The notes under the pieces were generated by a model, which had not been told where the DNA came from, did no database searches, and saw only the letters and a list, made by a program, of their open reading frames with translations. Shown here piece after piece: positions 1-64,000 of a stretch of 64,000 nucleotides of DNA (the first letter of the stretch is position 1; each line of letters opens with the position of its first letter). Made by a program: the position numbers and the translations under genes. Source of the stretch: Gemmobacter lutimaris (GTDB taxonomy: Bacteria; Pseudomonadota; Alphaproteobacteria; Rhodobacterales; Rhodobacteraceae); contig NZ_QXXQ01000007.1 in the NCBI RefSeq assembly GCF_003570715.1, forward strand, positions 124,001 to 188,000, written 5' to 3'.

Positions 1-429
1 TCGCTGTTCACCATCATTCTGGGCCATGTGCTGATCTGCACGCCCTTCGCGGTGGCGATCCTGACCTCGGCCTTCCAGTCGCTTGATCGTTCGCTGGAGG
101 AAGCGGCCTATGACCTGGGTGAAACCCCGGCCTCGACCTTTCGGCTGATTATCCTGCCGCTGGTGATGCCCGGCATCATCTCGTCGCTCTTGATCAGCTT
201 CACCATCAGTCTGGATGAATTCATCATCGCCTATTTCCTTGGCGGCAATCAGACCGTGCTGTCGGTCTATATCTTCGGGCAGTTCCGCTTCCCGGCCAAG
301 GTTCCGGCGGTGATGGCGCTTGGCACCATCCTCGTCTGCATCTCCATCATTCTTCTGACCATCGCTGAATATTTCCGCCGCCGCGGCATCGCAAAATCGG
401 GCGGCAAGGATACCGGAGGCTTCCTGTGA
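1..429 (+). CDS. ABC transporter permease, spermidine/putrescine (PotC) type; 5' end outside window
   Basis: This is the C-terminal 142 residues of an inner-membrane permease. The reading frame is open from base 1, so the start lies upstream of the window. It carries the permease coupling-loop signature (EEAAYDLGETPASTF followed by LPLVMPGI), which contacts the ATPase, and then two hydrophobic helices. The sequence resembles PotC/PotI permeases for polyamines or related cations. Its stop codon overlaps the GTG start of the ATPase gene by 4 bp (GTGA), so the two are translationally coupled. The substrate is inferred from family resemblance; the binding protein is not in the window. Confidence 0.9.
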   Translation, partial: SLFTIILGHVLICTPFAVAILTSAFQSLDRSLEEAAYDLGETPASTFRLIILPLVMPGIISSLLISFTISLDEFIIAYFLGGNQTVLSVYIFGQFRFPAKVPAVMALGTILVCISIILLTIAEYFRRRGIAKSGGKDTGGFL

Positions 430-1526
430 CCACGACCGAAAAGCCGAACATGATCGAGTTCCGGGACGTCCATAAATATTATGGCGATTACCACGCGCTG
501 CGCGGGATCAATGCCACGATCAAGGCGGGGGAGTTCTTCTCGCTGCTGGGGCCCTCGGGGTGTGGCAAAACCACGCTGCTGCGCACCATCGCTGGGTTCG
601 AGGATATTTCCTCGGGCGCGGTGCTGATCGACGACCGCAAGATGGATGATGTTCCGGCCAATAAGCGGCCGACGAACATGGTGTTCCAAAGCTACGCCAT
701 TTTCCCGCATCTGACGGTCGAGGAAAACGTGGGCTTCGGCCTGCGCCGCGATCCGCGATCCAAGGAGGAAAAGGCCAAGGCCGTCGCCGAGGCGCTGGAG
801 ATGGTGGGCCTGAAAGGCTATGGCAAACGCGCCGCCCATGCGCTTTCGGGCGGGCAGCGGCAGCGCGTGGCGCTGGCCCGCGCGCTGATCCTGAAACCCA
901 AGGTGCTGCTGCTGGACGAGCCGCTTTCGGCGCTGGACAAGAAGATCCGCGAGCAGATGCAGGTCGAACTGATCAAGCTGCAACGCGAGGTCGGCATCAC
1001 CTTCGTTCTGGTCACCCATGACCAGGAAGAGGCGCTGGTCATGTCAGACCGCATTGCCGTGATGTTCGAGGGGCAGATCGCCCAGCTTGCCGACCCCGAA
1101 ACGCTGTATCGTCGTCCGAACAGCCGGAAAGTGGCGAATTTCATCGGCACGATGAACTTCCTGCCGGCCGAGGTGCTGTCGGAGGGTGCTGGCGGCATCG
1201 AGGTGGAGGCGCAGGGGTTCGGCCGCATGACGCTGAGCTCCGATCAGGTGATGTCGGGCGAGGCCGGGCAGGGCGCTGTAGTGGGCTTCCGCCCCGAGAC
1301 GCTGACCATCCTTTATGACAGCCAGACCGCCACCGACCGCGAGGTGATGGGCACCATCGAGGAAGTCGTCTATTTTGGCGACATGACCTATTACGATGTG
1401 AAGCTCGATGGCACGACCGAGGCGTTGCGGATTTCGATGCGTAACGTCTTTGGCCGCCCGGTGCTGGAAATCGGCACCCGTGCCCGCGTGGCATGGAGCC
1501 CCGGCGCGCTGGTGATGTTCCGCTGA
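426..1526 (+). CDS. ABC transporter ATP-binding protein, PotA type
   Basis: This 366-residue ATPase powers the polyamine-type importer begun by the preceding permease. Visible motifs are Walker A GPSGCGKTT (about 42-50), a Q-loop glutamine in VFQSY (about 88), the signature LSGGQRQR (about 140), Walker B LLLDEP (about 161-166) and the switch histidine in VTHDQ (about 198). A C-terminal TOBE-type region follows, as in PotA and MalK relatives. The start is GTG at 426, overlapping the permease stop. The stop TGA overlaps the ATG of the next gene (TGATG), so three genes form one coupled operon. The exact substrate cannot be read from the ATPase alone. Confidence 0.93.
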   Translation: MTTTEKPNMIEFRDVHKYYGDYHALRGINATIKAGEFFSLLGPSGCGKTTLLRTIAGFEDISSGAVLIDDRKMDDVPANKRPTNMVFQSYAIFPHLTVEENVGFGLRRDPRSKEEKAKAVAEALEMVGLKGYGKRAAHALSGGQRQRVALARALILKPKVLLLDEPLSALDKKIREQMQVELIKLQREVGITFVLVTHDQEEALVMSDRIAVMFEGQIAQLADPETLYRRPNSRKVANFIGTMNFLPAEVLSEGAGGIEVEAQGFGRMTLSSDQVMSGEAGQGAVVGFRPETLTILYDSQTATDREVMGTIEEVVYFGDMTYYDVKLDGTTEALRISMRNVFGRPVLEIGTRARVAWSPGALVMFR

Positions 1527-2536
1527 TGCACTTGCAGGCGCGCGGGGGCGACTGGCTGACCCGCGCGCGTCTGGACACCTTGCCGCCGACGCTGATCTTC
1601 CATGCCCGCGACAAGCTGACCGCCACGCTGTGTCGTGGCGGCTTTCGCCTTTTGGGGGCGCTGGCGGATCATGCTGCCGCTTCGGGCTGGGGCGTCGAGG
1701 TCGTGCCCTATAGTGCCGAGGGCGCCGCGCTGGCGGTGGCGCAGGGCGCGCATTTGCATGTCTTCATGGAGGACCGACCCAGATACGCGCCCAACGCCTT
1801 TCATTCGGTCCCCGGCTATCTGCGGGGCTACTGGTATTTCGACGAAATCGGCAGCCGCAACAATTCCAGCCACCGTCTGCGGGTCTTTGATGAACGGCTG
1901 GTGGCGGATCGTTTCGCGCAGAAGTTCCATGCCCGGCTTGCCGAGCAGTTCATCGGCGCCAATTTCTCGAAATTCCCGCAGGCGGAGCGCGGGGCTGATC
2001 TGCCTGCGGGCTGCCTTGCGCTGTTCGCGCAGGATTTCAAACCGCCGCGCTTTCACCGCCATTATCTGACCGTGCCGGAACTGGTGGAGACGGCGATTGC
2101 CACAAAGGGTGCCCGCGCGCTTTGTATCAAGCCGCATCCGAACAATACGCCCGAAGAACTGGAATGGCTGCGCGCCCGCCATAACCCGGCGGCGGGTGTT
2201 TATGTCACCGACGCCTCGATCCACGATCTACTGACCGCCTGTGCCTGCGTGCTGACCGTCACCTCTGCGGTGGGGTTCGAGGCGTTTCTGCATCGCAAGC
2301 CGGTGGTTTTGGCCGGGCAAACCGATTTTGGCCAGAACGCAGTGACACTGACCGATCCGTCGCGGCTGGCCGAGGCTATCACTGCGGCGATGTCACGCGA
2401 CTGGCCACATGAGAAATTCCTGACCTGGTTCCTCAGGCAGAATTGTATCGAGGATCACCCCCGCGCCTTGCCGATTGTATTGGAACGCATCCGTGCCAAG
2501 GGCTTTCGCATCGGCCCGGATGCCGGTTTCTATTGA
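1526..2536 (+). CDS. Capsule polysaccharide synthesis/KpsS-like glycosyltransferase-family protein
   Basis: This 336-residue protein resembles the capsule-synthesis (KpsS/KpsC-like) family that transfers or handles Kdo-type sugars during capsule export. The C-terminal half shows the family pattern: a KPHPNNTPEE stretch around residue 205, then VTSAVGFEAFLHRKPVV, equivalent to the conserved T-x-S-x-x-G-x-E-A plus KPV motif. There is no signal peptide or membrane helix, so it is probably cytoplasmic. An upstream in-frame start at 1493 is possible, but the ATG at 1526 overlaps the ATPase stop (TGATG) and is preferred. The location behind a polyamine transporter is unusual, and no other capsule gene is nearby. 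Its 3' end overlaps the convergent TetR gene by 7 bp. Confidence 0.7.
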   Translation: MHLQARGGDWLTRARLDTLPPTLIFHARDKLTATLCRGGFRLLGALADHAAASGWGVEVVPYSAEGAALAVAQGAHLHVFMEDRPRYAPNAFHSVPGYLRGYWYFDEIGSRNNSSHRLRVFDERLVADRFAQKFHARLAEQFIGANFSKFPQAERGADLPAGCLALFAQDFKPPRFHRHYLTVPELVETAIATKGARALCIKPHPNNTPEELEWLRARHNPAAGVYVTDASIHDLLTACACVLTVTSAVGFEAFLHRKPVVLAGQTDFGQNAVTLTDPSRLAEAITAAMSRDWPHEKFLTWFLRQNCIEDHPRALPIVLERIRAKGFRIGPDAGFY

Positions 2537-3144
2537 TCCGGTCGCAGCAGGCCAAGGCCGCGCAGATAGATCCCGATCCCGGCTTCCAGCAGATCCTCGG
2601 GCGGGAAGGGGCTTTTCGCGCCATTGCCGCGCATGAACAGTTCCACCACGCCGTGACTCATCGCCCAGATATGGGCCGAGAACATCGAGGCCGGGGGGCG
2701 GCGGTCGGGCGGCATATGTTCTGACAGATGCGCGGCGGCGCGTTCCAGCACCGCCCGCGCCTTGGCCGAGGCCAGCGCAAGGTCGGGGTAGGCCTGCGGT
2801 GACAGCCCGCTTTCGAACATCGCCATGTAATGACCGGGATATTTGCGGGCAAAGGCCAGATAGGCCCGACCCGTCGCCTCGAACGCCGCCAGCGCCGTGG
2901 GCTTGCCATCGTCATAGGCATATTCCATCAGCGCGGCGAAAATCTCGTATCCCTGCCGCGCCACTTCGGCCAGCAGGTCATCCCGTCCCGCGAAATGGCG
3001 ATAGACGGCAGCGGGTGTCACATCCGCCGCCTTAGCCGCTTCCGACAAGGTAAAGCCCTGTGGGCTTTTTTCGGCAATCAGCGCCAGCGACGCCTCGACC
3101 AGCGCCTGCCGCAGATTGCCGTGGTGATAGCCGCGCTTAGTCAT
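2530..3144 (-). CDS. TetR/AcrR family transcriptional regulator (WHG-type C-terminal domain)
   Basis: The protein has 204 residues. The N-terminal TetR helix-turn-helix lies at about 8-55 ([21 protein letters not shown] is the recognition region). The C-terminal ligand domain includes a [13 protein letters not shown] segment typical of the WHG/TetR_C_33 group. The ATG overlaps the 3' end of ppk2 by 8 bp (ATGACTAA), so it is cotranscribed with polyphosphate kinase. The gene is convergent with the upstream capsule-like gene and overlaps it by 7 bp. Ligand and targets are unknown; autoregulation of the ppk2-tetR unit is a reasonable guess only. Confidence 0.88.
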
Positions 3145-4018
3145 CCGCCCCGTCAGACCACATTTCCGGCCCGCCGCAGATCGCCGGATCGGGCTGGCCG
3201 ATGGCGCCGCGATCCTTGCCCTTGAACTCCAGCGCGTTCAGCACCGTCTGGATCGTGGCAATGCGCGCGCGTTTCTTGTCATCCGAGCGGATCACCGTCC
3301 AGGGCGCAAAGCCGGTATGGCTGCGCTCGAAGGTTTCGGCGATGGCCTCGCAATAGGGCTGCCATTTGGTCAGTCCCTCGACGTCGATGGGCGAGAGCTT
3401 CCATTGTTTCAGCGGGTCGCTTTCACGGGCGAGCATACGGCGCAACTGTTCCGGCTGGCTGACATCCAGCCAGAATTTCAGGAAGGTAATGCCCTCCTGC
3501 ACGATCATCTGTTCAAACTCCGGCAGTTGACGGAAGAAGCTTTCCTTCTGGTTCTGGGTGCAGAAGCCGAAGACCGGCTCGACAATCGCGCGATTGTACC
3601 AACTGCGGTCGAAGATCACCATTTCGCCCGCCGCCGGAAACCAGTCGATATAACGCTGGAAATACCATTGCGAGCTTTCGCGGTCCGAGGGTTTCGACAG
3701 CGCCACCACCTGCGCGCCGCGCGGGTTGAGGTTCTCGGTTAGGGCCTTGATGGTGCCGCCCTTGCCCGCAGCATCCCGGCCCTCGAATACAAGGATCACC
3801 CGCTTGCCCGTGGCCTTGATGTCGGATTGCAGGCGCACAAGCTGCGGTTGGAGCGCATCCATCCGTGCTTCGTAATCTTTCTTCGAGATTTCCTCGCGGT
3901 AGGCATAACCTTTCGACAGGATGTCATCCTTGCCGCCCTGTTCGATCGCCTTGCGCACGGCTTTCGGCGCGTCTTCCTTGAAATAGCGGCTGATCGCGCC
4001 GTCGAAAGGCAGGTCCAT
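3137..4018 (-). CDS. ppk2: Polyphosphate kinase 2 (PPK2 family)
   Basis: PPK2 enzymes transfer phosphate between polyphosphate and nucleotides, usually making NTP or NDP from polyphosphate. The 293-residue product has the PPK2 P-loop [10 protein letters not shown] (about 79-88) and the Walker B-like [10 protein letters not shown] (about 134-143). The lid region with arginines follows ([17 protein letters not shown]). Length and single-domain form fit class I PPK2. The ATG at 4018 is preferred over an upstream GTG at 4030 because GGAG lies 6 nt before it. It is the first gene of a two-gene unit with the TetR regulator. Nucleotide preference cannot be read from the sequence. Confidence 0.94.
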
Positions 4019-4051
4019 CACATTCTCCACTGATCCTGAACGCAGTTGCGG

Positions 4052-4996
4052 CTAGTCTAGGCGCAGGCCCGCACGGGCCGCAAGGCGCAACGCTGCGGCC
4101 TTCACCGCCTCTGGCTGGGTCTGGTGCGGCATGTGACCAAGGCCCGGCAACAGGGTCAGCGCGGCATCGGGCAGGGTGGCTGCCAGCGGCACGGCATGGA
4201 TATGGGCAGGCACGATTGTATCGGCGTCGCCATGCAGGATTTCAACCGGCACGCGGATTGTATCGTAATGCGGCTGCATGGCCTGCACATGCGGCAGCAG
4301 GGTGTTCACCTGCCGTGCATTATGGGCCAGCGCGTCACGGCGCAACAGAAGCCCGACGCCGGCGGCCCTGGAATAGCCGGGCGGCGGCTGTTGCGGCAGG
4401 AAGGTCGCCGCAATACTGCGGTCGATCTGCCGGGTAGGGGCAAAGGCGGTGACCAGCGGCACCACCACAGCGCGACCCATGGCCGAAGCGGTCACCTGAT
4501 ACCAGAGGCCAAGCCCGCCCTCCCACGGCATCGCCACGCCGGACAGCATCAGCAGCCCTGCCACCGGCGCCTGCATGGCCCATGCCAGCGCCACCGCCCC
4601 GCCATAGGAATGGCCCAGCACCAGAGGCCGGGTAACGCCAATGCTTTCCGCCGCCAGCCGCATCAGGCGTGCCTGTTCCCCCGGCGTGTCTTCCGGCACC
4701 GCATCGGACCAGCCCAGCCCCGGCCGGTCGATCAGCGTGACGCGGAACTGCGAGGACAGGCGCGGCGCCAGGTCCATGGCAAATTCGCGCAGATTGGCGC
4801 TGGCACCGTGGATCATCACCAGATCGGGGCCGCTGCCGATCTGCACAAGATGCAGCCTGCGGCCTTCGACCGTCACCAGCCGACCCAAGGGGGGAAAGGC
4901 CGCCTTGCGCCGCGCCTCGCGCCGGGCGGCGCGGCGGCGGGTGCCAAAGGCGCCCAAAGCCACCAGCGCGCTTCCGGCGATCAGGCTTTCAAGCAC
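4052..4996 (-). CDS. Alpha/beta-fold hydrolase with N-terminal membrane anchor
   Basis: This is a 314-residue alpha/beta hydrolase. A hydrophobic segment at residues 3-18 followed by an Arg-rich stretch suggests an N-terminal membrane anchor. The nucleophile elbow is GHSYGG with Ser at about 130; the acid is in HGDADTIVP and the catalytic His in GLGHMPH. The oxyanion region is [12 protein letters not shown] start at 4996 is chosen because GGAGG lies 6 nt upstream and the codon overlaps the metA stop (GTGCTTGA). A longer frame from 5068 would run deep into metA. It is the last gene of the ATPase-metA-hydrolase operon. Substrate is unknown; a methionine-pathway role is only suggested by position. 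Confidence 0.85.
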
Positions 4997-5912
4997 CAAT
5001 ATCCTCCAGCCGGAACGGTGTGGACTGATAGATCTCGTTAATCCAGTTGCCGTAAAGCAGATGGGCATGGCTACGCCAGCGGTTCAGCGGCGGGCGGGAG
5101 GGATCGTCGTCGGGATAGTAGTTCATCGGCACGTTGATCGGCGTGCCCTGCGCCACGTCGCGGTCATATTCCTGTTTCAGCGTGTCGCTGTCATATTCGA
5201 AATGGTTGAAGATGTAGAGCGCGCGATGCGCCGGATCTTCGACCAGACAGGGGCCGACCTCGTCCGAGCCGAGCAGGGTCCGCAAGGCCGGGCGCGCCGC
5301 CACTTCGGCTTGGCGGATCTCGGTCCAGCGGCTGACCGGGATGACGAAATCATCCGAAAACCCGCGCAGATAGGGCGAGGCGGGGGCAAGGTTGCGATGC
5401 CGGAAGCAGCCGAAGGCCTTGTGATCCAGAATATGTTTCTGCACGCCATGGAAGTGGTAGATCATTGCCATCCCGCCCCAGCAGACACCGAAGGTGGATT
5501 GCACATGCGTCTGCGTCCAGGCAAAGACCCGGCGCAACTCTTCCCAATAGGTCACCTCGTCAAAGGGCAGATGTTCGATCGGGGCGCCGGTGATGATCAG
5601 GCCGTCAAACTTTTCGCCGGTGGCCTCCACCTCGGAAAACGGGCGATAGAAGGTTTCCATATGTTCGGCGGCAGTGTTCTTCGTCTGATGCTCGCTCATG
5701 CGGATCAGCTGAAAGTCGATCTGCAAGGGCGTCGCGCCGATCAGCCGGGCGAACTGGTTCTCGGTCTGGATCTTCTTGGGCATCAGGTTCAGCAGACCGA
5801 TGCGCAGGGGGCGAATGTCCTGACGCGCGGCGCGCTCGGGGGACATCACGCTGACGCCCTCGCGGCGCAGCACGTCGAAGGCGGGCAGGGTCTCAGGCAG
5901 GGTAATCGGCAT
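4989..5912 (-). CDS. metA: Homoserine O-acyltransferase (probably acetyl-CoA specific)
   Basis: This 307-residue enzyme acylates homoserine in the first committed step of methionine synthesis. It has the MetA catalytic Cys in FGVCWGG (C144) and the His/Glu pair in IFNHFEYD. In the acyl-CoA selectivity loop TGAPIEHL, residue 113 is Glu. In characterised MetA proteins, Glu at the equivalent of position 111 goes with acetyl-CoA and Gly with succinyl-CoA. The enzyme is therefore probably a homoserine O-acetyltransferase despite the usual O-succinyltransferase label. Only 24 bp separate it from the upstream ATPase gene, leaving no room for a private SAM riboswitch. The downstream hydrolase overlaps its stop. 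Confidence 0.95.
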
Positions 5913-5936
5913 GTCTTTCTCCGTTCGGCGGAGCAG

Positions 5937-6806
5937 TTATGTGCGCGGGTCGCGCGCTTCAATGGCCTCGGCGATCAGGTCGATGAAACCCGCCTCGTCG
6001 CGCACCTCGGCAACCTCTTCGGCGGTGACCGTCACACCCCAGTCGGCCATGGCGGCATAACGGGGCTGGCGATGGGCAAGAGCCTTGGCATAGGTCCAGC
6101 GGACAAAGGTGTCCGGGTCAACCTGTTCGTCGGTCTCGCCCGTCATGTCGCGGTATTCGCCCCACATTCGTTCAAGGAAATGCGGCTGGTAATACATGGG
6201 CTTGGGCGCGCGGTCGAAGCGGCGGACCAGTTCGGCGGTATGGGCGTCAGATCCCTTGATCCAGACCATCAGCAGGTTCTGCGACAGCGCCGTCATTACC
6301 GGATCGGCAGGGTTCCACGGGTCCACCACCTCACAGATCGAGCCGCCGGAATCGCAGACGAAATTGCCGTAGCCATAGATGTCGTCGGCGCGGTCGATGA
6401 AGCGCATGGTATCCAGAAGCGCCGCCACCTCGGCCTCGCGGTGCTGGTCCTGACGGCGCATGTATTCGGCAAAGGGCAGGCCGCCCTTCGCCGGATCGCC
6501 GGGCTTGCCCAGATAGGTGGACAGCGGGGCGAGGTTATCAAAGGTGATGTTGGAGGCGATATAGACGGAGTCCGTCAGCAGCAGTTCCCGCAGGAACGGC
6601 ACCTTCATCGCTTCACGTTTAAAGTTGTCAGCGATGTATTCGCCCATGTAGCGGGTGCCGATCCGGTAGTCGATGGAGTAATGGAACCAGCCGCCCGCAC
6701 TCCGCAGCATCGAAGACAGATGCGTCTTGCCAAGGCCCGACATGCCGAACATCAGCACGCGCCGCCGCTCTGCCATCCGCCAGTCCTGTGCCGAGCCGTA
6801 GATCAT
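5937..6806 (-). CDS. P-loop ATPase of unknown function upstream of metA
   Basis: This 289-residue protein has an N-terminal Walker A motif, GMSGLGKTH (about 21-29), preceded by a beta strand RRVLMF. That is the layout of a small kinase or ATPase. No further kinase signature is evident. Later segments are rich in aromatic and acidic residues (YYQPHFLERMWGEY) and an FVCDSGGSICEVVDPW segment. It is soluble, with no signal peptide. The start at 6806 has only a weak purine-rich site; a second in-frame Met at residue 11 is possible. It is the first gene of a tight operon with metA and a hydrolase. I do not recognise a characterised homologue. Confidence 0.8.
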   Translation of the reverse strand: MIYGSAQDWRMAERRRVLMFGMSGLGKTHLSSMLRSAGGWFHYSIDYRIGTRYMGEYIADNFKREAMKVPFLRELLLTDSVYIASNITFDNLAPLSTYLGKPGDPAKGGLPFAEYMRRQDQHREAEVAALLDTMRFIDRADDIYGYGNFVCDSGGSICEVVDPWNPADPVMTALSQNLLMVWIKGSDAHTAELVRRFDRAPKPMYYQPHFLERMWGEYRDMTGETDEQVDPDTFVRWTYAKALAHRQPRYAAMADWGVTVTAEEVAEVRDEAGFIDLIAEAIEARDPRT

Positions 6807-6868
6807 TCCAACCGCCTTCGCTTGATCCTTGGCGCCTTCCTAGCGCGGGGCGGTGCCGGATACACGCG

Positions 6869-6901
6869 AAAAAGCAGGCCCCGCAAGCGGTGCGGGGCCT
6901 T
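6869..6901 (-). terminator. Intrinsic terminator of the FadL-type porin gene
   Basis: Read on the minus strand, a perfect GC-rich stem (AGGCCCCGC pairing with GCGGGGCCT) is followed by GCTTTTT. It begins about 22 bp beyond the stop codon of the porin gene. This is a typical rho-independent terminator and separates that gene from the downstream ATPase-metA operon. Confidence 0.85.
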
Positions 6902-6922
6902 CCAGATCAGATGATCGGGTGA

Positions 6923-8092
6923 TCAGAAGGTGAAGCCGACCTTCACACCAACCGCGACGGCCGTGTTGTCGCGCATATTGGCGCGGGCCACATCCGGCGT
7001 GCCGGTTTCCGGGTCCGCATCGCCAAGGCGCAGGTAACGGGCGCCCATGGTCACCTTCATGTTGTCACGCGTATAGACCGCGGCGATGCCGATGCCCTTG
7101 TAACCGTTGGTCGGTGCCAGCGGCGAGACGAGTTTGCTGCCGCCCGGCTCCCACGTCGCAAAGATCGACCCCGACCAGTTGTCATTGAACCGGCGGCCGA
7201 TGCCCAGCGTATAGGTGGTGGTGTCTTCCAGATCGGTCAGGCTGCCGGCGGTGGGGCCGAAGAAAGTGCTTGGCGCAACCTGAAAAGCGCTCCAGTCCAC
7301 CCAGCGCACCGAACCGAAGACAAGCGTATCCTTGGCAACGCCGGTCTGGAAGTCGAGGTTCACCGCCTGCGGCGTATCGGTTTCGGTGATGGCGGCCACG
7401 GTGGCCGCGCCCGCCGCCGCAGCGGCACCGCCCGGCAGGGTTTCGATCGAATCGAACTTGTGGCTGATCTTCGAGAAGTAGGTCAGCGCGACACGCAGCG
7501 CGATTTCCGGCTTTTCATAAGCCGCGCCGATGACATAGCCTGCCGCCCAGTCATCCGCCAGATCGACGGCATAGCCGTTGAGCGAGCGATAGGTCGTCGG
7601 GTCCGTCGGATTGAAGGCTGGGCCATAGGCCAGCCCCTTCAGCGTGACATGGCCCGAAGCCTTGGAGGCCCGCACACCGCCATGGACCGAGAAATTCTCG
7701 TTGAACTTGTAGCGCAGCAGCGCAGTCAGCCCCTGGCTGTTCACCTTGGCCTCGGTGCCGCCCAGCATCACCGATTGCGTCGGATCGTAAAGGATGTCGG
7801 CGCCATAAGCCTGATCGTAGATCAGCGCACCCGACAGCTTGTCGTTGAAATCATATTTCAGCGCCAGACCGGGCAGGCTGTGATTGTCGGCCACGCTGCC
7901 AGTCGGCCGCCCGCCATAGATCGCCAGATCGTTGCCGGTCACGCTCGGGTTGATTTGCCCGTAGCTGAGCTCGACATAGTTACCCTTTTCGAAGATCACC
8001 CCGATCGGTTGTCCCGAACGGTCGATCCCCCCGGCCTGCGCCGCGCCGGCACAAGCTGCCAGCGCCGCAACAGATGCCATGACCTTCTTCAT
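6923..8092 (-). CDS. FadL/OmpP1-family outer-membrane transport protein
   Basis: This 389-residue protein starts with a clear signal peptide (MKKVMASVAALAACAGAAQA, cleavage after about residue 20). It continues with alternating beta-strand segments and ends in Phe (VGVKVGFTF), as expected for an outer-membrane beta-barrel. The composition and the GNYVELSY/YDFNDKLS strands fit the FadL family, which brings long-chain fatty acids or other hydrophobic compounds across the outer membrane. The ATG at 8092 has GGGGAGG 4-5 nt upstream; the longer frame from 8128 lacks a good site. It stands alone, with its own terminator. The substrate is not determinable here. Confidence 0.88.
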   Translation of the reverse strand: MKKVMASVAALAACAGAAQAGGIDRSGQPIGVIFEKGNYVELSYGQINPSVTGNDLAIYGGRPTGSVADNHSLPGLALKYDFNDKLSGALIYDQAYGADILYDPTQSVMLGGTEAKVNSQGLTALLRYKFNENFSVHGGVRASKASGHVTLKGLAYGPAFNPTDPTTYRSLNGYAVDLADDWAAGYVIGAAYEKPEIALRVALTYFSKISHKFDSIETLPGGAAAAAGAATVAAITETDTPQAVNLDFQTGVAKDTLVFGSVRWVDWSAFQVAPSTFFGPTAGSLTDLEDTTTYTLGIGRRFNDNWSGSIFATWEPGGSKLVSPLAPTNGYKGIGIAAVYTRDNMKVTMGARYLRLGDADPETGTPDVARANMRDNTAVAVGVKVGFTF

Positions 8093-8191
8093 GACGTCCT
8101 CCCCACATTCGTGAAACCCGGCCCTCATTCCTCCGCCGGTTGGGAAAACCGTAGGGGGCGCCGGGCTTTTCGGTCAATCAATGACGCGACG

Positions 8192-9088
8192 TCAGGGGTT
8201 TGTGACGTTGCGCTGTGGCAAAATGATGGCGCGGGTAGCGGCGCGGATGTTCAGAAGGTTGGCGCCAAGGATGATGAGACCACCGACCAGAACCCAGATG
8301 TCCAAGGGTTCATGGTACAGGATCATTCCGACAAGTGCGATGATCGGCAGGCGGGCGAAATCCACCGGCACGACGACCGAAGCCGAGGCCAGCGACAGCG
8401 CCTTGGTAAGGCACAGATGTGCCACCACACCGCAAGCCCCGATCAGCATCAGCCACGGCAGGGTTGCGGCTGTGGGCAAGCCGATATGCCCGTCCATCCC
8501 GGCGGCCGCGAGGCCCAGCCCGGTCTGCATCAGTGTGAGCCAGAACAGGATCGACACAAGGCTTTCATTGCGCGTCAGCTGTTTCGTCATGATGACCGAT
8601 CCGGCAAAGCCGATGGCCGAAGCGGCGGCGGCCACCACGCCGGGATTGAGCGCCCCGAAATCCGGCCGCGCTACGATCAGCGCACCCGCAAAACCAAGGC
8701 TCGCGGCCAACGCGCGCACCCGTGTCAGCTTTTCCCCCAGAAACAGCGGTGACAGCAGCACGACCCAAAGCGGCGAGGTAAACTCCAGCGCGAAGACCTG
8801 CGCCAGCGGAATGCTGGTCAGCGCCCAGAACCACAGGTTCTGCCCGGTGAAATGCGAGATGTTGCGCGCCAGATGCAGCGGCAGGCGCTTGGTCTGCACC
8901 TCACCCAGCCGACCGAACAAAGCTGCCCCCCCGACCACGAGCACAATGCCGGTGACCGAGCGCCAGAGCATGATCTCGAACGTGTCATGCACCCCGGCAA
9001 CGGCCCGGCCCGCGATGGCCATGGCCGTAAACGACAGGATCGAGCCGATCATCCAGATCGCCGCCTTCAGCGGCTGTTGCTGCTGCAT
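8192..9088 (-). CDS. DMT-superfamily (EamA/RhaT) transporter
   Basis: This 298-residue inner-membrane protein has about ten hydrophobic helices in two EamA-like halves. The first half begins IWMIGSILSFTAMAIAGRAV; the second covers VVAAAASAIGFAGSVIMTK onward. Such proteins usually export amino acids, nucleobases or other small metabolites. The ATG at 9088 has GGGGAGG 8 nt upstream; a TTG at 9115 would extend the frame but overlaps that site. The gene is 72 bp downstream of the small monooxygenase-fold gene and may be read from the guaA promoter. Substrate unknown. Confidence 0.87.
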   Translation of the reverse strand: MQQQQPLKAAIWMIGSILSFTAMAIAGRAVAGVHDTFEIMLWRSVTGIVLVVGGAALFGRLGEVQTKRLPLHLARNISHFTGQNLWFWALTSIPLAQVFALEFTSPLWVVLLSPLFLGEKLTRVRALAASLGFAGALIVARPDFGALNPGVVAAAASAIGFAGSVIMTKQLTRNESLVSILFWLTLMQTGLGLAAAGMDGHIGLPTAATLPWLMLIGACGVVAHLCLTKALSLASASVVVPVDFARLPIIALVGMILYHEPLDIWVLVGGLIILGANLLNIRAATRAIILPQRNVTNP

Positions 9089-9160
9089 CGCCCGTTCCTC
9101 CCCGTCGCGCCGCAAAGTGGTGGCGTGCGGCGGGGGGAATGTCCAGCCCTGCGAACCGGA

Positions 9161-9439
9161 TCAGTCGCCGATTTCCTCGATGCGGAAATCGCGCAGGATG
9201 CCGCGTGTGGCTGCAAACCACGCACTTTCGCGGGTGCGGGCCTGATGGGCGTCAAAGGCCGCACGGTCGCGGAAGCTTTCCATCACCTCGAAAACGAAGG
9301 GATCGTCGGTTTCCGCGATCTCGAAGCTCAGACAGCCGGGCTCGGCCCGTGTCAACGCGACATGATCCGCGACATGCGCCTGCACGGCTGCGCGTTCGGT
9401 ATCGCTGACACAGACGAGTTGGCCCCGAAGACGGATCAT
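9161..9439 (-). CDS. ABM-domain (antibiotic biosynthesis monooxygenase-like, YgiN type) protein
   Basis: This 92-residue protein covers one ferredoxin-like ABM domain. The pattern [12 protein letters not shown]...[17 protein letters not shown] is the standard strand-helix arrangement with the conserved E-x-F/W-x-D/S-x-x-A-F-x-x-H signature. ABM proteins act as small dimeric monooxygenases or haem/quinone-related enzymes, and many have no known substrate. Its ATG overlaps the guaA stop (ATGA), so the two genes are translationally coupled. A functional connection to GMP synthesis is not obvious. Confidence 0.87.
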
Positions 9440-10995
9440 TCCAGTTCGATCGTCCCTGGCGGTTTCGAGGTGCAGTCGTAGAACACCCGGTTCACGCCCT
9501 TGACCTCATTGATGATCCGCGTCGCAGTCTCGCCAAGGAAATCGTGGGTGAAGGGGTAGTAATCGGCGGTCATGCCGTCGACGCTGGTCACTGCGCGCAG
9601 GCCCACGGCGTAATCATAGGTGCGCCCGTCGCCCATCACGCCGACGGTGCGCATCGGCAGGATGGCGGCAAAGGCCTGCCAGATTTCATCGTAAAGCCCG
9701 TGCTTGCGGATCTGGTCGATATAGACCGCATCGGCGCGGCGCAGGATTTCCAGCTTCTCGCGGGTGATCTCGCCGGGGCAGCGGATGGCGAGGCCGGGGC
9801 CGGGGAAGGGGTGGCGGCCGATGAATTTGGCGGGCAGGCCGAGTTCACGACCCAACGCGCGCACTTCGTCCTTGAACAGTTCGCGCAGCGGCTCCACCAG
9901 CTTCATGCCCATTTTCTCGGGCAGGCCGCCGACATTGTGGTGAGATTTGATGGTGACCGAAGGGCCGCCACTGAACGACACCGATTCGATGACATCGGGG
10001 TAAAGCGTGCCTTGCGCAAGGAAATCGGCGCCGCCGATGGCCTTGGCATGTTTCTCGAACACTTCGATGAACAGCCGCCCGATGGTCTTCCGCTTCACCT
10101 CGGGGTCGGACACGCCGTCCAGCGCACCGAGGAAAAGGTCGGATTCGTCGGCATGGATCAGCGGCAGGTTATAGGCCTCGCGGAACATCGTCACGACTTC
10201 CTCGGCCTCGTTCAGCCGCATCAGCCCGTGATCGACGAAAACGCAGGTCAACTGCTCGCCAATGGCCTCGTGGATCAGAATCGCCGCGACAGAGCTGTCA
10301 ACTCCACCCGAAAGCGCGCAGATCACCTTGCGGTCGCCGACCTGATCGCGGATCTTCTGGATCGCGTCTTCGCGGTAGGAAGCCATGGTCCAGTCGCCGG
10401 TGAAGCCTGCAAGGCGCACGAAATTCTCGTAGAGTTTCGCACCCTTCGGGGTGTGATGCACCTCGGGGTGGAACTGCACGGCATAGAAGTTGCGCGACAC
10501 ATCGGCGGTGATGGCGAAGGGCGCGTTGGGCGAGGTGCCATAGACCTGAAAGCCCGGCGCGATCTTCGACACATGATCGCCGTGCGACATCCACACCTGT
10601 TCGGGGCCTTCCGCGAACCAGCCCTCCAGCAGCGGCAGCCGGTCGTCCGTCGGGGTAACCCTGGCGCGGCCGAATTCGGCGGTGCCATGGCCACCTTCGA
10701 CATGACCGCCAAGGCAGTGCATCATCACCTGCTGGCCATAGCAGATACCGAGGATCGGAACGCCAAGGTCGAACACGCCCGCCGGAGGCATCGGTGCGCC
10801 TTCGGCATAGACCGAGGCCGGGCCGCCCGAGAAGATCACCGCTTTGGGCGCGAAGTCTTTCAGGAAGGCCTCGTTCACGCGGTTGAACGGGTGGATTTCG
10901 CAATAGACTTTCAACTCGCGCAGGCGCCGCGCGATGAGCTGCGTGACCTGGCTGCCGAAGTCGATGATCAGGAGGCGTTGATGCGGATGTGTCAT
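9436..10995 (-). CDS. guaA: GMP synthase (glutamine-hydrolysing)
   Basis: GuaA converts XMP to GMP using ATP and glutamine. The 519-residue protein is full length. The N-terminal class I amidotransferase has the nucleophile Cys in GICYGQQ (about 85) and VQFHPEV (His/Glu, about 173-176). The PP-loop ATP pyrophosphatase motif is LSGGVDSS (about 227). The C-terminal dimerisation domain ends with KPPGTIELE. It is divergent from mttB across 255 bp and overlaps the downstream ABM gene by 4 bp. No guanine/xanthine riboswitch-like structure was recognised upstream. Confidence 0.98.
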
Positions 10996-11060
10996 GGCCG
11001 GGAATTAGCTTCGCAGGGCCAGAATCGCAAGGCGGAATCGCCTGTGACGGGTGGCGGAAC

Positions 11061-11110
11061 GCGGGGGTTTCACACCCCCGCACCCCCGTGGGATATTTGT
11101 GCCAAGATAA
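11061..11110. repeat. Intergenic hairpin and GATATTTG-type repeat between guaA and mttB
   Basis: In the guaA-mttB divergent gap a perfect 8-bp stem (GCGGGGGT, 5-nt loop, ACCCCCGC; 11061-11081) is followed by CCCCGTGGGATATTTGTGCC. The GATATTTG-x-CC core with GC-rich flank recurs twice as inverted arms at 59495-59579. This suggests a dispersed short intergenic repeat family rather than a gene-specific signal. No gene is seen in the rest of the 255-bp gap. Confidence 0.45.
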
Positions 11111-11250
11111 AGGGCGGTTGTCGGCGGGACGACAGGGCCGGATGTCGTTTTTGGGACGGATGCGACGCAAACGGGGGGCGGCCGGTCGCGGCTTGGCGGC
11201 ATATAGGGGCAAGATCGGCGCGCGGGGTCGCGCATTTCGGAGGTTTGGAC

Positions 11251-12801
11251 ATGAGCGATGTGGCAACGGCAGGGCGTCGGGCACGCGGCGGTGGCGGCGG
11301 GGCGGCGCGGCGCGCCGAGCGGACGGGGATCAGCTTTGACACCGCCCGCTTCATCGAGCGCAATATCCCGAATTTCGAGATCCTGAACGAGGAGGCGCTT
11401 CAGATCATCGAATGGAACGCCGAGACGGTTCTGGAAGAGATCGGCGTCAATTTCCTTGAAAACCCCGGTGCGCTTGCGCTGTGGAAAGCGGCGGGGGCAG
11501 ATGTGCGTGGCGAGCGCGTGCATATCCCGCGTGGCCTAGCCCGCAAACTCTGTGCCACCGCACCGCGCAGCTTTACCCAGCATGCCCGCAACCCGGCGCG
11601 CAATGTGGAAATCGGTGGCAAGTCGCTGGTGCTGGCGCCGGTCTACGGCCCGCCCTTCGTGCGGGACCGCGAAGGTGGCCGCCGCTATGCGACCATCGAG
11701 GATTTCCGCAACTTCGTGAAGCTGGGCTACATGTCCAAGTGGCTGCATCACAGCGGTGGCACGGTTTGCGAACCGACCGATGTGGCGGTGAACAAGCGCC
11801 ACCTCGACATGCTGCACGCCCATATGACGCTGTCCGACAAGCCCTTCATGGGATCGGTCACCGAGCCGGTGCGCGCGGCGGATTCGGTCGAGATGGCGAA
11901 GATCCTGTTCGGGTCGGATTTCGTTGACCAGAACACGGTGATGACCAGCCTCATCAACATCAACAGCCCGCTGACCTTTGACAGCGTGATGATGGGGGCG
12001 CTGGAAGTCTATGCCAAGGCCGGGCAGGCCGCGATCATCTCGCCCTTCATCGTGGGCGGGGCCATGGCGCCGGTGACGGTGGCGGGCACGCTGACACAGG
12101 TTCTGGCCGAGGTTCTGGCCGGTGTGGCCTATAGCCAGCTCATCCGTCCCGGCGCGCCGGTGATTTTCGGGGCCTTCGTGACCTCGATCGACATGAACTC
12201 GGGCGCACCGACCTTTGGCACGCCGGAAGCGGCGCATATCACCTATGGCGCCGGGCAACTGGCGCGGCGTCTGGGGCTGCCCTACCGTTCGGGCGGGTCG
12301 TTCTGTGGCTCGAAACTGCCGGATGCGCAGGCGGCTTACGAGACCTCGAACAGCCTGAACATGGCGCTGCTGGCAGGTGTGAACTTCATGCTGCACGCCT
12401 GCGGCTGGCTGGAGGGCGGTCTGGTGTCCAGCTACGAGAAATTCGTGATGGATGCCGACCAGCTTGGCACGCTGCACCATCTGGCGAAGGGCGTCTCGGT
12501 GGACGAGAACGGGCAGGGGATGGATGCCATCCGCGAGGTTGGCCCCGGCGGCCATTACCTTGGCTGTGCCCATACCCAGGCGAATTTCAAGAGCGCGTTC
12601 TGGCGCTCGGACCTGCTGGACTACAAGCCGTTCGAGACCTGGGACGAGGAAGGTGCGCGCGATACCGAGCAACTGGCCTCGGAACGGGTGAAGAAACTTC
12701 TGGGCGATTATCAGGCCCCGGCGCTGGACGAGGGCATCCGCGAGGCGCTGGATGCCTATGTCGCGCAGAAGAAGGCGGCAGAGCCGGACGCTTTCATCTG
12801 A
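11251..12801 (+). CDS. Trimethylamine methyltransferase (MttB)-family protein, non-pyrrolysine type
   Basis: This 516-residue protein belongs to the MttB superfamily of methyltransferases, which move methyl groups from quaternary or tertiary amines to a corrinoid protein. The TIM-barrel core is recognisable (segments SKWLHHSGGTVCEPTD and GSKLPDAQAAYETSN). The gene has no in-frame TAG, so it is not a pyrrolysine enzyme; such members include glycine-betaine methyltransferases. The start at 11251 has CGGAGG 7 nt upstream. An open frame continues upstream to 9544 but is only the antisense of guaA. No corrinoid protein or reactivase gene is adjacent. The N-terminus is Gly/Arg-rich and probably disordered. 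The substrate is unknown. Confidence 0.88.
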   Translation: MSDVATAGRRARGGGGGAARRAERTGISFDTARFIERNIPNFEILNEEALQIIEWNAETVLEEIGVNFLENPGALALWKAAGADVRGERVHIPRGLARKLCATAPRSFTQHARNPARNVEIGGKSLVLAPVYGPPFVRDREGGRRYATIEDFRNFVKLGYMSKWLHHSGGTVCEPTDVAVNKRHLDMLHAHMTLSDKPFMGSVTEPVRAADSVEMAKILFGSDFVDQNTVMTSLININSPLTFDSVMMGALEVYAKAGQAAIISPFIVGGAMAPVTVAGTLTQVLAEVLAGVAYSQLIRPGAPVIFGAFVTSIDMNSGAPTFGTPEAAHITYGAGQLARRLGLPYRSGGSFCGSKLPDAQAAYETSNSLNMALLAGVNFMLHACGWLEGGLVSSYEKFVMDADQLGTLHHLAKGVSVDENGQGMDAIREVGPGGHYLGCAHTQANFKSAFWRSDLLDYKPFETWDEEGARDTEQLASERVKKLLGDYQAPALDEGIREALDAYVAQKKAAEPDAFI

Positions 12802-12823
12802 TCGTTACGAAACGTGAAACGAT

Positions 12824-12854
12824 AAAGGGCCGCCCTGCACCGGGCGGCCCTTTT
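12824..12854 (+). terminator. Intrinsic terminator after mttB (possibly bidirectional)
   Basis: A 9-bp GC stem (GGGCCGCCC with GGGCGGCCC) flanked by AAA and TTTT lies 22 bp after the mttB stop. On the minus strand it is also followed by TTTA, so it may serve the convergent DUF6477 gene. Confidence 0.85.
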
Positions 12855-12870
12855 GCTATCCTGCGGCCGG

Positions 12871-13164
12871 TCAGAGCGATTGTTGCGGACGCGGCAACAG
12901 GTGCAGTTCCGACATCAGCGCAATCAACACCTCGATATGCTGGTTCAACGAATAGCTCGCATCCCCTGCGCGGCGGATGGCTTCCAGCCGTTCTTCCTCG
13001 TCGATCAGCCGCGGCAGGGTTTTTTCGGGTCCAAGCGGCCGGTCTTGCCGCAACAACCGCTTCAGATCACGGTCGCGGCGGTAATCGGCCATGCCGTAGC
13101 GGGCGGCGCGGATCAGAAGGCGCGGGCGGCGCAGGTCGGCAAGCAGGGCGCGGAAATCGGTCAT
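12871..13164 (-). CDS. Small DUF6477-type protein
   Basis: This is a 97-residue, Arg/Leu-rich soluble protein with no signal or membrane segment. The sequence pattern (MTDFRALLADLRRPRLLIRA ... YSLNQHIEVLIALM) matches what I know as the DUF6477 family of Rhodobacterales. The start at 13164 has GGGAG 6 nt upstream; a longer frame to 13275 is not supported by a ribosome site. It is divergent from the DUF6456 gene across 230 bp, and the two families are often neighbours in this group. No function is established. A role linked to the neighbouring DNA-binding protein is inference only. Confidence 0.75.
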   Translation of the reverse strand: MTDFRALLADLRRPRLLIRAARYGMADYRRDRDLKRLLRQDRPLGPEKTLPRLIDEEERLEAIRRAGDASYSLNQHIEVLIALMSELHLLPRPQQSL

Positions 13165-13307
13165 GGCAGTCTCCCGTGTTCGATTTGGAAACAATTGCAT
13201 GACGCAACCCAGCGTTGCGCTGCCGTCGATTTCACCGCACGGAACCGGCAGTTTTTGTTCATGTATTGTAAACAATTATGGCTCACATCCCGGCGTTGGC
13301 GCTTTTG

Positions 13308-13322
13308 TTAACGAACGGGTAA
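13308..13322. promoter_or_regulatory. CtrA-like half-matched site in the DUF6477/DUF6456 divergent promoter region
   Basis: The sequence TTAA-7 nt-GTAA matches the alphaproteobacterial CtrA consensus TTAA-N7-TTAA at seven of eight defined positions. It lies 73 bp before the DUF6456 start, in an AT-rich gap that also holds the perfect palindrome ATTGT-AA-ACAAT at 13265-13276. The match is short and may be chance. Confidence 0.3.
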
Positions 13323-13394
13323 CCAAAGCCACCCACGGTTGCATTTGTCCAAGAACGGGGCAGGTGGCCGGGGGCAGGCCACAGGACGAAGAGC

Positions 13395-14498
13395 ATGGAA
13401 CCGAACCTGAGCGCCGATTTCACCCTTCCCGCCTGGCTGCCGGATGCCGTGCGGCTTTATCTGGATCATACCGAGGACGGGTTGTCGCTGCGCGAACTGG
13501 CGCGGCGCGAGGGGCTGGCGGCCTCGACCGTCATGCGGCAGGTGCGCCGCTACGAGGCGCGGCGCGACGATCCGCTGGTGGACGAGGCGCTGGCCGCGCT
13601 GGCAAGGGCGCAGGGGGCAGGTTCCGCGGCACAGCCCCCCGACAGAAAGGACGCCCCCGGAATGACAGCCCCGATCCGCCTGACCCCCGTGACACTGGAT
13701 GAAGCCGGGATCGACCGCGAGGCGCGGCGCGTTTTGCGCCGCATGGCGGAGCCCGGCGCCGTCATGGCCATCGCCCCCGAGATGCAGAAGGCCGCCGTGC
13801 TGCGCACCGGCAGCGACGGGCGTATGGTGCAGACCGCCGTTCTGGACCGGGCAGTGGCGCAGGCCTTCGCGCTGAAGGACTGGATTGCGGTGCGCAAGCA
13901 GGGACGGCTGACCAGCTACGAGATCACGGCGCCGGGACGGGCGGCCCTGAAACGGTTGGTGGAGGAGGAAGACCGCCGCCGGCAAGCCCATCATGGTGCT
14001 TTCGGCACAACCGAGGCAGGGGCGGCCGATCCGGCAGAGACGGATCCCGCGGCATCGGCGCGGCGGCTGCGCTATACGCTGACCGAAAGCCCGGTGGCGG
14101 TTCTGGCGCGTCGGCGCGACAAGGACGGCCGTGCTTTTCTGGAACCTGAACTGGTGCAGGCGGCGGAACGGCTGCGCGAGGATTTCGAACTGGCGCAGAT
14201 CGGGCCGCGGGTGACGCAGAACTGGGACGGGTTTGTGACCGGGGTGGCCGCCGCTATTGACATGAAGGGCGCCCCCTCTGACGCCCGGGATCGGGTGGCG
14301 CTGGCCCTGCGCGATCTGGGGCCGGGGTTGGGCGATGTGGCGCTGCGGGTCTGCTGTTATCTGGAAGGTCTTGAGGTTGCCGAAAGGCGCATGGGCTGGG
14401 CTGCGCGTTCGGGCAAGATCGTGCTCAGGATCGCCTTGCAACGGTTGCGGCGCCACTATGACGAAACATATGGGCGCGCCGGCCCGCTGATCGGGTGA
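13395..14498 (+). CDS. DUF6456 domain-containing helix-turn-helix protein
   Basis: This 367-residue protein begins with a probable helix-turn-helix (LSLRELARREGLAASTVMRQ, about 36-55). A linker and a central winged-helix-like segment (LKDWIAVRKQGRLTSYEIT) follow. The C-terminal DUF6456 domain (about 225-367) contains VTQNWDGFV and ends in a basic helix (GKIVLRIALQRLRRHYD) resembling a sigma-factor-like DNA-binding helix. It is probably a cytoplasmic transcriptional regulator. It is divergent from the DUF6477 gene and convergent with aqpZ. The targets are unknown. Confidence 0.78.
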   Translation: MEPNLSADFTLPAWLPDAVRLYLDHTEDGLSLRELARREGLAASTVMRQVRRYEARRDDPLVDEALAALARAQGAGSAAQPPDRKDAPGMTAPIRLTPVTLDEAGIDREARRVLRRMAEPGAVMAIAPEMQKAAVLRTGSDGRMVQTAVLDRAVAQAFALKDWIAVRKQGRLTSYEITAPGRAALKRLVEEEDRRRQAHHGAFGTTEAGAADPAETDPAASARRLRYTLTESPVAVLARRRDKDGRAFLEPELVQAAERLREDFELAQIGPRVTQNWDGFVTGVAAAIDMKGAPSDARDRVALALRDLGPGLGDVALRVCCYLEGLEVAERRMGWAARSGKIVLRIALQRLRRHYDETYGRAGPLIG

Positions 14499-14499
14499 C

Positions 14500-14521
14500 G
14501 GCGGCCCCGCGAAGGGCCGCC
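14500..14521. terminator. GC hairpin between convergent DUF6456 and aqpZ genes
   Basis: A perfect 8-bp stem (GGCGGCCC, CGCGAA loop, GGGCCGCC) starts 2 bp after the DUF6456 stop and 11 bp before the aqpZ stop. Neither strand has a T-tract, so intrinsic termination is uncertain. It may simply protect the 3' ends. Confidence 0.4.
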
Positions 14522-14531
14522 CCTGTAACTC

Positions 14532-15212
14532 TCAGGCGCGGGTAAAGCCAAGCGCGTTGACGATGCCCGCCAGTGCACCGCCCGCCAGCGGCGCCACGAT
14601 GAACACCCACAGATCCGCCAGCGCCTTGCCTCCGACAAACAGGGCGGGGGCAAGGCTGCGGGCCGGGTTGACCGACACGCCGGTCACATTGATGCCGACC
14701 AGATGGATGCCCGTCAGGGTGAGCCCGATGGCCAGACCCGCAAAGCCGGCGACCGAGCCGGGGCCAGTGACGCCAAGGATGACGGTGACGAAGATGAAGG
14801 TCATCACGAATTCAAAGACCAGCGCGGCGCCAAGGCTGTATTCGCCAAGATAGCCTGTGCCGTATCCGTTCTGGCCCAGACCATCGACCGCAACGGAATA
14901 TTCGGCCCGGCCGCTGGCGATGATGTAAAGGATGGCGGCGCCGATGATCGCGCCAAGGATCTGCGCTGCGACATGGCCGACGAAGGCGCCGACCTGCATG
15001 CGCCCCGCCATCACCATCCCCAGCGACACCGCCGGGTTGAGATGCGCGCCGGAAATCGCCCCGATCCCGTAGGCCGCCGCCACGATGGACAGCCCGAAGG
15101 CCAGCGCGATTCCCATCATTCCGATATGATCGCCCATCAGAACGGCCGAACCGCAGCCGAACAGGACAAGGACCATGGTGCCGAACGCCTCGGCAACGAT
15201 TTTCTTGGGCAT
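14532..15212 (-). CDS. aqpZ: Aquaporin Z-type water channel
   Basis: This 226-residue inner-membrane channel has six helices and both NPA boxes, HLNPAVS in the first half and SVNPARS in the second. The NPARS box and its flanks fit water-selective AqpZ more than glycerol facilitators. The ATG at 15212 has GGAGG 5 nt upstream; a GTG at 15224 would overlap that site. It is a single gene divergent from lipA. The promoter-proximal gap contains a 7-bp inverted repeat (GGCTGAC...GTCAGCC) that could be an operator. Confidence 0.93.
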   Translation of the reverse strand: MPKKIVAEAFGTMVLVLFGCGSAVLMGDHIGMMGIALAFGLSIVAAAYGIGAISGAHLNPAVSLGMVMAGRMQVGAFVGHVAAQILGAIIGAAILYIIASGRAEYSVAVDGLGQNGYGTGYLGEYSLGAALVFEFVMTFIFVTVILGVTGPGSVAGFAGLAIGLTLTGIHLVGINVTGVSVNPARSLAPALFVGGKALADLWVFIVAPLAGGALAGIVNALGFTRA

Positions 15213-15317
15213 GACTGCCTCCACTGTTTACAATCCCTCAGGGGCTGACGGCATGTTGTCAGCCCGTGCCAAAAGGCTTATGTCCGGTGACACGCGGCCG
15301 TCAGGGGGAAAAATCCG

Positions 15318-16268
15318 ATGCGCGACCTCAAGCTTCCCGATCAGCGCCACCCGGAAAAGGCGCACCGCCCCGATCAGGAGCAGCCGAAGAAACCTTCGTG
15401 GATCCGGGTCAAGGCACCCACCTCGCAGGGCTACAAGGATACCCGCGACATCCTGAAGTCGAACAAGCTGGTCACGGTCTGCGAGGAAGCAGGCTGCCCC
15501 AATGTCGGCGAATGCTGGAGCGCGGGTCACGCCACCATGATGATCATGGGTGACATCTGCACCCGCGGATGCAGCTTCTGCAATGTGGCGACCGGCCGCC
15601 CCGATGCGCTGGATGTGTTCGAACCCGGTCGCGTGGCCCATGCGGTGCAGACGCTGGGCCTGAAACATGTGGTCATCACAAGCGTGGACCGTGACGATCT
15701 GGCCGATGGCGGGGCGGAGCATTTCGCCCAGACCATCCGCGCCATCCGCCATCGCGCGCCGGATACCACGATCGAAATCCTCACCCCGGACTTCCTGAAA
15801 TGCGACGCAAGCGCGCTGGAGGTCGTGGTCGCGGCCAAGCCCGATGTCTTCAACCACAACCTTGAAACCGTGCCGGGCCTTTACCCGACGGTGCGGCCGG
15901 GCGCGCGCTATTTCCATTCGCTGCGGCTGTTGCAGCGGGTAAAGGAGATGGACCCGACCATTTTCACCAAATCCGGCATCATGGTGGGCCTTGGGGAAGA
16001 TGCACAGGGTGTGCGGCAGGTGATGGATGACATGCGTTCGGCTGATGTCGATTTCCTGACCATCGGGCAATATCTGCAACCGACGCCGAAACATCACCGG
16101 GTGGACCGTTTCGTCACACCCGAGGAATTCGCGGCTTACGAAAAGGCGGCCTTCGGCAAAGGGTTTTTGATGGTGTCGGCCACGCCGCTCACCCGGTCGA
16201 GCTATCACGCCGGTGACGATTTCGCCCGACTGCGCGCGGCGCGGCTGGCGAAGCTCGGTCAGGCCTGA
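15318..16268 (+). CDS. lipA: Lipoyl synthase (radical SAM)
   Basis: LipA inserts two sulphurs into protein-bound octanoyl groups to make lipoyl cofactor. The 316-residue protein has the auxiliary-cluster cysteines C55, C60 and C66 ([12 protein letters not shown]) and the radical-SAM cluster C81, C85, C88 (CTRGCSFC). The C-terminal RSSYH segment holds the serine that ligates the auxiliary cluster. The sequence is complete and ordinary. It is divergent from aqpZ and convergent with the cytochrome c gene. A lipB is not in the window. Confidence 0.98.
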
Positions 16269-16292
16269 TCGGCATGCGACAGCGGGGCCGGG

Positions 16293-16320
16293 GCCAAAAT
16301 TCTTGCTCAAGAATTTTGGC
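16293..16320. repeat. Perfect 12-bp palindrome between lipA and the cytochrome c gene
   Basis: GCCAAAATTCTT is followed by a 4-nt GCTC loop and its exact complement AAGAATTTTGGC. It sits in the 73-bp gap between convergent genes. The AT-rich stem without a T-tract is unlike a standard terminator. From memory, near-identical palindromes recur between genes in Rhodobacterales genomes. It may act as a bidirectional 3'-end structure. Confidence 0.7.
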
Positions 16321-16341
16321 GCCCTCCTCCGGCCGCGCGCC

Positions 16342-17229
16342 TCATTCCGAGGCGGGCACTTTCTTCAGATAGGCCGCGACCGCCTGACGGTCGCTGTCCG
16401 GCAACTGGCTCATGTTTTCCACCACATGCGCCATATGGCCACCCACGCTGTCGAATTCCGGCGTGAAGCCCGAAGTCAGGTATTCGACGATCTCACCCTC
16501 ACTCCACCCCAGTTTTGCGGGTGTGATATTGGGAATCGTGCCTTGCCCGGAGGGGTTGGGCGCCCCCGCCAGCCAGCGGCCACGTTCAAGCCCGCCCAGC
16601 AGGTTGCGCGGCGTGTGGCATTCGCCGCAATGCGCCAGCGCCTCGGCGATATAGCGGCCACGGGTTTCGGTTTCGCTGAGCGTGCCGTCGATCACCCAGT
16701 CGTCGCGCAGGAACAAAAGCTTCCAGCCGCCAAGGCTGCGCCGGATGTTGAAGGGAAAGCCCACCTCATGCGGCAGGCTGGGCGTGGCATCGGGCGGCAA
16801 CGTATCCATGAAGGCTTTCAGATCGGCCAGATCCTGCATCGTCATCTTGTTGAAGGCACTGTAGGGGAAGGCGGGGTAATAATGTTCGCCCTCGGGCGAC
16901 ACGCCGCGCATCACCGCATTGCCGAACTGCGCCAGCGTCCAGCCGCCGATTCCATGGGTCGGATCGGGCGAAATATTGGGCGCGAGGAAGGTGCCGAAGG
17001 GCGAGGCAAAGCGCTGACCGCCGCCAAGCACGCGCTGCGCCTCACCTTCCGCCCCCGGTGCCATATGGCACGACGCGCAACCGGCGGCGGTGAACACCTG
17101 TTCGCCATGGGCGGTATCGCCGGTCAGCCCGGAAAAAGCGCTGTCGGGCATGGGCTTCGGCGCAGTCAGCCACCAGCCCACACCGGCGGCGACAATTGCG
17201 AGGGCGGCAAGGCTGGGCAACAGACGCAT
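16342..17229 (-). CDS. Dihaem cytochrome c, membrane-anchored or periplasmic
   Basis: This 295-residue protein has an N-terminal hydrophobic export signal or anchor (residues 2-22) and two haem c sites, CASCH (51-55) and CGECH (201-205). This is the two-domain layout of the small subunit of alcohol/aldehyde/gluconate dehydrogenases and related electron-transfer dihaem proteins. The likely distal ligands are in the Met-rich segments after each site. The ATG at 17229 has AAGGAG 7 nt upstream; the longer frame to 17286 lacks support. No dehydrogenase subunit is adjacent, so its partner is unknown. It may be cotranscribed with the upstream hpt-mug genes (85-bp gap). Confidence 0.92.
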   Translation of the reverse strand: MRLLPSLAALAIVAAGVGWWLTAPKPMPDSAFSGLTGDTAHGEQVFTAAGCASCHMAPGAEGEAQRVLGGGQRFASPFGTFLAPNISPDPTHGIGGWTLAQFGNAVMRGVSPEGEHYYPAFPYSAFNKMTMQDLADLKAFMDTLPPDATPSLPHEVGFPFNIRRSLGGWKLLFLRDDWVIDGTLSETETRGRYIAEALAHCGECHTPRNLLGGLERGRWLAGAPNPSGQGTIPNITPAKLGWSEGEIVEYLTSGFTPEFDSVGGHMAHVVENMSQLPDSDRQAVAAYLKKVPASE

Positions 17230-17313
17230 CGGGCTCTCCTTCATCCGGGCTTCGGCCATGCTAGCGCGAATCCACGGGGTGGGCACCCTGTCCTGCCGGT
17301 CACGCCTGCGTGA

Positions 17314-17487
17314 TCAGGGCATGCGCGGAATTTTCTGCGTCGTCAGCCAGTCGGGCCAGCCCCAGACCCATTCAATCCCGGCCAGCACCAGACAGGCGGC
17401 AATCACCCCCAGAACCAGTTTCACCTGCTTCTCTGACGGCGGGTTGCGGGCCCAGCGGGCCATGCGCAGCAGCCAGTGCATGTTCAT
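17314..17487 (-). CDS. Small single-span membrane protein (57 aa), unknown
   Basis: The product is 57 residues with a basic N-terminus (LLRMARWARNPPSEKQ), one clear membrane helix (about 22-42) and a Trp-rich juxtamembrane segment (WVWGWPDW). The ATG at 17487 overlaps the stop of the upstream glycosylase gene (ATGA), so it is translationally coupled; an earlier in-frame Met would sit deep in that gene. The positive-inside pattern suggests N-in/C-out topology. I do not know its function. The coupling argues that it is a real gene. Confidence 0.75.
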   Translation of the reverse strand: MNMHWLLRMARWARNPPSEKQVKLVLGVIAACLVLAGIEWVWGWPDWLTTQKIPRMP

Positions 17488-17978
17488 CCGCGTGTTTCCT
17501 CTGCCAAGGAGTGCCATGGTGCCGCACTGAAATGGCTTTTCGCAAGGGCCGAGGGAGATGGCAAAGCGAAAAGCCGGATACCTGGCAGGCGCGGATCATC
17601 CACCTGGTCGCCCGCAGCGGCCTCGGGCCGGTTCAGTGCCAAGCGGGCAGCGGTCAGGCTGGTGAAGGCAAGAACGGCGGGCCGAACATTGTTGATCTTT
17701 TCGAATAAGGACACCGGATCATAGCTTTGCGCAGGAATTCTCGCATCAGGTCCGAAGGCGGTCTTCGCCAGATCGGTCAGGCCGTGGCCGAAATCTGGCA
17801 AAAGGTGGTCCTCGTCAGGACGCAACCGGCGTGGCGTCAGGCCGGTTTCATGCAGCAATGGCCAGAAGCGGTTTCCGGGCCCGGCATAGTAATGCCCGCG
17901 CCGGGCCGAGGCGGTTCCGGCGGCGGTGCCGCAGAACACGATCCGCAGACCGGGGCGCAGGTAATCCGGCAGGATCAT
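17484..17978 (-). CDS. mug: Mismatch-specific (G:T/U) DNA glycosylase, Mug type
   Basis: This 164-residue protein belongs to the Mug/TDG branch of the uracil-DNA glycosylase superfamily. Motif 1 is [19 protein letters not shown], and [13 protein letters not shown] forms the next conserved block. The C-terminal LPSPSALAK corresponds to the intercalation motif (NPSG in E. coli Mug). It removes uracil or related bases opposite G. The start overlaps the hpt stop and its stop overlaps the small membrane gene, forming an hpt-mug-small protein operon. In motif 1 the Asn that Mug uses to activate water is replaced (GTAAG), which may alter its activity. Confidence 0.87.
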
Positions 17979-18520
17979 TCCGGGTCGGTGAACCGCACCT
18001 TGCCAATGAAGGGCAGATTGCGGTTCCGTTGCGCGAAGTCGATGCCGTAACCCACGACAAATTCATCGGGAATTTCAAATCCGGTCCATGTGGCGCGAAT
18101 ATCGACCTCGCGGCGCGAAGGTTTGTCAAGCAGCGCGCAAACCTCCATCCGCTTCGGCTCGCGCGAGCGCAGCAGCCGCACGACATGGCTCAGCGTGAAG
18201 CCGGTATCGACGATGTCTTCCACCACCAGCACATCGCGCCCGGCAATCTCGCCGCGCAAGTCCTTGAGAATACGAACTTCCCGGCTGGATTCCATGGCAT
18301 TTCCATAGCTCGATGCCTCAAGGAAATCCACTTCGACCGGCAGATCAATCTCGCGCACCAGATCGGCGATGAACACGAAAGACCCGCGTAGAAGCCCTAC
18401 GACCACCAGCTTGTCCGTCCCGGAAAAATGCGTGGTGATCTCGCGTGCCAGCGCCTCGACCCGCGCCGCAATGGCCTTGGCCGAGATCATCTGGTCGATC
18501 ACATAAGGACGCTGCGGCAT
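17975..18520 (-). CDS. hpt: Hypoxanthine phosphoribosyltransferase
   Basis: Hpt salvages hypoxanthine (and often guanine) with PRPP. The 181-residue protein has the PRPP-binding motif [11 protein letters not shown] (about 97-107) and the flexible-loop region EASSYGN. The LLRGS loop (about 43-47) binds pyrophosphate. The ATG at 18520 has GGGGGAG immediately upstream; the longer frame to 18622 would enter the divergent Coq10-type gene. It starts a coupled operon with mug. Purine salvage and base-excision repair in one transcript fits nucleotide quality control, but that is inference. Confidence 0.95.
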
Positions 18521-18588
18521 GGCTCCCCCTTGATTTCCCTGCATCCATTTCCCAATACCGGGGGAAGGCCATCGCGGAAAGGGGTGAC

Positions 18589-19050
18589 ATGCCCACACAT
18601 CACGAGAAACGGGTGCTGCCATGGACGGCGCAGCAGATGTATGACCTCGTGGCGGATGTCGGCTCCTATCCGAAATTCCTGCCCTGGACGGCGGCGGCGC
18701 GCATCCGGTCGCGCAAGCCCGTCGCTGGCCGGGGCGAGTTGATGGAAGCGGATCTGGTGATCTCGTTCAAGGTGTTCCGCGAAAGGTTCGGCAGCCGGGT
18801 CACGCTCTGGCCTGCCGACATGCGGATCGACACCGAATATCTGGACGGTCCGTTCCGCCATATGCGCAGCAACTGGGCCTTCCGGGATGTGGAAGGTGGC
18901 TGCGAGGTGGAATTTTTCGTGGATTTCGAGTTTCGCAACGCGATCTTGCAGGGCATTATCGGCGTTGTGTTCAACGAGGCCATGCAGCGGGTGGTGCGCG
19001 CCTTCGAACGGCGCGCGGTGGAACTTTATGGCCCGGGCCGGACGGCCTGA
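18589..19050 (+). CDS. Coq10/RatA-type START-domain protein
   Basis: This 153-residue polyketide-cyclase/START-fold protein is of the Coq10 type. The motif [20 protein letters not shown] opens the fold, and the C-terminal [12 protein letters not shown] helix region matches the family. Bacterial Coq10 homologues bind ubiquinone or similar lipids and aid respiratory function; the E. coli relative has been called RatA. Start at 18589 with GAAAGGGG just upstream. It is divergent from hpt across 68 bp and is followed after 12 bp by the AI-2E family gene. It is cytoplasmic or peripheral on the membrane. Confidence 0.9.
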
Positions 19051-19062
19051 ACGGGAGGAATG

Positions 19063-20142
19063 ATGACCAAACGCATCGAGACGCGGCCGCTGGCCGTGAT
19101 CACGGCTTTCGCGGCGGTGGGGCTGTTCGCGCTTGTCGTCTGGATGCTTTACATCGCGCAGGGCGTTCTGGTGCCGCTGGCTTTTGCCACGGTGGTGGCT
19201 TTCGTGCTCTGGACGGTGGTGGATTGGATGAGCCGGGTGCCCGGACTGCGGCAATTGCCGTTGATCCTGCGTCATGGCACGGTTCTGGCGCTGTTCGTGG
19301 TGGCGATTTTCCTGCTGATTTCCACCCTGCGGTCAAATGGCGAGGTTCTTGTCCAGCGGCTTCCGGCTTATTCCAGCAATATCCTTGGCTTGGTGGCCGA
19401 ACTTGATGCGAAGTTCGAGATCGACAAACATATCCCCGGCGGGCTGAGCAAGATCGTCACCAGCAATGTCGATCTTCAGGGCGTGGCGCGGCAATCGCTG
19501 GGCGCGCTTGGCAGCCTTGGCGGGTTGATCGTGCTGATCCTCCTATATACCTCGTTCCTGATGCTGGAATACACCGGCTTCGTGAAGAAGCTGCACATGG
19601 CCTATCCGCAGGGCGATCGGGCGTCGCAACTGATTGCGCTTTCGACCGACATAAACAGCCGGATCGGCGGCTTTCTGGCGGTCAAGACCGTCATCAACAT
19701 CATCCTCGGCGCGCTGTCGTATTTCGGGTTGAAGATCATGGGGATCGAGCTGGCGGGCTTCTGGGCCATCTATATCGGCGTGCTGAATTACACGCCTTAT
19801 CTGGGGTCCGCCGCCGGGGTGGTGGCGCCCTCGCTGATGGCGCTGGCGCAGACCGGCGATCTGAAGCACGCCTTCCTGACCATGGCGATCCTCTCGGCGC
19901 TGCAATTCATCATCGGTTCACTGATCGAACCGCATGTGATGGGGCGGCGCATCAACCTCAGCCCGATGATGGTGCTGGTCAGCCTCGCGTCCTGGTATTC
20001 GCTCTGGGGTCTGCCGGGGGCGGTGCTGGCGGTGCCGATGACGGTGATCATCCTTGCGGTTCTGGGTGCGATTCCCTTCACCCGTCCGGCGGCGATCCTG
20101 CTGTCAAATGACGGGCGGATCGGTGAGGGCCGCAGCAAGTAA
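19063..20142 (+). CDS. AI-2E family (UPF0118/PerM) transporter
   Basis: The product is a 359-residue inner-membrane protein. Two N-terminal helices are followed by a third near residue 75 and a cytoplasmic/amphipathic segment. The C-terminal helix cluster contains the family motif NYTPYLGSAAGVVAPSL and IGSLIEPHVMGRR. AI-2E family members include the autoinducer-2 exporter TqsA, but most are Na/H-antiporter-like or uncharacterised. ATG at 19063 is preferred over 19060 because GGAGG sits too close to the latter. Its 3' end overlaps the convergent cinA-type gene by 39 bp. No luxS is in the window. Confidence 0.9.
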   Translation: MTKRIETRPLAVITAFAAVGLFALVVWMLYIAQGVLVPLAFATVVAFVLWTVVDWMSRVPGLRQLPLILRHGTVLALFVVAIFLLISTLRSNGEVLVQRLPAYSSNILGLVAELDAKFEIDKHIPGGLSKIVTSNVDLQGVARQSLGALGSLGGLIVLILLYTSFLMLEYTGFVKKLHMAYPQGDRASQLIALSTDINSRIGGFLAVKTVINIILGALSYFGLKIMGIELAGFWAIYIGVLNYTPYLGSAAGVVAPSLMALAQTGDLKHAFLTMAILSALQFIIGSLIEPHVMGRRINLSPMMVLVSLASWYSLWGLPGAVLAVPMTVIILAVLGAIPFTRPAAILLSNDGRIGEGRSK

Positions 20143-20586
20143 CGCCAGCGCATGATCCCGCGTGGCCTCGCGCACCGCGGCGCGGCCACGCGGGCCGAAT
20201 TCCACGGTTTCGGAACGGGTTGCGCGGCCTTCCTGCGACAGGCCGAAACAGACGCGACCTTCCGGTTTGAACTCCGACCCACCGGGGCCAGCGATGCCGG
20301 TCACCGAAACAGCCAGTGTCGCGCGGGAGTGCGCGCGGGCGCCGTCGGCCATCTCGCGCGCGACCTCCTCTGACACCGCGCCATGGGCGGCGAGCGTTTC
20401 GGCGCGGACGTCAAGCATGTCCTGCTTGGCGGCGTTGGAATAGGTGACGAAGCCCCGGTCGAACACATCGGAAGACCCGGCAATATCGGTCAGTGCCACG
20501 GCGATCATGCCGCCTGTGCAGCTTTCTGCGGTGGCAAATATCGCACCGGATTTCCGCGCGAGATCAAGAAGATCGGAAACGTTCAT
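20104..20586 (-). CDS. pncC: CinA C-terminal-type nicotinamide-nucleotide amidase (PncC)
   Basis: This 160-residue stand-alone CinA C-terminal domain resembles PncC, which deamidates nicotinamide mononucleotide to NaMN in pyridine-nucleotide recycling. Conserved elements are ATAESCTGGMIAVALTD (catalytic Ser and Thr region) and SVTGIAGPGGSEFKPEG. It is the last gene of the ispDF-pgpA-pncC operon; its ATG overlaps the pgpA stop (ATGA). Its 3' end overlaps the convergent AI-2E gene. The order ispDF-pgpA-cinA is common in alphaproteobacteria. Confidence 0.92.
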   Translation of the reverse strand: MNVSDLLDLARKSGAIFATAESCTGGMIAVALTDIAGSSDVFDRGFVTYSNAAKQDMLDVRAETLAAHGAVSEEVAREMADGARAHSRATLAVSVTGIAGPGGSEFKPEGRVCFGLSQEGRATRSETVEFGPRGRAAVREATRDHALALLAAALTDPPVI

Positions 20587-21080
20587 CGCATGATCACTCC
20601 GTGCGCGATTCCCGCTGCGATGATGACTGCGATGCCGGCGAACAGCCCCGCCCAGAGGTCATCCAGCATCACGCCTTTCCAGTCGCCGCGTCGGTCGGCC
20701 CGGCCGACGAGCCAAGGCTTCCAGATGTCGAACAGCCGGAAGAACAGGAAGGCCGCGACCCAGCCGGGATAGGCGACCACGGCCCAGTCCTCCAGCCCGC
20801 GCTGCCAGAAGGCGAAGGCAGGGAACAGGAGGGCGAGCCACTGGCCGGCTACCTCGTCAATGACGATCTCTGACGGGTCTTCGCCGGGGCGGTCGGCAAG
20901 TGCTGCCCGGCAGGTGAGGAATCCGATCCATGTCACCAAAATCGTTGCAAGAACCAGTGCCGGGAAGCCAAGATAGCGGTCGATGGCAATACCCAGCACG
21001 ATGGCTCCGGCCGAGCCCCAGGTGCCCGGTGCCGGGCGCAGCAGGCCAAGGCCGAAGAAGGTGTTCAGAACGCGGATCAT
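20583..21080 (-). CDS. pgpA: Phosphatidylglycerophosphatase A
   Basis: PgpA dephosphorylates phosphatidylglycerol phosphate to give phosphatidylglycerol. The 165-residue membrane protein opens with [13 protein letters not shown], the family hallmark, and has the acidic [17 protein letters not shown] site and [10 protein letters not shown]. Several hydrophobic helices place it in the inner membrane. It is coupled to both neighbours by 4-bp overlaps (start in the ispDF stop, stop in the pncC start). Confidence 0.95.
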
Positions 21081-22201
21081 TTCTGCACCAATGTTGCGGT
21101 GGCAATCGCGGCAATGCCTTCCTCGCGGCCGGTGAAGCCCAGCTTCTCGGATGTCGTGGCCTTGACGCTGACGCGGTGAACCTCAACCCCCATAATGGTG
21201 GCCAGCGCGCCGCGCATCTGTTCGGCATGCGGGCCAACCTTGGGGCGTTCGCAGATCAGGGTCACGTCGCAGTTGGACAGCGAAAATCCCATTTCACGCG
21301 CCATTTCAATGGCATGTCGCAGGAAGATATGACTTTCGGCGCCTTTCCATTGCGGGTCCGACGGTGGGAAATGCCGCCCGATGTCGCCCTGCGCCAGCGC
21401 GCCGTAAATGGCATCGGTCAGGGCGTGCATCCCGACATCAGCGTCGGAATGACCCAGCAGAGCCTTGTCATGCGGCACCTTCACGCCGCACAGCCAGACG
21501 TGATCGCCTTCGGTAAAAGCGTGAACGTCAAAACCGTTGCCCAGACGTATCTCCATGCCGCGCCCTTTCAGAATGGCCTCCGCCCGCGCGAAATCGCCGG
21601 GGAAGGTGACTTTGATATTGTCTTCTTCGCCGGGCACGATGGCAACCGGCAGTCCTGCCGCGCGCGCGACCTCCACATCGTCGGCGGCCTCGCCGGGATG
21701 GGCGCGATGGGCGGCAAGGATCTCGGCCAGCCGAAAGCCCTGCGGCGTCTGCGCGCGCCACAGCCCCTCGCGCGATTGCGTGCCTGTGACCACACCGGCG
21801 TCACCACGCCACAATGCATCGGTGACGGCAAGCGCCGGGGCGGCGGCAGGGCCATGGTCCAGCGCCGCGGCGATCCGCGCGATCAGCGCAGGGGAAACCA
21901 GCGGGCGCGCGCCATCATGGATCAGCACGCGGGTCACATCGCTGCCCGCCAGCGCCTCCAGCGCGTTGCGCACCGATCCTGCGCGGGTATCGGCGCCTTC
22001 TACCAGCAGCACGTCGCCACCCAAAGCCTCGGCCCTCGCCCGATCCTCGGGATGGATCACCAGCACCCGGCGCAGCCCGGCAAAGGCATCAAGCGTATGG
22101 GCCAGCACAGGACGCCCGGCAAGGCTTTGCCATTGCTTTGGAATCTCGCCCCCCGCGCGGCGACCGCGCCCTGCGGCGACGATGATGGCGGCTGTCGTCA
22201 T
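21077..22201 (-). CDS. ispDF: Bifunctional IspD/IspF (MEP pathway)
   Basis: This 374-residue fusion joins 2-C-methyl-D-erythritol 4-phosphate cytidylyltransferase (about 1-215) to the 2,4-cyclodiphosphate synthase (about 216-374). The IspD part has [13 protein letters not shown] for CTP binding and [11 protein letters not shown]. The IspF part begins [11 protein letters not shown] with metal ligands Asp and His, followed by LGHSDADVG. The fusion is typical of alphaproteobacteria, although the two enzymes are not consecutive in the pathway. Start ATG at 22201 has GGGAG 6 nt upstream; the frame extends to 22264 without support. First gene of the operon with pgpA and pncC. Confidence 0.97.
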
Positions 22202-22292
22202 GCGGGTCTCCCTTGGCCTGACGTCTTTGCCGCATTGCATAGGCCAAGGCCCGCGTGCTGACAATGCGGTGGCAGCAGGGGCAATTATTGCC

Positions 22293-22298
22293 TATAAT
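22293..22298 (+). promoter_or_regulatory. Consensus -10 box TATAAT upstream of dusB-ntrBC
   Basis: A perfect TATAAT lies 102 bp before the dusB GTG in the ispDF-dusB divergent gap. At the 17-nt spacing the -35 is only TGGCAG, a weak match, which would fit an activator-assisted promoter. Nothing else in the roughly 200-bp gap was recognised. Confidence 0.45.
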
Positions 22299-22399
22299 TT
22301 GTGCGATATCAGTTTTCCGCACAGATTTGCAGCGTCTTGCCGTTGTCACCTGCCCGTGGCAGGGGTAGCTGCCGAATTAACAGACAAGGAACGCCCAAG

Positions 22400-23380
22400 G
22401 TGCCTTTGCAATTGGCCGAAATCCAGCTTGACCCTCCGGTGCTGCTGGCACCGCTGGCCGGGATCACCGATCTGCCGTTCCGTCGGCTGGTCGGGTCGTT
22501 CGGCGCGGGCCTGGTGGTAAGCGAGATGGTCGCAAGCCAGGAAGTCGTGCAGGCGCGGCCTCTGGCCCGTGCGCGGGCGGAACTGGGCTTTGGTGAGGCC
22601 GCGACATCGGTGCAACTGGCCGGGCGTGACCCGTGGTGGATGGCCGAGGCCGCGCGCTATGTCGAGGGGCAGGGTGCCCGTGTCATCGACATCAACATGG
22701 GCTGCCCTGCGAAGAAGGTGACGAACGGTTATTCCGGCTCGGCGCTGATGAAGGATCTGGACCATGCGCTGCGGCTGATCGAGGCGGTGGTGGGCGCGGT
22801 GCAGGTTCCGGTGACGCTCAAGACCCGGCTGGGCTGGGATGATGCGTTGCTGAATGCACCCGAGCTGGCCCGGCGGGCCGAGGCGGCAGGCGTGCGCATG
22901 GTCACCATCCACGGCCGCACGCGCTGCCAGTTCTACAAGGGGCAGGCCGACTGGGCCGCGATCCGCGCGGTGAAACAGGCGGTGACCGTGCCGCTGATCG
23001 CCAATGGCGACATCATGGATGCCGAAACGGCGGCCGAGGCCCTGCGGCAGTCTGGCGCCGATGGCGTGATGATCGGGCGCGGCGCGCAGGGGCGGCCCTG
23101 GCTGCTGGCGCAGGTGGCTGCGGCGCTTTACGGCAGGCCCGCGCCGCAGGTGCCGCAGGGTGATGCGCTGGCCGATCTGGTGATCGGGCATTACGAGGCG
23201 ATGCTGGAATTCTACGGCGCCGATCTGGGCCTGCGCATCGCGCGCAAGCATCTGGGTTGGTATCTGGAGGTCGCAGGTCTGGAAACCGCGCGGGGGCCGA
23301 TCATCACCGGCGACGTGCCCGCGCAGGTTTCCCGTGCGCTGCGCGAGACCTTCCGGCAGCAGGAAAGGGAGGCCGCATGA
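22400..23380 (+). CDS. dusB: tRNA-dihydrouridine synthase B (NifR3)
   Basis: DusB reduces uridine to dihydrouridine in tRNA using FMN and NADPH. The 326-residue protein has the N-terminal LAPLAGITDLPFRRL, the catalytic Cys in NMGCPAKKV (C102) and the TIM-barrel motif VTIHGRTR. In Rhodobacter capsulatus the homologue nifR3 precedes ntrBC, exactly as here. The frame is open from 22301, but the GTG at 22400, with AAGGA upstream, fits the family N-terminus. Its stop overlaps the ntrB ATG (ATGA). Confidence 0.95.
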   Translation: MPLQLAEIQLDPPVLLAPLAGITDLPFRRLVGSFGAGLVVSEMVASQEVVQARPLARARAELGFGEAATSVQLAGRDPWWMAEAARYVEGQGARVIDINMGCPAKKVTNGYSGSALMKDLDHALRLIEAVVGAVQVPVTLKTRLGWDDALLNAPELARRAEAAGVRMVTIHGRTRCQFYKGQADWAAIRAVKQAVTVPLIANGDIMDAETAAEALRQSGADGVMIGRGAQGRPWLLAQVAAALYGRPAPQVPQGDALADLVIGHYEAMLEFYGADLGLRIARKHLGWYLEVAGLETARGPIITGDVPAQVSRALRETFRQQEREAA

Positions 23381-24480
23381 AAGGCTATCGCCAGCCCTAT
23401 CCCGTGCCCGGCGTCATCTGGGCCTCGCTGCCCATTCCTGCACTGCTGGTCGATGAACGCGGCGGGATTCTGGAAACCAATCCGGCGGCCGAACTGTTCC
23501 TCAATGCCTCTGCCCGCAGCCTGAAGGGGCAGCCCGTCTTCGACCGCATCCATATCGACGCCGAAATGGACGAGGCGTTCGCGCGTGCCCGTGCCAATCA
23601 ATCGGCCCTGTTCATCAACGATGTCGATGTGACCACGGGGGAACGCCCGCCGGTGCAATGCACGGTGCAGATCGCGCCGATGGCCGATAACCCCGATGTG
23701 CTGATGTTGCTGATTTCCCCGCGCGAGATCGCGGACCGGCTGGGCCGGGCGGGGGCAGCCAAGACGGCGGCGAAATCGGCGATCGGCATGGCCGAGATGC
23801 TGGCGCATGAAATCAAGAACCCGCTGGCAGGCATCGCCGGGGCGGCGCAGCTTCTGTCGATGGGCCTTTCGACCGAGGACCGGGAGCTGACTGACCTGAT
23901 CGTCGAGGAAACCCGCCGCATCGTGAAGCTGCTGGAACAGGTGGAACAGTTTGGCAATGTGCGCCCGCCCGAGCGTCGGGTGGTGAACATCCATGATGCG
24001 CTGGACCGGGCGCGCAAATCCGCAATGATGGGTTTTGCCGCAAAGATGCGCTTTGTCGAGGAATACGACCCCTCACTGCCGCCCACCCATGCCGACCCCG
24101 ATCAACTGATGCAGGTGTTCCTCAACCTCATCAAGAACGCGGCCGAGGCGGCCGGACCAGAGGGCGGCACCATCACACTGCGCACCCGCTATGACCTGTC
24201 GCTGCGCCTGCGTCGCCGGGATGGCACCGGCCGCGCGCTGCCGCTTCAGGTGGAAATCATCGACGACGGCCCCGGCCTGCCACCCGGCATCGCGGCCGAG
24301 ATCTTTGAACCCTTCGTTTCCGGCAAGGAAAACGGCACGGGGCTGGGCCTCGCGCTGGTGTCGAAGATCGTCACCGAACATGAAGGCTGGATCGGGGTCG
24401 ATTCCGTTCCCGGCCGCACCGTATTCCGCGTGTCGCTGCCCGTGGCGCCGCGTGATTTGCAGAAGAAGGAAGCAGGCTGA
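23377..24480 (+). CDS. ntrB: Nitrogen-regulation sensor kinase NtrB
   Basis: NtrB is the cytosolic kinase/phosphatase for NtrC and responds to nitrogen status via PII. The 367-residue protein has an N-terminal PAS domain (about 15-125), the phosphoacceptor His in AHEIKNPL (H144) and N-box NLIKNAAEA. The G-boxes DDGPGLP and GTGLGLALV complete the ATPase domain. There are no membrane helices. The ATG overlaps the dusB stop and the stop overlaps the ntrC ATG (TGATG), so dusB-ntrB-ntrC is one coupled operon. Confidence 0.96.
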
Positions 24481-25844
24481 TGGATGGCACGGTTCTTGTT
24501 GCCGACGACGATCGCACGATCCGCACGGTGCTGACCCAGGCGCTGACCCGGGCGGGGTGCAAGGTGCATGCCACCTCCTCGCTGGTGACGCTGATGCGCT
24601 GGGTCGAAGAAGGCAAGGGCGATCTGGTGATCTCGGATGTCGTCATGCCCGATGGCAACGGGCTGGAGGCGCTGCCCCGGATCGGCCGGATGCGTCCGGG
24701 CCTGCCGGTCATCGTGATCTCGGCGCAGAACACCATCATGACGGCCATTCAGGCCGCCGAGGCCGAGGCCTTCGATTATCTGCCGAAACCCTTCGACCTG
24801 CCGGATCTGATGAAGCGGTCCGCGCGCGCGCTGGATGTGAAGCGCCGTCCGGCCAAGCAGGCCAGCGCGCCGCGCGATTCCGCCGACGACCTGCCGCTGG
24901 TGGGGCGGACGCCGGCGATGCAGGCGCTGTATCGGCTGGTCGCCCGGGTGATGAACACCGATCTGGCAGTGCTGATCACCGGCGAAAGCGGCACCGGCAA
25001 AAGCCTGATCGCCCGCGCGATCCATGATTTTTCCGACCGGCGCACCATGCCTTTCGTGGTGGCGCAGGCGGCGGATCTGCAAGGGCTGGAAGGGCCCGCG
25101 ACGCTGCTGTCCAAGGCGCGCGGCGGCAGTCTTGTGTTTGACGAGGTGGCCGATCTGGATGACGAGGCGCAGGCGCGCATCGTGCGCATGCTCGACATGC
25201 TGGGCGACAATGCGCCGCGCATCATGGCGACCTCGCAGGCCGATCTGGCCGGACGGATGGAGGCGGGCGCCTTCCGTCAGGATCTGTTCTACCGGCTGGG
25301 CGGCGTGACGCTGCATGTGCCAAGCCTGCGTGAGCGGGTGGATGACATCCCGCTGCTGGCCGAGCATTTCCTCGCGCGGGGCGAGCGTGACTTCGGCGCG
25401 GTGCGGCGGCTGTCGGCAGAGGCGCGCGAGCTGGTGCGGGCCTATAGCTGGCCGGGCAACGTCCGTCAGCTTGAAAACACGCTGAAGCGGCTGATGGTGA
25501 CATCCTCGGAACCCGAAATCAGCCGCGCCGAGGTCGAATCGGCCATCGGCAGCCTGCCGCTGCCAGAGCCGATGAAGGGCATTGGCGAAAGCGACAAGCT
25601 GTCAGCTTCAGTCGCGCGCCACCTGAAGCGTTACTTCGATCTGCATGGCGGGCAACTGCCGCCGCCCGGTGTTTATGGCCGCATTCTGCGCGAGGTCGAG
25701 GCCCCGCTGATCGAGATCGCGCTGGATGCGACCGGCGGAAATCAGGCAAAATGTGCCGATCTTCTGGGGATCAACCGCAATACCTTGCGCAAGAAGATCA
25801 CCGAGCTGGATATTCGCGTGACACGGCGCCGCAAGTTGATGTAA
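24480..25844 (+). CDS. ntrC: Nitrogen regulator NtrC, GAFTGA-less Rhodobacter type
   Basis: This 454-residue response regulator has receiver Asp D53 and an AAA+ domain with Walker A GESGTGKS (168-175) and Walker B SLVFDE (217-222). The Fis-type HTH is at the C-terminus ([19 protein letters not shown]). Between the Walker motifs, where sigma54 activators carry a LFGHEKGAFTGA loop, this protein has only a short [16 protein letters not shown] segment. The sigma54-contacting loop is therefore absent. This matches R. capsulatus NtrC, known to activate sigma70 RNA polymerase. It probably controls nitrogen-assimilation promoters without RpoN. It is followed by a 124-bp gap with a direct repeat before ntrY. 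Confidence 0.96.
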
Positions 25845-25846
25845 AA

Positions 25847-25902
25847 CCGCAACATATGGCGTGTCTTTTCGGCTCCATCCGATTCACGCCGCAAGATATG
25901 GC
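25847..25902 (+). repeat. Pair of 14-bp direct repeats between ntrC and ntrY
   Basis: CCGCAACATATGGC (25847-25860) and CCGCAAGATATGGC (25889-25902) differ at one base and start 42 bp apart, which is four helical turns. They lie immediately after the ntrC stop and 67-122 bp before the ntrY start. This is the pattern of two binding sites on the same face of the DNA. The binding protein is unknown. Confidence 0.6.
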
Positions 25903-25968
25903 TGCGGGGACACAGGTGCCCCGGATGATTTGGGGGCAAATGTGCGCGCTGCGGCGAACAGCGGTTGG

Positions 25969-28215
25969 ATGATCCGGCTGGCCCGTCTGCGGCGCCAGCG
26001 TCGGGTGCAGACCGCGATGACGCTGGGGCTGGTGGTGCTGGGGCCGGTGCTGGTCATCGCGACGCTGCTGGTTTTGGGGCCGCTGAACGATGGCGCCAGT
26101 TCCTCGTCACTTCGGGTCATCCTGCTTGCCGATTTTGTCTATGCGCTGGTGGTCGCCTCGCTGGTCATGGCGCGCGTGATGCGGATGATCGCAGACCGGC
26201 GGCGCCAATCGGCGGGGTCGGCCCTTCACCTGCGCCTGACCGGGGTTTTCGCGCTGGTGGCGCTGACGCCGACGGTTCTGGTGGCGGTCTTTGCCGTTCT
26301 GACGGTGAATGTGGGGCTGGAGGGCTGGTTTTCCGACCGGGTGCAACGGGTGGTCGGCACTTCTCTGGCTGCCGCCGAGGCCTATGAACGGGAACACCGC
26401 GAGGCGCTGTTGCAGGATGCGCAGGCGCTGGCGGCCTTTATCAACGTCACCAAGCAATCGACCTTCTTTCTGGAGGATGATCAGCTTCGCCCGGTGCTGA
26501 CCGATGCGCAGGAACGGGTGCAGCGCGGGCTGCGTGAGGCGTTTCTGGTCGATGGCGGCGGCGAATTGCGCACGCGGGGCGACAAATCCTATCTTTTCGA
26601 TTTCGAAAAGCCGACGCCGGACCAGATCGCCCGTGCCCAGAAGGGCGAGATCGTCATCATTCAGGATTGGGACAACAATGAGTTCCGCGCGCTGGTGCAT
26701 CTGGATGCCTTCGCGGACCGCTACCTTTACATCTCGCGCGAGGTGGATGGAAACCTGCTGAGCCTGCTGGACGAAACCAAGGAAACCGTCCGCTTCTACC
26801 AGCAGGTCGAAAAGGCGCGCGGGCGTATCCTGTTTGAATTCGGGCTGCTGTATCTGGGGTTCGCGCTGATCCTCATTCTGGCCTCGATCTGGCTGGGTCT
26901 CTGGTTCGCGGAACGGCTCAGCCGCCCGGTGGGGCGCCTGGCCTCGGCTGCCGCGCGGGTGGGCGAGGGCGACCTGAACGTGCAGGTGATCGAGGAAGAA
27001 GGCGACGACGAAATCGCCACCCTGGGCCGCGTGTTCAACACCATGACGCGCGAATTGAAGGGCCAGCGCGACGCGCTGATGGAAAGCCACCGGCAATCCG
27101 AACGGCGGCGTCGGCTGTTCGACAGCGTGCTGTCGTCAGTCACCGCCGGGGTGATCGGTCTGGATGCCGAGGGTGATGTGGATTTCGTCAACCGTGCTGC
27201 GGAACGGCTGCTGGATTTCCGCGAAGGTCAGGCCGACATGGCGCTGGCGGTGGCGGTGCCGGAATTCGCGGCACTGTTTGATCGCCTGCGTCAGGGGGGG
27301 GGCGCCGCGGTGCAAGAAGAAATCCGCCTGACGCGCAACGGCCGGATGGAAAGCCTGCTGGTGCGCATGGCCGTGCGGCGCAGCGACAGCGGCCGGCTCG
27401 AGGGCTTTGTGGTCGCCTTCGACGATGTGACCGAACTGGTCAGTGCGCAACGTATGGCCGCATGGGGCGATGTAGCGCGCCGCATCGCGCATGAAATCAA
27501 GAACCCGCTGACGCCCATCCAGCTTTCGGCGGAACGCATCAAGCGCAAGTTCCGCCCGTTGGTGGGTGATCAGGCGGCGGATCTGGATCAATATGCCGAG
27601 GTGATCGTGCGCCAGACCAATGACCTGCGCCGTATCGTGGACGAGTTTTCCAAATTTGCCCGCATGCCGGAACCCGATCGCCGCGAGACCGATTTGGTGA
27701 AGCTGGTGCGCGATGCGGTGGTCTTGCAGGACATGGGGCTGCCCGACGTGAAGCTGACCGCCGATCTGCCTGACGCGCCGCTTCTGATGGAGCTGGATGC
27801 CACCATGATCGGGCAGGCGCTGACCAACCTGATCAAGAACGCGGGCGAGGCGGTCGAGGGGCTGGTGGAAAAGGGCGCACCCGAGGGCTATCGCCCGGAA
27901 ATCCGCGTGGCGCTGGTGGTGGATGCGCAGGAGGCGCATATCACCATTGCCGATAACGGCATCGGCCTGCCGCCCGACCGCGCGCGGCTGTTTGAACCCT
28001 ATGTGACAACCCGCGACAAGGGCACCGGCCTTGGCCTGCCCATCGTCAAGAAGATCATCGAGGAACATGGCGGGGCGCTGGTGCTGACCGACGCCCCGCT
28101 GTTCGACGGAAATTCCCACGTCGGTGCCATGGCCGAAATCCGCCTGCCAAGGGCGGCAAGACAGGCACGCGGGCGGGGCAGAACAACGGCCACGGAAGGC
28201 CAGGAGGACGCATGA
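25969..28215 (+). CDS. ntrY: Membrane sensor kinase NtrY
   Basis: NtrY with NtrX forms a membrane two-component system linked to nitrogen and redox control in alphaproteobacteria. The 748-residue protein has three N-terminal helices, a periplasmic segment and a fourth helix (LYLGFALILILASIWLGLWF). HAMP, PAS, the HisKA phosphoacceptor AHEIKNPL (H508) and the HATPase boxes (NLIKNAGEA, DNGIGLP, GTGLGLPIV) follow. The ATG at 25969 suits the family N-terminus; the frame is open to a GTG at 25861. Its stop overlaps ntrX by 4 bp. The ligand is unknown. Confidence 0.94.
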   Translation: MIRLARLRRQRRVQTAMTLGLVVLGPVLVIATLLVLGPLNDGASSSSLRVILLADFVYALVVASLVMARVMRMIADRRRQSAGSALHLRLTGVFALVALTPTVLVAVFAVLTVNVGLEGWFSDRVQRVVGTSLAAAEAYEREHREALLQDAQALAAFINVTKQSTFFLEDDQLRPVLTDAQERVQRGLREAFLVDGGGELRTRGDKSYLFDFEKPTPDQIARAQKGEIVIIQDWDNNEFRALVHLDAFADRYLYISREVDGNLLSLLDETKETVRFYQQVEKARGRILFEFGLLYLGFALILILASIWLGLWFAERLSRPVGRLASAAARVGEGDLNVQVIEEEGDDEIATLGRVFNTMTRELKGQRDALMESHRQSERRRRLFDSVLSSVTAGVIGLDAEGDVDFVNRAAERLLDFREGQADMALAVAVPEFAALFDRLRQGGGAAVQEEIRLTRNGRMESLLVRMAVRRSDSGRLEGFVVAFDDVTELVSAQRMAAWGDVARRIAHEIKNPLTPIQLSAERIKRKFRPLVGDQAADLDQYAEVIVRQTNDLRRIVDEFSKFARMPEPDRRETDLVKLVRDAVVLQDMGLPDVKLTADLPDAPLLMELDATMIGQALTNLIKNAGEAVEGLVEKGAPEGYRPEIRVALVVDAQEAHITIADNGIGLPPDRARLFEPYVTTRDKGTGLGLPIVKKIIEEHGGALVLTDAPLFDGNSHVGAMAEIRLPRAARQARGRGRTTATEGQEDA

Positions 28216-29621
28216 GCAGCATTCTCATTGTCGATGACGAGCGCGACATCCGCGAGTTGATCGGGGACATCCTGCGCGACGAGGGGTTTCAGGTCAGGCT
28301 GGCGGCCAATGCCGACGACTGCATGGCCGAGATCAACGCCGAGCAGCCGGCGCTGATGATCCTCGACATCTGGCTGAAGGACAGCCGGATGGACGGGATC
28401 GACATCCTGAAAACCGTCAAGCGCGACAACCCGGATGTGCCGGTGGTCATCATCTCGGGCCATGGCAATATCGAAATCGCGGTGGCGGCGATCAAGCAGG
28501 GCGCCTATGACTTCATCGAAAAGCCCTTCAACATTGATCAGTTGATGGTGGTGGTCAGCCGCGCGATGGAAACCTCGCGCCTGCGCCGCGAAAACAGCGA
28601 ATTGCGGCGCCGCGATGTCACCTCGTCGGAAATGCTGGGCGGGTCTGTGGCCTTCCGGGGGCTGAAAAGCCAGCTCGACAAGGTGACCAAATCGAACGGC
28701 CGCGTCATGCTGACCGGCCCGGCCGGATCGGGCAAGGAACTGGCGGCGCGCTATATCCACACCCATTCCAACCGCACGGGCGCGCCCTTCGTCACCGTGA
28801 CTTCGGCCACCATCGAACCCGAGCGGATGGAGGAGGTGCTGTTCGGCCGCGAGACACCGGAACGCGGCGTTGAACCGGGGCTTTTGGAGCAGGCGCATGG
28901 CGGCATCGTCTATTTCGACGAGGTGGCTGACATGCCGCTGGGCACGCAATCGAAAATCCTGCGCGTGCTGGTGGAACAGCAATTCACCCGCGCTGGCGGG
29001 CAGGACAAGGTGCGCGTGGACCTGCGCGTGATCAGCTCCACCACCCGCGACCTGCGGGCCGAAATCGCCGCCGGACGCTTCCGGCAAGAGCTGTATGACC
29101 GGCTGAACGTAGTGCCGATCGCCGTGCCTTCGCTGGAGGAACGCCGCGATGACATTCCAGAACTCACCCGGCATTTCATCGACATGTTCCACCGCAGTCA
29201 GGGCCTGCCGCTGCGCGAACTGACGCAGGATGCCGAGGCGATGCTGCAAACGATGCTCTGGCCCGGCAACGTCCGGCAGTTGCGCAATGTGATCGAGCGC
29301 ATCCTGATCCTCGGCGACGGCTCCGGCCCCATCGAGGCGCGTGAACTGCCGGGTCAGGAAAGCGGCGGCAGCGATGACGGGCGGCTGGTGATCAGCGGTC
29401 AACTGGCGACCCTGCCGTTGCGCGAGGCGCGCGAGCTGTTCGAGAAGGAATACCTGCTGACCCAGATCAACCGTTTCGGCGGCAATATCAGCCGGACGGC
29501 GAATTTCGTCGGCATGGAGCGGTCAGCCCTGCATCGCAAGCTGAAATCGCTGGGCGTGGTCACCGGCGCCAAGGCGCGTGGCGCGGGCGAGATGGACGAG
29601 GATGACGAGGGCGAGGATTGA
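28212..29621 (+). CDS. ntrX: Response regulator NtrX
   Basis: NtrX is the partner of NtrY. The 469-residue protein has receiver Asp D52 (LMILDIW) and an AAA+ domain with Walker A GPAGSGKE (169-176) and Walker B IVYFDEV. A C-terminal Fis-type HTH (NISRTANFVGMERSALHRK) follows. In the loop where sigma54 activators have GAFTGA this protein has LFGRETPERGVEPG, so the canonical motif is missing. The C-terminal tail is highly acidic (MDEDDEGED). The ATGA overlap with ntrY shows coupling. It probably regulates sigma70 promoters, which is inference from the lost loop. Confidence 0.94.
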   Translation: MSSILIVDDERDIRELIGDILRDEGFQVRLAANADDCMAEINAEQPALMILDIWLKDSRMDGIDILKTVKRDNPDVPVVIISGHGNIEIAVAAIKQGAYDFIEKPFNIDQLMVVVSRAMETSRLRRENSELRRRDVTSSEMLGGSVAFRGLKSQLDKVTKSNGRVMLTGPAGSGKELAARYIHTHSNRTGAPFVTVTSATIEPERMEEVLFGRETPERGVEPGLLEQAHGGIVYFDEVADMPLGTQSKILRVLVEQQFTRAGGQDKVRVDLRVISSTTRDLRAEIAAGRFRQELYDRLNVVPIAVPSLEERRDDIPELTRHFIDMFHRSQGLPLRELTQDAEAMLQTMLWPGNVRQLRNVIERILILGDGSGPIEARELPGQESGGSDDGRLVISGQLATLPLREARELFEKEYLLTQINRFGGNISRTANFVGMERSALHRKLKSLGVVTGAKARGAGEMDEDDEGED

Positions 29622-29622
29622 G

Positions 29623-30177
29623 ATGCAGGCATATGCCATCGGGTTCGTCCTCCTGACCTCGGGTGCCGCGCTGGCCGAGCCGGCCTTTCCATTCGATCCT
29701 GACCGACTTTTCGCCGATCATGCTGCTCTGGTGGAACATCTGCCCGATGGCCGCGAGCGTCTGCAAATGCCAGGCGGAGTTGAGGTGACGCGGCGGGATG
29801 GCGATATCCAAGCCATTGATGGGTCAGGGAAAGGTGCAGTCGGCTGCGTGTTGTTGTTATTGTCCGAGTTGGAAGCGGCATTGCGCCTGTGTGATCCCCA
29901 TCCGGGGCCCGAATTGTCCGAGATGCAGAAACGCCTGGCACAAGTCATCAGCTTTTCCGCCAAGAACGCCTATCCACCAATATCAGAGAACGACCTGCGA
30001 GCCTTGCTTTCTGAACAGCTGGCAGCAAGACCGGCTGGGTTCTGCTCGGCCTTCACCCCAGAGAATGATCTCGATCTGGAGTCGATCAAGGCACATTTCC
30101 TGCGTGACCTAATACCCAGTTCATTGGATACTGTGCTGGAAACCCCACGTCTGCCGGTCATAAACCCCTGTTTCTGA
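29623..30177 (+). CDS. Secreted protein of unknown function between ntrX and trkA
   Basis: This 184-residue protein starts with a signal peptide (MQAYAIGFVLLTSGAALA, cleavage near residue 18). The mature part has four cysteines (VGCV, RLCD, GFCS, NPCF) that could form two disulphides in the periplasm. The ATG at 29623 lies 1 bp after the ntrX stop, with GAGG upstream, and the downstream trkA starts 71 bp later. By eye its base composition is lower in GC than its neighbours, and its codon use is less biased. It interrupts the otherwise conserved ntrX-trkA order. I do not recognise a family. Confidence 0.7.
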   Translation: MQAYAIGFVLLTSGAALAEPAFPFDPDRLFADHAALVEHLPDGRERLQMPGGVEVTRRDGDIQAIDGSGKGAVGCVLLLLSELEAALRLCDPHPGPELSEMQKRLAQVISFSAKNAYPPISENDLRALLSEQLAARPAGFCSAFTPENDLDLESIKAHFLRDLIPSSLDTVLETPRLPVINPCF

Positions 30178-30248
30178 CCCATTCCCCATCCTTGACCCCA
30201 TCGGCCACCCATGCCATGCCTTGACCCGATCAAGGCCGGGAGTTTCCG

Positions 30249-31625
30249 ATGAAGGTGATCATCTGCGGGGCGGGACAGGTGGGCTGGCAGATCGCCCGCC
30301 ATCTTTCAGGCGAACGCAACGATGTGACCGTGGTGGACATGAGTGCCGATCTGGTGCGCCGCGCCACAGAAACGCTGGATGTGCAGGGGATTACCGGCTT
30401 TGCCAGCTATCCTGATGTGCTGGACCGCGCAGGCGCCCGCGATGCCGACATGATCATTGCCGCCACCCATTCGGACGAGGTGAACATGGTCACCTGTCAG
30501 GTGGCCCATTCGGTGTTTGACGTGCCGCGCAAGATCGCGCGGCTTCGGGCACAGAACTATCTGGATGCGCTTTATTCCGATCTCTATCGCCGCGATCATC
30601 TGCCGATTGACGTGGTGATCAGCCCGGAAAAAGAGGTTGCCGAGGCCGCGATGCAGCGGCTGGCGGCGCCGACGACCTTCGACACCGAAAGCTTCTTTGA
30701 CGGCCGGGCGCAGCTTCTGGGCATCGTGCTGGCCGAGGATTGCCCGGTGCTGAACACGCCGCTGCGGCAGTTGAACGAACTGTTTTCCACCCTGCGTGCC
30801 ATCGTGGTGGGCGTGCGCCGTCAGGGTCGGCTGTTCACGCCCGAACCGGGCGACCAGTTGTTCGCGGAAGATCAGATCTATGTTTTCACCCATATCGACG
30901 ATGTGGGCCGCACGCTGGATATTTTCGGGAAGGCCGCGAAGAAACAGGAACGGGTGGTCATCATCGGCGGCGGCAATGTCGGGCTGGCGGTGGCCAAGGC
31001 GCTGGAGGCGCGGACCGACCGCATCCGCGCCAAGGTGATCGAGAAAAGCCGCGCCCGCGCCGAATTTGCCGCCGACAACCTTGAACGCACCATCGTTCTG
31101 AACGGCGATGGCATGGACATCGACCTGCTGATGGAGGCGGCAATCGACCGCGCCGACGCGGTGCTGGCGGTGACCGATGACGACAAGACCAACATGCTGG
31201 TCTCGGTCCGGGCGAAATCGGCCGGCTGTCCGATGGCGATTGCGCTGGTGAACGATCCGACACTGGTTCCGCTGATGGCGGAACTGGACATCGACGCCTA
31301 TATCAACCCGCGCGCCACCACTGTTTCGTCGATCCTGCGGCATATTCGGCATGGCCGGGTGCGTGCGATCTATTCCATTGGCGACGCCGAGGCCGAGGTG
31401 ATCGAGGCGCAGGTTCTGGGCACGTCGCCCCTGGCCGGGCGGCTGATCCGCGACATTGAATTCCCCGAGGGCGTGCTGGTCGGCGCGGTGATGAAGGGCG
31501 ACAAGGTGATGAAGCCGACAGGCGATCTGCGCATCGACGAGGGCGATGCCATCGCCATGTTTGCCATGGCCAAGGACGTGCCCGAGGTGGAGCGGCTGCT
31601 GCAAGTCTCCATCGACTTTTTCTGA
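30249..31625 (+). CDS. trkA: Trk system potassium uptake regulator TrkA
   Basis: TrkA is the cytosolic NAD(H)/nucleotide-binding gating ring of the Trk potassium channel-transporter. The 458-residue protein has two RCK halves. Each begins with a Rossmann motif (KVIICGAGQVGWQIA at the N-terminus and VVIIGGGNVGLAVAK near residue 237) and is followed by a TrkA_C domain. It is followed by trkH after 11 bp. The link of trkAH to ntrYX in one cluster is a known Rhodobacter arrangement. Confidence 0.97.
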   Translation: MKVIICGAGQVGWQIARHLSGERNDVTVVDMSADLVRRATETLDVQGITGFASYPDVLDRAGARDADMIIAATHSDEVNMVTCQVAHSVFDVPRKIARLRAQNYLDALYSDLYRRDHLPIDVVISPEKEVAEAAMQRLAAPTTFDTESFFDGRAQLLGIVLAEDCPVLNTPLRQLNELFSTLRAIVVGVRRQGRLFTPEPGDQLFAEDQIYVFTHIDDVGRTLDIFGKAAKKQERVVIIGGGNVGLAVAKALEARTDRIRAKVIEKSRARAEFAADNLERTIVLNGDGMDIDLLMEAAIDRADAVLAVTDDDKTNMLVSVRAKSAGCPMAIALVNDPTLVPLMAELDIDAYINPRATTVSSILRHIRHGRVRAIYSIGDAEAEVIEAQVLGTSPLAGRLIRDIEFPEGVLVGAVMKGDKVMKPTGDLRIDEGDAIAMFAMAKDVPEVERLLQVSIDFF

Positions 31626-31636
31626 GGGCGCGGCCA

Positions 31637-33157
31637 ATGCCGATGCGCCGCCTGCTGAACCTGCCGCTGCTGGTGATCCTGATGGGGATTGCGACGGCTG
31701 CGATGCTGGTGCCTGCGGGCTATGCCTTTGCCCATCGGGACTACCCGGTGGGCCGTGCCTTCGCCTATGCCACGCTGATCTTTTCGATTCTGACCGGCGT
31801 GATCGCGCTGGCCACCGCCAACCGCCAGCCCCGCGATGCGCGTCACAGCCATCTGAAGGCGCTGGTCGGGGCCTATCTGGTCTTGCCCCTCATGCTCGCC
31901 GTGCCGCTGAACGAGGCGGTGCGGGATACGTCATTTGTGAACGCCTGGTTTGAAATGCTCTCCAGCTTCACCACCACGGGCGCCACCGTCTATGAAATGC
32001 CGGGCCGCCTGTCGGATGCGCTGCATCTGTGGCGCGCACTGGTGGGCTGGCTGGGCGGGTTCTTCATCCTGCTCATGGGGGTTGCGGTGCTGTTGCCGAT
32101 GAACCTTGGCGGGATGGAGGTTCTGGCCGGGCGGGGCACACCGGGGGCCGGCGCACCGCAGATCACCCGCATCGCCGATCCGTCGCAGCGCGTGACCCGC
32201 TTCGCGGTGCAACTGTTTCCAGTCTATGCCGCTTTCACACTCGCACTATGGATCGGGCTTGTGATGCTGGGCGAAAGCGGATTTCGCGGGCTGTGCCTTG
32301 CCATGGCCACCATCTCGACCAGCGGTATCCTGCCCGGTGGCACGGCGGCGGTGACGGGGGCAGGCATACCCGGCGAAATCCTCATCGCATTGTTCCTGCT
32401 GCCCGCGATCACGCGCCGCGCCTATCCCGCCGGGCCGGGTCTGGCCGAAAGGGCGCGGTCCTTTCCGCATGACCCGGAACTGCGCATGGCTGCGGCCATC
32501 GTTATGGCGGTGACAGGCGTTCTGTTTCTGCGCCACTGGGTCGGCGCCATCGAGAATGCCGAAGGGCAGAACCTTGTTTCGTTCCTGCGGGTGCTGTGGG
32601 GAACGGCCTTCACCACGCTGTCTTTCCTTACCACCACCGGGCTGCCCTCGTCGCAATGGGCGGCAGCGCAGCTTTGGTCGGGGCTGGAAACCCACGGGCT
32701 GATCCTGCTGGGCCTTGCCATGATCGGGGGGGGCGTTGCCACCACGGCGGGCGGGGTAAAGCTGTTGCGCGTCTATGCGCTGTTCCGCCATGGCCAGCGA
32801 GAGATGGAGCGGTTGATCCATCCGCATTCCATCGGCGGGCAGGGCCCGGTGGCGCGACGCCTGCGGGGCGAGGGGGCGCGGCTGGCCTGGGTGTTCTTCA
32901 TGCTGTTCGCGGTATCCATCGCGGTCATCGTCGCGGCACTGACCCTGACCGGGCAAGGCTTTGATCAATCTCTGATCCTTGCGATTTCCGCGCTTTCCAC
33001 CACCGGACCGATCGCCAGTTTCGCGGGCGAAAGCCCTGTGCTGTTTTCGGCCCTTGGCACACCGGCCAAGCTGGTCCTTGGCTTCGCCATGGTGCTGGGC
33101 CGGGTCGAGGCGCTGGCCCTGCTGGCGCTTCTGGCACCCGAGCAGTGGCGGAAGTAA
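31637..33157 (+). CDS. trkH: Trk potassium uptake channel subunit TrkH
   Basis: This 506-residue inner-membrane protein forms the potassium pore with TrkA as gate. The four selectivity-filter glycines are visible in FTTTGATVYE, ISTSGILPG, LTTTGLPSS and LSTTGPIAS, each after a hydrophobic helix. The start at 31637 has only a weak purine stretch; an in-frame ATG two codons later is possible. It is in one transcript with trkA. A 138-bp gap, likely holding the hfq promoter, follows. Confidence 0.96.
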   Translation: MPMRRLLNLPLLVILMGIATAAMLVPAGYAFAHRDYPVGRAFAYATLIFSILTGVIALATANRQPRDARHSHLKALVGAYLVLPLMLAVPLNEAVRDTSFVNAWFEMLSSFTTTGATVYEMPGRLSDALHLWRALVGWLGGFFILLMGVAVLLPMNLGGMEVLAGRGTPGAGAPQITRIADPSQRVTRFAVQLFPVYAAFTLALWIGLVMLGESGFRGLCLAMATISTSGILPGGTAAVTGAGIPGEILIALFLLPAITRRAYPAGPGLAERARSFPHDPELRMAAAIVMAVTGVLFLRHWVGAIENAEGQNLVSFLRVLWGTAFTTLSFLTTTGLPSSQWAAAQLWSGLETHGLILLGLAMIGGGVATTAGGVKLLRVYALFRHGQREMERLIHPHSIGGQGPVARRLRGEGARLAWVFFMLFAVSIAVIVAALTLTGQGFDQSLILAISALSTTGPIASFAGESPVLFSALGTPAKLVLGFAMVLGRVEALALLALLAPEQWRK

Positions 33158-33295
33158 TGCCATTGTGGGCGATAACGGCCTGATTTTGGGGCTGGAATCT
33201 GACAGATTTGCCAGACATACTGATTCCGCTGCCTGACGGAACGACTGGGAAGGGGCGGCGGACAGAACCGCGCGACAAAAAAAGGCAATAAAAGA

Positions 33296-33529
33296 ATGGC
33301 TGCCGATAAACAAAATTTACAGGACGCTTTCCTGAATCATGTCCGGAAGGCGAAGGTTCCGGTCACCATTTTCCTGATCAACGGGGTGAAGCTTCAGGGC
33401 GTCATCACTTGGTTTGACAACTTCTGTGTCCTGCTGCGCCGCGATGGACAATCGCAGCTTGTTTACAAACATGCGATTTCGACCATCATGCCCGGTGCGC
33501 CGATCAATCTTTACGAGGGTGAAGACTGA
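33296..33529 (+). CDS. hfq: RNA chaperone Hfq
   Basis: Hfq is a hexameric Sm-like protein that pairs small RNAs with mRNAs. The 77-residue product has Sm1 ([21 protein letters not shown]) shortened here to its core, and Sm2 motif YKHAIST. The tail is short and acidic, as usual in alphaproteobacteria. A purine-rich AAAAAAAGGCAATAAAAGA stretch precedes the ATG. Its TGA overlaps the putative start of hflX, keeping the conserved hfq-hflX order. Confidence 0.98.
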
Positions 33530-34869
33530 TTTCTGACCTTCCAGAGGACGATGACAGTTTTTCCCTGCCGCCGCGTGACGGTGGGGCTGAACTGCATGAA
33601 ACCGCCGCACAGCCCACCAGGGCATGGATCCTGCACCCGGACATCCGGGCCGAGGCCAGTCGCCGCTTGCCGGAATTACGTTTGGCCGAGGCCGAATCGC
33701 TTGCGCTCGCTCTGCCGGGGATGGAGGTTCTGGGCGCCGAGGTCGTGCGCCTGCCGCGCGTGCATCCCGGCACGTTGTTCGGTTCCGGCAAGCTGGCCGA
33801 GCTGAAGGCGAAGTTCCACGCCGATGAGGTAGAGCTGGTGCTGATCGACGGGCCGGTCTCGCCGATCCAGCAACGCAATCTGGAAAAGGAATGGGGGGTC
33901 AAACTGCTGGACCGCACCAGCCTGATCCTTGAAATCTTCGCCGACCGCGCCCGGACACGCGAAGGGGTGTTGCAAGTGGAACTTGCGGCACTGTCGTATC
34001 AGCGCACGCGGCTGGTGCGGGCCTGGACCCACCTTGAACGCCAGCGCGGCGGTTTCGGCTTCGTCGGTGGCCCCGGCGAAACGCAGAAAGAGGCGGATCG
34101 CCGCGCCATCGACGATCAGGTGATCCGCATTCGCCGCCAGCTGGAAAAGGTGGTGAAAACGCGCGAGTTGCACCGCAGCGCCCGGCGCAAGGTGCCATTC
34201 CCGGTGGTGGCGCTGGTGGGTTATACCAACGCGGGCAAATCGACGCTGTTCAACCGGATGACCGGGGCCGAGGTGCTGGCCAAGGACATGCTGTTCGCCA
34301 CACTGGACCCGACCATGCGCGGCGTCACCTTGCCCTCGGGGCGCAAGGTGATCCTGTCGGATACGGTGGGCTTCATCTCGGACCTGCCGACGCAACTGGT
34401 TGCCGCTTTCCGCGCCACGCTGGAGGAGGTGCTGGAGGCCGATCTGATCCTGCATGTCCGCGACATCGCGCATCCCGAAACCGCCGAACAGGCGGCGGAT
34501 GTGGCCGACATCCTGCAAAGCCTTGGCGTGAAAGCGGAAACCCCGATGATCGAGGTCTGGAACAAGCTCGACCTGCTGGACCCCACCACGCATGAGGCCC
34601 TGCTGGCACAAAGCACGGCGCGCGAGGGGGTCTTTGCGGTGTCGGCCCTGACCGGCGAGGGGATTGCGACGCTGCTGGAGGCGGTCAGCCTTGCGTTCGA
34701 CGAGGAGAAAACGGACCGGAGCCTGACTCTCGGCTTTACCGAAGGACGCAAGCGGGCGTGGCTGCATGCAGAGGGAGTCGTGCAGGACGAACAGCCCGGA
34801 GATGATGGCTGGACAATCCGCGTGCGCTGGACCGCGCGACAGGAAAAGCGTTACCGCGATCTGCAGTGA
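33529..34869 (+). CDS. hflX: GTPase HflX; start codon non-canonical or uncertain
   Basis: HflX is a ribosome-associated GTPase that splits stalled ribosomes. It has the N-terminal HflX domain (LFGSGKLAELK, DGPVSPIQQRNLEK), G1 VGYTNAGKST, G3 DTVGF and G4 NKLD. The frame opens at 33523 after a TGA at 33520. The conserved N-terminal segment TRAWILHPDIR (from about 33616) lies upstream of the first conventional start, a TTG at 33667. No ATG, GTG or TTG occurs earlier in frame. I place the start at an ATT overlapping the hfq stop (TGATT); the CTG at 33526 is an alternative. If TTG 33667 is used, about 46 residues would be lost. Confidence 0.85.
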   Translation: MSDLPEDDDSFSLPPRDGGAELHETAAQPTRAWILHPDIRAEASRRLPELRLAEAESLALALPGMEVLGAEVVRLPRVHPGTLFGSGKLAELKAKFHADEVELVLIDGPVSPIQQRNLEKEWGVKLLDRTSLILEIFADRARTREGVLQVELAALSYQRTRLVRAWTHLERQRGGFGFVGGPGETQKEADRRAIDDQVIRIRRQLEKVVKTRELHRSARRKVPFPVVALVGYTNAGKSTLFNRMTGAEVLAKDMLFATLDPTMRGVTLPSGRKVILSDTVGFISDLPTQLVAAFRATLEEVLEADLILHVRDIAHPETAEQAADVADILQSLGVKAETPMIEVWNKLDLLDPTTHEALLAQSTAREGVFAVSALTGEGIATLLEAVSLAFDEEKTDRSLTLGFTEGRKRAWLHAEGVVQDEQPGDDGWTIRVRWTARQEKRYRDLQ

Positions 34870-34872
34870 AAC

Positions 34873-34891
34873 GGGCGGCCAGTGGCCGCCC
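34873..34891 (+). terminator. Hairpin after hflX, shared by the convergent repeat-protein gene
   Basis: A perfect stem GGGCGGCC-AGT-GGCCGCCC lies 3 bp after the hflX stop and 10 bp from the stop of the convergent gene. Downstream on the plus strand is GATCCGTTTCTT, a weak T-tract. Confidence 0.65.
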
Positions 34892-34901
34892 GATCCGTTT
34901 C

Positions 34902-35942
34902 TTACATGAAGCAGTGCCAGTCGCCGTGACCGCCGTGATGATCATTGTCATCGTCATCGTCGTTGTTCTGCGCCTGATCTTCCTCGGGGTCTTTCTGCGT
35001 CATGCAGGATTCGTAGAATTTTGCCGGGTCAAGGTTGATGAACTTGCCTGCAAAGCCACTGCCGAGGGGTTTGAACCAGCCAAACGACTTGCTGCTGCCA
35101 CCACAATCGGCGGTGTCGCCCTTGCCGTGACCGTCGTCGTTGCCTTTGCCCCAACCCCAATCCTTGCCCCAGTCCTTGCCGGTGTCGCAGGCTTTGCCCC
35201 AGCCGCCGCTGTGGCCCCAGTCGTTGCCCTTTCCCCAGCCGCCGCTGTGGCCCCAGTCATTACCCTTACCCCAGCCGCCGTCATGACCCCAGCCGCCTTT
35301 GCCGCCGCCATGGTCGTCATCACGATCCCGGCTGCCCCAGCCGCCGCAATCCTTGTCGTCATCGTTGTCCTTGCCATGGCCGTCCTTGCCACCGCAATCC
35401 TTGCCATCGTCATGGTGATCGCGGTCGCAATCATCATGGTCGTCGTGATCGTGATCGTGATCGTGGTCACGGCCGCCACCGCAGCTTTCTTCGCCGCAAT
35501 CCGCGATCCCGTCTCCTGCGACCGCATTCATCTCGCCATCCGGGGTCGAGGCATTGGTGCCCCAGAAGCCCAGAACATCGACATTGTCGAGGTTGGTTTC
35601 GCCGGCAAGCGTCACATAGCCGGTCTCGCCCGCTTCCAGATAGGTCGGCTTGTCGGTGCCTTCCCATTCGAAACCCGGTGCCGACATCTTCTGTGCGTAG
35701 TCGAACTGCACGTCCTGACATTTGATGCCAGCGGCCTCCAGATCGATCGGCTCGTGATTGGGGTTGTTGACCGTAGCGCTGTCGCCAGCGAAGGTGTCAT
35801 CCCCCCAATACATCGTGTTGAAGTCGGCATGCCCTTCCAGCATCGTGACTTTGGCTTCAACCTCGCCCGACTGGCCGATGTAAAGCTCGGCCGTGAATTT
35901 CACGCCGTCGAGATTGTATTCGTAGGTCCTTGTATCCGCCAT
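34902..35942 (-). CDS. Asp/His/Gly/Trp-rich repeat protein of unknown function
   Basis: This 346-residue protein has two parts. Residues 1 to about 150 form an ordinary, acidic, probably beta-rich domain (EYNLDGVKFTAELYIGQSG; WGDDTFAGDSATV) with no signal peptide. The rest is extreme in composition: clusters of alternating Asp/His (RDHDHDHDHDDHDD), then Gly/Trp/Lys/Asp repeats built on GGWGKGNDWGHS. A C-terminal tail of ten or so acidic residues and HGGHGDWHCFM closes it. Such His/Asp density suggests binding of calcium, zinc, nickel or copper. ATG at 35942 is preferred over 35963. It is a single gene, convergent with hflX. I know no named family. Confidence 0.72.
   Translation of the reverse strand: MADTRTYEYNLDGVKFTAELYIGQSGEVEAKVTMLEGHADFNTMYWGDDTFAGDSATVNNPNHEPIDLEAAGIKCQDVQFDYAQKMSAPGFEWEGTDKPTYLEAGETGYVTLAGETNLDNVDVLGFWGTNASTPDGEMNAVAGDGIADCGEESCGGGRDHDHDHDHDDHDDCDRDHHDDGKDCGGKDGHGKDNDDDKDCGGWGSRDRDDDHGGGKGGWGHDGGWGKGNDWGHSGGWGKGNDWGHSGGWGKACDTGKDWGKDWGWGKGNDDGHGKGDTADCGGSSKSFGWFKPLGSGFAGKFINLDPAKFYESCMTQKDPEEDQAQNNDDDDDNDHHGGHGDWHCFM
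35197..35290. repeat. 36-bp tandem repeat inside the Asp/His/Gly/Trp-rich gene
   Basis: Three tandem units start at 35197, 35233 and 35269, each opening CCCCAGCCGCCG on the plus strand. They encode 12-residue repeats of the form GGWGKGNDWGHS. The first two are nearly identical and the third has diverged. This is consistent with recent duplication by slippage or unequal recombination. Confidence 0.85.
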
Positions 35943-36057
35943 GACTGTCCCCATCGCACGCACCGGAGACGATCCGGCGGCGTGACACTAGAATGCCCCC
36001 GGTCGCTTTGTGGCAAATTCAAGGCATTCACGCCATGTGGCGGGTGGAAAATGACCG

Positions 36058-36074
36058 TTTCCCAAATCGGGAAA
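36058..36074. promoter_or_regulatory. TTTCCC-GGGAAA palindrome upstream of the repeat-protein gene
   Basis: TTTCCC, a 5-nt spacer and GGGAAA form a perfect inverted repeat about 116 bp upstream of the repeat-protein start. It is flanked by an AT-rich tract (TATATTAATG) that could hold a minus-strand promoter. The rest of the 239-bp gap shows nothing else. The site could be an operator; no protein can be named. Confidence 0.35.
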
Positions 36075-36181
36075 GTTAAAGATTCTGTTTTATATTAATG
36101 TGTTAAATTCAGGATGATCCGTTCGTCACACGGATTTTGGCCACGGGACTGCCGCATTTCCGCCGCAGTTCCGGCTGTGTT

Positions 36182-38647
36182 CTATGGCATGACCGGCCTC
36201 AGGTGGCTGTCGCCCACCGAGGCCGCGCGGGCCAGTGCAGGGTCCAGTGACATCGGAATATATTCCCCGCGCCGCCAACGCTCGCCCAGATTGTCATAGT
36301 GACGGCTGAGCGGATGGCCCGACTGGCCGGTGGCGATGATGAACACCGAACTGTCGGGGTCGGCGAAATCATAGACCCCGCGATAGCCCGCGCCATGGAC
36401 GTTCAGCCAGGGATCGGGGCCGGTGCCCTTGGGACTGCCACGCATCAGCGTATTGTCGTCGCCACTGGTGCTTTGGCGGATGTTCACGAAGTAACGCAGG
36501 ATCGGAACGTTCCCCAGCACCGGATGGTCATGCGCCGCCTGATGCACGTCGCCCCAGCGCCAGCTTTCCAGATTGCGGCCGTATTTCTCGGACAGATCCA
36601 GCAGCGCCTGATCCAGCGCGATACGGGCCATGTCGGTGCAGGTTTCCACCTGCGCCGACTGGATCACATCGCACCATGCGCTTGCGCCGTCGATGTTACG
36701 GTAGACGCGCTCCAGAAATACCGGCTCGATCTTGGTGAACTCGTCCGCAAGCGGGCCGATTTCATCGCGGATCAGCCGGTCTTGCAGCGCCCGCATCCAT
36801 GCTTGATAGATCAGCGGTTCAGGCAGATGTTCATTCATCTCGCCATTCCACTTGGCCATCAATTCCAGCGCACGCTGGCGCAGCCGTTCGGGCGTGCCCT
36901 CGGGGGCTGCCTCGCCGGTGAACCACAGATCTGCCCCGATCAAGGGCAGGATGGCGCGAGCCGTCGGGCTGACAGTATCAAGCTGCGCCTCGATGAAGCT
37001 TTCGCGGGTATGCACCTCGCGCGTCTTCATCAGCGTCAGCCAGCGCTGCACGCGCTGCGTATCGCCCCAGTTATAGGACAGGTGCCGGGGGAAGGGCTGA
37101 TCCACCGTCTTGTTGTTGGTATTGCCCAGAATGCCGGTCGCGGGTTTCACGAAGCGCGGATTTTCCGCGTAGGGGAAGCTGCCGAGCCAACGGTTTTCGG
37201 CCAGCCAGCCGGGCGAGGGCATGCGGCCGCGCGTCTGGTTGCGTGCATCGCGTTGCGGCACTGCGCCGATGATCTGCATGGCGATGCCTTCGCGGTCGGC
37301 AAGCATCAGATTCTGCGCGGGCGCGACAAACAGGCGGCCCGCTTCCATTGCCTCGGCGGTGCTTTTGGCACCCATCAGATGAATCGCGGCAGTCATCGAG
37401 GTGTCCTGCGCGGTCAGCGCGGTCCAGCTCAGAGACATGACATGGCCGGGCGGGGTGATGGTGGCAAGGTCGTAATGCGAGCCGGGCAGCACCGGGCCAT
37501 TGTCTGTCCAGCGCAGCGTGATGGTGACCGGGGCCGCATCCTTGACCTGAATGATGGTGCGGCGGGTTTCGAACCTCTTCCAGCCGTCGGGCGTGCGGTA
37601 TTCTTCGGGGTTGTCGGGGTTCACTTCCTCGATATGCAGGTCCTGATCATCGACATAGGCCGTCGTCACCCCCCAGCCCAGCGCTTCGGACCGGCCCGCC
37701 ATCACGACCGGCACGCCGGGGATGGTGGCGCCGATGACCCCGCCCGCGCGCAATTCCAGCCGCGCCAGATACCACAGCGTCGGCGCGGTGAAGCCCAGAT
37801 GCGGGTCATTGGCCAGCAATGTGCCACCGGCAGCCGCCCGCGCCGGCGCCGCTGCCCAAGCGTTCGAGGCACCGGAAAAGCCCCGGCGCGGGAAGGGGGA
37901 CAGCGGATCCTCGGCATAGCGGCGCGGCGTCCCCTGCGGGAAGGGGCCGGGCACGATCTGCGCATAATCGGGCAGGGCGGCGATGGCCTGTCCCGGATCA
38001 TCGGGCAGGATGTCCCGCAGGCGGTTTTCGGGCAGGGCAAGCGACAGGCGGGCGCGGATCACCTCATCTTCCAGCTGGCCGGTCAGTTGCAGTGCCATCA
38101 GCTTCAGGATGACAAGGCTGTCCGCCGGTTGCCAGGCCGCAATTTCGTTCGAAAAGAAGAAGAATTCGGGTGCCCCGCGTCCGCGCGCGCCCCGGTTCAC
38201 CTCGGCGATCCAAGCATTCACGCCTGCCGCATAGGCGTCGAGCGCGGCGCGCGTCTGTTCATCCTGCACCGCCACCGCCTCGGTCGCGTAGCGGTAAAGG
38301 TCATAGCGCCGCATCAACTCGTCAATCTTCAGCGTGCGGTTGCCAAACACTTCCGACAGCCGGCCCTGTGCGGTGCGGCGCAGCATGGTCATCTGCCAGA
38401 GCCGGTCCTGCGCATGGGTGAAGCCCAGCGCAAAATAGACATCGCGGTCATCCGAGCCGAAGATATGCGGCACATTGTCATTGTTGCGCACGATCTCGAC
38501 CGGGGCATGCAGCCCCTGAAGCGTGAAATCCTCGCTGTAATCGGGCAGGGAGCGCGACAGGAAATAATAGCCCCCGGCCAGCGCCAGACTGGCCAGAACG
38601 ACCAGCCCCGTGAAAATGCGCAGCATCCAGCGGAAAACCATAAGCAT
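36182..38647 (-). CDS. Penicillin acylase-family Ntn hydrolase
   Basis: This 821-residue exported enzyme is a precursor of the penicillin G acylase/AHL acylase family. An N-terminal membrane segment (residues 9-30) leads into the alpha chain. Self-cleavage before the catalytic Ser is predicted at Gly-Ala|Ser-Asn (S261 in GFSGASNAWAAAP), giving the beta chain, which contains ANDPHLGF and the oxyanion Asn. Substrates in the family range from beta-lactams to acyl-homoserine lactones and other amides, and cannot be assigned here. It is divergent from the HIBADH-family gene across 79 bp. Confidence 0.93.
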   Translation of the reverse strand: MLMVFRWMLRIFTGLVVLASLALAGGYYFLSRSLPDYSEDFTLQGLHAPVEIVRNNDNVPHIFGSDDRDVYFALGFTHAQDRLWQMTMLRRTAQGRLSEVFGNRTLKIDELMRRYDLYRYATEAVAVQDEQTRAALDAYAAGVNAWIAEVNRGARGRGAPEFFFFSNEIAAWQPADSLVILKLMALQLTGQLEDEVIRARLSLALPENRLRDILPDDPGQAIAALPDYAQIVPGPFPQGTPRRYAEDPLSPFPRRGFSGASNAWAAAPARAAAGGTLLANDPHLGFTAPTLWYLARLELRAGGVIGATIPGVPVVMAGRSEALGWGVTTAYVDDQDLHIEEVNPDNPEEYRTPDGWKRFETRRTIIQVKDAAPVTITLRWTDNGPVLPGSHYDLATITPPGHVMSLSWTALTAQDTSMTAAIHLMGAKSTAEAMEAGRLFVAPAQNLMLADREGIAMQIIGAVPQRDARNQTRGRMPSPGWLAENRWLGSFPYAENPRFVKPATGILGNTNNKTVDQPFPRHLSYNWGDTQRVQRWLTLMKTREVHTRESFIEAQLDTVSPTARAILPLIGADLWFTGEAAPEGTPERLRQRALELMAKWNGEMNEHLPEPLIYQAWMRALQDRLIRDEIGPLADEFTKIEPVFLERVYRNIDGASAWCDVIQSAQVETCTDMARIALDQALLDLSEKYGRNLESWRWGDVHQAAHDHPVLGNVPILRYFVNIRQSTSGDDNTLMRGSPKGTGPDPWLNVHGAGYRGVYDFADPDSSVFIIATGQSGHPLSRHYDNLGERWRRGEYIPMSLDPALARAASVGDSHLRPVMP

Positions 38648-38726
38648 GGGGCGCGTCCTTGACCTTGAACCCGAGATGCGTTCCTAGTCGATCCTGCGTC
38701 CGGGGGCAATTGCAGGAGGGTTCACG

Positions 38727-39593
38727 ATGGCGAAGGTGGCATTTCTCGGCCTTGGGGTCATGGGCTATCCGATGGCGGGTCATCTGGTGGCGAAAGGCCA
38801 TGAGGTGACAGTTTACAACCGGACCGAGGCAAAGGCGAAGACCTGGGTTGCGGAATTTGGCGGCCGCTGGGGCGCCACGCCGCGCGCGGCGGCGCAGGGG
38901 GCGGAATTCGTGATGGCCTGTGTCGGCAATGACGACGACTTGCGTGCGGTTTGCCTTGGGGCGGATGGCGCCTTTGCCGGGATGGATCGCGGTGCGATCT
39001 TCGTCGATCACACCACGGTTTCGGCACAGGTGACGCGCGAGCTTTCGGCGGCAGCCACAGGGGAAGGCAAGGGATTTGTCGATGCGCCTGTGTCGGGCGG
39101 GCAGGCCGGGGCGCAGAACGGCGTGCTGTCGGTGATGTGCGGCGGCGCACAGGCCGAATATGACCGTGCCGAGCCGGTGATTGCCGCCTACGCCCGCATC
39201 TGCCGCCGTCTGGGCGACAGTGGCGCCGGGCAGATTGCCAAGATGATGAACCAGATCTGCATTGCGGGGCTGGTGCAGGGGCTGGCCGAGGCGCTGGCCT
39301 TCGGGCAGAAGGCCGGGCTGGATGGCGAGGCGGTGGTCGAGGTGATCAGTCAGGGCGCAGCCGGAAGCTGGCAGATGGCGAACCGCCACAAGACCATGCT
39401 GGCCGATCAGTTCGATTTCGGCTTCGCGGTGGACTGGATGCGCAAGGACCTGAAAATCTGTCTGGAAACCGCCGACCAGATCGGCGCCTCGCTGCCTGTC
39501 ACCGCACTGGTGGATCAATTCTACAAGGAAGTGCAGAACATGGGCGGCGGGCGTCATGATACGTCGAGCCTGATCCGCAGGCTGACCCGCTGA
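38727..39593 (+). CDS. NAD(P)-dependent 3-hydroxyisobutyrate dehydrogenase-family oxidoreductase
   Basis: This 288-residue beta-hydroxyacid dehydrogenase has the Rossmann motif FLGLGVMGYPMAGHL, the substrate-binding loop DAPVSGGQAGAQNG and the catalytic Lys in GQIAKMMNQ. The family includes 3-hydroxyisobutyrate dehydrogenase, tartronate semialdehyde reductase and imine reductases. The exact substrate is not readable and no valine-degradation genes are adjacent. The ribosome site GGAGG lies about 8 nt before the ATG at 38727. A small palindrome follows the stop. Confidence 0.92.
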   Translation: MAKVAFLGLGVMGYPMAGHLVAKGHEVTVYNRTEAKAKTWVAEFGGRWGATPRAAAQGAEFVMACVGNDDDLRAVCLGADGAFAGMDRGAIFVDHTTVSAQVTRELSAAATGEGKGFVDAPVSGGQAGAQNGVLSVMCGGAQAEYDRAEPVIAAYARICRRLGDSGAGQIAKMMNQICIAGLVQGLAEALAFGQKAGLDGEAVVEVISQGAAGSWQMANRHKTMLADQFDFGFAVDWMRKDLKICLETADQIGASLPVTALVDQFYKEVQNMGGGRHDTSSLIRRLTR

Positions 39594-39604
39594 ACCCCTG
39601 CGCG

Positions 39605-39620
39605 CCGATAAAATTATCGG
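39605..39620. terminator. CCGATAA-AA-TTATCGG palindrome after the HIBADH-family gene
   Basis: A 7-bp perfect inverted repeat starts 12 bp beyond the stop and 57 bp before the RTX gene ATG. It is AT-rich with no T-tract, so it could be a weak 3' structure or an operator for the RTX gene. Confidence 0.35.
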
Positions 39621-39676
39621 TGCGACTCGGTCGATTTGCGATAGGCTGATCCTGTTTATTTCAAGCAGGTTCAGCC

Positions 39677-40939
39677 ATGCCATTGATTGCCTATAATTCC
39701 AGCGTAAATTCCGCTCAGACCATTGCGCTCGGCCCTTCGTCCATCGTTGTGGTGGGAGCCTTGGGCTATGTCTACAACACCAATGGTGCGGATCTGTTCC
39801 GGGCCTCCGACACTGCCCGCTTCACCGTCGCGGGGACAATCGCCGCGAGTGGCACAGCCATTCTGTCAGGTGCTGCGGCAACTCCGGGCACCCTGGCGGT
39901 ACAGATTACGCAAAGCGGGATCATTGCAGCGAATACCCCGCTGATCAGCTATGGCGGCCAGCTTGATCTGGTCAACCACGGCGTGATTGACGGTGCCAAT
40001 CGTGCTGTTCAGTTACTGTCTGGTGGCGCAGAGATTGTAAACGCCGGCACCATTTCGGCAGCTGTCAATACGATTGAAAGTGCCGAAGCGCGGGATTGGG
40101 GGGTGACGATCACGAACAGCGGCGAAATCACGGTCACGACAGGCAGCTTTGCAGTTTATCTGAACGAGAATGCCGATGCTGACGATCAAGTCATCAATAG
40201 CGGGGCCATCCACGGCACTGTGAGACTGGGTGGCGGAAACGATTGGTATGATGGCCGGAGTGGCGGGCGCGTTCTGGGGCAGATCGACGGCGAGGCCGGG
40301 GATGACTCTTTCTTCCCGGGTGCCGCCGACGAGGTGTTTCTGGGAGGTGACGGCACGGACTCGCTCGTATTCCGGGGAACATCTGCTGTTGCGATTGCAC
40401 TTGATTACAGTTTTGAAGCCGATGGTGCCGCCGCGACCGATCTGTGGGCTGAAATCGAGAATGTCATCGGTTCTGGCCGGGCCGATCACATCCGGGGGGA
40501 TGCAGGAAAAAACTCGCTGGAGGGGTGGGCCGGGGCCGATACGATCGACGGCGCGCGTGGCGCCGATCGGATCACAGGTGGCGCTGGCAAGGACCGGCTG
40601 ACCGGCGGAGCGGGCAACGACACATTCGTATACAATACGCTCAATGATAATGGCGACCGGATCACTGATTTCGTCTCGGTCAGCCAGAACCAGAACGACA
40701 GGTTCCAGTTTTCGCTTTATGCCTTCGGCGCAGGGATGGAGGCGGGTGTGCTGGGTTCAAGCCATTTCAGGGCCCGCACCGACAACAAGGCGCAGGACCG
40801 GGATGACCACTTCATCTTTCGCACAAAAGATACAACGCTCTGGTTTGACGCAGATGGAAAGGGCGGGGATGGCCCCGTCCTTGTCGCGGATTTGCAGGCC
40901 GGGGCCACGGTGACGGCAAAGGACATCTTTCTCGTCTGA
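39677..40939 (+). CDS. RTX/hemolysin-type calcium-binding protein
   Basis: This 420-residue protein lacks an N-terminal signal peptide, as expected of type I secretion substrates. Residues 1-190 form a low-complexity, Thr/Ser/Asn-rich region with recurring short strands (VDLVNHGVI, IVNAGTISA, ITNSGEI) that suggests a beta-solenoid. RTX nonapeptides follow at about 275-325 (GAGKDRLTGGAGNDTF), then a typical DRITDF-type C-terminal domain ending KDIFLV. By eye the GC content is lower than in neighbouring genes. No type I exporter (HlyB/HlyD) is in the window. Role unknown; surface or extracellular structure is likely. Confidence 0.87.
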   Translation: MPLIAYNSSVNSAQTIALGPSSIVVVGALGYVYNTNGADLFRASDTARFTVAGTIAASGTAILSGAAATPGTLAVQITQSGIIAANTPLISYGGQLDLVNHGVIDGANRAVQLLSGGAEIVNAGTISAAVNTIESAEARDWGVTITNSGEITVTTGSFAVYLNENADADDQVINSGAIHGTVRLGGGNDWYDGRSGGRVLGQIDGEAGDDSFFPGAADEVFLGGDGTDSLVFRGTSAVAIALDYSFEADGAAATDLWAEIENVIGSGRADHIRGDAGKNSLEGWAGADTIDGARGADRITGGAGKDRLTGGAGNDTFVYNTLNDNGDRITDFVSVSQNQNDRFQFSLYAFGAGMEAGVLGSSHFRARTDNKAQDRDDHFIFRTKDTTLWFDADGKGGDGPVLVADLQAGATVTAKDIFLV

Positions 40940-40965
40940 GGCCGATGCGCCGGACCAGAACCCGT

Positions 40966-41514
40966 TCAGGGAATGATGCGGGTGTATTTGGTGCCCGACA
41001 GGGTGGCCCCGGCGATCAGGCCGGCCTGACCGAAGACCAGTGCGATGACCGGGTCGATTTCGGTCGTTTCCTTGCCGATGGAGGCGCCCTGTTCGGGGGT
41101 GGCATATTTCAGGTCGGCCCCGGCGGCCCAGCCCGGTGAGCGGCGGAAATCGCTGAGCGCATCCTGTGTCATGAAGAACAGGGCATGGGCATATTGCTGG
41201 GCGCCGATCTGAAGCCCGATGGAGGCCTTGGCGGCGGAATAGTAATCCACCGTCACGTCATTGATGCGCAGGGCACCGCGGCCGAAGGCGCCACCGATGC
41301 CGAAGCCCGCCTCGGTGACCAGCGGCATGTAAAGCACGCCGTAGGCCTTGGAGGCGAGGTCGCGCGTGCCGGGGTAGCGGCTGAACAGGTAGTTGCGCGT
41401 CTCATCCACGCGGGCGTCGATGGTTGCGCTGCCGCGCCCGCCCACGCCATTGCCGCAGGCACCCAACGCGAAAGCCGCGCCCGAGCACAGAAGGAAGCTG
41501 CGTCTGTCGATCAT
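40966..41514 (-). CDS. SYLF (Ysc84-type) domain lipoprotein, Tat-like signal
   Basis: This 182-residue protein starts DRRSFLLCSGAAFALGACG, which combines a twin-arginine-like start with a lipobox (LGAC). It is probably a Tat-exported lipoprotein. The mature part is a SYLF/Ysc84 lipid-binding domain (YGVLYMPLVTEAGFGIGG; ALSDFRRSPGWAAGAD). Family members bind phosphoinositides in eukaryotes; bacterial roles are unknown. The ATG at 41514 has GAGG 6 nt upstream, whereas the longer frame from 41676 overlaps hemB. It lies 127 bp downstream of hemB on the same strand. Confidence 0.88.
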   Translation of the reverse strand: MIDRRSFLLCSGAAFALGACGNGVGGRGSATIDARVDETRNYLFSRYPGTRDLASKAYGVLYMPLVTEAGFGIGGAFGRGALRINDVTVDYYSAAKASIGLQIGAQQYAHALFFMTQDALSDFRRSPGWAAGADLKYATPEQGASIGKETTEIDPVIALVFGQAGLIAGATLSGTKYTRIIP

Positions 41515-41641
41515 GCTCTGCCTCATATCCGTTTGTCGTATGGCCTCTGACGGGCCGTCTGCGCCAGATATAGCGGATCGCGCGGGCCATGTCACTTGCC
41601 CTTGGTCGTCTGCGCTATGACAAACGGCGAAAGACCGCCCG

Positions 41642-42640
41642 TCAGCCGCGCAGAAGCCGCGCGACGGCGGGGGCAAAGTAGGTCAGGATGCCATCGCAGC
41701 CCGCGCGTTTGAAACCCAGCAGGCTTTCGACCATGGCCTTTTCGCCGTCGATCCAGCCGTTCAGCGCGGCGCCCCGGATCATCGCGTATTCGCCGGACAC
41801 CTGATAGGCATAGGTCGGCACACCGAAGCTGTCCTTCACGCGACGGCAGATGTCGAGATAGGGCATGCCGGGCTTCACCATCACCATATCGGCGCCCTCG
41901 CGCAGGTCGCGTTCGATCAGGCGCAGGGCCTCGTCGCTGTTGCCGGGGTTCATCTGATAGGTTTTCTTGTCGCCCTTAAGCGCACCCGAGGCGCCAACAG
42001 CATCGCGGAACGGGCCGTAGAAGGCGCTGGCATATTTGGCCGAATAGCTGAGGATTGCCACATCCTTGTGGCCCGCGCGTTCCAGCGCCGTGCGGATCGC
42101 ACCGATCCGGCCATCCATCATGTCGGAAGGGCCAAGGATGTCGGCACCGCTGTCGGCCTGTGCCAGCGCCATGCGCACCAGCGCCTCGACCGTTTCGTCG
42201 TTCAGGATAATGCCGTCGCGCACCAGCCCGTCATGGCCGTTGGAATTATAGGGGTCGAGCGCGATGTCGGTCATCACCGCGATGTCCAGAACCGCCGCCT
42301 TGATCGCTCGGATACAGCGGTTCGTCAGGTTATCGGGGTTCCACGCCTCTTCGCAGGCCTCGGTCTTTACCGAAGGGTCGGTATAGGGAAACAGACAAAG
42401 CGCCGGAATGCCAAGGCCCGCCGCCTCTTCCGCCGCCTGCACGGCGAGGTCGATCGACAGCCGGTCCACACCGGGCATCGAGACGACGGGCTCGCGGATA
42501 TTCTCGCCATCGCGGATGAAGATCGGCCAGATCAGGTCATTGGCGGTCAGCACGTTTTCCTGCGTCAGCCGGCGCAGGCTTTCGGTGCGCCGCATCCGGC
42601 GAAAGCGGGTGGCGGGAAAGGCGGCCTGGCTGGGGTGCAT
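41642..42640 (-). CDS. hemB: Delta-aminolevulinic acid dehydratase (porphobilinogen synthase)
   Basis: HemB joins two 5-aminolevulinates into porphobilinogen in tetrapyrrole synthesis. The 332-residue enzyme has both active-site lysines (SAKYASAFYGP and VMVKPGMPYLD). At the position of the zinc-binding cysteine cluster of zinc enzymes it has DIALDPYNSNGHDG, with Asp instead of Cys. It should therefore be a magnesium/monovalent-cation-dependent, zinc-free type, as in Rhodobacter and Pseudomonas. The start at 42640 or 42646 (ATGACGATG) cannot be separated; GAGG lies 8 nt before the former. It is divergent from the DUF599 gene. Confidence 0.96.
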   Translation of the reverse strand: MHPSQAAFPATRFRRMRRTESLRRLTQENVLTANDLIWPIFIRDGENIREPVVSMPGVDRLSIDLAVQAAEEAAGLGIPALCLFPYTDPSVKTEACEEAWNPDNLTNRCIRAIKAAVLDIAVMTDIALDPYNSNGHDGLVRDGIILNDETVEALVRMALAQADSGADILGPSDMMDGRIGAIRTALERAGHKDVAILSYSAKYASAFYGPFRDAVGASGALKGDKKTYQMNPGNSDEALRLIERDLREGADMVMVKPGMPYLDICRRVKDSFGVPTYAYQVSGEYAMIRGAALNGWIDGEKAMVESLLGFKRAGCDGILTYFAPAVARLLRG

Positions 42641-42794
42641 CGTCATGTCCTCGCGGCAGATCTCGGACGGCGGGGCGACAGGGTCACCCTCAACCGGAAT
42701 TTTTTCTGCCTGCCATGGAAAAGCGCGCGCCGCAAGGATAGGAATGCCGCAGATTACGCCCGTCCTTGGGGGCAGATCCCGACCGGAGAGCCGC

Positions 42795-43319
42795 ATGCAA
42801 TGGTATGAGACCATATTCGAACTGATCGACATGCGATCCTTCTCGAACCTGTGGTTCTGGATCATGCTGGCGGTGCAATGGTCGATGACAAGCCATTGGG
42901 TATTGGGTGTGCCCTTCGATCTGGTCCTGCGCGCGCGCCGCACCGGCGGGCAGGCGCAGGAGGATCTGGAGGCGATTGCGCGGGTCAATGTGAACCGACT
43001 GCTTTACATTACCCATGTCTCGGGCCTGTGGATCGCCGGGTTCATTGCCTTCATCCTGACACTTCTGATTGTTCTGGGCTTTTTCTACGGCATCGAATTC
43101 GCGCAGGCGGCCTTCTGCCTGTTCTTCCCCATGGTGCTGGTTTCTGCCCTTGCGGTGCGCACCGCCCACAAGGTCGCGGATGGTGACCATCAGGGCGAGG
43201 CGTTGATGAAGCGGCTGGTGCATCTTCGGATGGGCACGCAGTTCATCGGGATGATCGCCATTCTGCTGACCTCGCTTTGGGGGATGTATCAGAACATGCA
43301 TATCGGGGTTCTGGGCTAG
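42795..43319 (+). CDS. DUF599 integral membrane protein
   Basis: The 174-residue protein has four probable membrane helices (about 15-33, 68-95, 96-116 and 145-165). It carries the conserved cytoplasmic pattern NRLLYITHVSGLW typical of DUF599. Relatives in Rhodobacteraceae are sometimes labelled 'component of SufBCD complex' without solid evidence. The start at 42795 has GGAG 6 nt upstream; the upstream open frame is antisense to hemB. It lies 36 bp before mfd and may be cotranscribed with it. The function is unknown. Confidence 0.82.
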   Translation: MQWYETIFELIDMRSFSNLWFWIMLAVQWSMTSHWVLGVPFDLVLRARRTGGQAQEDLEAIARVNVNRLLYITHVSGLWIAGFIAFILTLLIVLGFFYGIEFAQAAFCLFFPMVLVSALAVRTAHKVADGDHQGEALMKRLVHLRMGTQFIGMIAILLTSLWGMYQNMHIGVLG

Positions 43320-43355
43320 GCTTTACTTCGGCGCGGCAGGGGTTACATCGGGCGC

Positions 43356-46300
43356 ATGTCGGAACAGATGAAGATTGTCCTCGGCGGTGCGCCCGAGGGA
43401 TATGATGCCCGCCTGCTGGCGAAGGAACTGTCACGCGGCCGGGCTGTGGTGCATGTCGCGCGCGACGACAAGCGGATGGAGGCGATGCGCCGTGCGCTGA
43501 CCTTCATGGCGCCCGATGCGCTGGTGCTGGATTTCCCGGCCTGGGACTGCCTGCCCTATGACCGGGTGTCGCCCAATCCCGAAATCTCGGCCCGCCGGAT
43601 GGCGACACTTGCGCTGCTGGCGCATGGGGTGGCGGATCGCTTCATCCTGTTGACCACACTGAACGCGGTGACGCAGCGCCTGCCGGCGCGCGAGGTGGTG
43701 CGGGCAGCCTCGTTCTCGGCGCGTGTGGGCGAACGGGTGAATGAGGGGGCCTTGCGCGACTATCTGGCGCGCATGGGGTTTTCACCGACGACCACGGTCA
43801 CCGAACCCGGCGATTACGCGCTGCGCGGCGGCATCGTTGACATCTACCCGCCGGGAGAAGGCGGGCCGGTGCGGCTGGATTTCTTCGGCGATGTGCTGGA
43901 TGGCATCCGCCGCTTTGACCCCGAAAGCCAGCGCACCACCGAAAAGCTGACGGCCGTCGATCTGGCGCCGGTGTCGGAGGTCATGCTGGACGAGGCGGCG
44001 ATCACCCGTTTCCGCCAGACCTATCGCATCGAATTCGGTGCCACGACGGATGATCCGCTGTATGAGGCGGTCAGCGCGGGCCGCAAGCATCAGGGGATGG
44101 AGCACTGGCTGCCGTGGTTCCATGACCGGCTGGAGACGCTGTTCCATTATCTCCCTGATGCCAGCGTCATGCTGGACGATCAGGTGACACCCGCACGGCT
44201 GTCGCGCTGGGAAGGGATCGCCGATCAATATGAGGCGCGGCGCGAACATCTGGGCGTCAAGGGGCGGATGGATACGGTTTACAAACCGTGCCCGCCTGAA
44301 GCGCTTTATCTGGACGACGACGCCTTTGAGGCTTCGATTGCCGGTCATCGGGTGATCCAGCTTTCGCCTTTGCCGCAAAGCCCCGGTCCGGGCGTTCTGG
44401 ATGCGGGCGGGCGGATCGGGCGCAATTTCGCGCCCGAGCGGCAGGTCGAAAGCCTGAGCCTGTTCGGCGCGCTCGCCGATCATGTGCGCAGCCTGCGGAC
44501 CGAGCGGCAGGTGGTGATTGCTTCGTGGTCCGAAGGTGCGCGCGAGCGACTGAAGGGGCTGATGGAGGATCAGGGGCTTTCGGCCACCGCCGAAATCGCC
44601 GATCTGCGCGCGGTGCCGGAAGGCAAGGGCGGGCTGTTCCTCGCGGTCTGGGCGCTGGACGAGGGCTTTACCGCGCCGGGCCTTGCGGTGATTTCCGAAC
44701 AGGATGTGCTGGGCGACCGTCTGCTGGGCAAGCCGCGCCGCAAGAAACGGGCCGAGAACTTCCTGCAAGACCTTGGCACGCTGAGCCCCGGCGATCTGGT
44801 GGTGCATGTCGAACATGGCGTCGGGCGCTTCGTCGGTCTGGAAACCCTGCGTGTGCCGGAACCGCCGCGCAACCGACCCGGCCCACCGCATGAATATGTG
44901 CATCTGGTCTATGCCGAAGATGCCAAGCTTTATCTGCCGGTCGAGAATATCGAACTCCTCAGCCGCTATGGGCATGAGGATGGGCTGCTGGACCGCTTGG
45001 GTGGCGGGGCATGGCAGGCGAAGAAAGCCAAGCTGAAGGAACGCATCCGCGAGATCGCCGACCGGCTGATGCGGATTGCCGCCGAACGCCACCTGCGCCA
45101 TGCACCGATCCTTGAGGCGCCGCATTCGGCATGGGAGGCTTTCGCCGCGCGCTTCCCCTATCAGGAAACCGACGATCAGTTGAACGCGATTTCCGATGTG
45201 GTAGCGGATCTTGAGGCCGGCAATCCGATGGACCGGCTGGTGGTGGGCGACGTGGGCTTCGGCAAGACCGAGGTCGCCATGCGCGCGGCCTTCGTCGCCG
45301 CCATGGCGGGGATGCAGGTCGCGGTGATCTGCCCGACCACGCTTCTGGCGCGCCAGCATTACCGCAGCTTCGCCGAACGCTTCCGCGGTTTCCCGATCGA
45401 GGTGCGACCGCTGTCGCGCTTCGTCTCCGCCAAGGATGCCGCCGCCACCCGCAAGGGGCTGGAAGATGGCACCGTGGACATCTGCGTCGGCACCCATGCG
45501 CTGCTGGCGAAGGGGGTGAAGTTCAAGAACCTCGGGCTACTGATCATCGACGAGGAGCAGCATTTCGGCGTCAGCCACAAAGAGCGGCTGAAGGAAATGC
45601 GCGCCGAGGTGCATGTGCTGACCCTGACCGCGACGCCGATCCCGCGCACGCTGCAACTGTCGCTTACGGGGGTGCGGGATCTGTCGATCATCGCTACCCC
45701 GCCGGTGGACCGTCTGGCGATCCGCACCTATGTCAGCGAATTCGACACCGTGACGCTGCGCGAGGCACTGTTGCGTGAACGCTATCGCGGCGGGCAAAGC
45801 TTCTTCGTGGTGCCGCGCGTGGCCGACCTGCCCGAGATCGAGGATTTCCTGCGCAGCCATGTGCCCGAGGTCAGTTACGTCGTTGCGCATGGCCAGTTGG
45901 CGGCGGGCGATCTTGATGAGCGGATGAACGAGTTCTACGACGGCAAATATGACGTGCTGCTGGCCACGACCATCGTGGAAAGCGGACTCGATATTCCGAC
46001 CGCGAACACGATGATCGTGCATCGTGCTGACATGTTCGGCCTCAGCCAGCTTTACCAGATCCGCGGCCGCGTCGGCCGGTCGAAAACCCGGGCCTATTGC
46101 TATCTGACCACCAAGCCGCGCAGCCCGCTGACGCCGCAGGCGCAGAAGCGGCTGAAGCTGCTGGCAAGCCTCGACAGCCTCGGCGCCGGGTTTAACCTTG
46201 CCAGCCATGACCTCGACCTGCGCGGCGCGGGGAACCTGCTGGGCGAGGAACAGTCAGGCCATATCAAGGAAGTCGGCTACGAACTTTACCAGCAGATGCT

Positions 46301-46823
46301 GGAAGAGACGATTTCCAAGATCAAATCTGGCGAGATCACCGGCCTTGCGCCGGTCGATGACCAATGGGCGCCGCAGATCAACCTTGGCGTGCCGGTGCTG
46401 ATCCCCGAGGAATATGTGCCCGATCTGGACATCCGGTTGGGGCTTTATCGCCGGCTCAGCCATCTGGCCAGCAAGGTGGAGCTGGAGGGGTTCGCCGCCG
46501 AGTTGATCGACCGTTTCGGGCCACTGCCGAAAGAGGTGAACACGCTCATGCTGGTCGTGCGCATCAAGGCGATGTGCAAGAAGGCAGGTATCTCGCGGCT
46601 GGATGCGGGGCCGAAAGGCGCGACCGTGCAGTTCCACAATGACAAATTCGCCAATCCGGCGGGACTGGTGGAATATCTGCAAGCCCAGCAGGGCGGGGCC
46701 AAGGTCGCTGGCAACAAGATCGTGCTGGCTGTCGATTGGCCGACCGAGGGAGACCGCATTCGCGGCGCCTTTGGCATCGCCCGCGATCTGGCGGAAAAGG
46801 TGCTGAAACCAAAAGGCAAATGA
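43356..46823 (+). CDS. mfd: Transcription-repair coupling factor Mfd
   Basis: Mfd removes RNA polymerase stalled at DNA damage and recruits UvrA. The 1155-residue protein is full length. The N-terminal UvrB-like region (PAWDCLPYDRVSPNPE) is followed by the RNA polymerase-interacting CarD-like domain (GDLVVHVEHGVGRFVG, about 485). The RecG-type translocase has Walker A GDVGFGKTE and the DEEQHFGV box, with TATPIPRTL and RGRVGRS further on. A C-terminal TRCF domain completes it. It is preceded by the DUF599 gene and followed by a strong hairpin terminator. Confidence 0.98.
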   Translation: MSEQMKIVLGGAPEGYDARLLAKELSRGRAVVHVARDDKRMEAMRRALTFMAPDALVLDFPAWDCLPYDRVSPNPEISARRMATLALLAHGVADRFILLTTLNAVTQRLPAREVVRAASFSARVGERVNEGALRDYLARMGFSPTTTVTEPGDYALRGGIVDIYPPGEGGPVRLDFFGDVLDGIRRFDPESQRTTEKLTAVDLAPVSEVMLDEAAITRFRQTYRIEFGATTDDPLYEAVSAGRKHQGMEHWLPWFHDRLETLFHYLPDASVMLDDQVTPARLSRWEGIADQYEARREHLGVKGRMDTVYKPCPPEALYLDDDAFEASIAGHRVIQLSPLPQSPGPGVLDAGGRIGRNFAPERQVESLSLFGALADHVRSLRTERQVVIASWSEGARERLKGLMEDQGLSATAEIADLRAVPEGKGGLFLAVWALDEGFTAPGLAVISEQDVLGDRLLGKPRRKKRAENFLQDLGTLSPGDLVVHVEHGVGRFVGLETLRVPEPPRNRPGPPHEYVHLVYAEDAKLYLPVENIELLSRYGHEDGLLDRLGGGAWQAKKAKLKERIREIADRLMRIAAERHLRHAPILEAPHSAWEAFAARFPYQETDDQLNAISDVVADLEAGNPMDRLVVGDVGFGKTEVAMRAAFVAAMAGMQVAVICPTTLLARQHYRSFAERFRGFPIEVRPLSRFVSAKDAAATRKGLEDGTVDICVGTHALLAKGVKFKNLGLLIIDEEQHFGVSHKERLKEMRAEVHVLTLTATPIPRTLQLSLTGVRDLSIIATPPVDRLAIRTYVSEFDTVTLREALLRERYRGGQSFFVVPRVADLPEIEDFLRSHVPEVSYVVAHGQLAAGDLDERMNEFYDGKYDVLLATTIVESGLDIPTANTMIVHRADMFGLSQLYQIRGRVGRSKTRAYCYLTTKPRSPLTPQAQKRLKLLASLDSLGAGFNLASHDLDLRGAGNLLGEEQSGHIKEVGYELYQQMLEETISKIKSGEITGLAPVDDQWAPQINLGVPVLIPEEYVPDLDIRLGLYRRLSHLASKVELEGFAAELIDRFGPLPKEVNTLMLVVRIKAMCKKAGISRLDAGPKGATVQFHNDKFANPAGLVEYLQAQQGGAKVAGNKIVLAVDWPTEGDRIRGAFGIARDLAEKVLKPKGK

Positions 46824-46824
46824 A

Positions 46825-46852
46825 AAAGGCCCGGACGATTGTCCGGGCCTTT
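46825..46852. terminator. Bidirectional intrinsic terminator between mfd and the RTX gene
   Basis: A perfect 12-bp stem AAAGGCCCGGAC-GATT-GTCCGGGCCTTT lies right after the mfd stop and 20 bp before the stop of the convergent RTX gene. T-runs follow on both strands (CCTTTCC on plus, CCTTTTTCA on minus). Confidence 0.9.
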
Positions 46853-46871
46853 CCATCTTGATGCTGCCGTA

Positions 46872-48518
46872 TCAGGCGAGGAAATCGACGTCGCCCGCCA
46901 GAGCCGTGATCTTGATGTTGTTCAGCGTCAGCACATCGCCGTTGCCGAAATCCAGCACGAGGTTCCGGCCGTCTGCCGAAGCGATGTCGCGCAGTTCCGA
47001 GAAGCTGGTGATCCCCAGATCGGCGTCGAAGCTGACGTGATCCACACCATCCTTGAAGTCGCGGATGGTGTCTGCCCCGTCACCGAGCGAGAACGCGAAG
47101 GTATCGGCCCCGCTGCCACCCGACATCACGTCATCCCCGGCATTGCCCGAGATCGTGTCATTGCCGTTGGCACCGCTGATCGTGTCTGCACCGTCACCGC
47201 CGCTGACAAGGTCGTCGCCGTTGCCCGCGTTGGTCTTGTCGTTGCCTGCACCCAGATCAATGGTGTCATCACCCGAACCGCCGGCCACCGTGTCATCACC
47301 CGCGCCGGTGGCGATGTTGTCGTTGCCCGAGTCACCGGCAACGGTGTCATTGCCGTCACCCGAGTTCACGAGGTCATTGCCGGCGCCGCCCGAGATCTTG
47401 TCATTGCCCGAACCGCTGGTGATCTGGTCGTTGCCGTTGTCGCCGCGGATCGTGTTGTTGCCTTCGCCACCCGACAGAGTGTCATTGCCCGAACCGCCCG
47501 CGATGGTGTCATTGCCGTCGCCGCCCGTCACGGTGTCATTGGCGCTGCCGGCCGAGATGCTGTCGTTGCCAGCCTCGCCGTCGATCGAATCTGCGCCAGC
47601 GCCGCCCGACATGCTGTCGTTGCCACCGCCACCGAGCAGGGTGTCGTCGTTCTGGTTCCCCTTGATGGTATCGTCACCGGCACCGCCCAGCAGCACATCG
47701 TCCTGCTTGCCGCCGTCGATGTAGTCATTGCCTGCATCGCCGAAAATCGTGTCATTGCCACCGTCGCCCAGCAGACGATCATCGCCGTCACCGCCGGTGA
47801 TGGTATCGGCGCCCGTGCCACCCGAAACCGTGTCGTTGCCGCCCTGACCGTTGATCGTGTCATTGCCCGACAGGCCAAAGACATTGTCGTCCCCGTCATT
47901 CGCATTGACGAAGTCGCTGCCGGTGCCGAGGTTGATCATGTCGGCATTGGTGGTGCCGAGCACGGTATCGTTGCCAGCGCCGGTCTGAAGCGGATCGGTG
48001 GTCCAGTCGTTGACCGCAGCATCGCCCTGAATGAAATCATCTTCGGTGGTGCTGGTGAAGGCGTCGAAATAGCTCGGCTTCAGCAGACGACCGGGGGCCT
48101 GGGTGCGGGAATCCCACAGGTCCACATCGGACGACGGGAAAGCATCTGCGAGGAAGGTGTTGTAGGCGGCCACATTGGCGAAGGCCGGAAGGGCATCACC
48201 GCGCATGGCAAAGAAATGGTCCACGCCGGAAACGGTGATCCGCAGGATCTGGGTGAATTTGTCACCACCCCAGTTCACTTCGGCGATGGCCGCCTGGGTC
48301 TCCAGGCTGACAGCGGTGTTGCCGATGGCAACCGTCGGCGCGGTGCCAAGAACCTTGGTCAGCGTGATCGAGGAATAATCGTTGGCATCAGGTGCATCGA
48401 AATCATAGGCGAAGCTGAAGCTGTCCGAAGTCACGATGCTGAGGGTGGTGGCGCCGATCGAGTTCGGGGTGGAACCCGAATAACCAATCTGGAAGCCGGT
48501 CAGGATGCTCGTCGTCAT
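46872..48518 (-). CDS. RTX calcium-binding repeat protein (type I secretion substrate)
   Basis: This 548-residue protein lacks a signal peptide. An N-terminal globular part (about 1-175) is followed by more than twenty nonapeptide repeats of the GGxGxDxux type (GNDTISGGSGNDTLSGG and variants) over about residues 175-465. Each pair should bind Ca2+ in a beta-roll. The C-terminal ADTIRDFKDGVDHV domain and a hydrophobic end (DVDFLA) fit type I secretion. The DNA in this stretch is a long tandem repeat and may be prone to recombination or misassembly. AGAGG lies upstream of the ATG. No exporter is adjacent. Confidence 0.93.
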   Translation of the reverse strand: MTTSILTGFQIGYSGSTPNSIGATTLSIVTSDSFSFAYDFDAPDANDYSSITLTKVLGTAPTVAIGNTAVSLETQAAIAEVNWGGDKFTQILRITVSGVDHFFAMRGDALPAFANVAAYNTFLADAFPSSDVDLWDSRTQAPGRLLKPSYFDAFTSTTEDDFIQGDAAVNDWTTDPLQTGAGNDTVLGTTNADMINLGTGSDFVNANDGDDNVFGLSGNDTINGQGGNDTVSGGTGADTITGGDGDDRLLGDGGNDTIFGDAGNDYIDGGKQDDVLLGGAGDDTIKGNQNDDTLLGGGGNDSMSGGAGADSIDGEAGNDSISAGSANDTVTGGDGNDTIAGGSGNDTLSGGEGNNTIRGDNGNDQITSGSGNDKISGGAGNDLVNSGDGNDTVAGDSGNDNIATGAGDDTVAGGSGDDTIDLGAGNDKTNAGNGDDLVSGGDGADTISGANGNDTISGNAGDDVMSGGSGADTFAFSLGDGADTIRDFKDGVDHVSFDADLGITSFSELRDIASADGRNLVLDFGNGDVLTLNNIKITALAGDVDFLA

Positions 48519-48634
48519 GTCTTGTCCTCTGTAAAAAATGGTTGTGTCTTGCCCCTGTGGCCCTGTGGTTAACGGCGAAGCGGGGCGAAAATGTGAAAAA
48601 TGAATGTCCGGTGCGGAAAACTCGCCCGGAAATA

Positions 48635-48665
48635 GAAAAAACTTGCGGGCCGCGATCAGCGGCCC
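48635..48665 (-). terminator. Intrinsic terminator overlapping the MFS gene stop codon
   Basis: Read on the minus strand, GGGCCGC-TGATC-GCGGCCC forms a perfect stem whose loop contains the TGA stop of the MFS gene. GCAAG and six T follow. It would end the acyl-ligase/DsbA/MFS operon. Confidence 0.75.
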
Positions 48666-49852
48666 GGCATGATTTTCATAAGGGCGAAACCGACCGCCGT
48701 CAGCACGCAGACGCCGATTGCAAGCGGAACCGGCGTGCCGTCAAAGGCCAATCCCAGCGGTGCGGCGATCGCCACCGCGACCACCGTGGCCAGCGAGCCG
48801 GTGACAGAGGCCGCCATCCCGGCGATATGGCCCACAGGCTCCAGTGCCAGCGCGTTGAGATTGCCCAGCGTGAGACCGGCCACCATGAAGACCGTGACCG
48901 TCCAGAAGACATAGACCCCGAAGTAGATGGCCTCGGGCAAGGCCCCGCTGGCCGCGATCAGGGCGAAGCACAGTGACAGCAGCACCTGAACGCCCAGTGT
49001 TGCGCTGATCAGCAGCCGCATGCCCAGCCGCACCACGAGGGTCGCATTGATGACGCTGGCGCTGCCCGACAGAATGGCAATGAGCGCGAACCAGAAGGGG
49101 AAGCTGTCGGCGCGACTGAAGGTCGTGTCGAAGATCTGCTGGGTCGAGGACAGGGTGCCGAACAGGGCGGCAAAGCAGAAGGTCTGCGCCAGCATCGCGA
49201 TCACCACGACACGGTTGGTCAGCACCTCGCGCAGCGCCTGCATCAGGGCGGGCAGGTTCAGCGGGCGCCGTGCCTCGGGCGGCAGTGTCTCGGGCTGGCG
49301 CAGGGTCAGCCACAGAAGGGGCACCGCCGCGAAGCACAGGAAGCCAAGGAAGATCGCGCGCCAGCCGAAGCCTGCGATGATGAAACTGCCGATCAGCGGC
49401 GCCACGGCGGGGACGAGGGTGAAGATCATCATTGCGAAGCTGACGATCCGCGCCATCTCGCGCCCCTTGTAAAGGTCGCGCACCAGCGCCAGCGACACGA
49501 CACGCGGCCCGGCGGCACCGATCCCTTGCACCACACGCGCCGCCAGCACGGTTTCCAGCGTCGGGGCGAAATGCGCGACGACGGCTGCCACCGCATAGAT
49601 CGCACCGCCCCCGAGGATGACGCGCTTGCGTCCCAGACTGTCCGACAGCGGCCCGGCAAAGAAGGTGCCCAGCCCCATGCCGAGAACGAAGCTGGTCACG
49701 ATCAGCTGCGCGCGGTTGGTGGCCTCGGGCGTCAGTTCTAGCGCGATTTCCGGCAGCGCAGGCAGCATGGCGTCGATGGAAAAGGCGATGAGCGCGAAAA
49801 GGAACGCGATCATGGCGATGAATTCGGGTTGCGACAGCCTGCGGGTTACCAT
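48656..49852 (-). CDS. MFS drug-resistance transporter, Bcr/CflA type
   Basis: This 398-residue inner-membrane protein has 12 helices. It carries the MFS A-loop motif GPLSDSLGRKRVIL and the motif C-like VVQGIGAAGPRVVSLALVRD in helix 5. The overall resemblance is to Bcr/CflA exporters of chloramphenicol-, bicyclomycin- or sulphonamide-type compounds. It is the last gene of the operon with an acyl-CoA ligase and a DsbA-like protein; only 1 bp separates it from the latter. The operon suggests export of, or protection from, an aromatic or acyl compound, which is inference. Confidence 0.9.
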   Translation of the reverse strand: MVTRRLSQPEFIAMIAFLFALIAFSIDAMLPALPEIALELTPEATNRAQLIVTSFVLGMGLGTFFAGPLSDSLGRKRVILGGGAIYAVAAVVAHFAPTLETVLAARVVQGIGAAGPRVVSLALVRDLYKGREMARIVSFAMMIFTLVPAVAPLIGSFIIAGFGWRAIFLGFLCFAAVPLLWLTLRQPETLPPEARRPLNLPALMQALREVLTNRVVVIAMLAQTFCFAALFGTLSSTQQIFDTTFSRADSFPFWFALIAILSGSASVINATLVVRLGMRLLISATLGVQVLLSLCFALIAASGALPEAIYFGVYVFWTVTVFMVAGLTLGNLNALALEPVGHIAGMAASVTGSLATVVAVAIAAPLGLAFDGTPVPLAIGVCVLTAVGFALMKIMPGR

Positions 49853-49853
49853 G

Positions 49854-50492
49854 TCACTCGTCTCCTTTCGCCGCGATGTCGCGGATCACATCGGCCCAGA
49901 ATTCGGGTTTCTGCGCGCCCGACACCACATAGGTATCGGCAATGATGAAGGTGGGCACCGCGCTCACCCCGCGTTCGCGGGCATGGGCGTCCCTTGCCAG
50001 CACGGTGTCCCGGTCGGCATCGCTGTCCAGCAGGCGGGTGACCATGGCGCGATCCATCCCGGCGCCTGCGGCCAGATCGGCCAGAACCACACGGTCGCCG
50101 ATGTCGCGCCCCTCGCGCCAATAGGCGCGGAACAGGGCCGAGATGACGGCACCCTGCCGCCCCTCCAGCCCGGCCCAGTGCATCAGGCGGTGGGCATCCA
50201 GCGTATTGGGCACGCGGGTGATGGCGGCAAAGTCGAAATTCACCCCGGCCTCGCGGCCCAGATCCTCCAGCCGCAGATGCGCCTGCACCGCGCGTTCCTG
50301 CGTGCCAAAGATGCGCAGCATGTAATCGGCACGGTCCACCCCTTCGGCGGGCAGGCCGGGATTTAGTTGGAAGGGGTGCCATTCCAATGTGAACGGATGG
50401 TCGGGATTGGCCTCCAGCGCGCGGTCAAGCTGGGCCTTGCCCAGATAGCACCAGGGGCAAACGGGATCGGCGAAGACATCGAGACGGATCAT
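49854..50492 (-). CDS. DsbA-family oxidoreductase, FrnE/HCCA-isomerase type
   Basis: This 212-residue thioredoxin-fold protein has the active-site CPWC near the N-terminus (DPVCPWCYLG) and the cis-Pro region AVPTFII near the C-terminus. It has no signal peptide, so it is cytoplasmic like FrnE and 2-hydroxychromene-2-carboxylate isomerase relatives rather than periplasmic DsbA. Such proteins act in polyketide biosynthesis, stress tolerance or glutathione-dependent isomerisation. It is coupled by ATGA overlap to the upstream acyl-CoA ligase gene and lies 1 bp before the MFS gene. Confidence 0.9.
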   Translation of the reverse strand: MIRLDVFADPVCPWCYLGKAQLDRALEANPDHPFTLEWHPFQLNPGLPAEGVDRADYMLRIFGTQERAVQAHLRLEDLGREAGVNFDFAAITRVPNTLDAHRLMHWAGLEGRQGAVISALFRAYWREGRDIGDRVVLADLAAGAGMDRAMVTRLLDSDADRDTVLARDAHARERGVSAVPTFIIADTYVVSGAQKPEFWADVIRDIAAKGDE

Positions 50493-52003
50493 TGCGGGGT
50501 CCAGAGCGCGGCAAGCGCACGGCGGTTCAGCTTGCCGTTGGGGTTGCGGGGAAGGGCGGCGACCTGCTGCCAGATACGCGGCTGCTTGTAACGGGCAAGC
50601 GACGCGACGGCGGCGGCCTCCAGCGGCGCGGGGTCCAGCGGGGCTGGGCCGGTGTAGAAGGCGGCGATGACGCGGTTGCCGGGCGAGACCTCGACCTCGG
50701 TCACCGCCAGATCCTCGACGCCCGGCAGATGCGCCAGCGCGGCTTCGATCTCCATGGGGGAGACGCGATAGCCGCCGGGATTCATCTGGTCGTCGTCGCG
50801 GCCCAGATAGGTAATGGCGCCATCCTCGCGCATGCAGACCTGATCGCCGGTCAGGAACCAGCCGTCACGGAACCGCGCCTCGGTCGCCTCGGGCGCATCC
50901 AGATAGCCGAGCATGAGGCCCGGATCATCCGCCCCCACCGCCAGCGTGCCGGGCGTGCCACGCGGCACCGGGCCAGCGTCTCCCAACACCGCGATGCGGC
51001 GCCCGGCCTGCGGGAAACCTGCGCTGCCCTCGGGCGCCGGACGGTCGGGACTGCCCGAGATGAAGGTGGAACATTCCGACATGCCCAGCGCCTCGTGCAG
51101 GTCGGTGCCGGTGGCGGCCTGCCACTGGCTGCGCAACGCGGGGATCAGGGTTTCCCCGGCGCTGAGGCCATGGCGCAGGCGTGGCAAGGCGGGCAGGGTG
51201 CCACGCAGCATCTGGCGGATCACTCCGGGAGCGGCGGCGAAGATCGTGGCATCAAAGCGCTTCAACAGCAGCGGCAGTTGTGCGGGCGTGACACCGGCGC
51301 CGGGGATCAGCGCGGTGGCACCCAGGGTCCACGGGTCCATCAACCCGGTGCCCAAAGTATAGGTCCAGTTGAAAGCGCCGGCATGCAGCAGGCGGTCGTC
51401 AGGGCCAAGCCCCTCCCATCCGCGGTGCATCAGTGCGCGGCCAAGGATGGCGCGATGCGCATGCACCACCGCCTGCGGACGCCCCGAGGTGCCAGAGGTA
51501 AAGACGATATAGGCGGGCCGGTCCGCAGCCCCGATATGCCAGTCGGCAGGCGGCAGGTCGGCCATGGCGGCCAGCCGCGCGGCAGGCAGCAGCGGAACAT
51601 CGGACAGGTCGGGCAGGGCGACGCCTTCGCCCGCGATCACCAGACGCGGTGACAGGCGGACGGCCATCGCGGTAATCTCGGGTCCCGTCAACTGCGCCGA
51701 GGTCGGCACCGGCACCAGACCGGCGGCAATGGCCCCAAGGAAAGCCACGGCGAAGGCCGGTTCATTGCCCAGCCGCAGCAGCACCCGGTCGCCCGGTTGC
51801 GCCCCTTCGGCCAGCAGGCCGGTGGCGGCGCCCCGGATGGCGGCGATCAGGCGCCCATAGCTCCAGCGTTCCGCGCCGGTCGGGCGGAGGATCTGAAGCG
51901 CGGGCTTGTCGGGCGTGGCGGCGCCTGCGGCAAGGACGTAGGCTGCCAGATTGAACGCGGCCGGAACGGCAGGCCGCGCGCCGGGATCGGTAAGGGACAA
52001 CAT
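50489..52003 (-). CDS. AMP-dependent acyl-CoA synthetase, benzoate-CoA-ligase-like
   Basis: This 504-residue ANL-superfamily enzyme activates a carboxylic acid as acyl-adenylate and then CoA thioester. Core motifs are YIVFTSGTSGRPQAV (P-loop), EALGMSECS (adenine-binding region), GWFLTGDQV and the C-terminal YRVSPMEIE with NPNGKLNR (catalytic Lys). The sequence resembles benzoate/aryl-CoA ligases. It is the first gene of an operon with the DsbA-like and MFS genes. It is divergent from an XRE-cupin regulator across 54 bp, which is thus the likely local regulator. The substrate is unknown. Confidence 0.9.
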   Translation of the reverse strand: MLSLTDPGARPAVPAAFNLAAYVLAAGAATPDKPALQILRPTGAERWSYGRLIAAIRGAATGLLAEGAQPGDRVLLRLGNEPAFAVAFLGAIAAGLVPVPTSAQLTGPEITAMAVRLSPRLVIAGEGVALPDLSDVPLLPAARLAAMADLPPADWHIGAADRPAYIVFTSGTSGRPQAVVHAHRAILGRALMHRGWEGLGPDDRLLHAGAFNWTYTLGTGLMDPWTLGATALIPGAGVTPAQLPLLLKRFDATIFAAAPGVIRQMLRGTLPALPRLRHGLSAGETLIPALRSQWQAATGTDLHEALGMSECSTFISGSPDRPAPEGSAGFPQAGRRIAVLGDAGPVPRGTPGTLAVGADDPGLMLGYLDAPEATEARFRDGWFLTGDQVCMREDGAITYLGRDDDQMNPGGYRVSPMEIEAALAHLPGVEDLAVTEVEVSPGNRVIAAFYTGPAPLDPAPLEAAAVASLARYKQPRIWQQVAALPRNPNGKLNRRALAALWTPQ

Positions 52004-52057
52004 GCCGCCTTGCTATTCCCGGTGCGAGCACGTTGCAAGACGTGGCGCCCTGCCGTA

Positions 52058-52693
52058 ATGCACATGACCATGAGCAGGAACGAACCCCCTTCGCTGATCC
52101 GTATCGCCCGCGAAAGCGGCGCGGAAACGATTGTCGAGCCGCTGGACCTTGGCACCCGTGTGCGGGAGTTGCGCAAGGCGAAGGGCTGGACGCTGGAACA
52201 GGCGGCGGAACGGGCCGGGCTGGCGCGCTCGACGCTTTCCAAGATCGAGAACGGCCAGATGTCGCCCACCTATGAGGCACTGAAGAAGCTGGCCGGGGGG
52301 CTGGCGATTTCAGTGCCGCAACTCTTTACCCCGCCTGCACGGGCACAGGTCAACGGGCGTCTGGCCGTGACCAAGGCGGGCGAGGGGCAGGCCCATGCCA
52401 CCACGACCTATGAGCACGAATTGCTGGCCGGGCCATTGAAGGGCAAGCAGATGCTGCCTTACCGCGCCACGATCCGCGCCCGCAGCGCCGAGGAATTCGA
52501 TGGCTGGGTGCGCCATGACGGTGAGGAATTCCTGTATGTCCTCACCGGGATCGTGCGGCTCTATTCCGAATTCTACGAACCCGTGGATCTGCGCCGTGGT
52601 GACAGCGCCTATTACGATGCGACGATGGGCCATAACGTAATCTCGCTCAGCGAGGAGGATGCGACGATCCTCTGGGTCACCTCGCTGGGATGA
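52058..52693 (+). CDS. XRE-family regulator with C-terminal cupin domain
   Basis: This 211-residue regulator has an N-terminal HTH_XRE domain (VRELRKAKGWTLEQAAERAG, about 35-90). A C-terminal cupin sensor domain (about 130-205) shows RHDGEEFLYVLTG and DSAYYDATMGHNV. Family members such as PuuR and SutR sense small metabolites through the cupin. Three in-frame ATGs (52058, 52064, 52070) lack a strong ribosome site; the first is annotated. It shares a 54-bp divergent promoter with the acyl-CoA ligase operon, which it most likely controls. Confidence 0.92.
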   Translation: MHMTMSRNEPPSLIRIARESGAETIVEPLDLGTRVRELRKAKGWTLEQAAERAGLARSTLSKIENGQMSPTYEALKKLAGGLAISVPQLFTPPARAQVNGRLAVTKAGEGQAHATTTYEHELLAGPLKGKQMLPYRATIRARSAEEFDGWVRHDGEEFLYVLTGIVRLYSEFYEPVDLRRGDSAYYDATMGHNVISLSEEDATILWVTSLG

Positions 52694-52771
52694 CCTGCAT
52701 TCAGTCAGCATAAGCAGGACGGCATGTGACATGCCGCCCCCACGCATGTTTCACGCATTGGGCCGGTCAGA

Positions 52772-52891
52772 TCAGAACCAGCCCGCCACCCGGTTCGCCC
52801 CGCCCGAAATGTCGCGGCCGATGCCATCGACGGTATTGCAACCCGCCAGAACGGCCAGTGCGATGACCGCTGCCAGTTTCCAGATCTTCAT
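52772..52891 (-). CDS. Entericidin-type small lipoprotein (39 aa)
   Basis: This 39-residue protein has a lipoprotein signal (MKIWKLAAVIALAVLAGC), with the lipobox LAGC at residues 15-18. A short Gly-rich tail contains NTVDGIGRDISGGA, the hallmark of the entericidin A/B family. Entericidin B is a small membrane lipoprotein linked to stationary-phase lysis in E. coli; alphaproteobacterial members are common and poorly understood. GAGGC lies about 9 nt upstream. It lies 33 bp downstream of the solute-binding protein gene on the same strand and may be cotranscribed. Confidence 0.85.
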   Translation of the reverse strand: MKIWKLAAVIALAVLAGCNTVDGIGRDISGGANRVAGWF

Positions 52892-52924
52892 TCTACTCTG
52901 CCTCGGTTTCTTCGTTCTTCTTGT

Positions 52925-54787
52925 TTACGGTGCCATCCACCAGACATCCGGCGTCACCTCGGGCCAGTCGCCATAAAGCGGCATGGGATCGGGCCGGGTG
53001 ATGCGGCGGTCATGGGCGACACGCGCGACCGGAGAATACCACAGCGGCAGGACATATCTACCCGTCGTGAGCACACGATCAAGTGCGCGTGTTGCGGCGG
53101 TGAATTCCTCCGGATCATCGGTGGTCAGCATGTCGTCGATCATCGCGTCCACGGCAGGCGAGGCGATACCCGGCCAGTTGCGCGAACCGGGCACGGCAGC
53201 GGCGGCCGAACCCCAGTAAAGCCGCTGCTCCGTTCCGGGGCTGAGCGACAGCGCGCGGATGAAATGCGTCATGTCGAAGTTGAAGGCATTCGTGCGTTCG
53301 ACATATTGCGCATTGTCCACCGTGGTCACATGCGCCTTGATGCCCAGCCGCTTCAGCGCCTCGATATAGATAGTCGCCGCACCGATCATGTCGAGCTGGC
53401 CATTGGTCAGCAGGATTTCGAAGGTGAATGGGGCGCCTTCGGCATTGCGCAGCGTGCCGTCCTGCACAGTCCAGCCCGCCTCGGCCAGCAGTTTCGTCGC
53501 CGCGCGCAGGTTCCTGCGGTTGGCGCCGCTGCCGTCGCCCTTGGGCAGGCTGTAGCCCTCCAGCGCGCCGGGCAACAGATCACCGGTGAACGGCTCCAGC
53601 AGCGCACGCTCGCGCCCTTCAGCAGGGGTGTCGGGCAGCATGCCCAAAGGTGAGTTGGAGAAATACGAGGCGATGCGCGGCAGGCTGCCGTCGTTCAGCA
53701 CCGTGTTGGCCTGTTCAAAGTCAAAGGCAAGGATCAGCGCCTCGCGCACGCGCCAGTCGGCGAACAGCGGGCGACGGGTGTTGAAGGCGAACCCCTCGAT
53801 CCCCGAGGGACGGCCATGCGCGATCTCGTCCTTAACCACGTCGCCGCGGGACACCGCCGGGAAATCGAAGTTGCGCAGCCATTTCACCGGATTGGTTTCG
53901 CGGTAAAGCGACAGCTCGCCCGCCTTGAACGCCTCGAACTGTGCGGTGTCGAGCGAGAAATATTCGACCCGGATTTCATCAAAATTCTGCCGCCCGCGAT
54001 TGACCGGCAGATCCTTTCCCCACCAGTCAGGATTCCGACGGAGCGAGAGATAGCGCCCCGGCTCCAGGCCCGCGACGACATAGGGGCCCGAACCAATCGG
54101 CGCCTCCAGCGTGGAGGCGGTGAAATCCTTGCCCTCCCATTGCGCCTTCTTCAGCACCGGGCGCAGACCCAGAAGAAGCGGCAGTTCGCGGTTGGGGCTT
54201 GAAAAGGTGAAGCGGATGCTGCGCTGGCCGGTGATCTCGGCCTTCGACACAGCCGCCCAGGCATTCGCGTATTTCGGGTGTCCCTTGGTGCCCAATGTCT
54301 CGAAAGACCACAGCACGTCGTCCGGCGTGACCGGGCTGCCGTCCGAGAACCGTGCCTCCGCGCGCAGGGTGAATTCGACATAGCTGCGGCTCGAATCAGT
54401 GGTCACAGATTCGGCCAGCAGGCCGTAAAGTGTGAAGGGTTCGTCAAAGCTGCGCGCCATCAGCGTTTCGGTCATGTAGAGCGCCACATAGCGCGGTGCG
54501 ACGCCCTTCAGGATGAATGGGTTGAGACTGTCGAACCCGCCGTTTTCCCCCAGTGTGACGCGGCCCCCCTTGGGGGCATCGGGGTTGGCATAGGGCAGGG
54601 ACACAAAATCCGGTGGCAAGGCCGGGTCACCATACATAGCAATGCCATGCGCGGCTGAGTCGCCCATGGCTGGCGCCGCAGCGAGAATCGCCCCGGCCAG
54701 CAGGGCGATCACGCGAAATTTCCCGAAAAAAACCTGTCTCATTCCGGCGACAATCCTTCGCAGCCCTGTTTTTCTTGGCGCGGACAC
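52925..54787 (-). CDS. Family 5 extracellular solute-binding protein, YejA-like
   Basis: This 620-residue periplasmic binding protein is of the peptide/opine class. A hydrophobic signal segment lies at about residues 24-42 (VIALLAGAILAAAPAMG). The start may be the Met at residue 16 (54742), which gives a more normal signal peptide. The mature N-terminus HGIAMYGDPALPPDF and NPDAPKGGRVTLGE fit YejA, the binding protein of the YejABEF peptide importer. The SBP_bac_5 core covers FSDGSPVTPDDVLWSFET. No permease or ATPase gene follows, so the transporter partner is elsewhere. It is divergent from the small-RNA-like unit. Confidence 0.92.
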   Translation of the reverse strand: MSAPRKTGLRRIVAGMRQVFFGKFRVIALLAGAILAAAPAMGDSAAHGIAMYGDPALPPDFVSLPYANPDAPKGGRVTLGENGGFDSLNPFILKGVAPRYVALYMTETLMARSFDEPFTLYGLLAESVTTDSSRSYVEFTLRAEARFSDGSPVTPDDVLWSFETLGTKGHPKYANAWAAVSKAEITGQRSIRFTFSSPNRELPLLLGLRPVLKKAQWEGKDFTASTLEAPIGSGPYVVAGLEPGRYLSLRRNPDWWGKDLPVNRGRQNFDEIRVEYFSLDTAQFEAFKAGELSLYRETNPVKWLRNFDFPAVSRGDVVKDEIAHGRPSGIEGFAFNTRRPLFADWRVREALILAFDFEQANTVLNDGSLPRIASYFSNSPLGMLPDTPAEGRERALLEPFTGDLLPGALEGYSLPKGDGSGANRRNLRAATKLLAEAGWTVQDGTLRNAEGAPFTFEILLTNGQLDMIGAATIYIEALKRLGIKAHVTTVDNAQYVERTNAFNFDMTHFIRALSLSPGTEQRLYWGSAAAAVPGSRNWPGIASPAVDAMIDDMLTTDDPEEFTAATRALDRVLTTGRYVLPLWYSPVARVAHDRRITRPDPMPLYGDWPEVTPDVWWMAP

Positions 54788-54821
54788 TATTCCGGCAATC
54801 GTGGATTTTCAAACTTTTAAC

Positions 54822-54850
54822 TTGGACTGCACCGCGCCACGCGGTATAAA
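54822..54850 (+). promoter_or_regulatory. Near-consensus sigma70 promoter of the candidate sRNA
   Basis: TTGGAC (54822-54827) and TATAAA (54845-54850) are separated by exactly 17 nt. Each differs from the E. coli consensus at one base. Transcription should start near A54857. Confidence 0.75.
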
Positions 54851-54856
54851 GAACTC

Positions 54857-54932
54857 ACTGCTCGATAGGTTTCTTGCCTGTATGAAACCTGCCTCAAAGA
54901 CTTAACGCCGGCTTCGTGCCGGCGTTTTTTTT
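54857..54932 (+). ncRNA. Candidate small regulatory RNA, about 75 nt
   Basis: A short transcription unit lies between the solute-binding protein gene and bdhA. It starts 7 nt after a near-consensus promoter and ends in a strong intrinsic terminator. Inside it a perfect 7-bp stem AGGTTTC/GAAACCT (54867-54873 and 54884-54890) holds the 10-nt loop TTGCCTGTAT, a natural seed for base-pairing. The only possible peptide is MKPASKT (ATG 54882), without a ribosome site. It could instead be an attenuated leader of bdhA, but 125 nt separate the terminator from that ATG. An Hfq-binding sRNA is plausible, as hfq is in the same genome. I know no matching Rfam family. Confidence 0.65.
54904..54932 (+). terminator. 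Strong intrinsic terminator of the candidate sRNA
   Basis: A 9-bp perfect stem AACGCCGGC-TTCGT-GCCGGCGTT is followed by an uninterrupted run of eight T (54925-54932). No protein gene on the plus strand ends before it. Confidence 0.9.
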
Positions 54933-55056
54933 GGTTTTCACCTGTGATTTCCCGGTTTTCACGATACCGGGACTGCGCTGCAATGCGGCACGAAAGTGCT
55001 GGCGGTGTTACAACAAACCCCTATGGTGACCGCATATCCAGTACAGGAGAAGCGAC

Positions 55057-55830
55057 ATGACGCTGAAGGGTAAACGTGCGGTCATCACCGGATCGAACTC
55101 CGGTATCGGTCTTGGCGCCGCCATCGAACTGGCGAAGGCCGGGGCGGATGTGGTGATCAACAGCTTCACCGACCGCGACGAGGATCACGCGCTGGCTGCG
55201 AAAATCGGGGCCGATCACGGGGTCAAGGCGACCTATATCGCCGCCGACATGTCGAAAGCCGAGGATTGCCGTGGCCTGATCGAGAAGGCGGGCGGTTGTG
55301 ACATCCTCGTGAACAATGCGGGTATCCAGTTCGTTTCGCCCATCGAGGATTTCCCGATCGAGAAGTGGAATGCGATCATCGCCATCAATCTGTCGTCGGC
55401 CTTCCATACCACGGCCGCCGCGCTGCCGGGGATGCGCAAGGCTGGCTGGGGGCGGGTGGTCAACATCGCCTCGGCGCATGGGCTGACTGCCTCGCCGTTC
55501 AAATCGGCCTATGTCGCGGCCAAGCATGGCATCGTGGGGCTGACCAAGACTGTTGCGCTGGAAACTGCCGGGCAGGGGATCACCTGCAACGCGATCTGCC
55601 CCGGCTATGTGCTGACCCCGCTGGTCGAGGCGCAGATTCCCGACCAGATGAAGGTGCACAATATGGACCGCGAAACGGTCATCCGTGAGGTCATGCTCGA
55701 TCGTCAGCCCTCGCGCCAGTTCGCAACGGTTGAAGAAATCGGCGGCACTGTGGTCTTTCTGTCCAGTGCCGCGGCGAACCAGATCACCGGGACGACGATC
55801 AGCGTCGATGGTGGCTGGACCGCGATGTGA
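55057..55830 (+). CDS. bdhA: D-3-hydroxybutyrate dehydrogenase
   Basis: BdhA oxidises D-3-hydroxybutyrate, released from poly-hydroxybutyrate, to acetoacetate with NAD. The 257-residue short-chain dehydrogenase has the TGSNSGIG cofactor motif (about 11-18), NNAG, the catalytic Tyr/Lys in SAYVAAKHG and ICPGYVLTPLVEAQI, typical of this enzyme. It ends SVDGGWTAM. GGAG lies about 9 nt before the ATG. Upstream at 54973-54983, CTGC-3 nt-GCAA resembles a PhaR site. The stop overlaps the patatin-like gene start (TGATG), forming a bdhA-patatin operon. Confidence 0.95.
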   Translation: MTLKGKRAVITGSNSGIGLGAAIELAKAGADVVINSFTDRDEDHALAAKIGADHGVKATYIAADMSKAEDCRGLIEKAGGCDILVNNAGIQFVSPIEDFPIEKWNAIIAINLSSAFHTTAAALPGMRKAGWGRVVNIASAHGLTASPFKSAYVAAKHGIVGLTKTVALETAGQGITCNAICPGYVLTPLVEAQIPDQMKVHNMDRETVIREVMLDRQPSRQFATVEEIGGTVVFLSSAAANQITGTTISVDGGWTAM

Positions 55831-56888
55831 TGCGCGATATGGCGGGTGGCAGCGGCAAGCTGCGGCTCAATCTGGCCTTGCAGGGCGGGGGCGCGCATGG
55901 CGCCTTCACCTGGGGGGTGCTCGACCGGCTGCTGGAAGACCCGGACATTGAAATCGCCGGCATCACCGGCACGTCGGCGGGGGCGCTGAATGCGGCCGCG
56001 CTGAAGATGGGGCTGTTGCAGGGCGGGCCGCAGGCTGCGCGCGAAAGCCTTGACCGGCTGTGGACCGATGTGGGCCAGTTGGGCAACCTGCGCATCGCGC
56101 GCTGGGTCACCGCGGCCTTCCCCATGGCCACCGCCATGGCCGAGGTCGCCGCGGCGGCGGTGCCGGTCTCGCCCGCAGGGATCGCGGCGCAGATCTTCAG
56201 CCCCTATTCGTGGGGCCCGTTCTGGCAGAACCCCTTGCACGAGGTGGTTTCACGCTTCGATTTCACCCATGTCTGTTCCACGGCGGGGCCTGACCTGTTC
56301 GTCAGCGCCACCAATGTGCGCAGCGGCAAGATCCGGGTGTTTTCAGGGGCCGAGATTTCGCCGGCCACCCTGCTCGCCTCGGCCTGCCTGCCCACGGCCT
56401 TTCAGGCGATCGAGCTGGAAGACCCCGCGACCGGCAAGATGGAGGTGTTCTGGGATGGCGGTTTCACCGGAAATCCGGCGCTGTTCCCGCTGTATCTGCC
56501 GCATCTTCCTGACGATATTCTGGTTATTGCCATCAATCCGCTGCGGCGCGAGGCGATCCCGATGACGCCGGTGGAAATTCAGGACCGTATCAATGAGGTC
56601 AGCTTCAACGCAGCGCTGCTGGGCGAATTGCGCGCGGTCGCTTTCGTGAAGCGGCTGATTGCCGAAGGGCGGATGCCGAAGGGCGCGATGAAGGACATCA
56701 ACCTGCATCTGGTGTCAGATGAAAAGCTGATGAACGAGCTGGACGCCGGCAGCAAGCTCAGCCCCGATCCGGCGTTTCTGGCCCGGCTGAAGGCGGCGGG
56801 ACGCAAGGCGGGCGCCAGTTTTCTGCACCGGCACAAGGCCAGCATCGGGCGCGAAAGCTCAATCGACCTGCGCGGCCTTTTCGGCTAG
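55830..56888 (+). CDS. Patatin-like phospholipase-family protein
   Basis: This 352-residue serine acyl hydrolase has the oxyanion loop LALQGGGAHGAFTWG (about 16-30) and the nucleophile elbow GTSAG (about 50-54). The catalytic Asp is in WDGGFTGN (about 210), giving a Ser-Asp dyad. Family members hydrolyse lipids or act on storage granules; next to bdhA it could act on poly-hydroxybutyrate granule lipids or oligomers, which is inference. ATG 55830 overlaps the bdhA stop; a GTG one codon earlier is possible. Its 3' end overlaps the convergent DUF502 gene by 30 bp. Confidence 0.92.
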   Translation: MRDMAGGSGKLRLNLALQGGGAHGAFTWGVLDRLLEDPDIEIAGITGTSAGALNAAALKMGLLQGGPQAARESLDRLWTDVGQLGNLRIARWVTAAFPMATAMAEVAAAAVPVSPAGIAAQIFSPYSWGPFWQNPLHEVVSRFDFTHVCSTAGPDLFVSATNVRSGKIRVFSGAEISPATLLASACLPTAFQAIELEDPATGKMEVFWDGGFTGNPALFPLYLPHLPDDILVIAINPLRREAIPMTPVEIQDRINEVSFNAALLGELRAVAFVKRLIAEGRMPKGAMKDINLHLVSDEKLMNELDAGSKLSPDPAFLARLKAAGRKAGASFLHRHKASIGRESSIDLRGLFG

Positions 56889-57575
56889 GGCGCGCAGGTC
56901 CTTCGCATTCGGCGCCACCAGCCCGGCCGAGACGATAAGCTTGACCGCCTCGTCGGCCTTCATGTCCAAGAGGATCACATCTTCCTCGGGCACATACAGC
57001 AGGATGCCGGAGGTGAAGGGCGTCAGCGCGACGAAGACTGCGATCATTGGCCGGTCTGTCGGCAGTTTCGCGGCGATCTCGCCCTTGGCCGTGGTGGCGA
57101 CGAATCCCACCGCCCAGCAACCGGGGCGCGGAAATTCCACCAGACAGGTGCGATCAAAGCTGCGTTCGGATTTGGCGAAGAAGGTTTCCGTGACCTGCTT
57201 GAACCCGCCATAGACCGACCGGACGACCGGCATCCGGTCTACCAGCGCCTCGGTCCGGGCCAGCAGGGTGCGGCCGATCAGGCCCTTGGCAACCCAGCCC
57301 GCAAAGATGGTGAACAGAAGAAACACCACCACGCCGACGCCGCGCACCGGATAGGCCATGCCGGGGCCGAAATAATAGCCCATCAGCGCCTCGGGGCGCC
57401 AGTTGTGCGGGATCAGCGGGATGATCCAGCTGTCGATCCAGCCAATCACCGCATAGACTAGATAGATGGTCAGCCCGATGGGCAGAACCACGACCAGCCC
57501 GGTCAGGAAGCTGGCCCGAAGTCCGGCAAACAGGCTGCGGCGGCGCGGCGGTTCGGTGGGCTGATCGGGGGTCAT
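56859..57575 (-). CDS. DUF502 membrane protein
   Basis: This 238-residue protein has two membrane helices (about 18-45 and 78-100) and a cytoplasmic or periplasmic C-terminal domain. The domain carries DUF502 marks: VYGGFKQVTETFF and a FTSGILLYVPEEDV segment equivalent to the TP(L/T)-x-SG-x-(L/I)-x-x-V(P) pattern. The family is widespread, and its members are predicted membrane regulators with no firm function. It is a single gene, convergent with the patatin-like gene and upstream of nothing obvious. Confidence 0.88.
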   Translation of the reverse strand: MTPDQPTEPPRRRSLFAGLRASFLTGLVVVLPIGLTIYLVYAVIGWIDSWIIPLIPHNWRPEALMGYYFGPGMAYPVRGVGVVVFLLFTIFAGWVAKGLIGRTLLARTEALVDRMPVVRSVYGGFKQVTETFFAKSERSFDRTCLVEFPRPGCWAVGFVATTAKGEIAAKLPTDRPMIAVFVALTPFTSGILLYVPEEDVILLDMKADEAVKLIVSAGLVAPNAKDLRALAEKAAQVD

Positions 57576-57639
57576 CGGGCACTCCTGCCGTGCAAGCCTA
57601 GGGCGGCCCGCGCGGCGGTTTCAACGGTTGGCCTTCGGG

Positions 57640-58557
57640 TTACGCCCGCAGGCTGACAATTTCGCCCGCGATCTGCGCGGCCAGCCGCGCATTGTTCAGA
57701 ACAAGGGCGATATTGGCATCCAGCGAACGGCCCCCGGTCAGCGCGAAGATGCGATCCAGCAGGAAGGGCGTAACTTCTTTCGCAGCGATACCCTGCGCCT
57801 CGGCCTCGGCCAGCGCGGTTTCGATGGCGGGGCCGATCTCGTCCAGCGGAATTTCGGCCTCGGCCGGGATCGGGTTGGCCACCAGTTGCCCGCCGGGCAA
57901 GCCCAGTTGACCGCGCATCACCTGCGCCGCCGCGATCTGGGCCGCGCTGTCCATCCGCAAGGGTGCGCGCAGGCCGGAATCGCGCGACCAGAAGGCGGGG
58001 AAGGCATCCTGACCATAGGCGATGACCGGCACGCCCTGGGTTTCCAGAACTTCCAGCGTCTTCGGCAGATCCAGAATGGCCTTGGCCCCGGCGGCGACCA
58101 CTGTCACGGCCGTCAGCGCGAATTCCGGCAGATCGGCGGAAATGTCGAAGCTGGTTTCGGCGCCGCGATGCACGCCGCCGATACCGCCGGTGGCAAAGAC
58201 CTCGATCCCCGCCAGCGCGGCGCAGATCATGGTCGCGGCCACTGTGGTTGCCCCCATGCGCCCCATGGCCAGACAGGCCGCCAGATCGGCGCGGCTGAGC
58301 TTCATGACGCCCTGAGCTTGCCCCAGCGCATCCAGCGCCGCATCAGACAGCCCGATGTGGATGCGCCCGTCCATCACCGCAATGGTGGCGGGCACGGCAC
58401 CATGGGCGCGCACCTCGGCCTCCACCGCGCGGGCGGCCTCCACATTCTGCGGGAAGGGCATGCCATGGGTGATGATGGTGGATTCCAGCGCCACGACGGG
58501 ACGACCCTCGTCCAGCGCGGCCCGGACCTCGGGGGTGAATGTCAGCGGAAGGGTCAC
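57640..58557 (-). CDS. psuG: Pseudouridine-5'-phosphate glycosidase
   Basis: PsuG splits pseudouridine 5'-phosphate to uracil and ribose 5-phosphate, releasing the C-C bond that other glycosidases cannot cut. The 305-residue protein opens VVALESTIITHGMPFP, with the family active-site Glu. It also shows GAKAILDLPKTLEVLETQG and PFLLDRIFALTGGRSLDANI near the C-terminus. It starts at a GTG overlapping the psuK stop (GTGA) and forms a two-gene pseudouridine-catabolism operon with the kinase. Confidence 0.96.
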   Translation of the reverse strand: MTLPLTFTPEVRAALDEGRPVVALESTIITHGMPFPQNVEAARAVEAEVRAHGAVPATIAVMDGRIHIGLSDAALDALGQAQGVMKLSRADLAACLAMGRMGATTVAATMICAALAGIEVFATGGIGGVHRGAETSFDISADLPEFALTAVTVVAAGAKAILDLPKTLEVLETQGVPVIAYGQDAFPAFWSRDSGLRAPLRMDSAAQIAAAQVMRGQLGLPGGQLVANPIPAEAEIPLDEIGPAIETALAEAEAQGIAAKEVTPFLLDRIFALTGGRSLDANIALVLNNARLAAQIAGEIVSLRA

Positions 58558-59444
58558 GATCCGATCTCTCCTGATACATAGGTGGCGGCGGCGCGCAGGG
58601 CGGCGGCCAGCGCCTGTTCACGGCTGGCGTCGCGCTGTTCGGCCACGATATGCGCGGCCATGAAGGTGTCGCCCGCGCCGGTGATCCGGGTCACCAGCAC
58701 CTCGGGCGGGCGATCCGAGATGACACCAGCGCCCTGCGTGCCCTCGGCACAAGGTCGCCCGCCATCGGTGACCAGCACCCGATGCGCGCCGCGGGCCAGC
58801 AAGCCTTCGGCCGCAGCGGGGGCGGTGGCAAATTCGGCGGCGCAAAGCAGGCCCGCTTCCTCCAGATTGACGTAAAGCGTCGCGCGCGGATGCGCCATCA
58901 GCGGGCGCAGACGTTCCGCCTTGCCGGGGCTGGCGGGGGCGACCCGCAGATCGGCTCCGGCGAACAGCGGCGAGGCAGCGATTTCGGAAAGCAGCGCCTC
59001 GGTCAGGTTGCCGTCCAGCGCGATCGGCCCGGCCCAGGGCGTGGCTGCACTGCCCAGGCGCCCGTCCGAAAGCGGCCGCAGGATCTTGTCACCCGCCGCC
59101 TCCAGCGAATGCGCATCGGCAATCGCCGCCACCAGCCCGTTCGCGCCCTCGACCGCCATATAGCGGTCGGTCGGCAGATCCTCGGAGCGGTAGATGTGAT
59201 CGGTCACCATGCCCATCCGGGCACAGGCCGCCACCAGCTCCTCGCCCTCGGCATCGCGGCCAATGGCAGTGATCAGACCCGGCACCAACCCGAAACGCCG
59301 CAGCGTCATGGCGATGTTCATGGCCACGCCACCCGGCAGCCGGGTGATGCGGCCCGGCACGTCCGAACCCACCCGCATGACAGCGGGCGAGCGGCCGATG
59401 ATGTCCCACAGGACAGAACCGATGCAAAGGATGTCTGGTGTCAT
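58554..59444 (-). CDS. psuK: PfkB-family kinase, probable pseudouridine kinase
   Basis: This 296-residue ribokinase-fold sugar/nucleoside kinase has a GGVAMNIAMTLRRFG region near the N-terminus and the PfkB signature VTRITGAGDTFMAAH (catalytic Asp in GAGDT). Its coupling to psuG identifies it as the kinase that makes pseudouridine 5'-phosphate. ATG 59444 with AAGGCGG upstream is annotated; ATG 59462 with AAGG is an alternative, and the frame to 59636 is unsupported. A nucleoside transporter is not adjacent. Confidence 0.92.
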   Translation of the reverse strand: MTPDILCIGSVLWDIIGRSPAVMRVGSDVPGRITRLPGGVAMNIAMTLRRFGLVPGLITAIGRDAEGEELVAACARMGMVTDHIYRSEDLPTDRYMAVEGANGLVAAIADAHSLEAAGDKILRPLSDGRLGSAATPWAGPIALDGNLTEALLSEIAASPLFAGADLRVAPASPGKAERLRPLMAHPRATLYVNLEEAGLLCAAEFATAPAAAEGLLARGAHRVLVTDGGRPCAEGTQGAGVISDRPPEVLVTRITGAGDTFMAAHIVAEQRDASREQALAAALRAAATYVSGEIGS

Positions 59445-59494
59445 GTCCGCCTTGTCGCCCATGCCCGACCTTTGCGCAAGTGACGCTTGCGGGA

Positions 59495-59579
59495 GCCTCT
59501 GGCGGGTGTATTTGAACCAAGGCGGGGGCAGCGACCATTGTCCCTTTTTTATAAAGGTCCAAATATCCTCGCCAGAGGC
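59495..59579. repeat. Long imperfect inverted repeat between psuK and rpsB
   Basis: A 24-bp arm at 59495-59518 (GCCTCTGGCGGGTGTATTTG then AACC) is matched by its complement at 59556-59579 with about 20 of 24 pairs. The 37-bp centre contains TCCCTTTTTTATAAAGG. Each arm holds the GATATTTG-like core also found at 11091-11098. This suggests a paired copy of a dispersed Rhodobacterales intergenic repeat. The structure could also end psuK-side or antisense transcription. Confidence 0.6.
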
Positions 59580-59762
59580 ATTCGGCAGATGCCGGCGGGC
59601 GCGAAAGCCGGGCAGGGGGTTGCAATCCCCCGGCACAGGCGCTAAAGGCGGCGCACTTCACAGGCGAGGCTTGGGCTTTCGGGGGAGACATCCCCGCGGG
59701 TCCGCCGGTTGGGAGAGATCCCTCAAGGCTTCGCCGAGGCGCAAACCGGAAAGGACATGGAC
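59580..59762 (+). promoter_or_regulatory. rpsB upstream and leader region
   Basis: This stretch holds no gene. It carries a small hairpin GGGGA-GACA-TCCCC (59682-59695) and a purine-rich GGAAAGGAC ribosome site just before the rpsB start. S2 operons are often autoregulated through the leader, but no conserved leader structure was recognised. No clear -35/-10 pair was found. Confidence 0.35.
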
Positions 59763-60521
59763 ATGGCGCTCCCCGAGTTTTCCATGCGTCAGCTGCTTGA
59801 AGCTGGCGTTCACTACGGCCACCAGACCCAACGCTGGAACCCGAAGATGGGTCAATACATCTACGGCGACCGCAACGGTATCCATATCGTCGATCTGACC
59901 CAGACCGTCCCGATGCTGGACCAGGCTCTGAAAGTCGTGCGCGACACCGTGGCCAAGGGCGGCCGCATCCTCTTTGTCGGCACCAAGCGTCAGGCCCAGA
60001 AGCCGATCGCAGAAGCCGCCGAGAAATGCGCGCAATACTACATGAACCACCGCTGGCTCGGTGGCACGCTGACCAACTGGAAGACCGTTTCGCAGTCGAT
60101 CCAGCGCCTGAAGCAGTTCGACGAGCTGCTGGCCAACGGCGCGGAAGGTCTGACCAAGAAAGAGCGTCTGAACATGGAACGCGAGCAGGCCAAGCTTCAG
60201 GCTTCGCTGGGCGGCATCCGTGAAATGGGCGGCGTGCCGGACCTGCTGTTCATCATCGACGTGGGCAAAGAGGATCTGGCGATCCTCGAGGCACAGAAGC
60301 TGGGCATCCCGGTCGTGGCCGTGGTGGATACCAACTGCTCGCCCAAGGGTGTGGACTATGTGATTCCGGGCAACGACGACGCCGCCCGCGCGATCTCGCT
60401 CTACTGCGACCTGATGGCCCGTGCGGCCCTTGACGGCATGTCGGCCCAGCTTGGCGCCGCCGGCGTCGATCTTGGCGCGCTGGAAGAAGCGCCCGCCGAA
60501 GAAGCTGCCGCCGAAGCCTGA
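59763..60521 (+). CDS. rpsB: 30S ribosomal protein S2
   Basis: S2 is a late-assembling protein of the small ribosomal subunit. The 252-residue product has the hallmark opening [20 protein letters not shown] and [13 protein letters not shown], then [15 protein letters not shown]. The C-terminal tail is Ala/Glu-rich. The ATG at 59763 lies 7 nt after AAGGA; an ATG two codons earlier would sit on that site. It is followed by tsf in the usual rpsB-tsf order. Confidence 0.98.
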
Positions 60522-60592
60522 GCTTCTGTCGCACAGACGTTACCCGGCGGGCGCATAGCCCGTCGGGATCATCCGTTTCTGGGAGAATACAC

Positions 60593-61501
60593 ATGACGAT
60601 CACCGCAGCGATGGTGAAAGAGCTCCGCGAGTCGACCGGCGCGGGCATGATGGATGCCAAGAAGGCGCTGACCGAGACCAATGGCGACATGGAAGCCGCC
60701 GTGGACTGGCTGCGCACCAAGGGCCTGGCGAAAGCCGCCAAGAAGGCTGACCGCGTGGCGGCCGAGGGCCTGATCGGCGTCGCCGTCAGCGACGGCCGCG
60801 GCGTGGCTGTCGAGATCAACTCGGAAACCGACTTCGTGGCCAAGAACGAAGACTTCCAGAACCTCGTGCGCGAAGTGACCAAGGTTGCCCTGCAAACCGG
60901 AGAGTCGATCGAGGTGGTGAAAGCCGCCGATCTGAACGGCGAAACCGTGGAACAGGTGCTGACCAATGCCATCGCCCGCATCGGCGAGAACATGACCCTG
61001 CGTCGTCTGCACGTTCTGGAAGGCGATACCGTCGTCTCCTACGTCCACAATGCCGCGACCGAGGGCATGGGCAAGATCGGCGTGCTGGTCGCGCTGAAGG
61101 GGGATGCCGCCAAGGCGCAGGCCATCGGCAAGCAATTCGCCATGCACATCGCCGCCACCTCGCCGCTGTCGCTGTCGGAAGCCACGCTGGACCCGGTGAT
61201 CGTGGAGCGTGAACTGGCTGTGCAGACCGCCAAGGCGCTGGAAGAGAATGCCACCTCGGCCAAGCCGAAGCCCGAGCAGGTGATCCATAACAACATCATT
61301 CCCGGCCGGATGAAGAAATTCCTCGCCGAGAACACGCTGCTGGGTCAGGCTTTCGTGATCAACCCCGACCTGACGGTCGAAGCCGCCGCGAAAGAGGCCG
61401 GCGTTGAAATCACCGGCTATGCCCGTGTCGCCGTCGGCGAAGGCATCGAGAAGAAGGAAGAGGATTTCGCCGCCGAAGTCGCCAAGGCGCTTCAGGGCTG
61501 A
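60593..61501 (+). CDS. tsf: Translation elongation factor Ts
   Basis: EF-Ts catalyses GDP-GTP exchange on EF-Tu. The 302-residue protein has the N-terminal UBA-like domain with [19 protein letters not shown] and the conserved TDFVAKN-type motif ([13 protein letters not shown]). The C-terminal Elongation_TS domain follows. It lies 71 bp after rpsB and ends at a strong terminator, closing the rpsB-tsf operon. Confidence 0.98.
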
Positions 61502-61521
61502 TCCGGTTTCCAGACCGACAG

Positions 61522-61551
61522 AAACGGCGCCTTCGGGCGCCGTTTTCTTTT
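61522..61551 (+). terminator. Intrinsic terminator of the rpsB-tsf operon
   Basis: A 10-bp stem AAACGGCGCC with a TTCG tetraloop and GGCGCCGTTT is followed by TCTTTT. It begins 20 bp after the tsf stop. Confidence 0.93.
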
Positions 61552-61615
61552 GCCGTGACAGCGGCGCGCCGGGGACGATACTGCGTATGTGCGATTCCCT
61601 GACCGGAGATTCCCG

Positions 61616-62056
61616 TTGCGCTTTTCCATCCTCCTGTTTGCGGCCGCTTTCTGTGCCAGTTCTGCCGTTGCGGACACAGTCGCGGTGAAGCGCGATTACA
61701 GCTTCCGTGCCCCCGACTGGAAGGCACGCGACGATGCCTGTGTCTCGGCCTTCCAGAAAGCGATCTTTCCGCAATATGAAGGCCTGCGCCGGGTGCAGCT
61801 CACCCGGATGGGTGCCTTCCTTGACACATCGACTGCCGTGGTCGGCACCTGGCCGGATGTGCGGTTCCGCAGCCGCTACGGCGATGCGACGGGTGTTCTG
61901 ACCTGCGTGCTGGACCGGCGCGGGCGCAAGGCGACGGATGTCGGTGTGGCCTTTTCCGGCGCTGGGCTTGCAGGCTTCATGCAGCATCCGCTGGCCGCGA
62001 TGACCGAAGCGTCCGAACGCCTGAACCAGTCTTACGGAACGAGCGTCCTTCCGTAA
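61616..62056 (+). CDS. Secreted protein of unknown function (146 aa)
   Basis: This 146-residue protein has a signal peptide (LRFSILLFAAAFCASSAVA, cleavage near residue 19) and a periplasmic domain with two cysteines (DACVSAF and LTCVLD). A TTG start at 61616 with GGAG 7 nt upstream gives the best signal peptide; a GTG at 61589 is an alternative without a site. The protein is convergent with the LuxR-type gene (4 bp apart). No family is recognised. The cysteine pair and length suggest a small secreted domain. Confidence 0.72.
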   Translation: MRFSILLFAAAFCASSAVADTVAVKRDYSFRAPDWKARDDACVSAFQKAIFPQYEGLRRVQLTRMGAFLDTSTAVVGTWPDVRFRSRYGDATGVLTCVLDRRGRKATDVGVAFSGAGLAGFMQHPLAAMTEASERLNQSYGTSVLP

Positions 62057-62060
62057 CCGT

Positions 62061-62945
62061 TCACTCTGCCGCCAGAGGCGGCAGGCGGTTGTGCAGAATC
62101 TCGTTCAGCAGGGTGCCCTTGGCAACGGCCTGCGCGGTGGTTTCGACATCAAGCGCCTGCCGCGCCAGCCTTAGATGCTTTTCCACCATGGCAACCGAGA
62201 TGCCCATGCACATCGCCACCTCTTGCGTGGTCCTGCCCTCGGCCACCCATTCAAGCGCCTCGCGCTGGCGCTGCGACAGGGTGCGGCGCTGCGGGGTGAA
62301 GGGCAGATGGCAGATGCGCAGATGCATGGCATGGGCGACAGCCTGCAAGGCCGGACCTTCCCCCGCGATCAGCGCATCCACATCGTCATGGTCAAGGCCG
62401 GGATCGGCCGCCAGCCCCAGCGCGCCTTTCTGGCGCGGGCTGGCCTCGGGGAAACTGATGGTGACACCGGCCACCAGACCCAATGCCGCGTTCTGTGCCA
62501 CCGCCTGCGCCTCCTCAGCGGCAAGCTGCCCCGCTGCGTGCCGGTCGGCTACCCAACGCCATGTGCAAAGCCCGTCATGGTCCAGCGCCCAGCGATAGAG
62601 CGGCGTGCGGGCATAGAAGCCGCCCCCGAAATACATCTCGCCATAGCCGGGATCAAAAGTGCTGAGGAACAGCATATCCTCGGGCCGCCCCATCGAGGCA
62701 CCGTGCCGGAAGCGGCTGAAGCCATAGTTCACACGCGCAAACCCAAGGTCGGCGAAATACCCGGTCGCCATCGACCAGACATCGGCCGTTTGCCGTGCCG
62801 AAGCGATCAGGTTCAACAGATCCAGTATGCGCGTCACCGTCACGCCCTTTGCAAGCTCGGGGTCATCCTTGACCGAGGCTGCCCGTTCCGGCTCGGACTG
62901 TCCACGGGCCGTTCGGCATATTTGCGAGGAATACTGACCGTTCAA
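62061..62945 (-). CDS. LuxR-family regulator with autoinducer-binding-like domain
   Basis: This 294-residue protein has a ligand domain (about 40-200) followed by a GerE-type HTH (LSQRQREALEWVAEGRT, about 225-290). The conserved pocket can be followed by spacing. The residue at TraR W57 is Tyr, Y61 is kept, the invariant D70 is replaced by Thr (FYARTPLY), and P71 and W85 (LCTW) are kept. No luxI lies nearby, so this is a LuxR solo with an altered pocket. The start is uncertain: TTG 62945 gives the longest form, and GTG codons near 62843 are alternatives. It is divergent from the FAD oxidase, which may be its target. Confidence 0.85.
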   Translation of the reverse strand: MNGQYSSQICRTARGQSEPERAASVKDDPELAKGVTVTRILDLLNLIASARQTADVWSMATGYFADLGFARVNYGFSRFRHGASMGRPEDMLFLSTFDPGYGEMYFGGGFYARTPLYRWALDHDGLCTWRWVADRHAAGQLAAEEAQAVAQNAALGLVAGVTISFPEASPRQKGALGLAADPGLDHDDVDALIAGEGPALQAVAHAMHLRICHLPFTPQRRTLSQRQREALEWVAEGRTTQEVAMCMGISVAMVEKHLRLARQALDVETTAQAVAKGTLLNEILHNRLPPLAAE

Positions 62946-63048
62946 TCAAAAGTTTAGGCTCTGCGCGGGTAGACCAGCCATGTCGCGGATGGGCTGGCAG
63001 GTGCCCGGCGACTGCGTTAGCAGAGGCAAAACGGCGCGGAGTCATGTG

Positions 63049-64000
63049 ATGGAACAGCAGGAACGGTATGATGTGGTGATCATCGGCGGTGCGGTCATGG
63101 GGGCCTCGGCGGCCTTCTGGCTGACGAGGATGCAGCCCGGTCTGCGGGTTCTGGTCGCCGAACGCGACACCAGCTTTGCCCAGGCATCGACCGCGCTTTC
63201 GGTCGCTTCGGTCCGCCAGCAATTCACTACGGCGGTAAATGTGGAAATCTCGCGCTTCGGCGTGGGGTTCATCCGTGATTTCCGCGAAAGCCTGGGGGTC
63301 GAGGCGGGCGTTGGCTCGCTGGGTCTGCGGGAAAACGGCTATCTGTTCCTCAGCCACAGCGCCGAGGGTCGCACCATTCTTGAGGAAGTGGCCGCGATGC
63401 AGCGTGCGCATGGCGCCGCGACCGAGGTGCTGGCACCCGAAGCTGTGCAGACGCGGTTTCCATGGATGCAGGTGGAAGACATCACCGCAGGCTCCTTCGG
63501 CAGCCGGGACGAGGGGTGGTTTGACAATATGGGCCTGCTCGCGGGGTTTCGCGCGGCGGCCAAGGCGCAGGGGGCGGAGTTCGTGACCGACCGTGCCACC
63601 GGGCTGACGGTGGAAGGCGGAAGGGTGACGGCTGTGACGCTGGAAAAGCGCGGCACCATCGCCTGTGCCGCCGCGATCAATGCCGCCGGCACCCGCGCGG
63701 CCGAGGTCTGTCGCTGGGCGGGCCTTGATCTGGCGGTGGAGCCGCGCAAGCGCACGGTCTTCGTGATCGACGCGCCGAATGCCCGCCACCCCGACGCGCC
63801 GCTGCTGGTGGATGCCGGCTACTATCTGCGCCCCGAGCATGAACACTGGATCACCGCCACCGTGCCGCAGGACGATGGCCCTTGTGACCCGGATGATTTC
63901 GACCCTGACCTGCACCTGTTCGAGGATGTGATCTGGGAACAACTTTACAACCGTGCGCCGGGGTTCGACGCGGTGAAGGTGGTGCGCCATTGGGTCGGGC
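63049..64000 (+). CDS. FAD-dependent amino-acid/amine oxidase (DAO family); 3' end outside window
   Basis: At least 317 residues of a D-amino-acid-oxidase-family flavoenzyme are visible; the frame runs off the window. It opens with the dinucleotide-binding fold DVVIIGGAVMGASAAFWL (about 7-24) and an acidic residue at VLVAERD. Later come the substrate/FAD-domain motifs AINAAGTRAAEV and GYYLRPEHEHW. The family includes sarcosine, glycine and N-methyl-amino-acid oxidases and dehydrogenases; the substrate cannot be read. GGAG lies 7 nt before the ATG. It is divergent from the LuxR-type gene. Confidence 0.9.
   Translation, partial: MEQQERYDVVIIGGAVMGASAAFWLTRMQPGLRVLVAERDTSFAQASTALSVASVRQQFTTAVNVEISRFGVGFIRDFRESLGVEAGVGSLGLRENGYLFLSHSAEGRTILEEVAAMQRAHGAATEVLAPEAVQTRFPWMQVEDITAGSFGSRDEGWFDNMGLLAGFRAAAKAQGAEFVTDRATGLTVEGGRVTAVTLEKRGTIACAAAINAAGTRAAEVCRWAGLDLAVEPRKRTVFVIDAPNARHPDAPLLVDAGYYLRPEHEHWITATVPQDDGPCDPDDFDPDLHLFEDVIWEQLYNRAPGFDAVKVVRHWVG

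Follow-up and report, generated by a model that had tools for sequence, protein, structure and literature searches.

A small RNA gene conserved across the Rhodobacteraceae, probably the orthologue of StsR, and its complementarity to the mraZ/dcw leader

The closest described relative of the gene reported here is StsR (RSs0827) of R. sphaeroides. StsR is reported to be a 72-nt RNA that depends on RpoHI/RpoHII and binds Hfq, the small RNA UpsM and the 5' UTR of the dcw cluster (PMC8307010); it leads to cleavage by RNase E and lowers dcw mRNA (PMC11354728). StsR is also reported to slow growth in stationary phase (PMC8307010; PMC11354728). Another published target in that species is the rpoE mRNA, near its start. 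Its partner UpsM (RSs0682) is a leader-derived sRNA of the dcw cluster; as a 5' UTR fragment of mraZ, it differs from the sRNA gene at 54857-54928 that is described below. Paracoccus denitrificans has small intergenic RNAs, 'intergenic 134' (84 nt) and 'intergenic 60' (80 nt), which are described as kept in many Rhodobacteraceae; for 'intergenic 134', both the context and the sequence are reported to resemble those of a putative sRNA of R. sphaeroides (PMC5107571). Either could be the StsR of Paracoccus, the likeness of these RNAs to our locus being one of description, as small intergenic RNAs.

The window analyzed here is a stretch of 64,000 nucleotides from Gemmobacter lutimaris (contig NZ_QXXQ01000007.1). 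It contains the following features, with conservation counted over 60 aligned copies, namely this locus and 59 relatives.

33296-33529, + strand: hfq, the probable partner protein (TIGR02383 and PF17209 above cut-off)
52925-54787, - strand: divergent solute-binding protein gene (PF00496 SBP_bac_5, E 2.4e-63), given here as the longest frame, although translation may begin at an ATG inside it
54806-54821, + strand: AT-rich conserved element TTTTCAAACTTTTAAC directly 5' of the -35 box, a possible UP element or activator site
54822-54827, + strand: -35 box TTGGAC (TTG in 59/60 copies)
54845-54850, + strand: -10 box TATAAA (TATR in 57/60 copies)
54857-54928, at most to 54932, + strand: predicted sRNA, probable StsR orthologue (inferred 5' end)
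54857-54897, + strand: near-invariant core ACTGCTCGATAGGTTTCTTGCCTGTATGAAACCTGCCTCAA (60-copy alignment)
54866-54873 with 54884-54891, + strand: hairpin 1, arms TAGGTTTC/GAAACCTG (predicted fold)
54874-54883, + strand: hairpin 1 loop TTGCCTGTAT
54875-54892 (sRNA nt 19-36), + strand: segment TGCCTGTATGAAACCTGC, complementary to the mraZ/dcw leader
54904-54932, + strand: Rho-independent terminator with 9-bp stem, loop TTCGT and eight T (terminator scan, compensatory changes)
55057-55830, + strand: bdhA, 3-hydroxybutyrate dehydrogenase (TIGR01963 above cut-off)

An earlier note on this DNA had pointed out TTGGAC, 17 nt, TATAAA, a GC-rich 9-bp stem and eight T, and all of these were re-extracted at 54822-54932 (+). 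Its 7-bp stem was seen at 54866-54891, where seven Watson-Crick pairs are joined by one outer U-G, and the hfq gene that it placed at 33.3 kb lies there. The 17-nt spacing of the promoter boxes is kept in 52 of the 60 copies. We placed the 5' end of the RNA near 54857, both from the distance to the -10 box and because conservation begins sharply at ACTGCTCG, the seventh base past that box. With an end between 54928 and 54932, the RNA would be 72-76 nt long. The terminator stem AACGCCGGC/GCCGGCGTT pairs 54904-54912 with 54918-54926 and includes the first two of the eight T (54925-54932). For 54857-54932 the computed folding energy is -26.3 kcal/mol, with a z of -4.06, and 0 of 200 shuffles did as well. 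A scan recovered the same terminator; by itself this would prove little, because such sites are not rare (2 found in 3 kb, 2.9 expected from shuffles). A promoter scan listed no promoter at the sRNA locus, because it requires a T as sixth base of the -10 box, which here reads TATAAA. The Rfam scan of the window gave no family above threshold. No credible coding gene overlaps the sRNA; an 87-aa frame (54642-54905) lies mostly antisense to the solute-binding (transporter) gene that it overlaps. The promoter, hairpin and terminator at 54822-54932 (+) are thus confirmed as real and far above chance.

Conservation extends upstream of the promoter, with a mean of 0.83 at 54806-54827 versus 0.52 at 54780-54805 and 0.50 in the spacer (54828-54842). 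The CAAACTTTTA block within this stretch (54806-54821) is kept in most of the 60 copies and may be an activator site or UP element, or may be shared with the divergent gene.

Among 101 genomes searched, homologues of the sRNA were identified in 59 of the 60 other members of the family. The one exception (G043) is a genome of 74% completeness that has a 13-nt leader site. Among 40 genomes from other families of the class, 10 gave matches, all of at most 31 nt and with E values of 0.0028 or worse. In a larger sample, which took about one genome from each genus of the family, a 34-nt core pattern (up to 3 mismatches) was found in 378 of 394 genomes, and in 340 of the 347 of good quality; G039, one of the 16 misses, carries a diverged copy. 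More than one core copy was present in a single genome (G231), where the copies lie on two contigs and one is at a contig end, so that the second copy is most likely an assembly duplicate.

Within the 60 aligned copies, the core had a mean conservation of 0.99, compared with 0.50 for the promoter spacer and 0.37 past the T run. Of the 41 core columns (54857-54897), 32 show no variation at all, and 40 agree in 58 or more of the 60 sequences. The terminator stem behaves in another manner, with 11 inner types among the 60 sequences, pairing kept, and some types differing by register. A comparison of 32 diverse sequences revealed two-sided changes that preserve pairing at 5 of the 15 consensus pairs, all of them in the terminator; each of these pairs was also disrupted or gapped in 1 to 5 sequences, at least partly through out-of-register alignment. 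The arms of hairpin 1 are identical in 59 of 60 copies, with no pair showing a kept change, and this alignment therefore neither proves nor disproves the hairpin. What keeps its sequence constant is another constraint, such as pairing with a target. The proposal of the earlier note, a stand-alone gene for a trans-acting sRNA, is strongly supported at the sequence level by the promoter, the covarying terminator and the family-wide conservation.

An 18-nt word of the sRNA occurs a second time in many genomes. On the coding strand of these second sites it reads as the reverse complement CAGGTTTCATACAGGCA, which was located upstream of a MraZ-like frame in 15 of 18 fetched loci (the name MraZ was confirmed by profile for the protein of this genome only). 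The frames that follow the MraZ-like frames resemble RsmH. The second-site locus is the start of the dcw cluster, with the complementary site some 200 nt ahead of mraZ. Such a site is present in this genome too, in its mraZ leader on contig 4 (G000, L039/L278).

In order to quantify the complementarity, we scored 58 leader regions of the family (350-751 nt each), from this genome and 57 others. Genomes without a detected MraZ (G007, G032) or with the gene at a contig start (G027) were left out, and the leader of G043 was scored with the RNA of this genome. From sRNA nt 18 onward, uninterrupted Watson-Crick pairing extended over at least 10 nt in 55, at least 12 in 49 and at least 16 in 33 of the 58 leaders. 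Mononucleotide-shuffled leaders reached these lengths in 172, 8 and 0 of 11,600 cases, and the opposite strand did so in 1, 0 and 0 of 58 leaders. The leaders without a run of 10 at sRNA nt 18 onward were those of G018, G024 and G039. Two leaders from other families had 8-nt runs only. Among the matches listed in the core search, 16 further genomes were scored with the consensus core, and 13 of them had runs of 11-17 nt that 0 of 100 shuffles reached. The others had runs that shuffles reach also, of 9 nt in AG-359-E17 and AG-899-B02 and of 10 nt in IMCC1909. In three Neomegalonema records of this set the leader otherwise looks unrelated and the pairing register is shifted; there the site is all or part of TTGAGGCAGGTTTC and its pairing partner falls within sRNA nt 28-41. 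On this basis, the mraZ/dcw leader is the conserved target of the sRNA found by sequence complementarity. A further match, between CTGCTCG of the sRNA and GCGAGCAG of the leader, was present in 47 of the 58 leaders. We regard pairing at this position as a possibility only, and the leader's own fold may also hold that word.

In this genome the leader site CAGGCTTCATACAGGCA has one mismatch, and pairing comprises 12 contiguous pairs (54875-54886), the mismatch at 54887 and then 4 pairs. The best helix reaches -17.9 kcal/mol, which 11 of 300 shuffles also reach. With the folding of both RNAs counted, the gain is -2.4 or -3.9 kcal/mol, depending on the leader cut, and is no better than in shuffled controls (60 shuffles, mean -6.6, sd 2.9). 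The median gain was -17.35 across 52 scored leaders, a value that leans upward because the windows were picked by an anchor word; five leaders without this word were left out. Without accessibility, the duplex energy in this genome had a z of -1.67 against mononucleotide shuffles. Such energies proved uninformative, and we therefore relied on contiguous complementarity.

The locus agrees with StsR in its length, its type of gene, its partner and its bacterial family, and for this reason we file it as the probable orthologue. We hold this assignment with high confidence, and the sRNA is accordingly in all probability not new as a kind. The published 72 nt compare with 72-76 nt predicted here for a gene with its own predicted promoter and Rho-independent terminator. 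Complementarity to the dcw leader, and hence to UpsM, amounts to 12 pairs or more in 49 of 58 leaders, and the genome belongs to the same bacterial family and encodes hfq. The sRNA has a T-rich 3' end, and Hfq binding itself would be expected by analogy. With the transcript start set at 54858, TTG at -36 to -34, C-37, T-13, A-12 and T-11 fit the RpoH promoter rules as given in PMC3441632, and T-9 (RpoHI) and C-14 (RpoHII) do not fit; the same -35 and -10 boxes could be used by the housekeeping sigma factor. On the side of differences stand the mismatch in the leader of this genome and the rpoE mRNA. For rpoE, the gene being named by the chrR that follows it and its start codon being assumed, the best helix in this genome was -8.0 kcal/mol, and 265 of 300 shuffles were as good. 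This lack of visible rpoE pairing, a trait that we do not use to define StsR, speaks for a rival reading, in which the locus encodes another conserved sRNA that has the dcw leader as a target in common with StsR. So does the basis of the match to RSs0827, which was made by anatomy and partner, the R. sphaeroides RNA being known by description and not by its letters. Six words of the core had no match in the paper texts searched, and literature searches for 'StsR' with Rhodobacteraceae, and for 'yejA' with sRNA and Rhodobacteraceae, returned none. A second RNA of this kind is nevertheless improbable, given the single copy per genome outside G231, the agreement in length and the complementarity found in most family leaders, the published partner of StsR. 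It is also countered by a record titled Cereibacter flavus (L175), which has the same core and leader site. NCBI places R. sphaeroides in Cereibacter, and this record was the nearest named one among the matches listed (117 loci), none of which had an R. sphaeroides title. With the start of its leader set 268 nt before mraZ, the complement falls at nt 73-88 and adjoins the position near nt 76 at which a 130-nt fragment out of 206 nt would place it, a comparison that is approximate and made across species.

Other functions were considered as well, and none of them fared well. A transcribed leader or attenuator of bdhA would agree with the position of bdhA, which is read in the same direction, begins 124 nt past the sRNA terminator and is found no more than 1500 nt from the sRNA in 47 of the 60 loci (89 of 117 among the matches listed). 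However, the conserved terminator stands between the two, conservation drops past the T run, and in 13 of the 60 loci the sRNA has no bdhA detected within 1500 nt, a few of the loci being short. By contrast, the divergent transporter gene adjoins the sRNA in 59 of the 60 loci and, among the matches listed from the exact core search, in 106 of 117; all synteny counts are lower bounds, as the sequence of some loci is short. Synteny and conservation thus led us to reject the bdhA leader, which is scarcely tenable. The steady company of the transporter gene could mean that the sRNA regulates it, a role that could exist beside that of StsR. The earlier note had matched AAACCTG of the sRNA with CAGGTTT of the solute-binding gene, and GAAACCTG can indeed pair with CAGGTTTT near an inner start of that gene (8 bp). 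The match is present but does not exceed chance, as 266 of 300 shuffles pair as well. Furthermore, CAGGTTT occurs in 6 of 60 homologous upstream regions, and runs of at least 9 were seen in 2 of 60 such regions versus 74 of 3000 shuffles. We consequently rejected the transporter gene as a target, as the note had suggested it, and hold such regulation to be very unlikely. Finally, ATGAAACCTGCCTCA within the near-invariant core would allow a small coding RNA with a peptide that starts MKPAS. The frame ATGAAACCTG... stops after 5 or 7 codons in 37 of the 60 copies and continues into the terminator in 21, and the start word is absent in 2. Because the end of the frame is set by the variable spacer, the frame is not kept; with ends that differ between species, a coding RNA was rejected and is hardly credible.

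Under the StsR assignment, the gene structure and conservation observed here would provide for an RNA of about 72 nt that is made from a stand-alone promoter and ends at its own terminator. As in R. sphaeroides, induction may occur under stress or in stationary phase. The observed complementarity suggests that the sRNA would then pair, probably with the help of Hfq as the literature on that species implies, with the long leader upstream of mraZ and also with the terminated leader fragment UpsM. Pairing would engage sRNA nt 19-36 with GCAGGTTTCATACAGGCA of the leader, and possibly also the 5' end CTGCTCG with GCGAGCAG, which is located about 50 nt further on. By analogy to R. sphaeroides, pairing may refold the leader and expose it to RNase E, whereupon division and cell-wall genes would go down and growth would slow.

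The near-frozen state of the first 40 bases across the family was mildly surprising. The 40-nt core is unchanged in 56 of 60 genomes, whereas the leader word CAGGTTTCATACAGGC is unchanged in 30 of 58 leaders. The 5' end is no less conserved than the remainder of the core, yet the exact complement of sRNA nt 2-13 had no occurrence outside the sRNA gene in 11 of the 12 genomes examined; one genome (G009) had one more such site. Because the RNA is more conserved than the leader site, and because the site has moved in Neomegalonema, further universal partners appear likely. We tentatively propose that StsR could be a family-wide, almost frozen hub RNA with dcw control as its ancestral job and with further universal RNA or protein partners that fix the 5' 40 nt. 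The contrast between the frozen 5' 40 nt and the drifting target makes for a testable puzzle. The assignment also gives a probable name to an unannotated gene that is present in 378 of 394 sampled family genomes and has no Rfam match in the window. Moreover, it suggests as a rule for the family what has been described in R. sphaeroides, namely stress control of division via an sRNA and the dcw leader.

We also note that the mraZ leader of this genome (G000 contig 4, 26870-27570, L278) contains, 3' of the sRNA site, a stem GGCGGATCGGGC...GCCCGATCCGCC. The sRNA 5' end ACTGCTCGAT could form 10 pairs, G-U included, with ATCGGGCAGT in this stem, and such pairing would open it. At another locus (L055, genome G042), a 16-nt complement of the sRNA begins about 22 nt before the start of a frame that, from the look of its sequence, we call MotB-like and take for a flagellar motor gene; the complement may be an extra target or a chance match.
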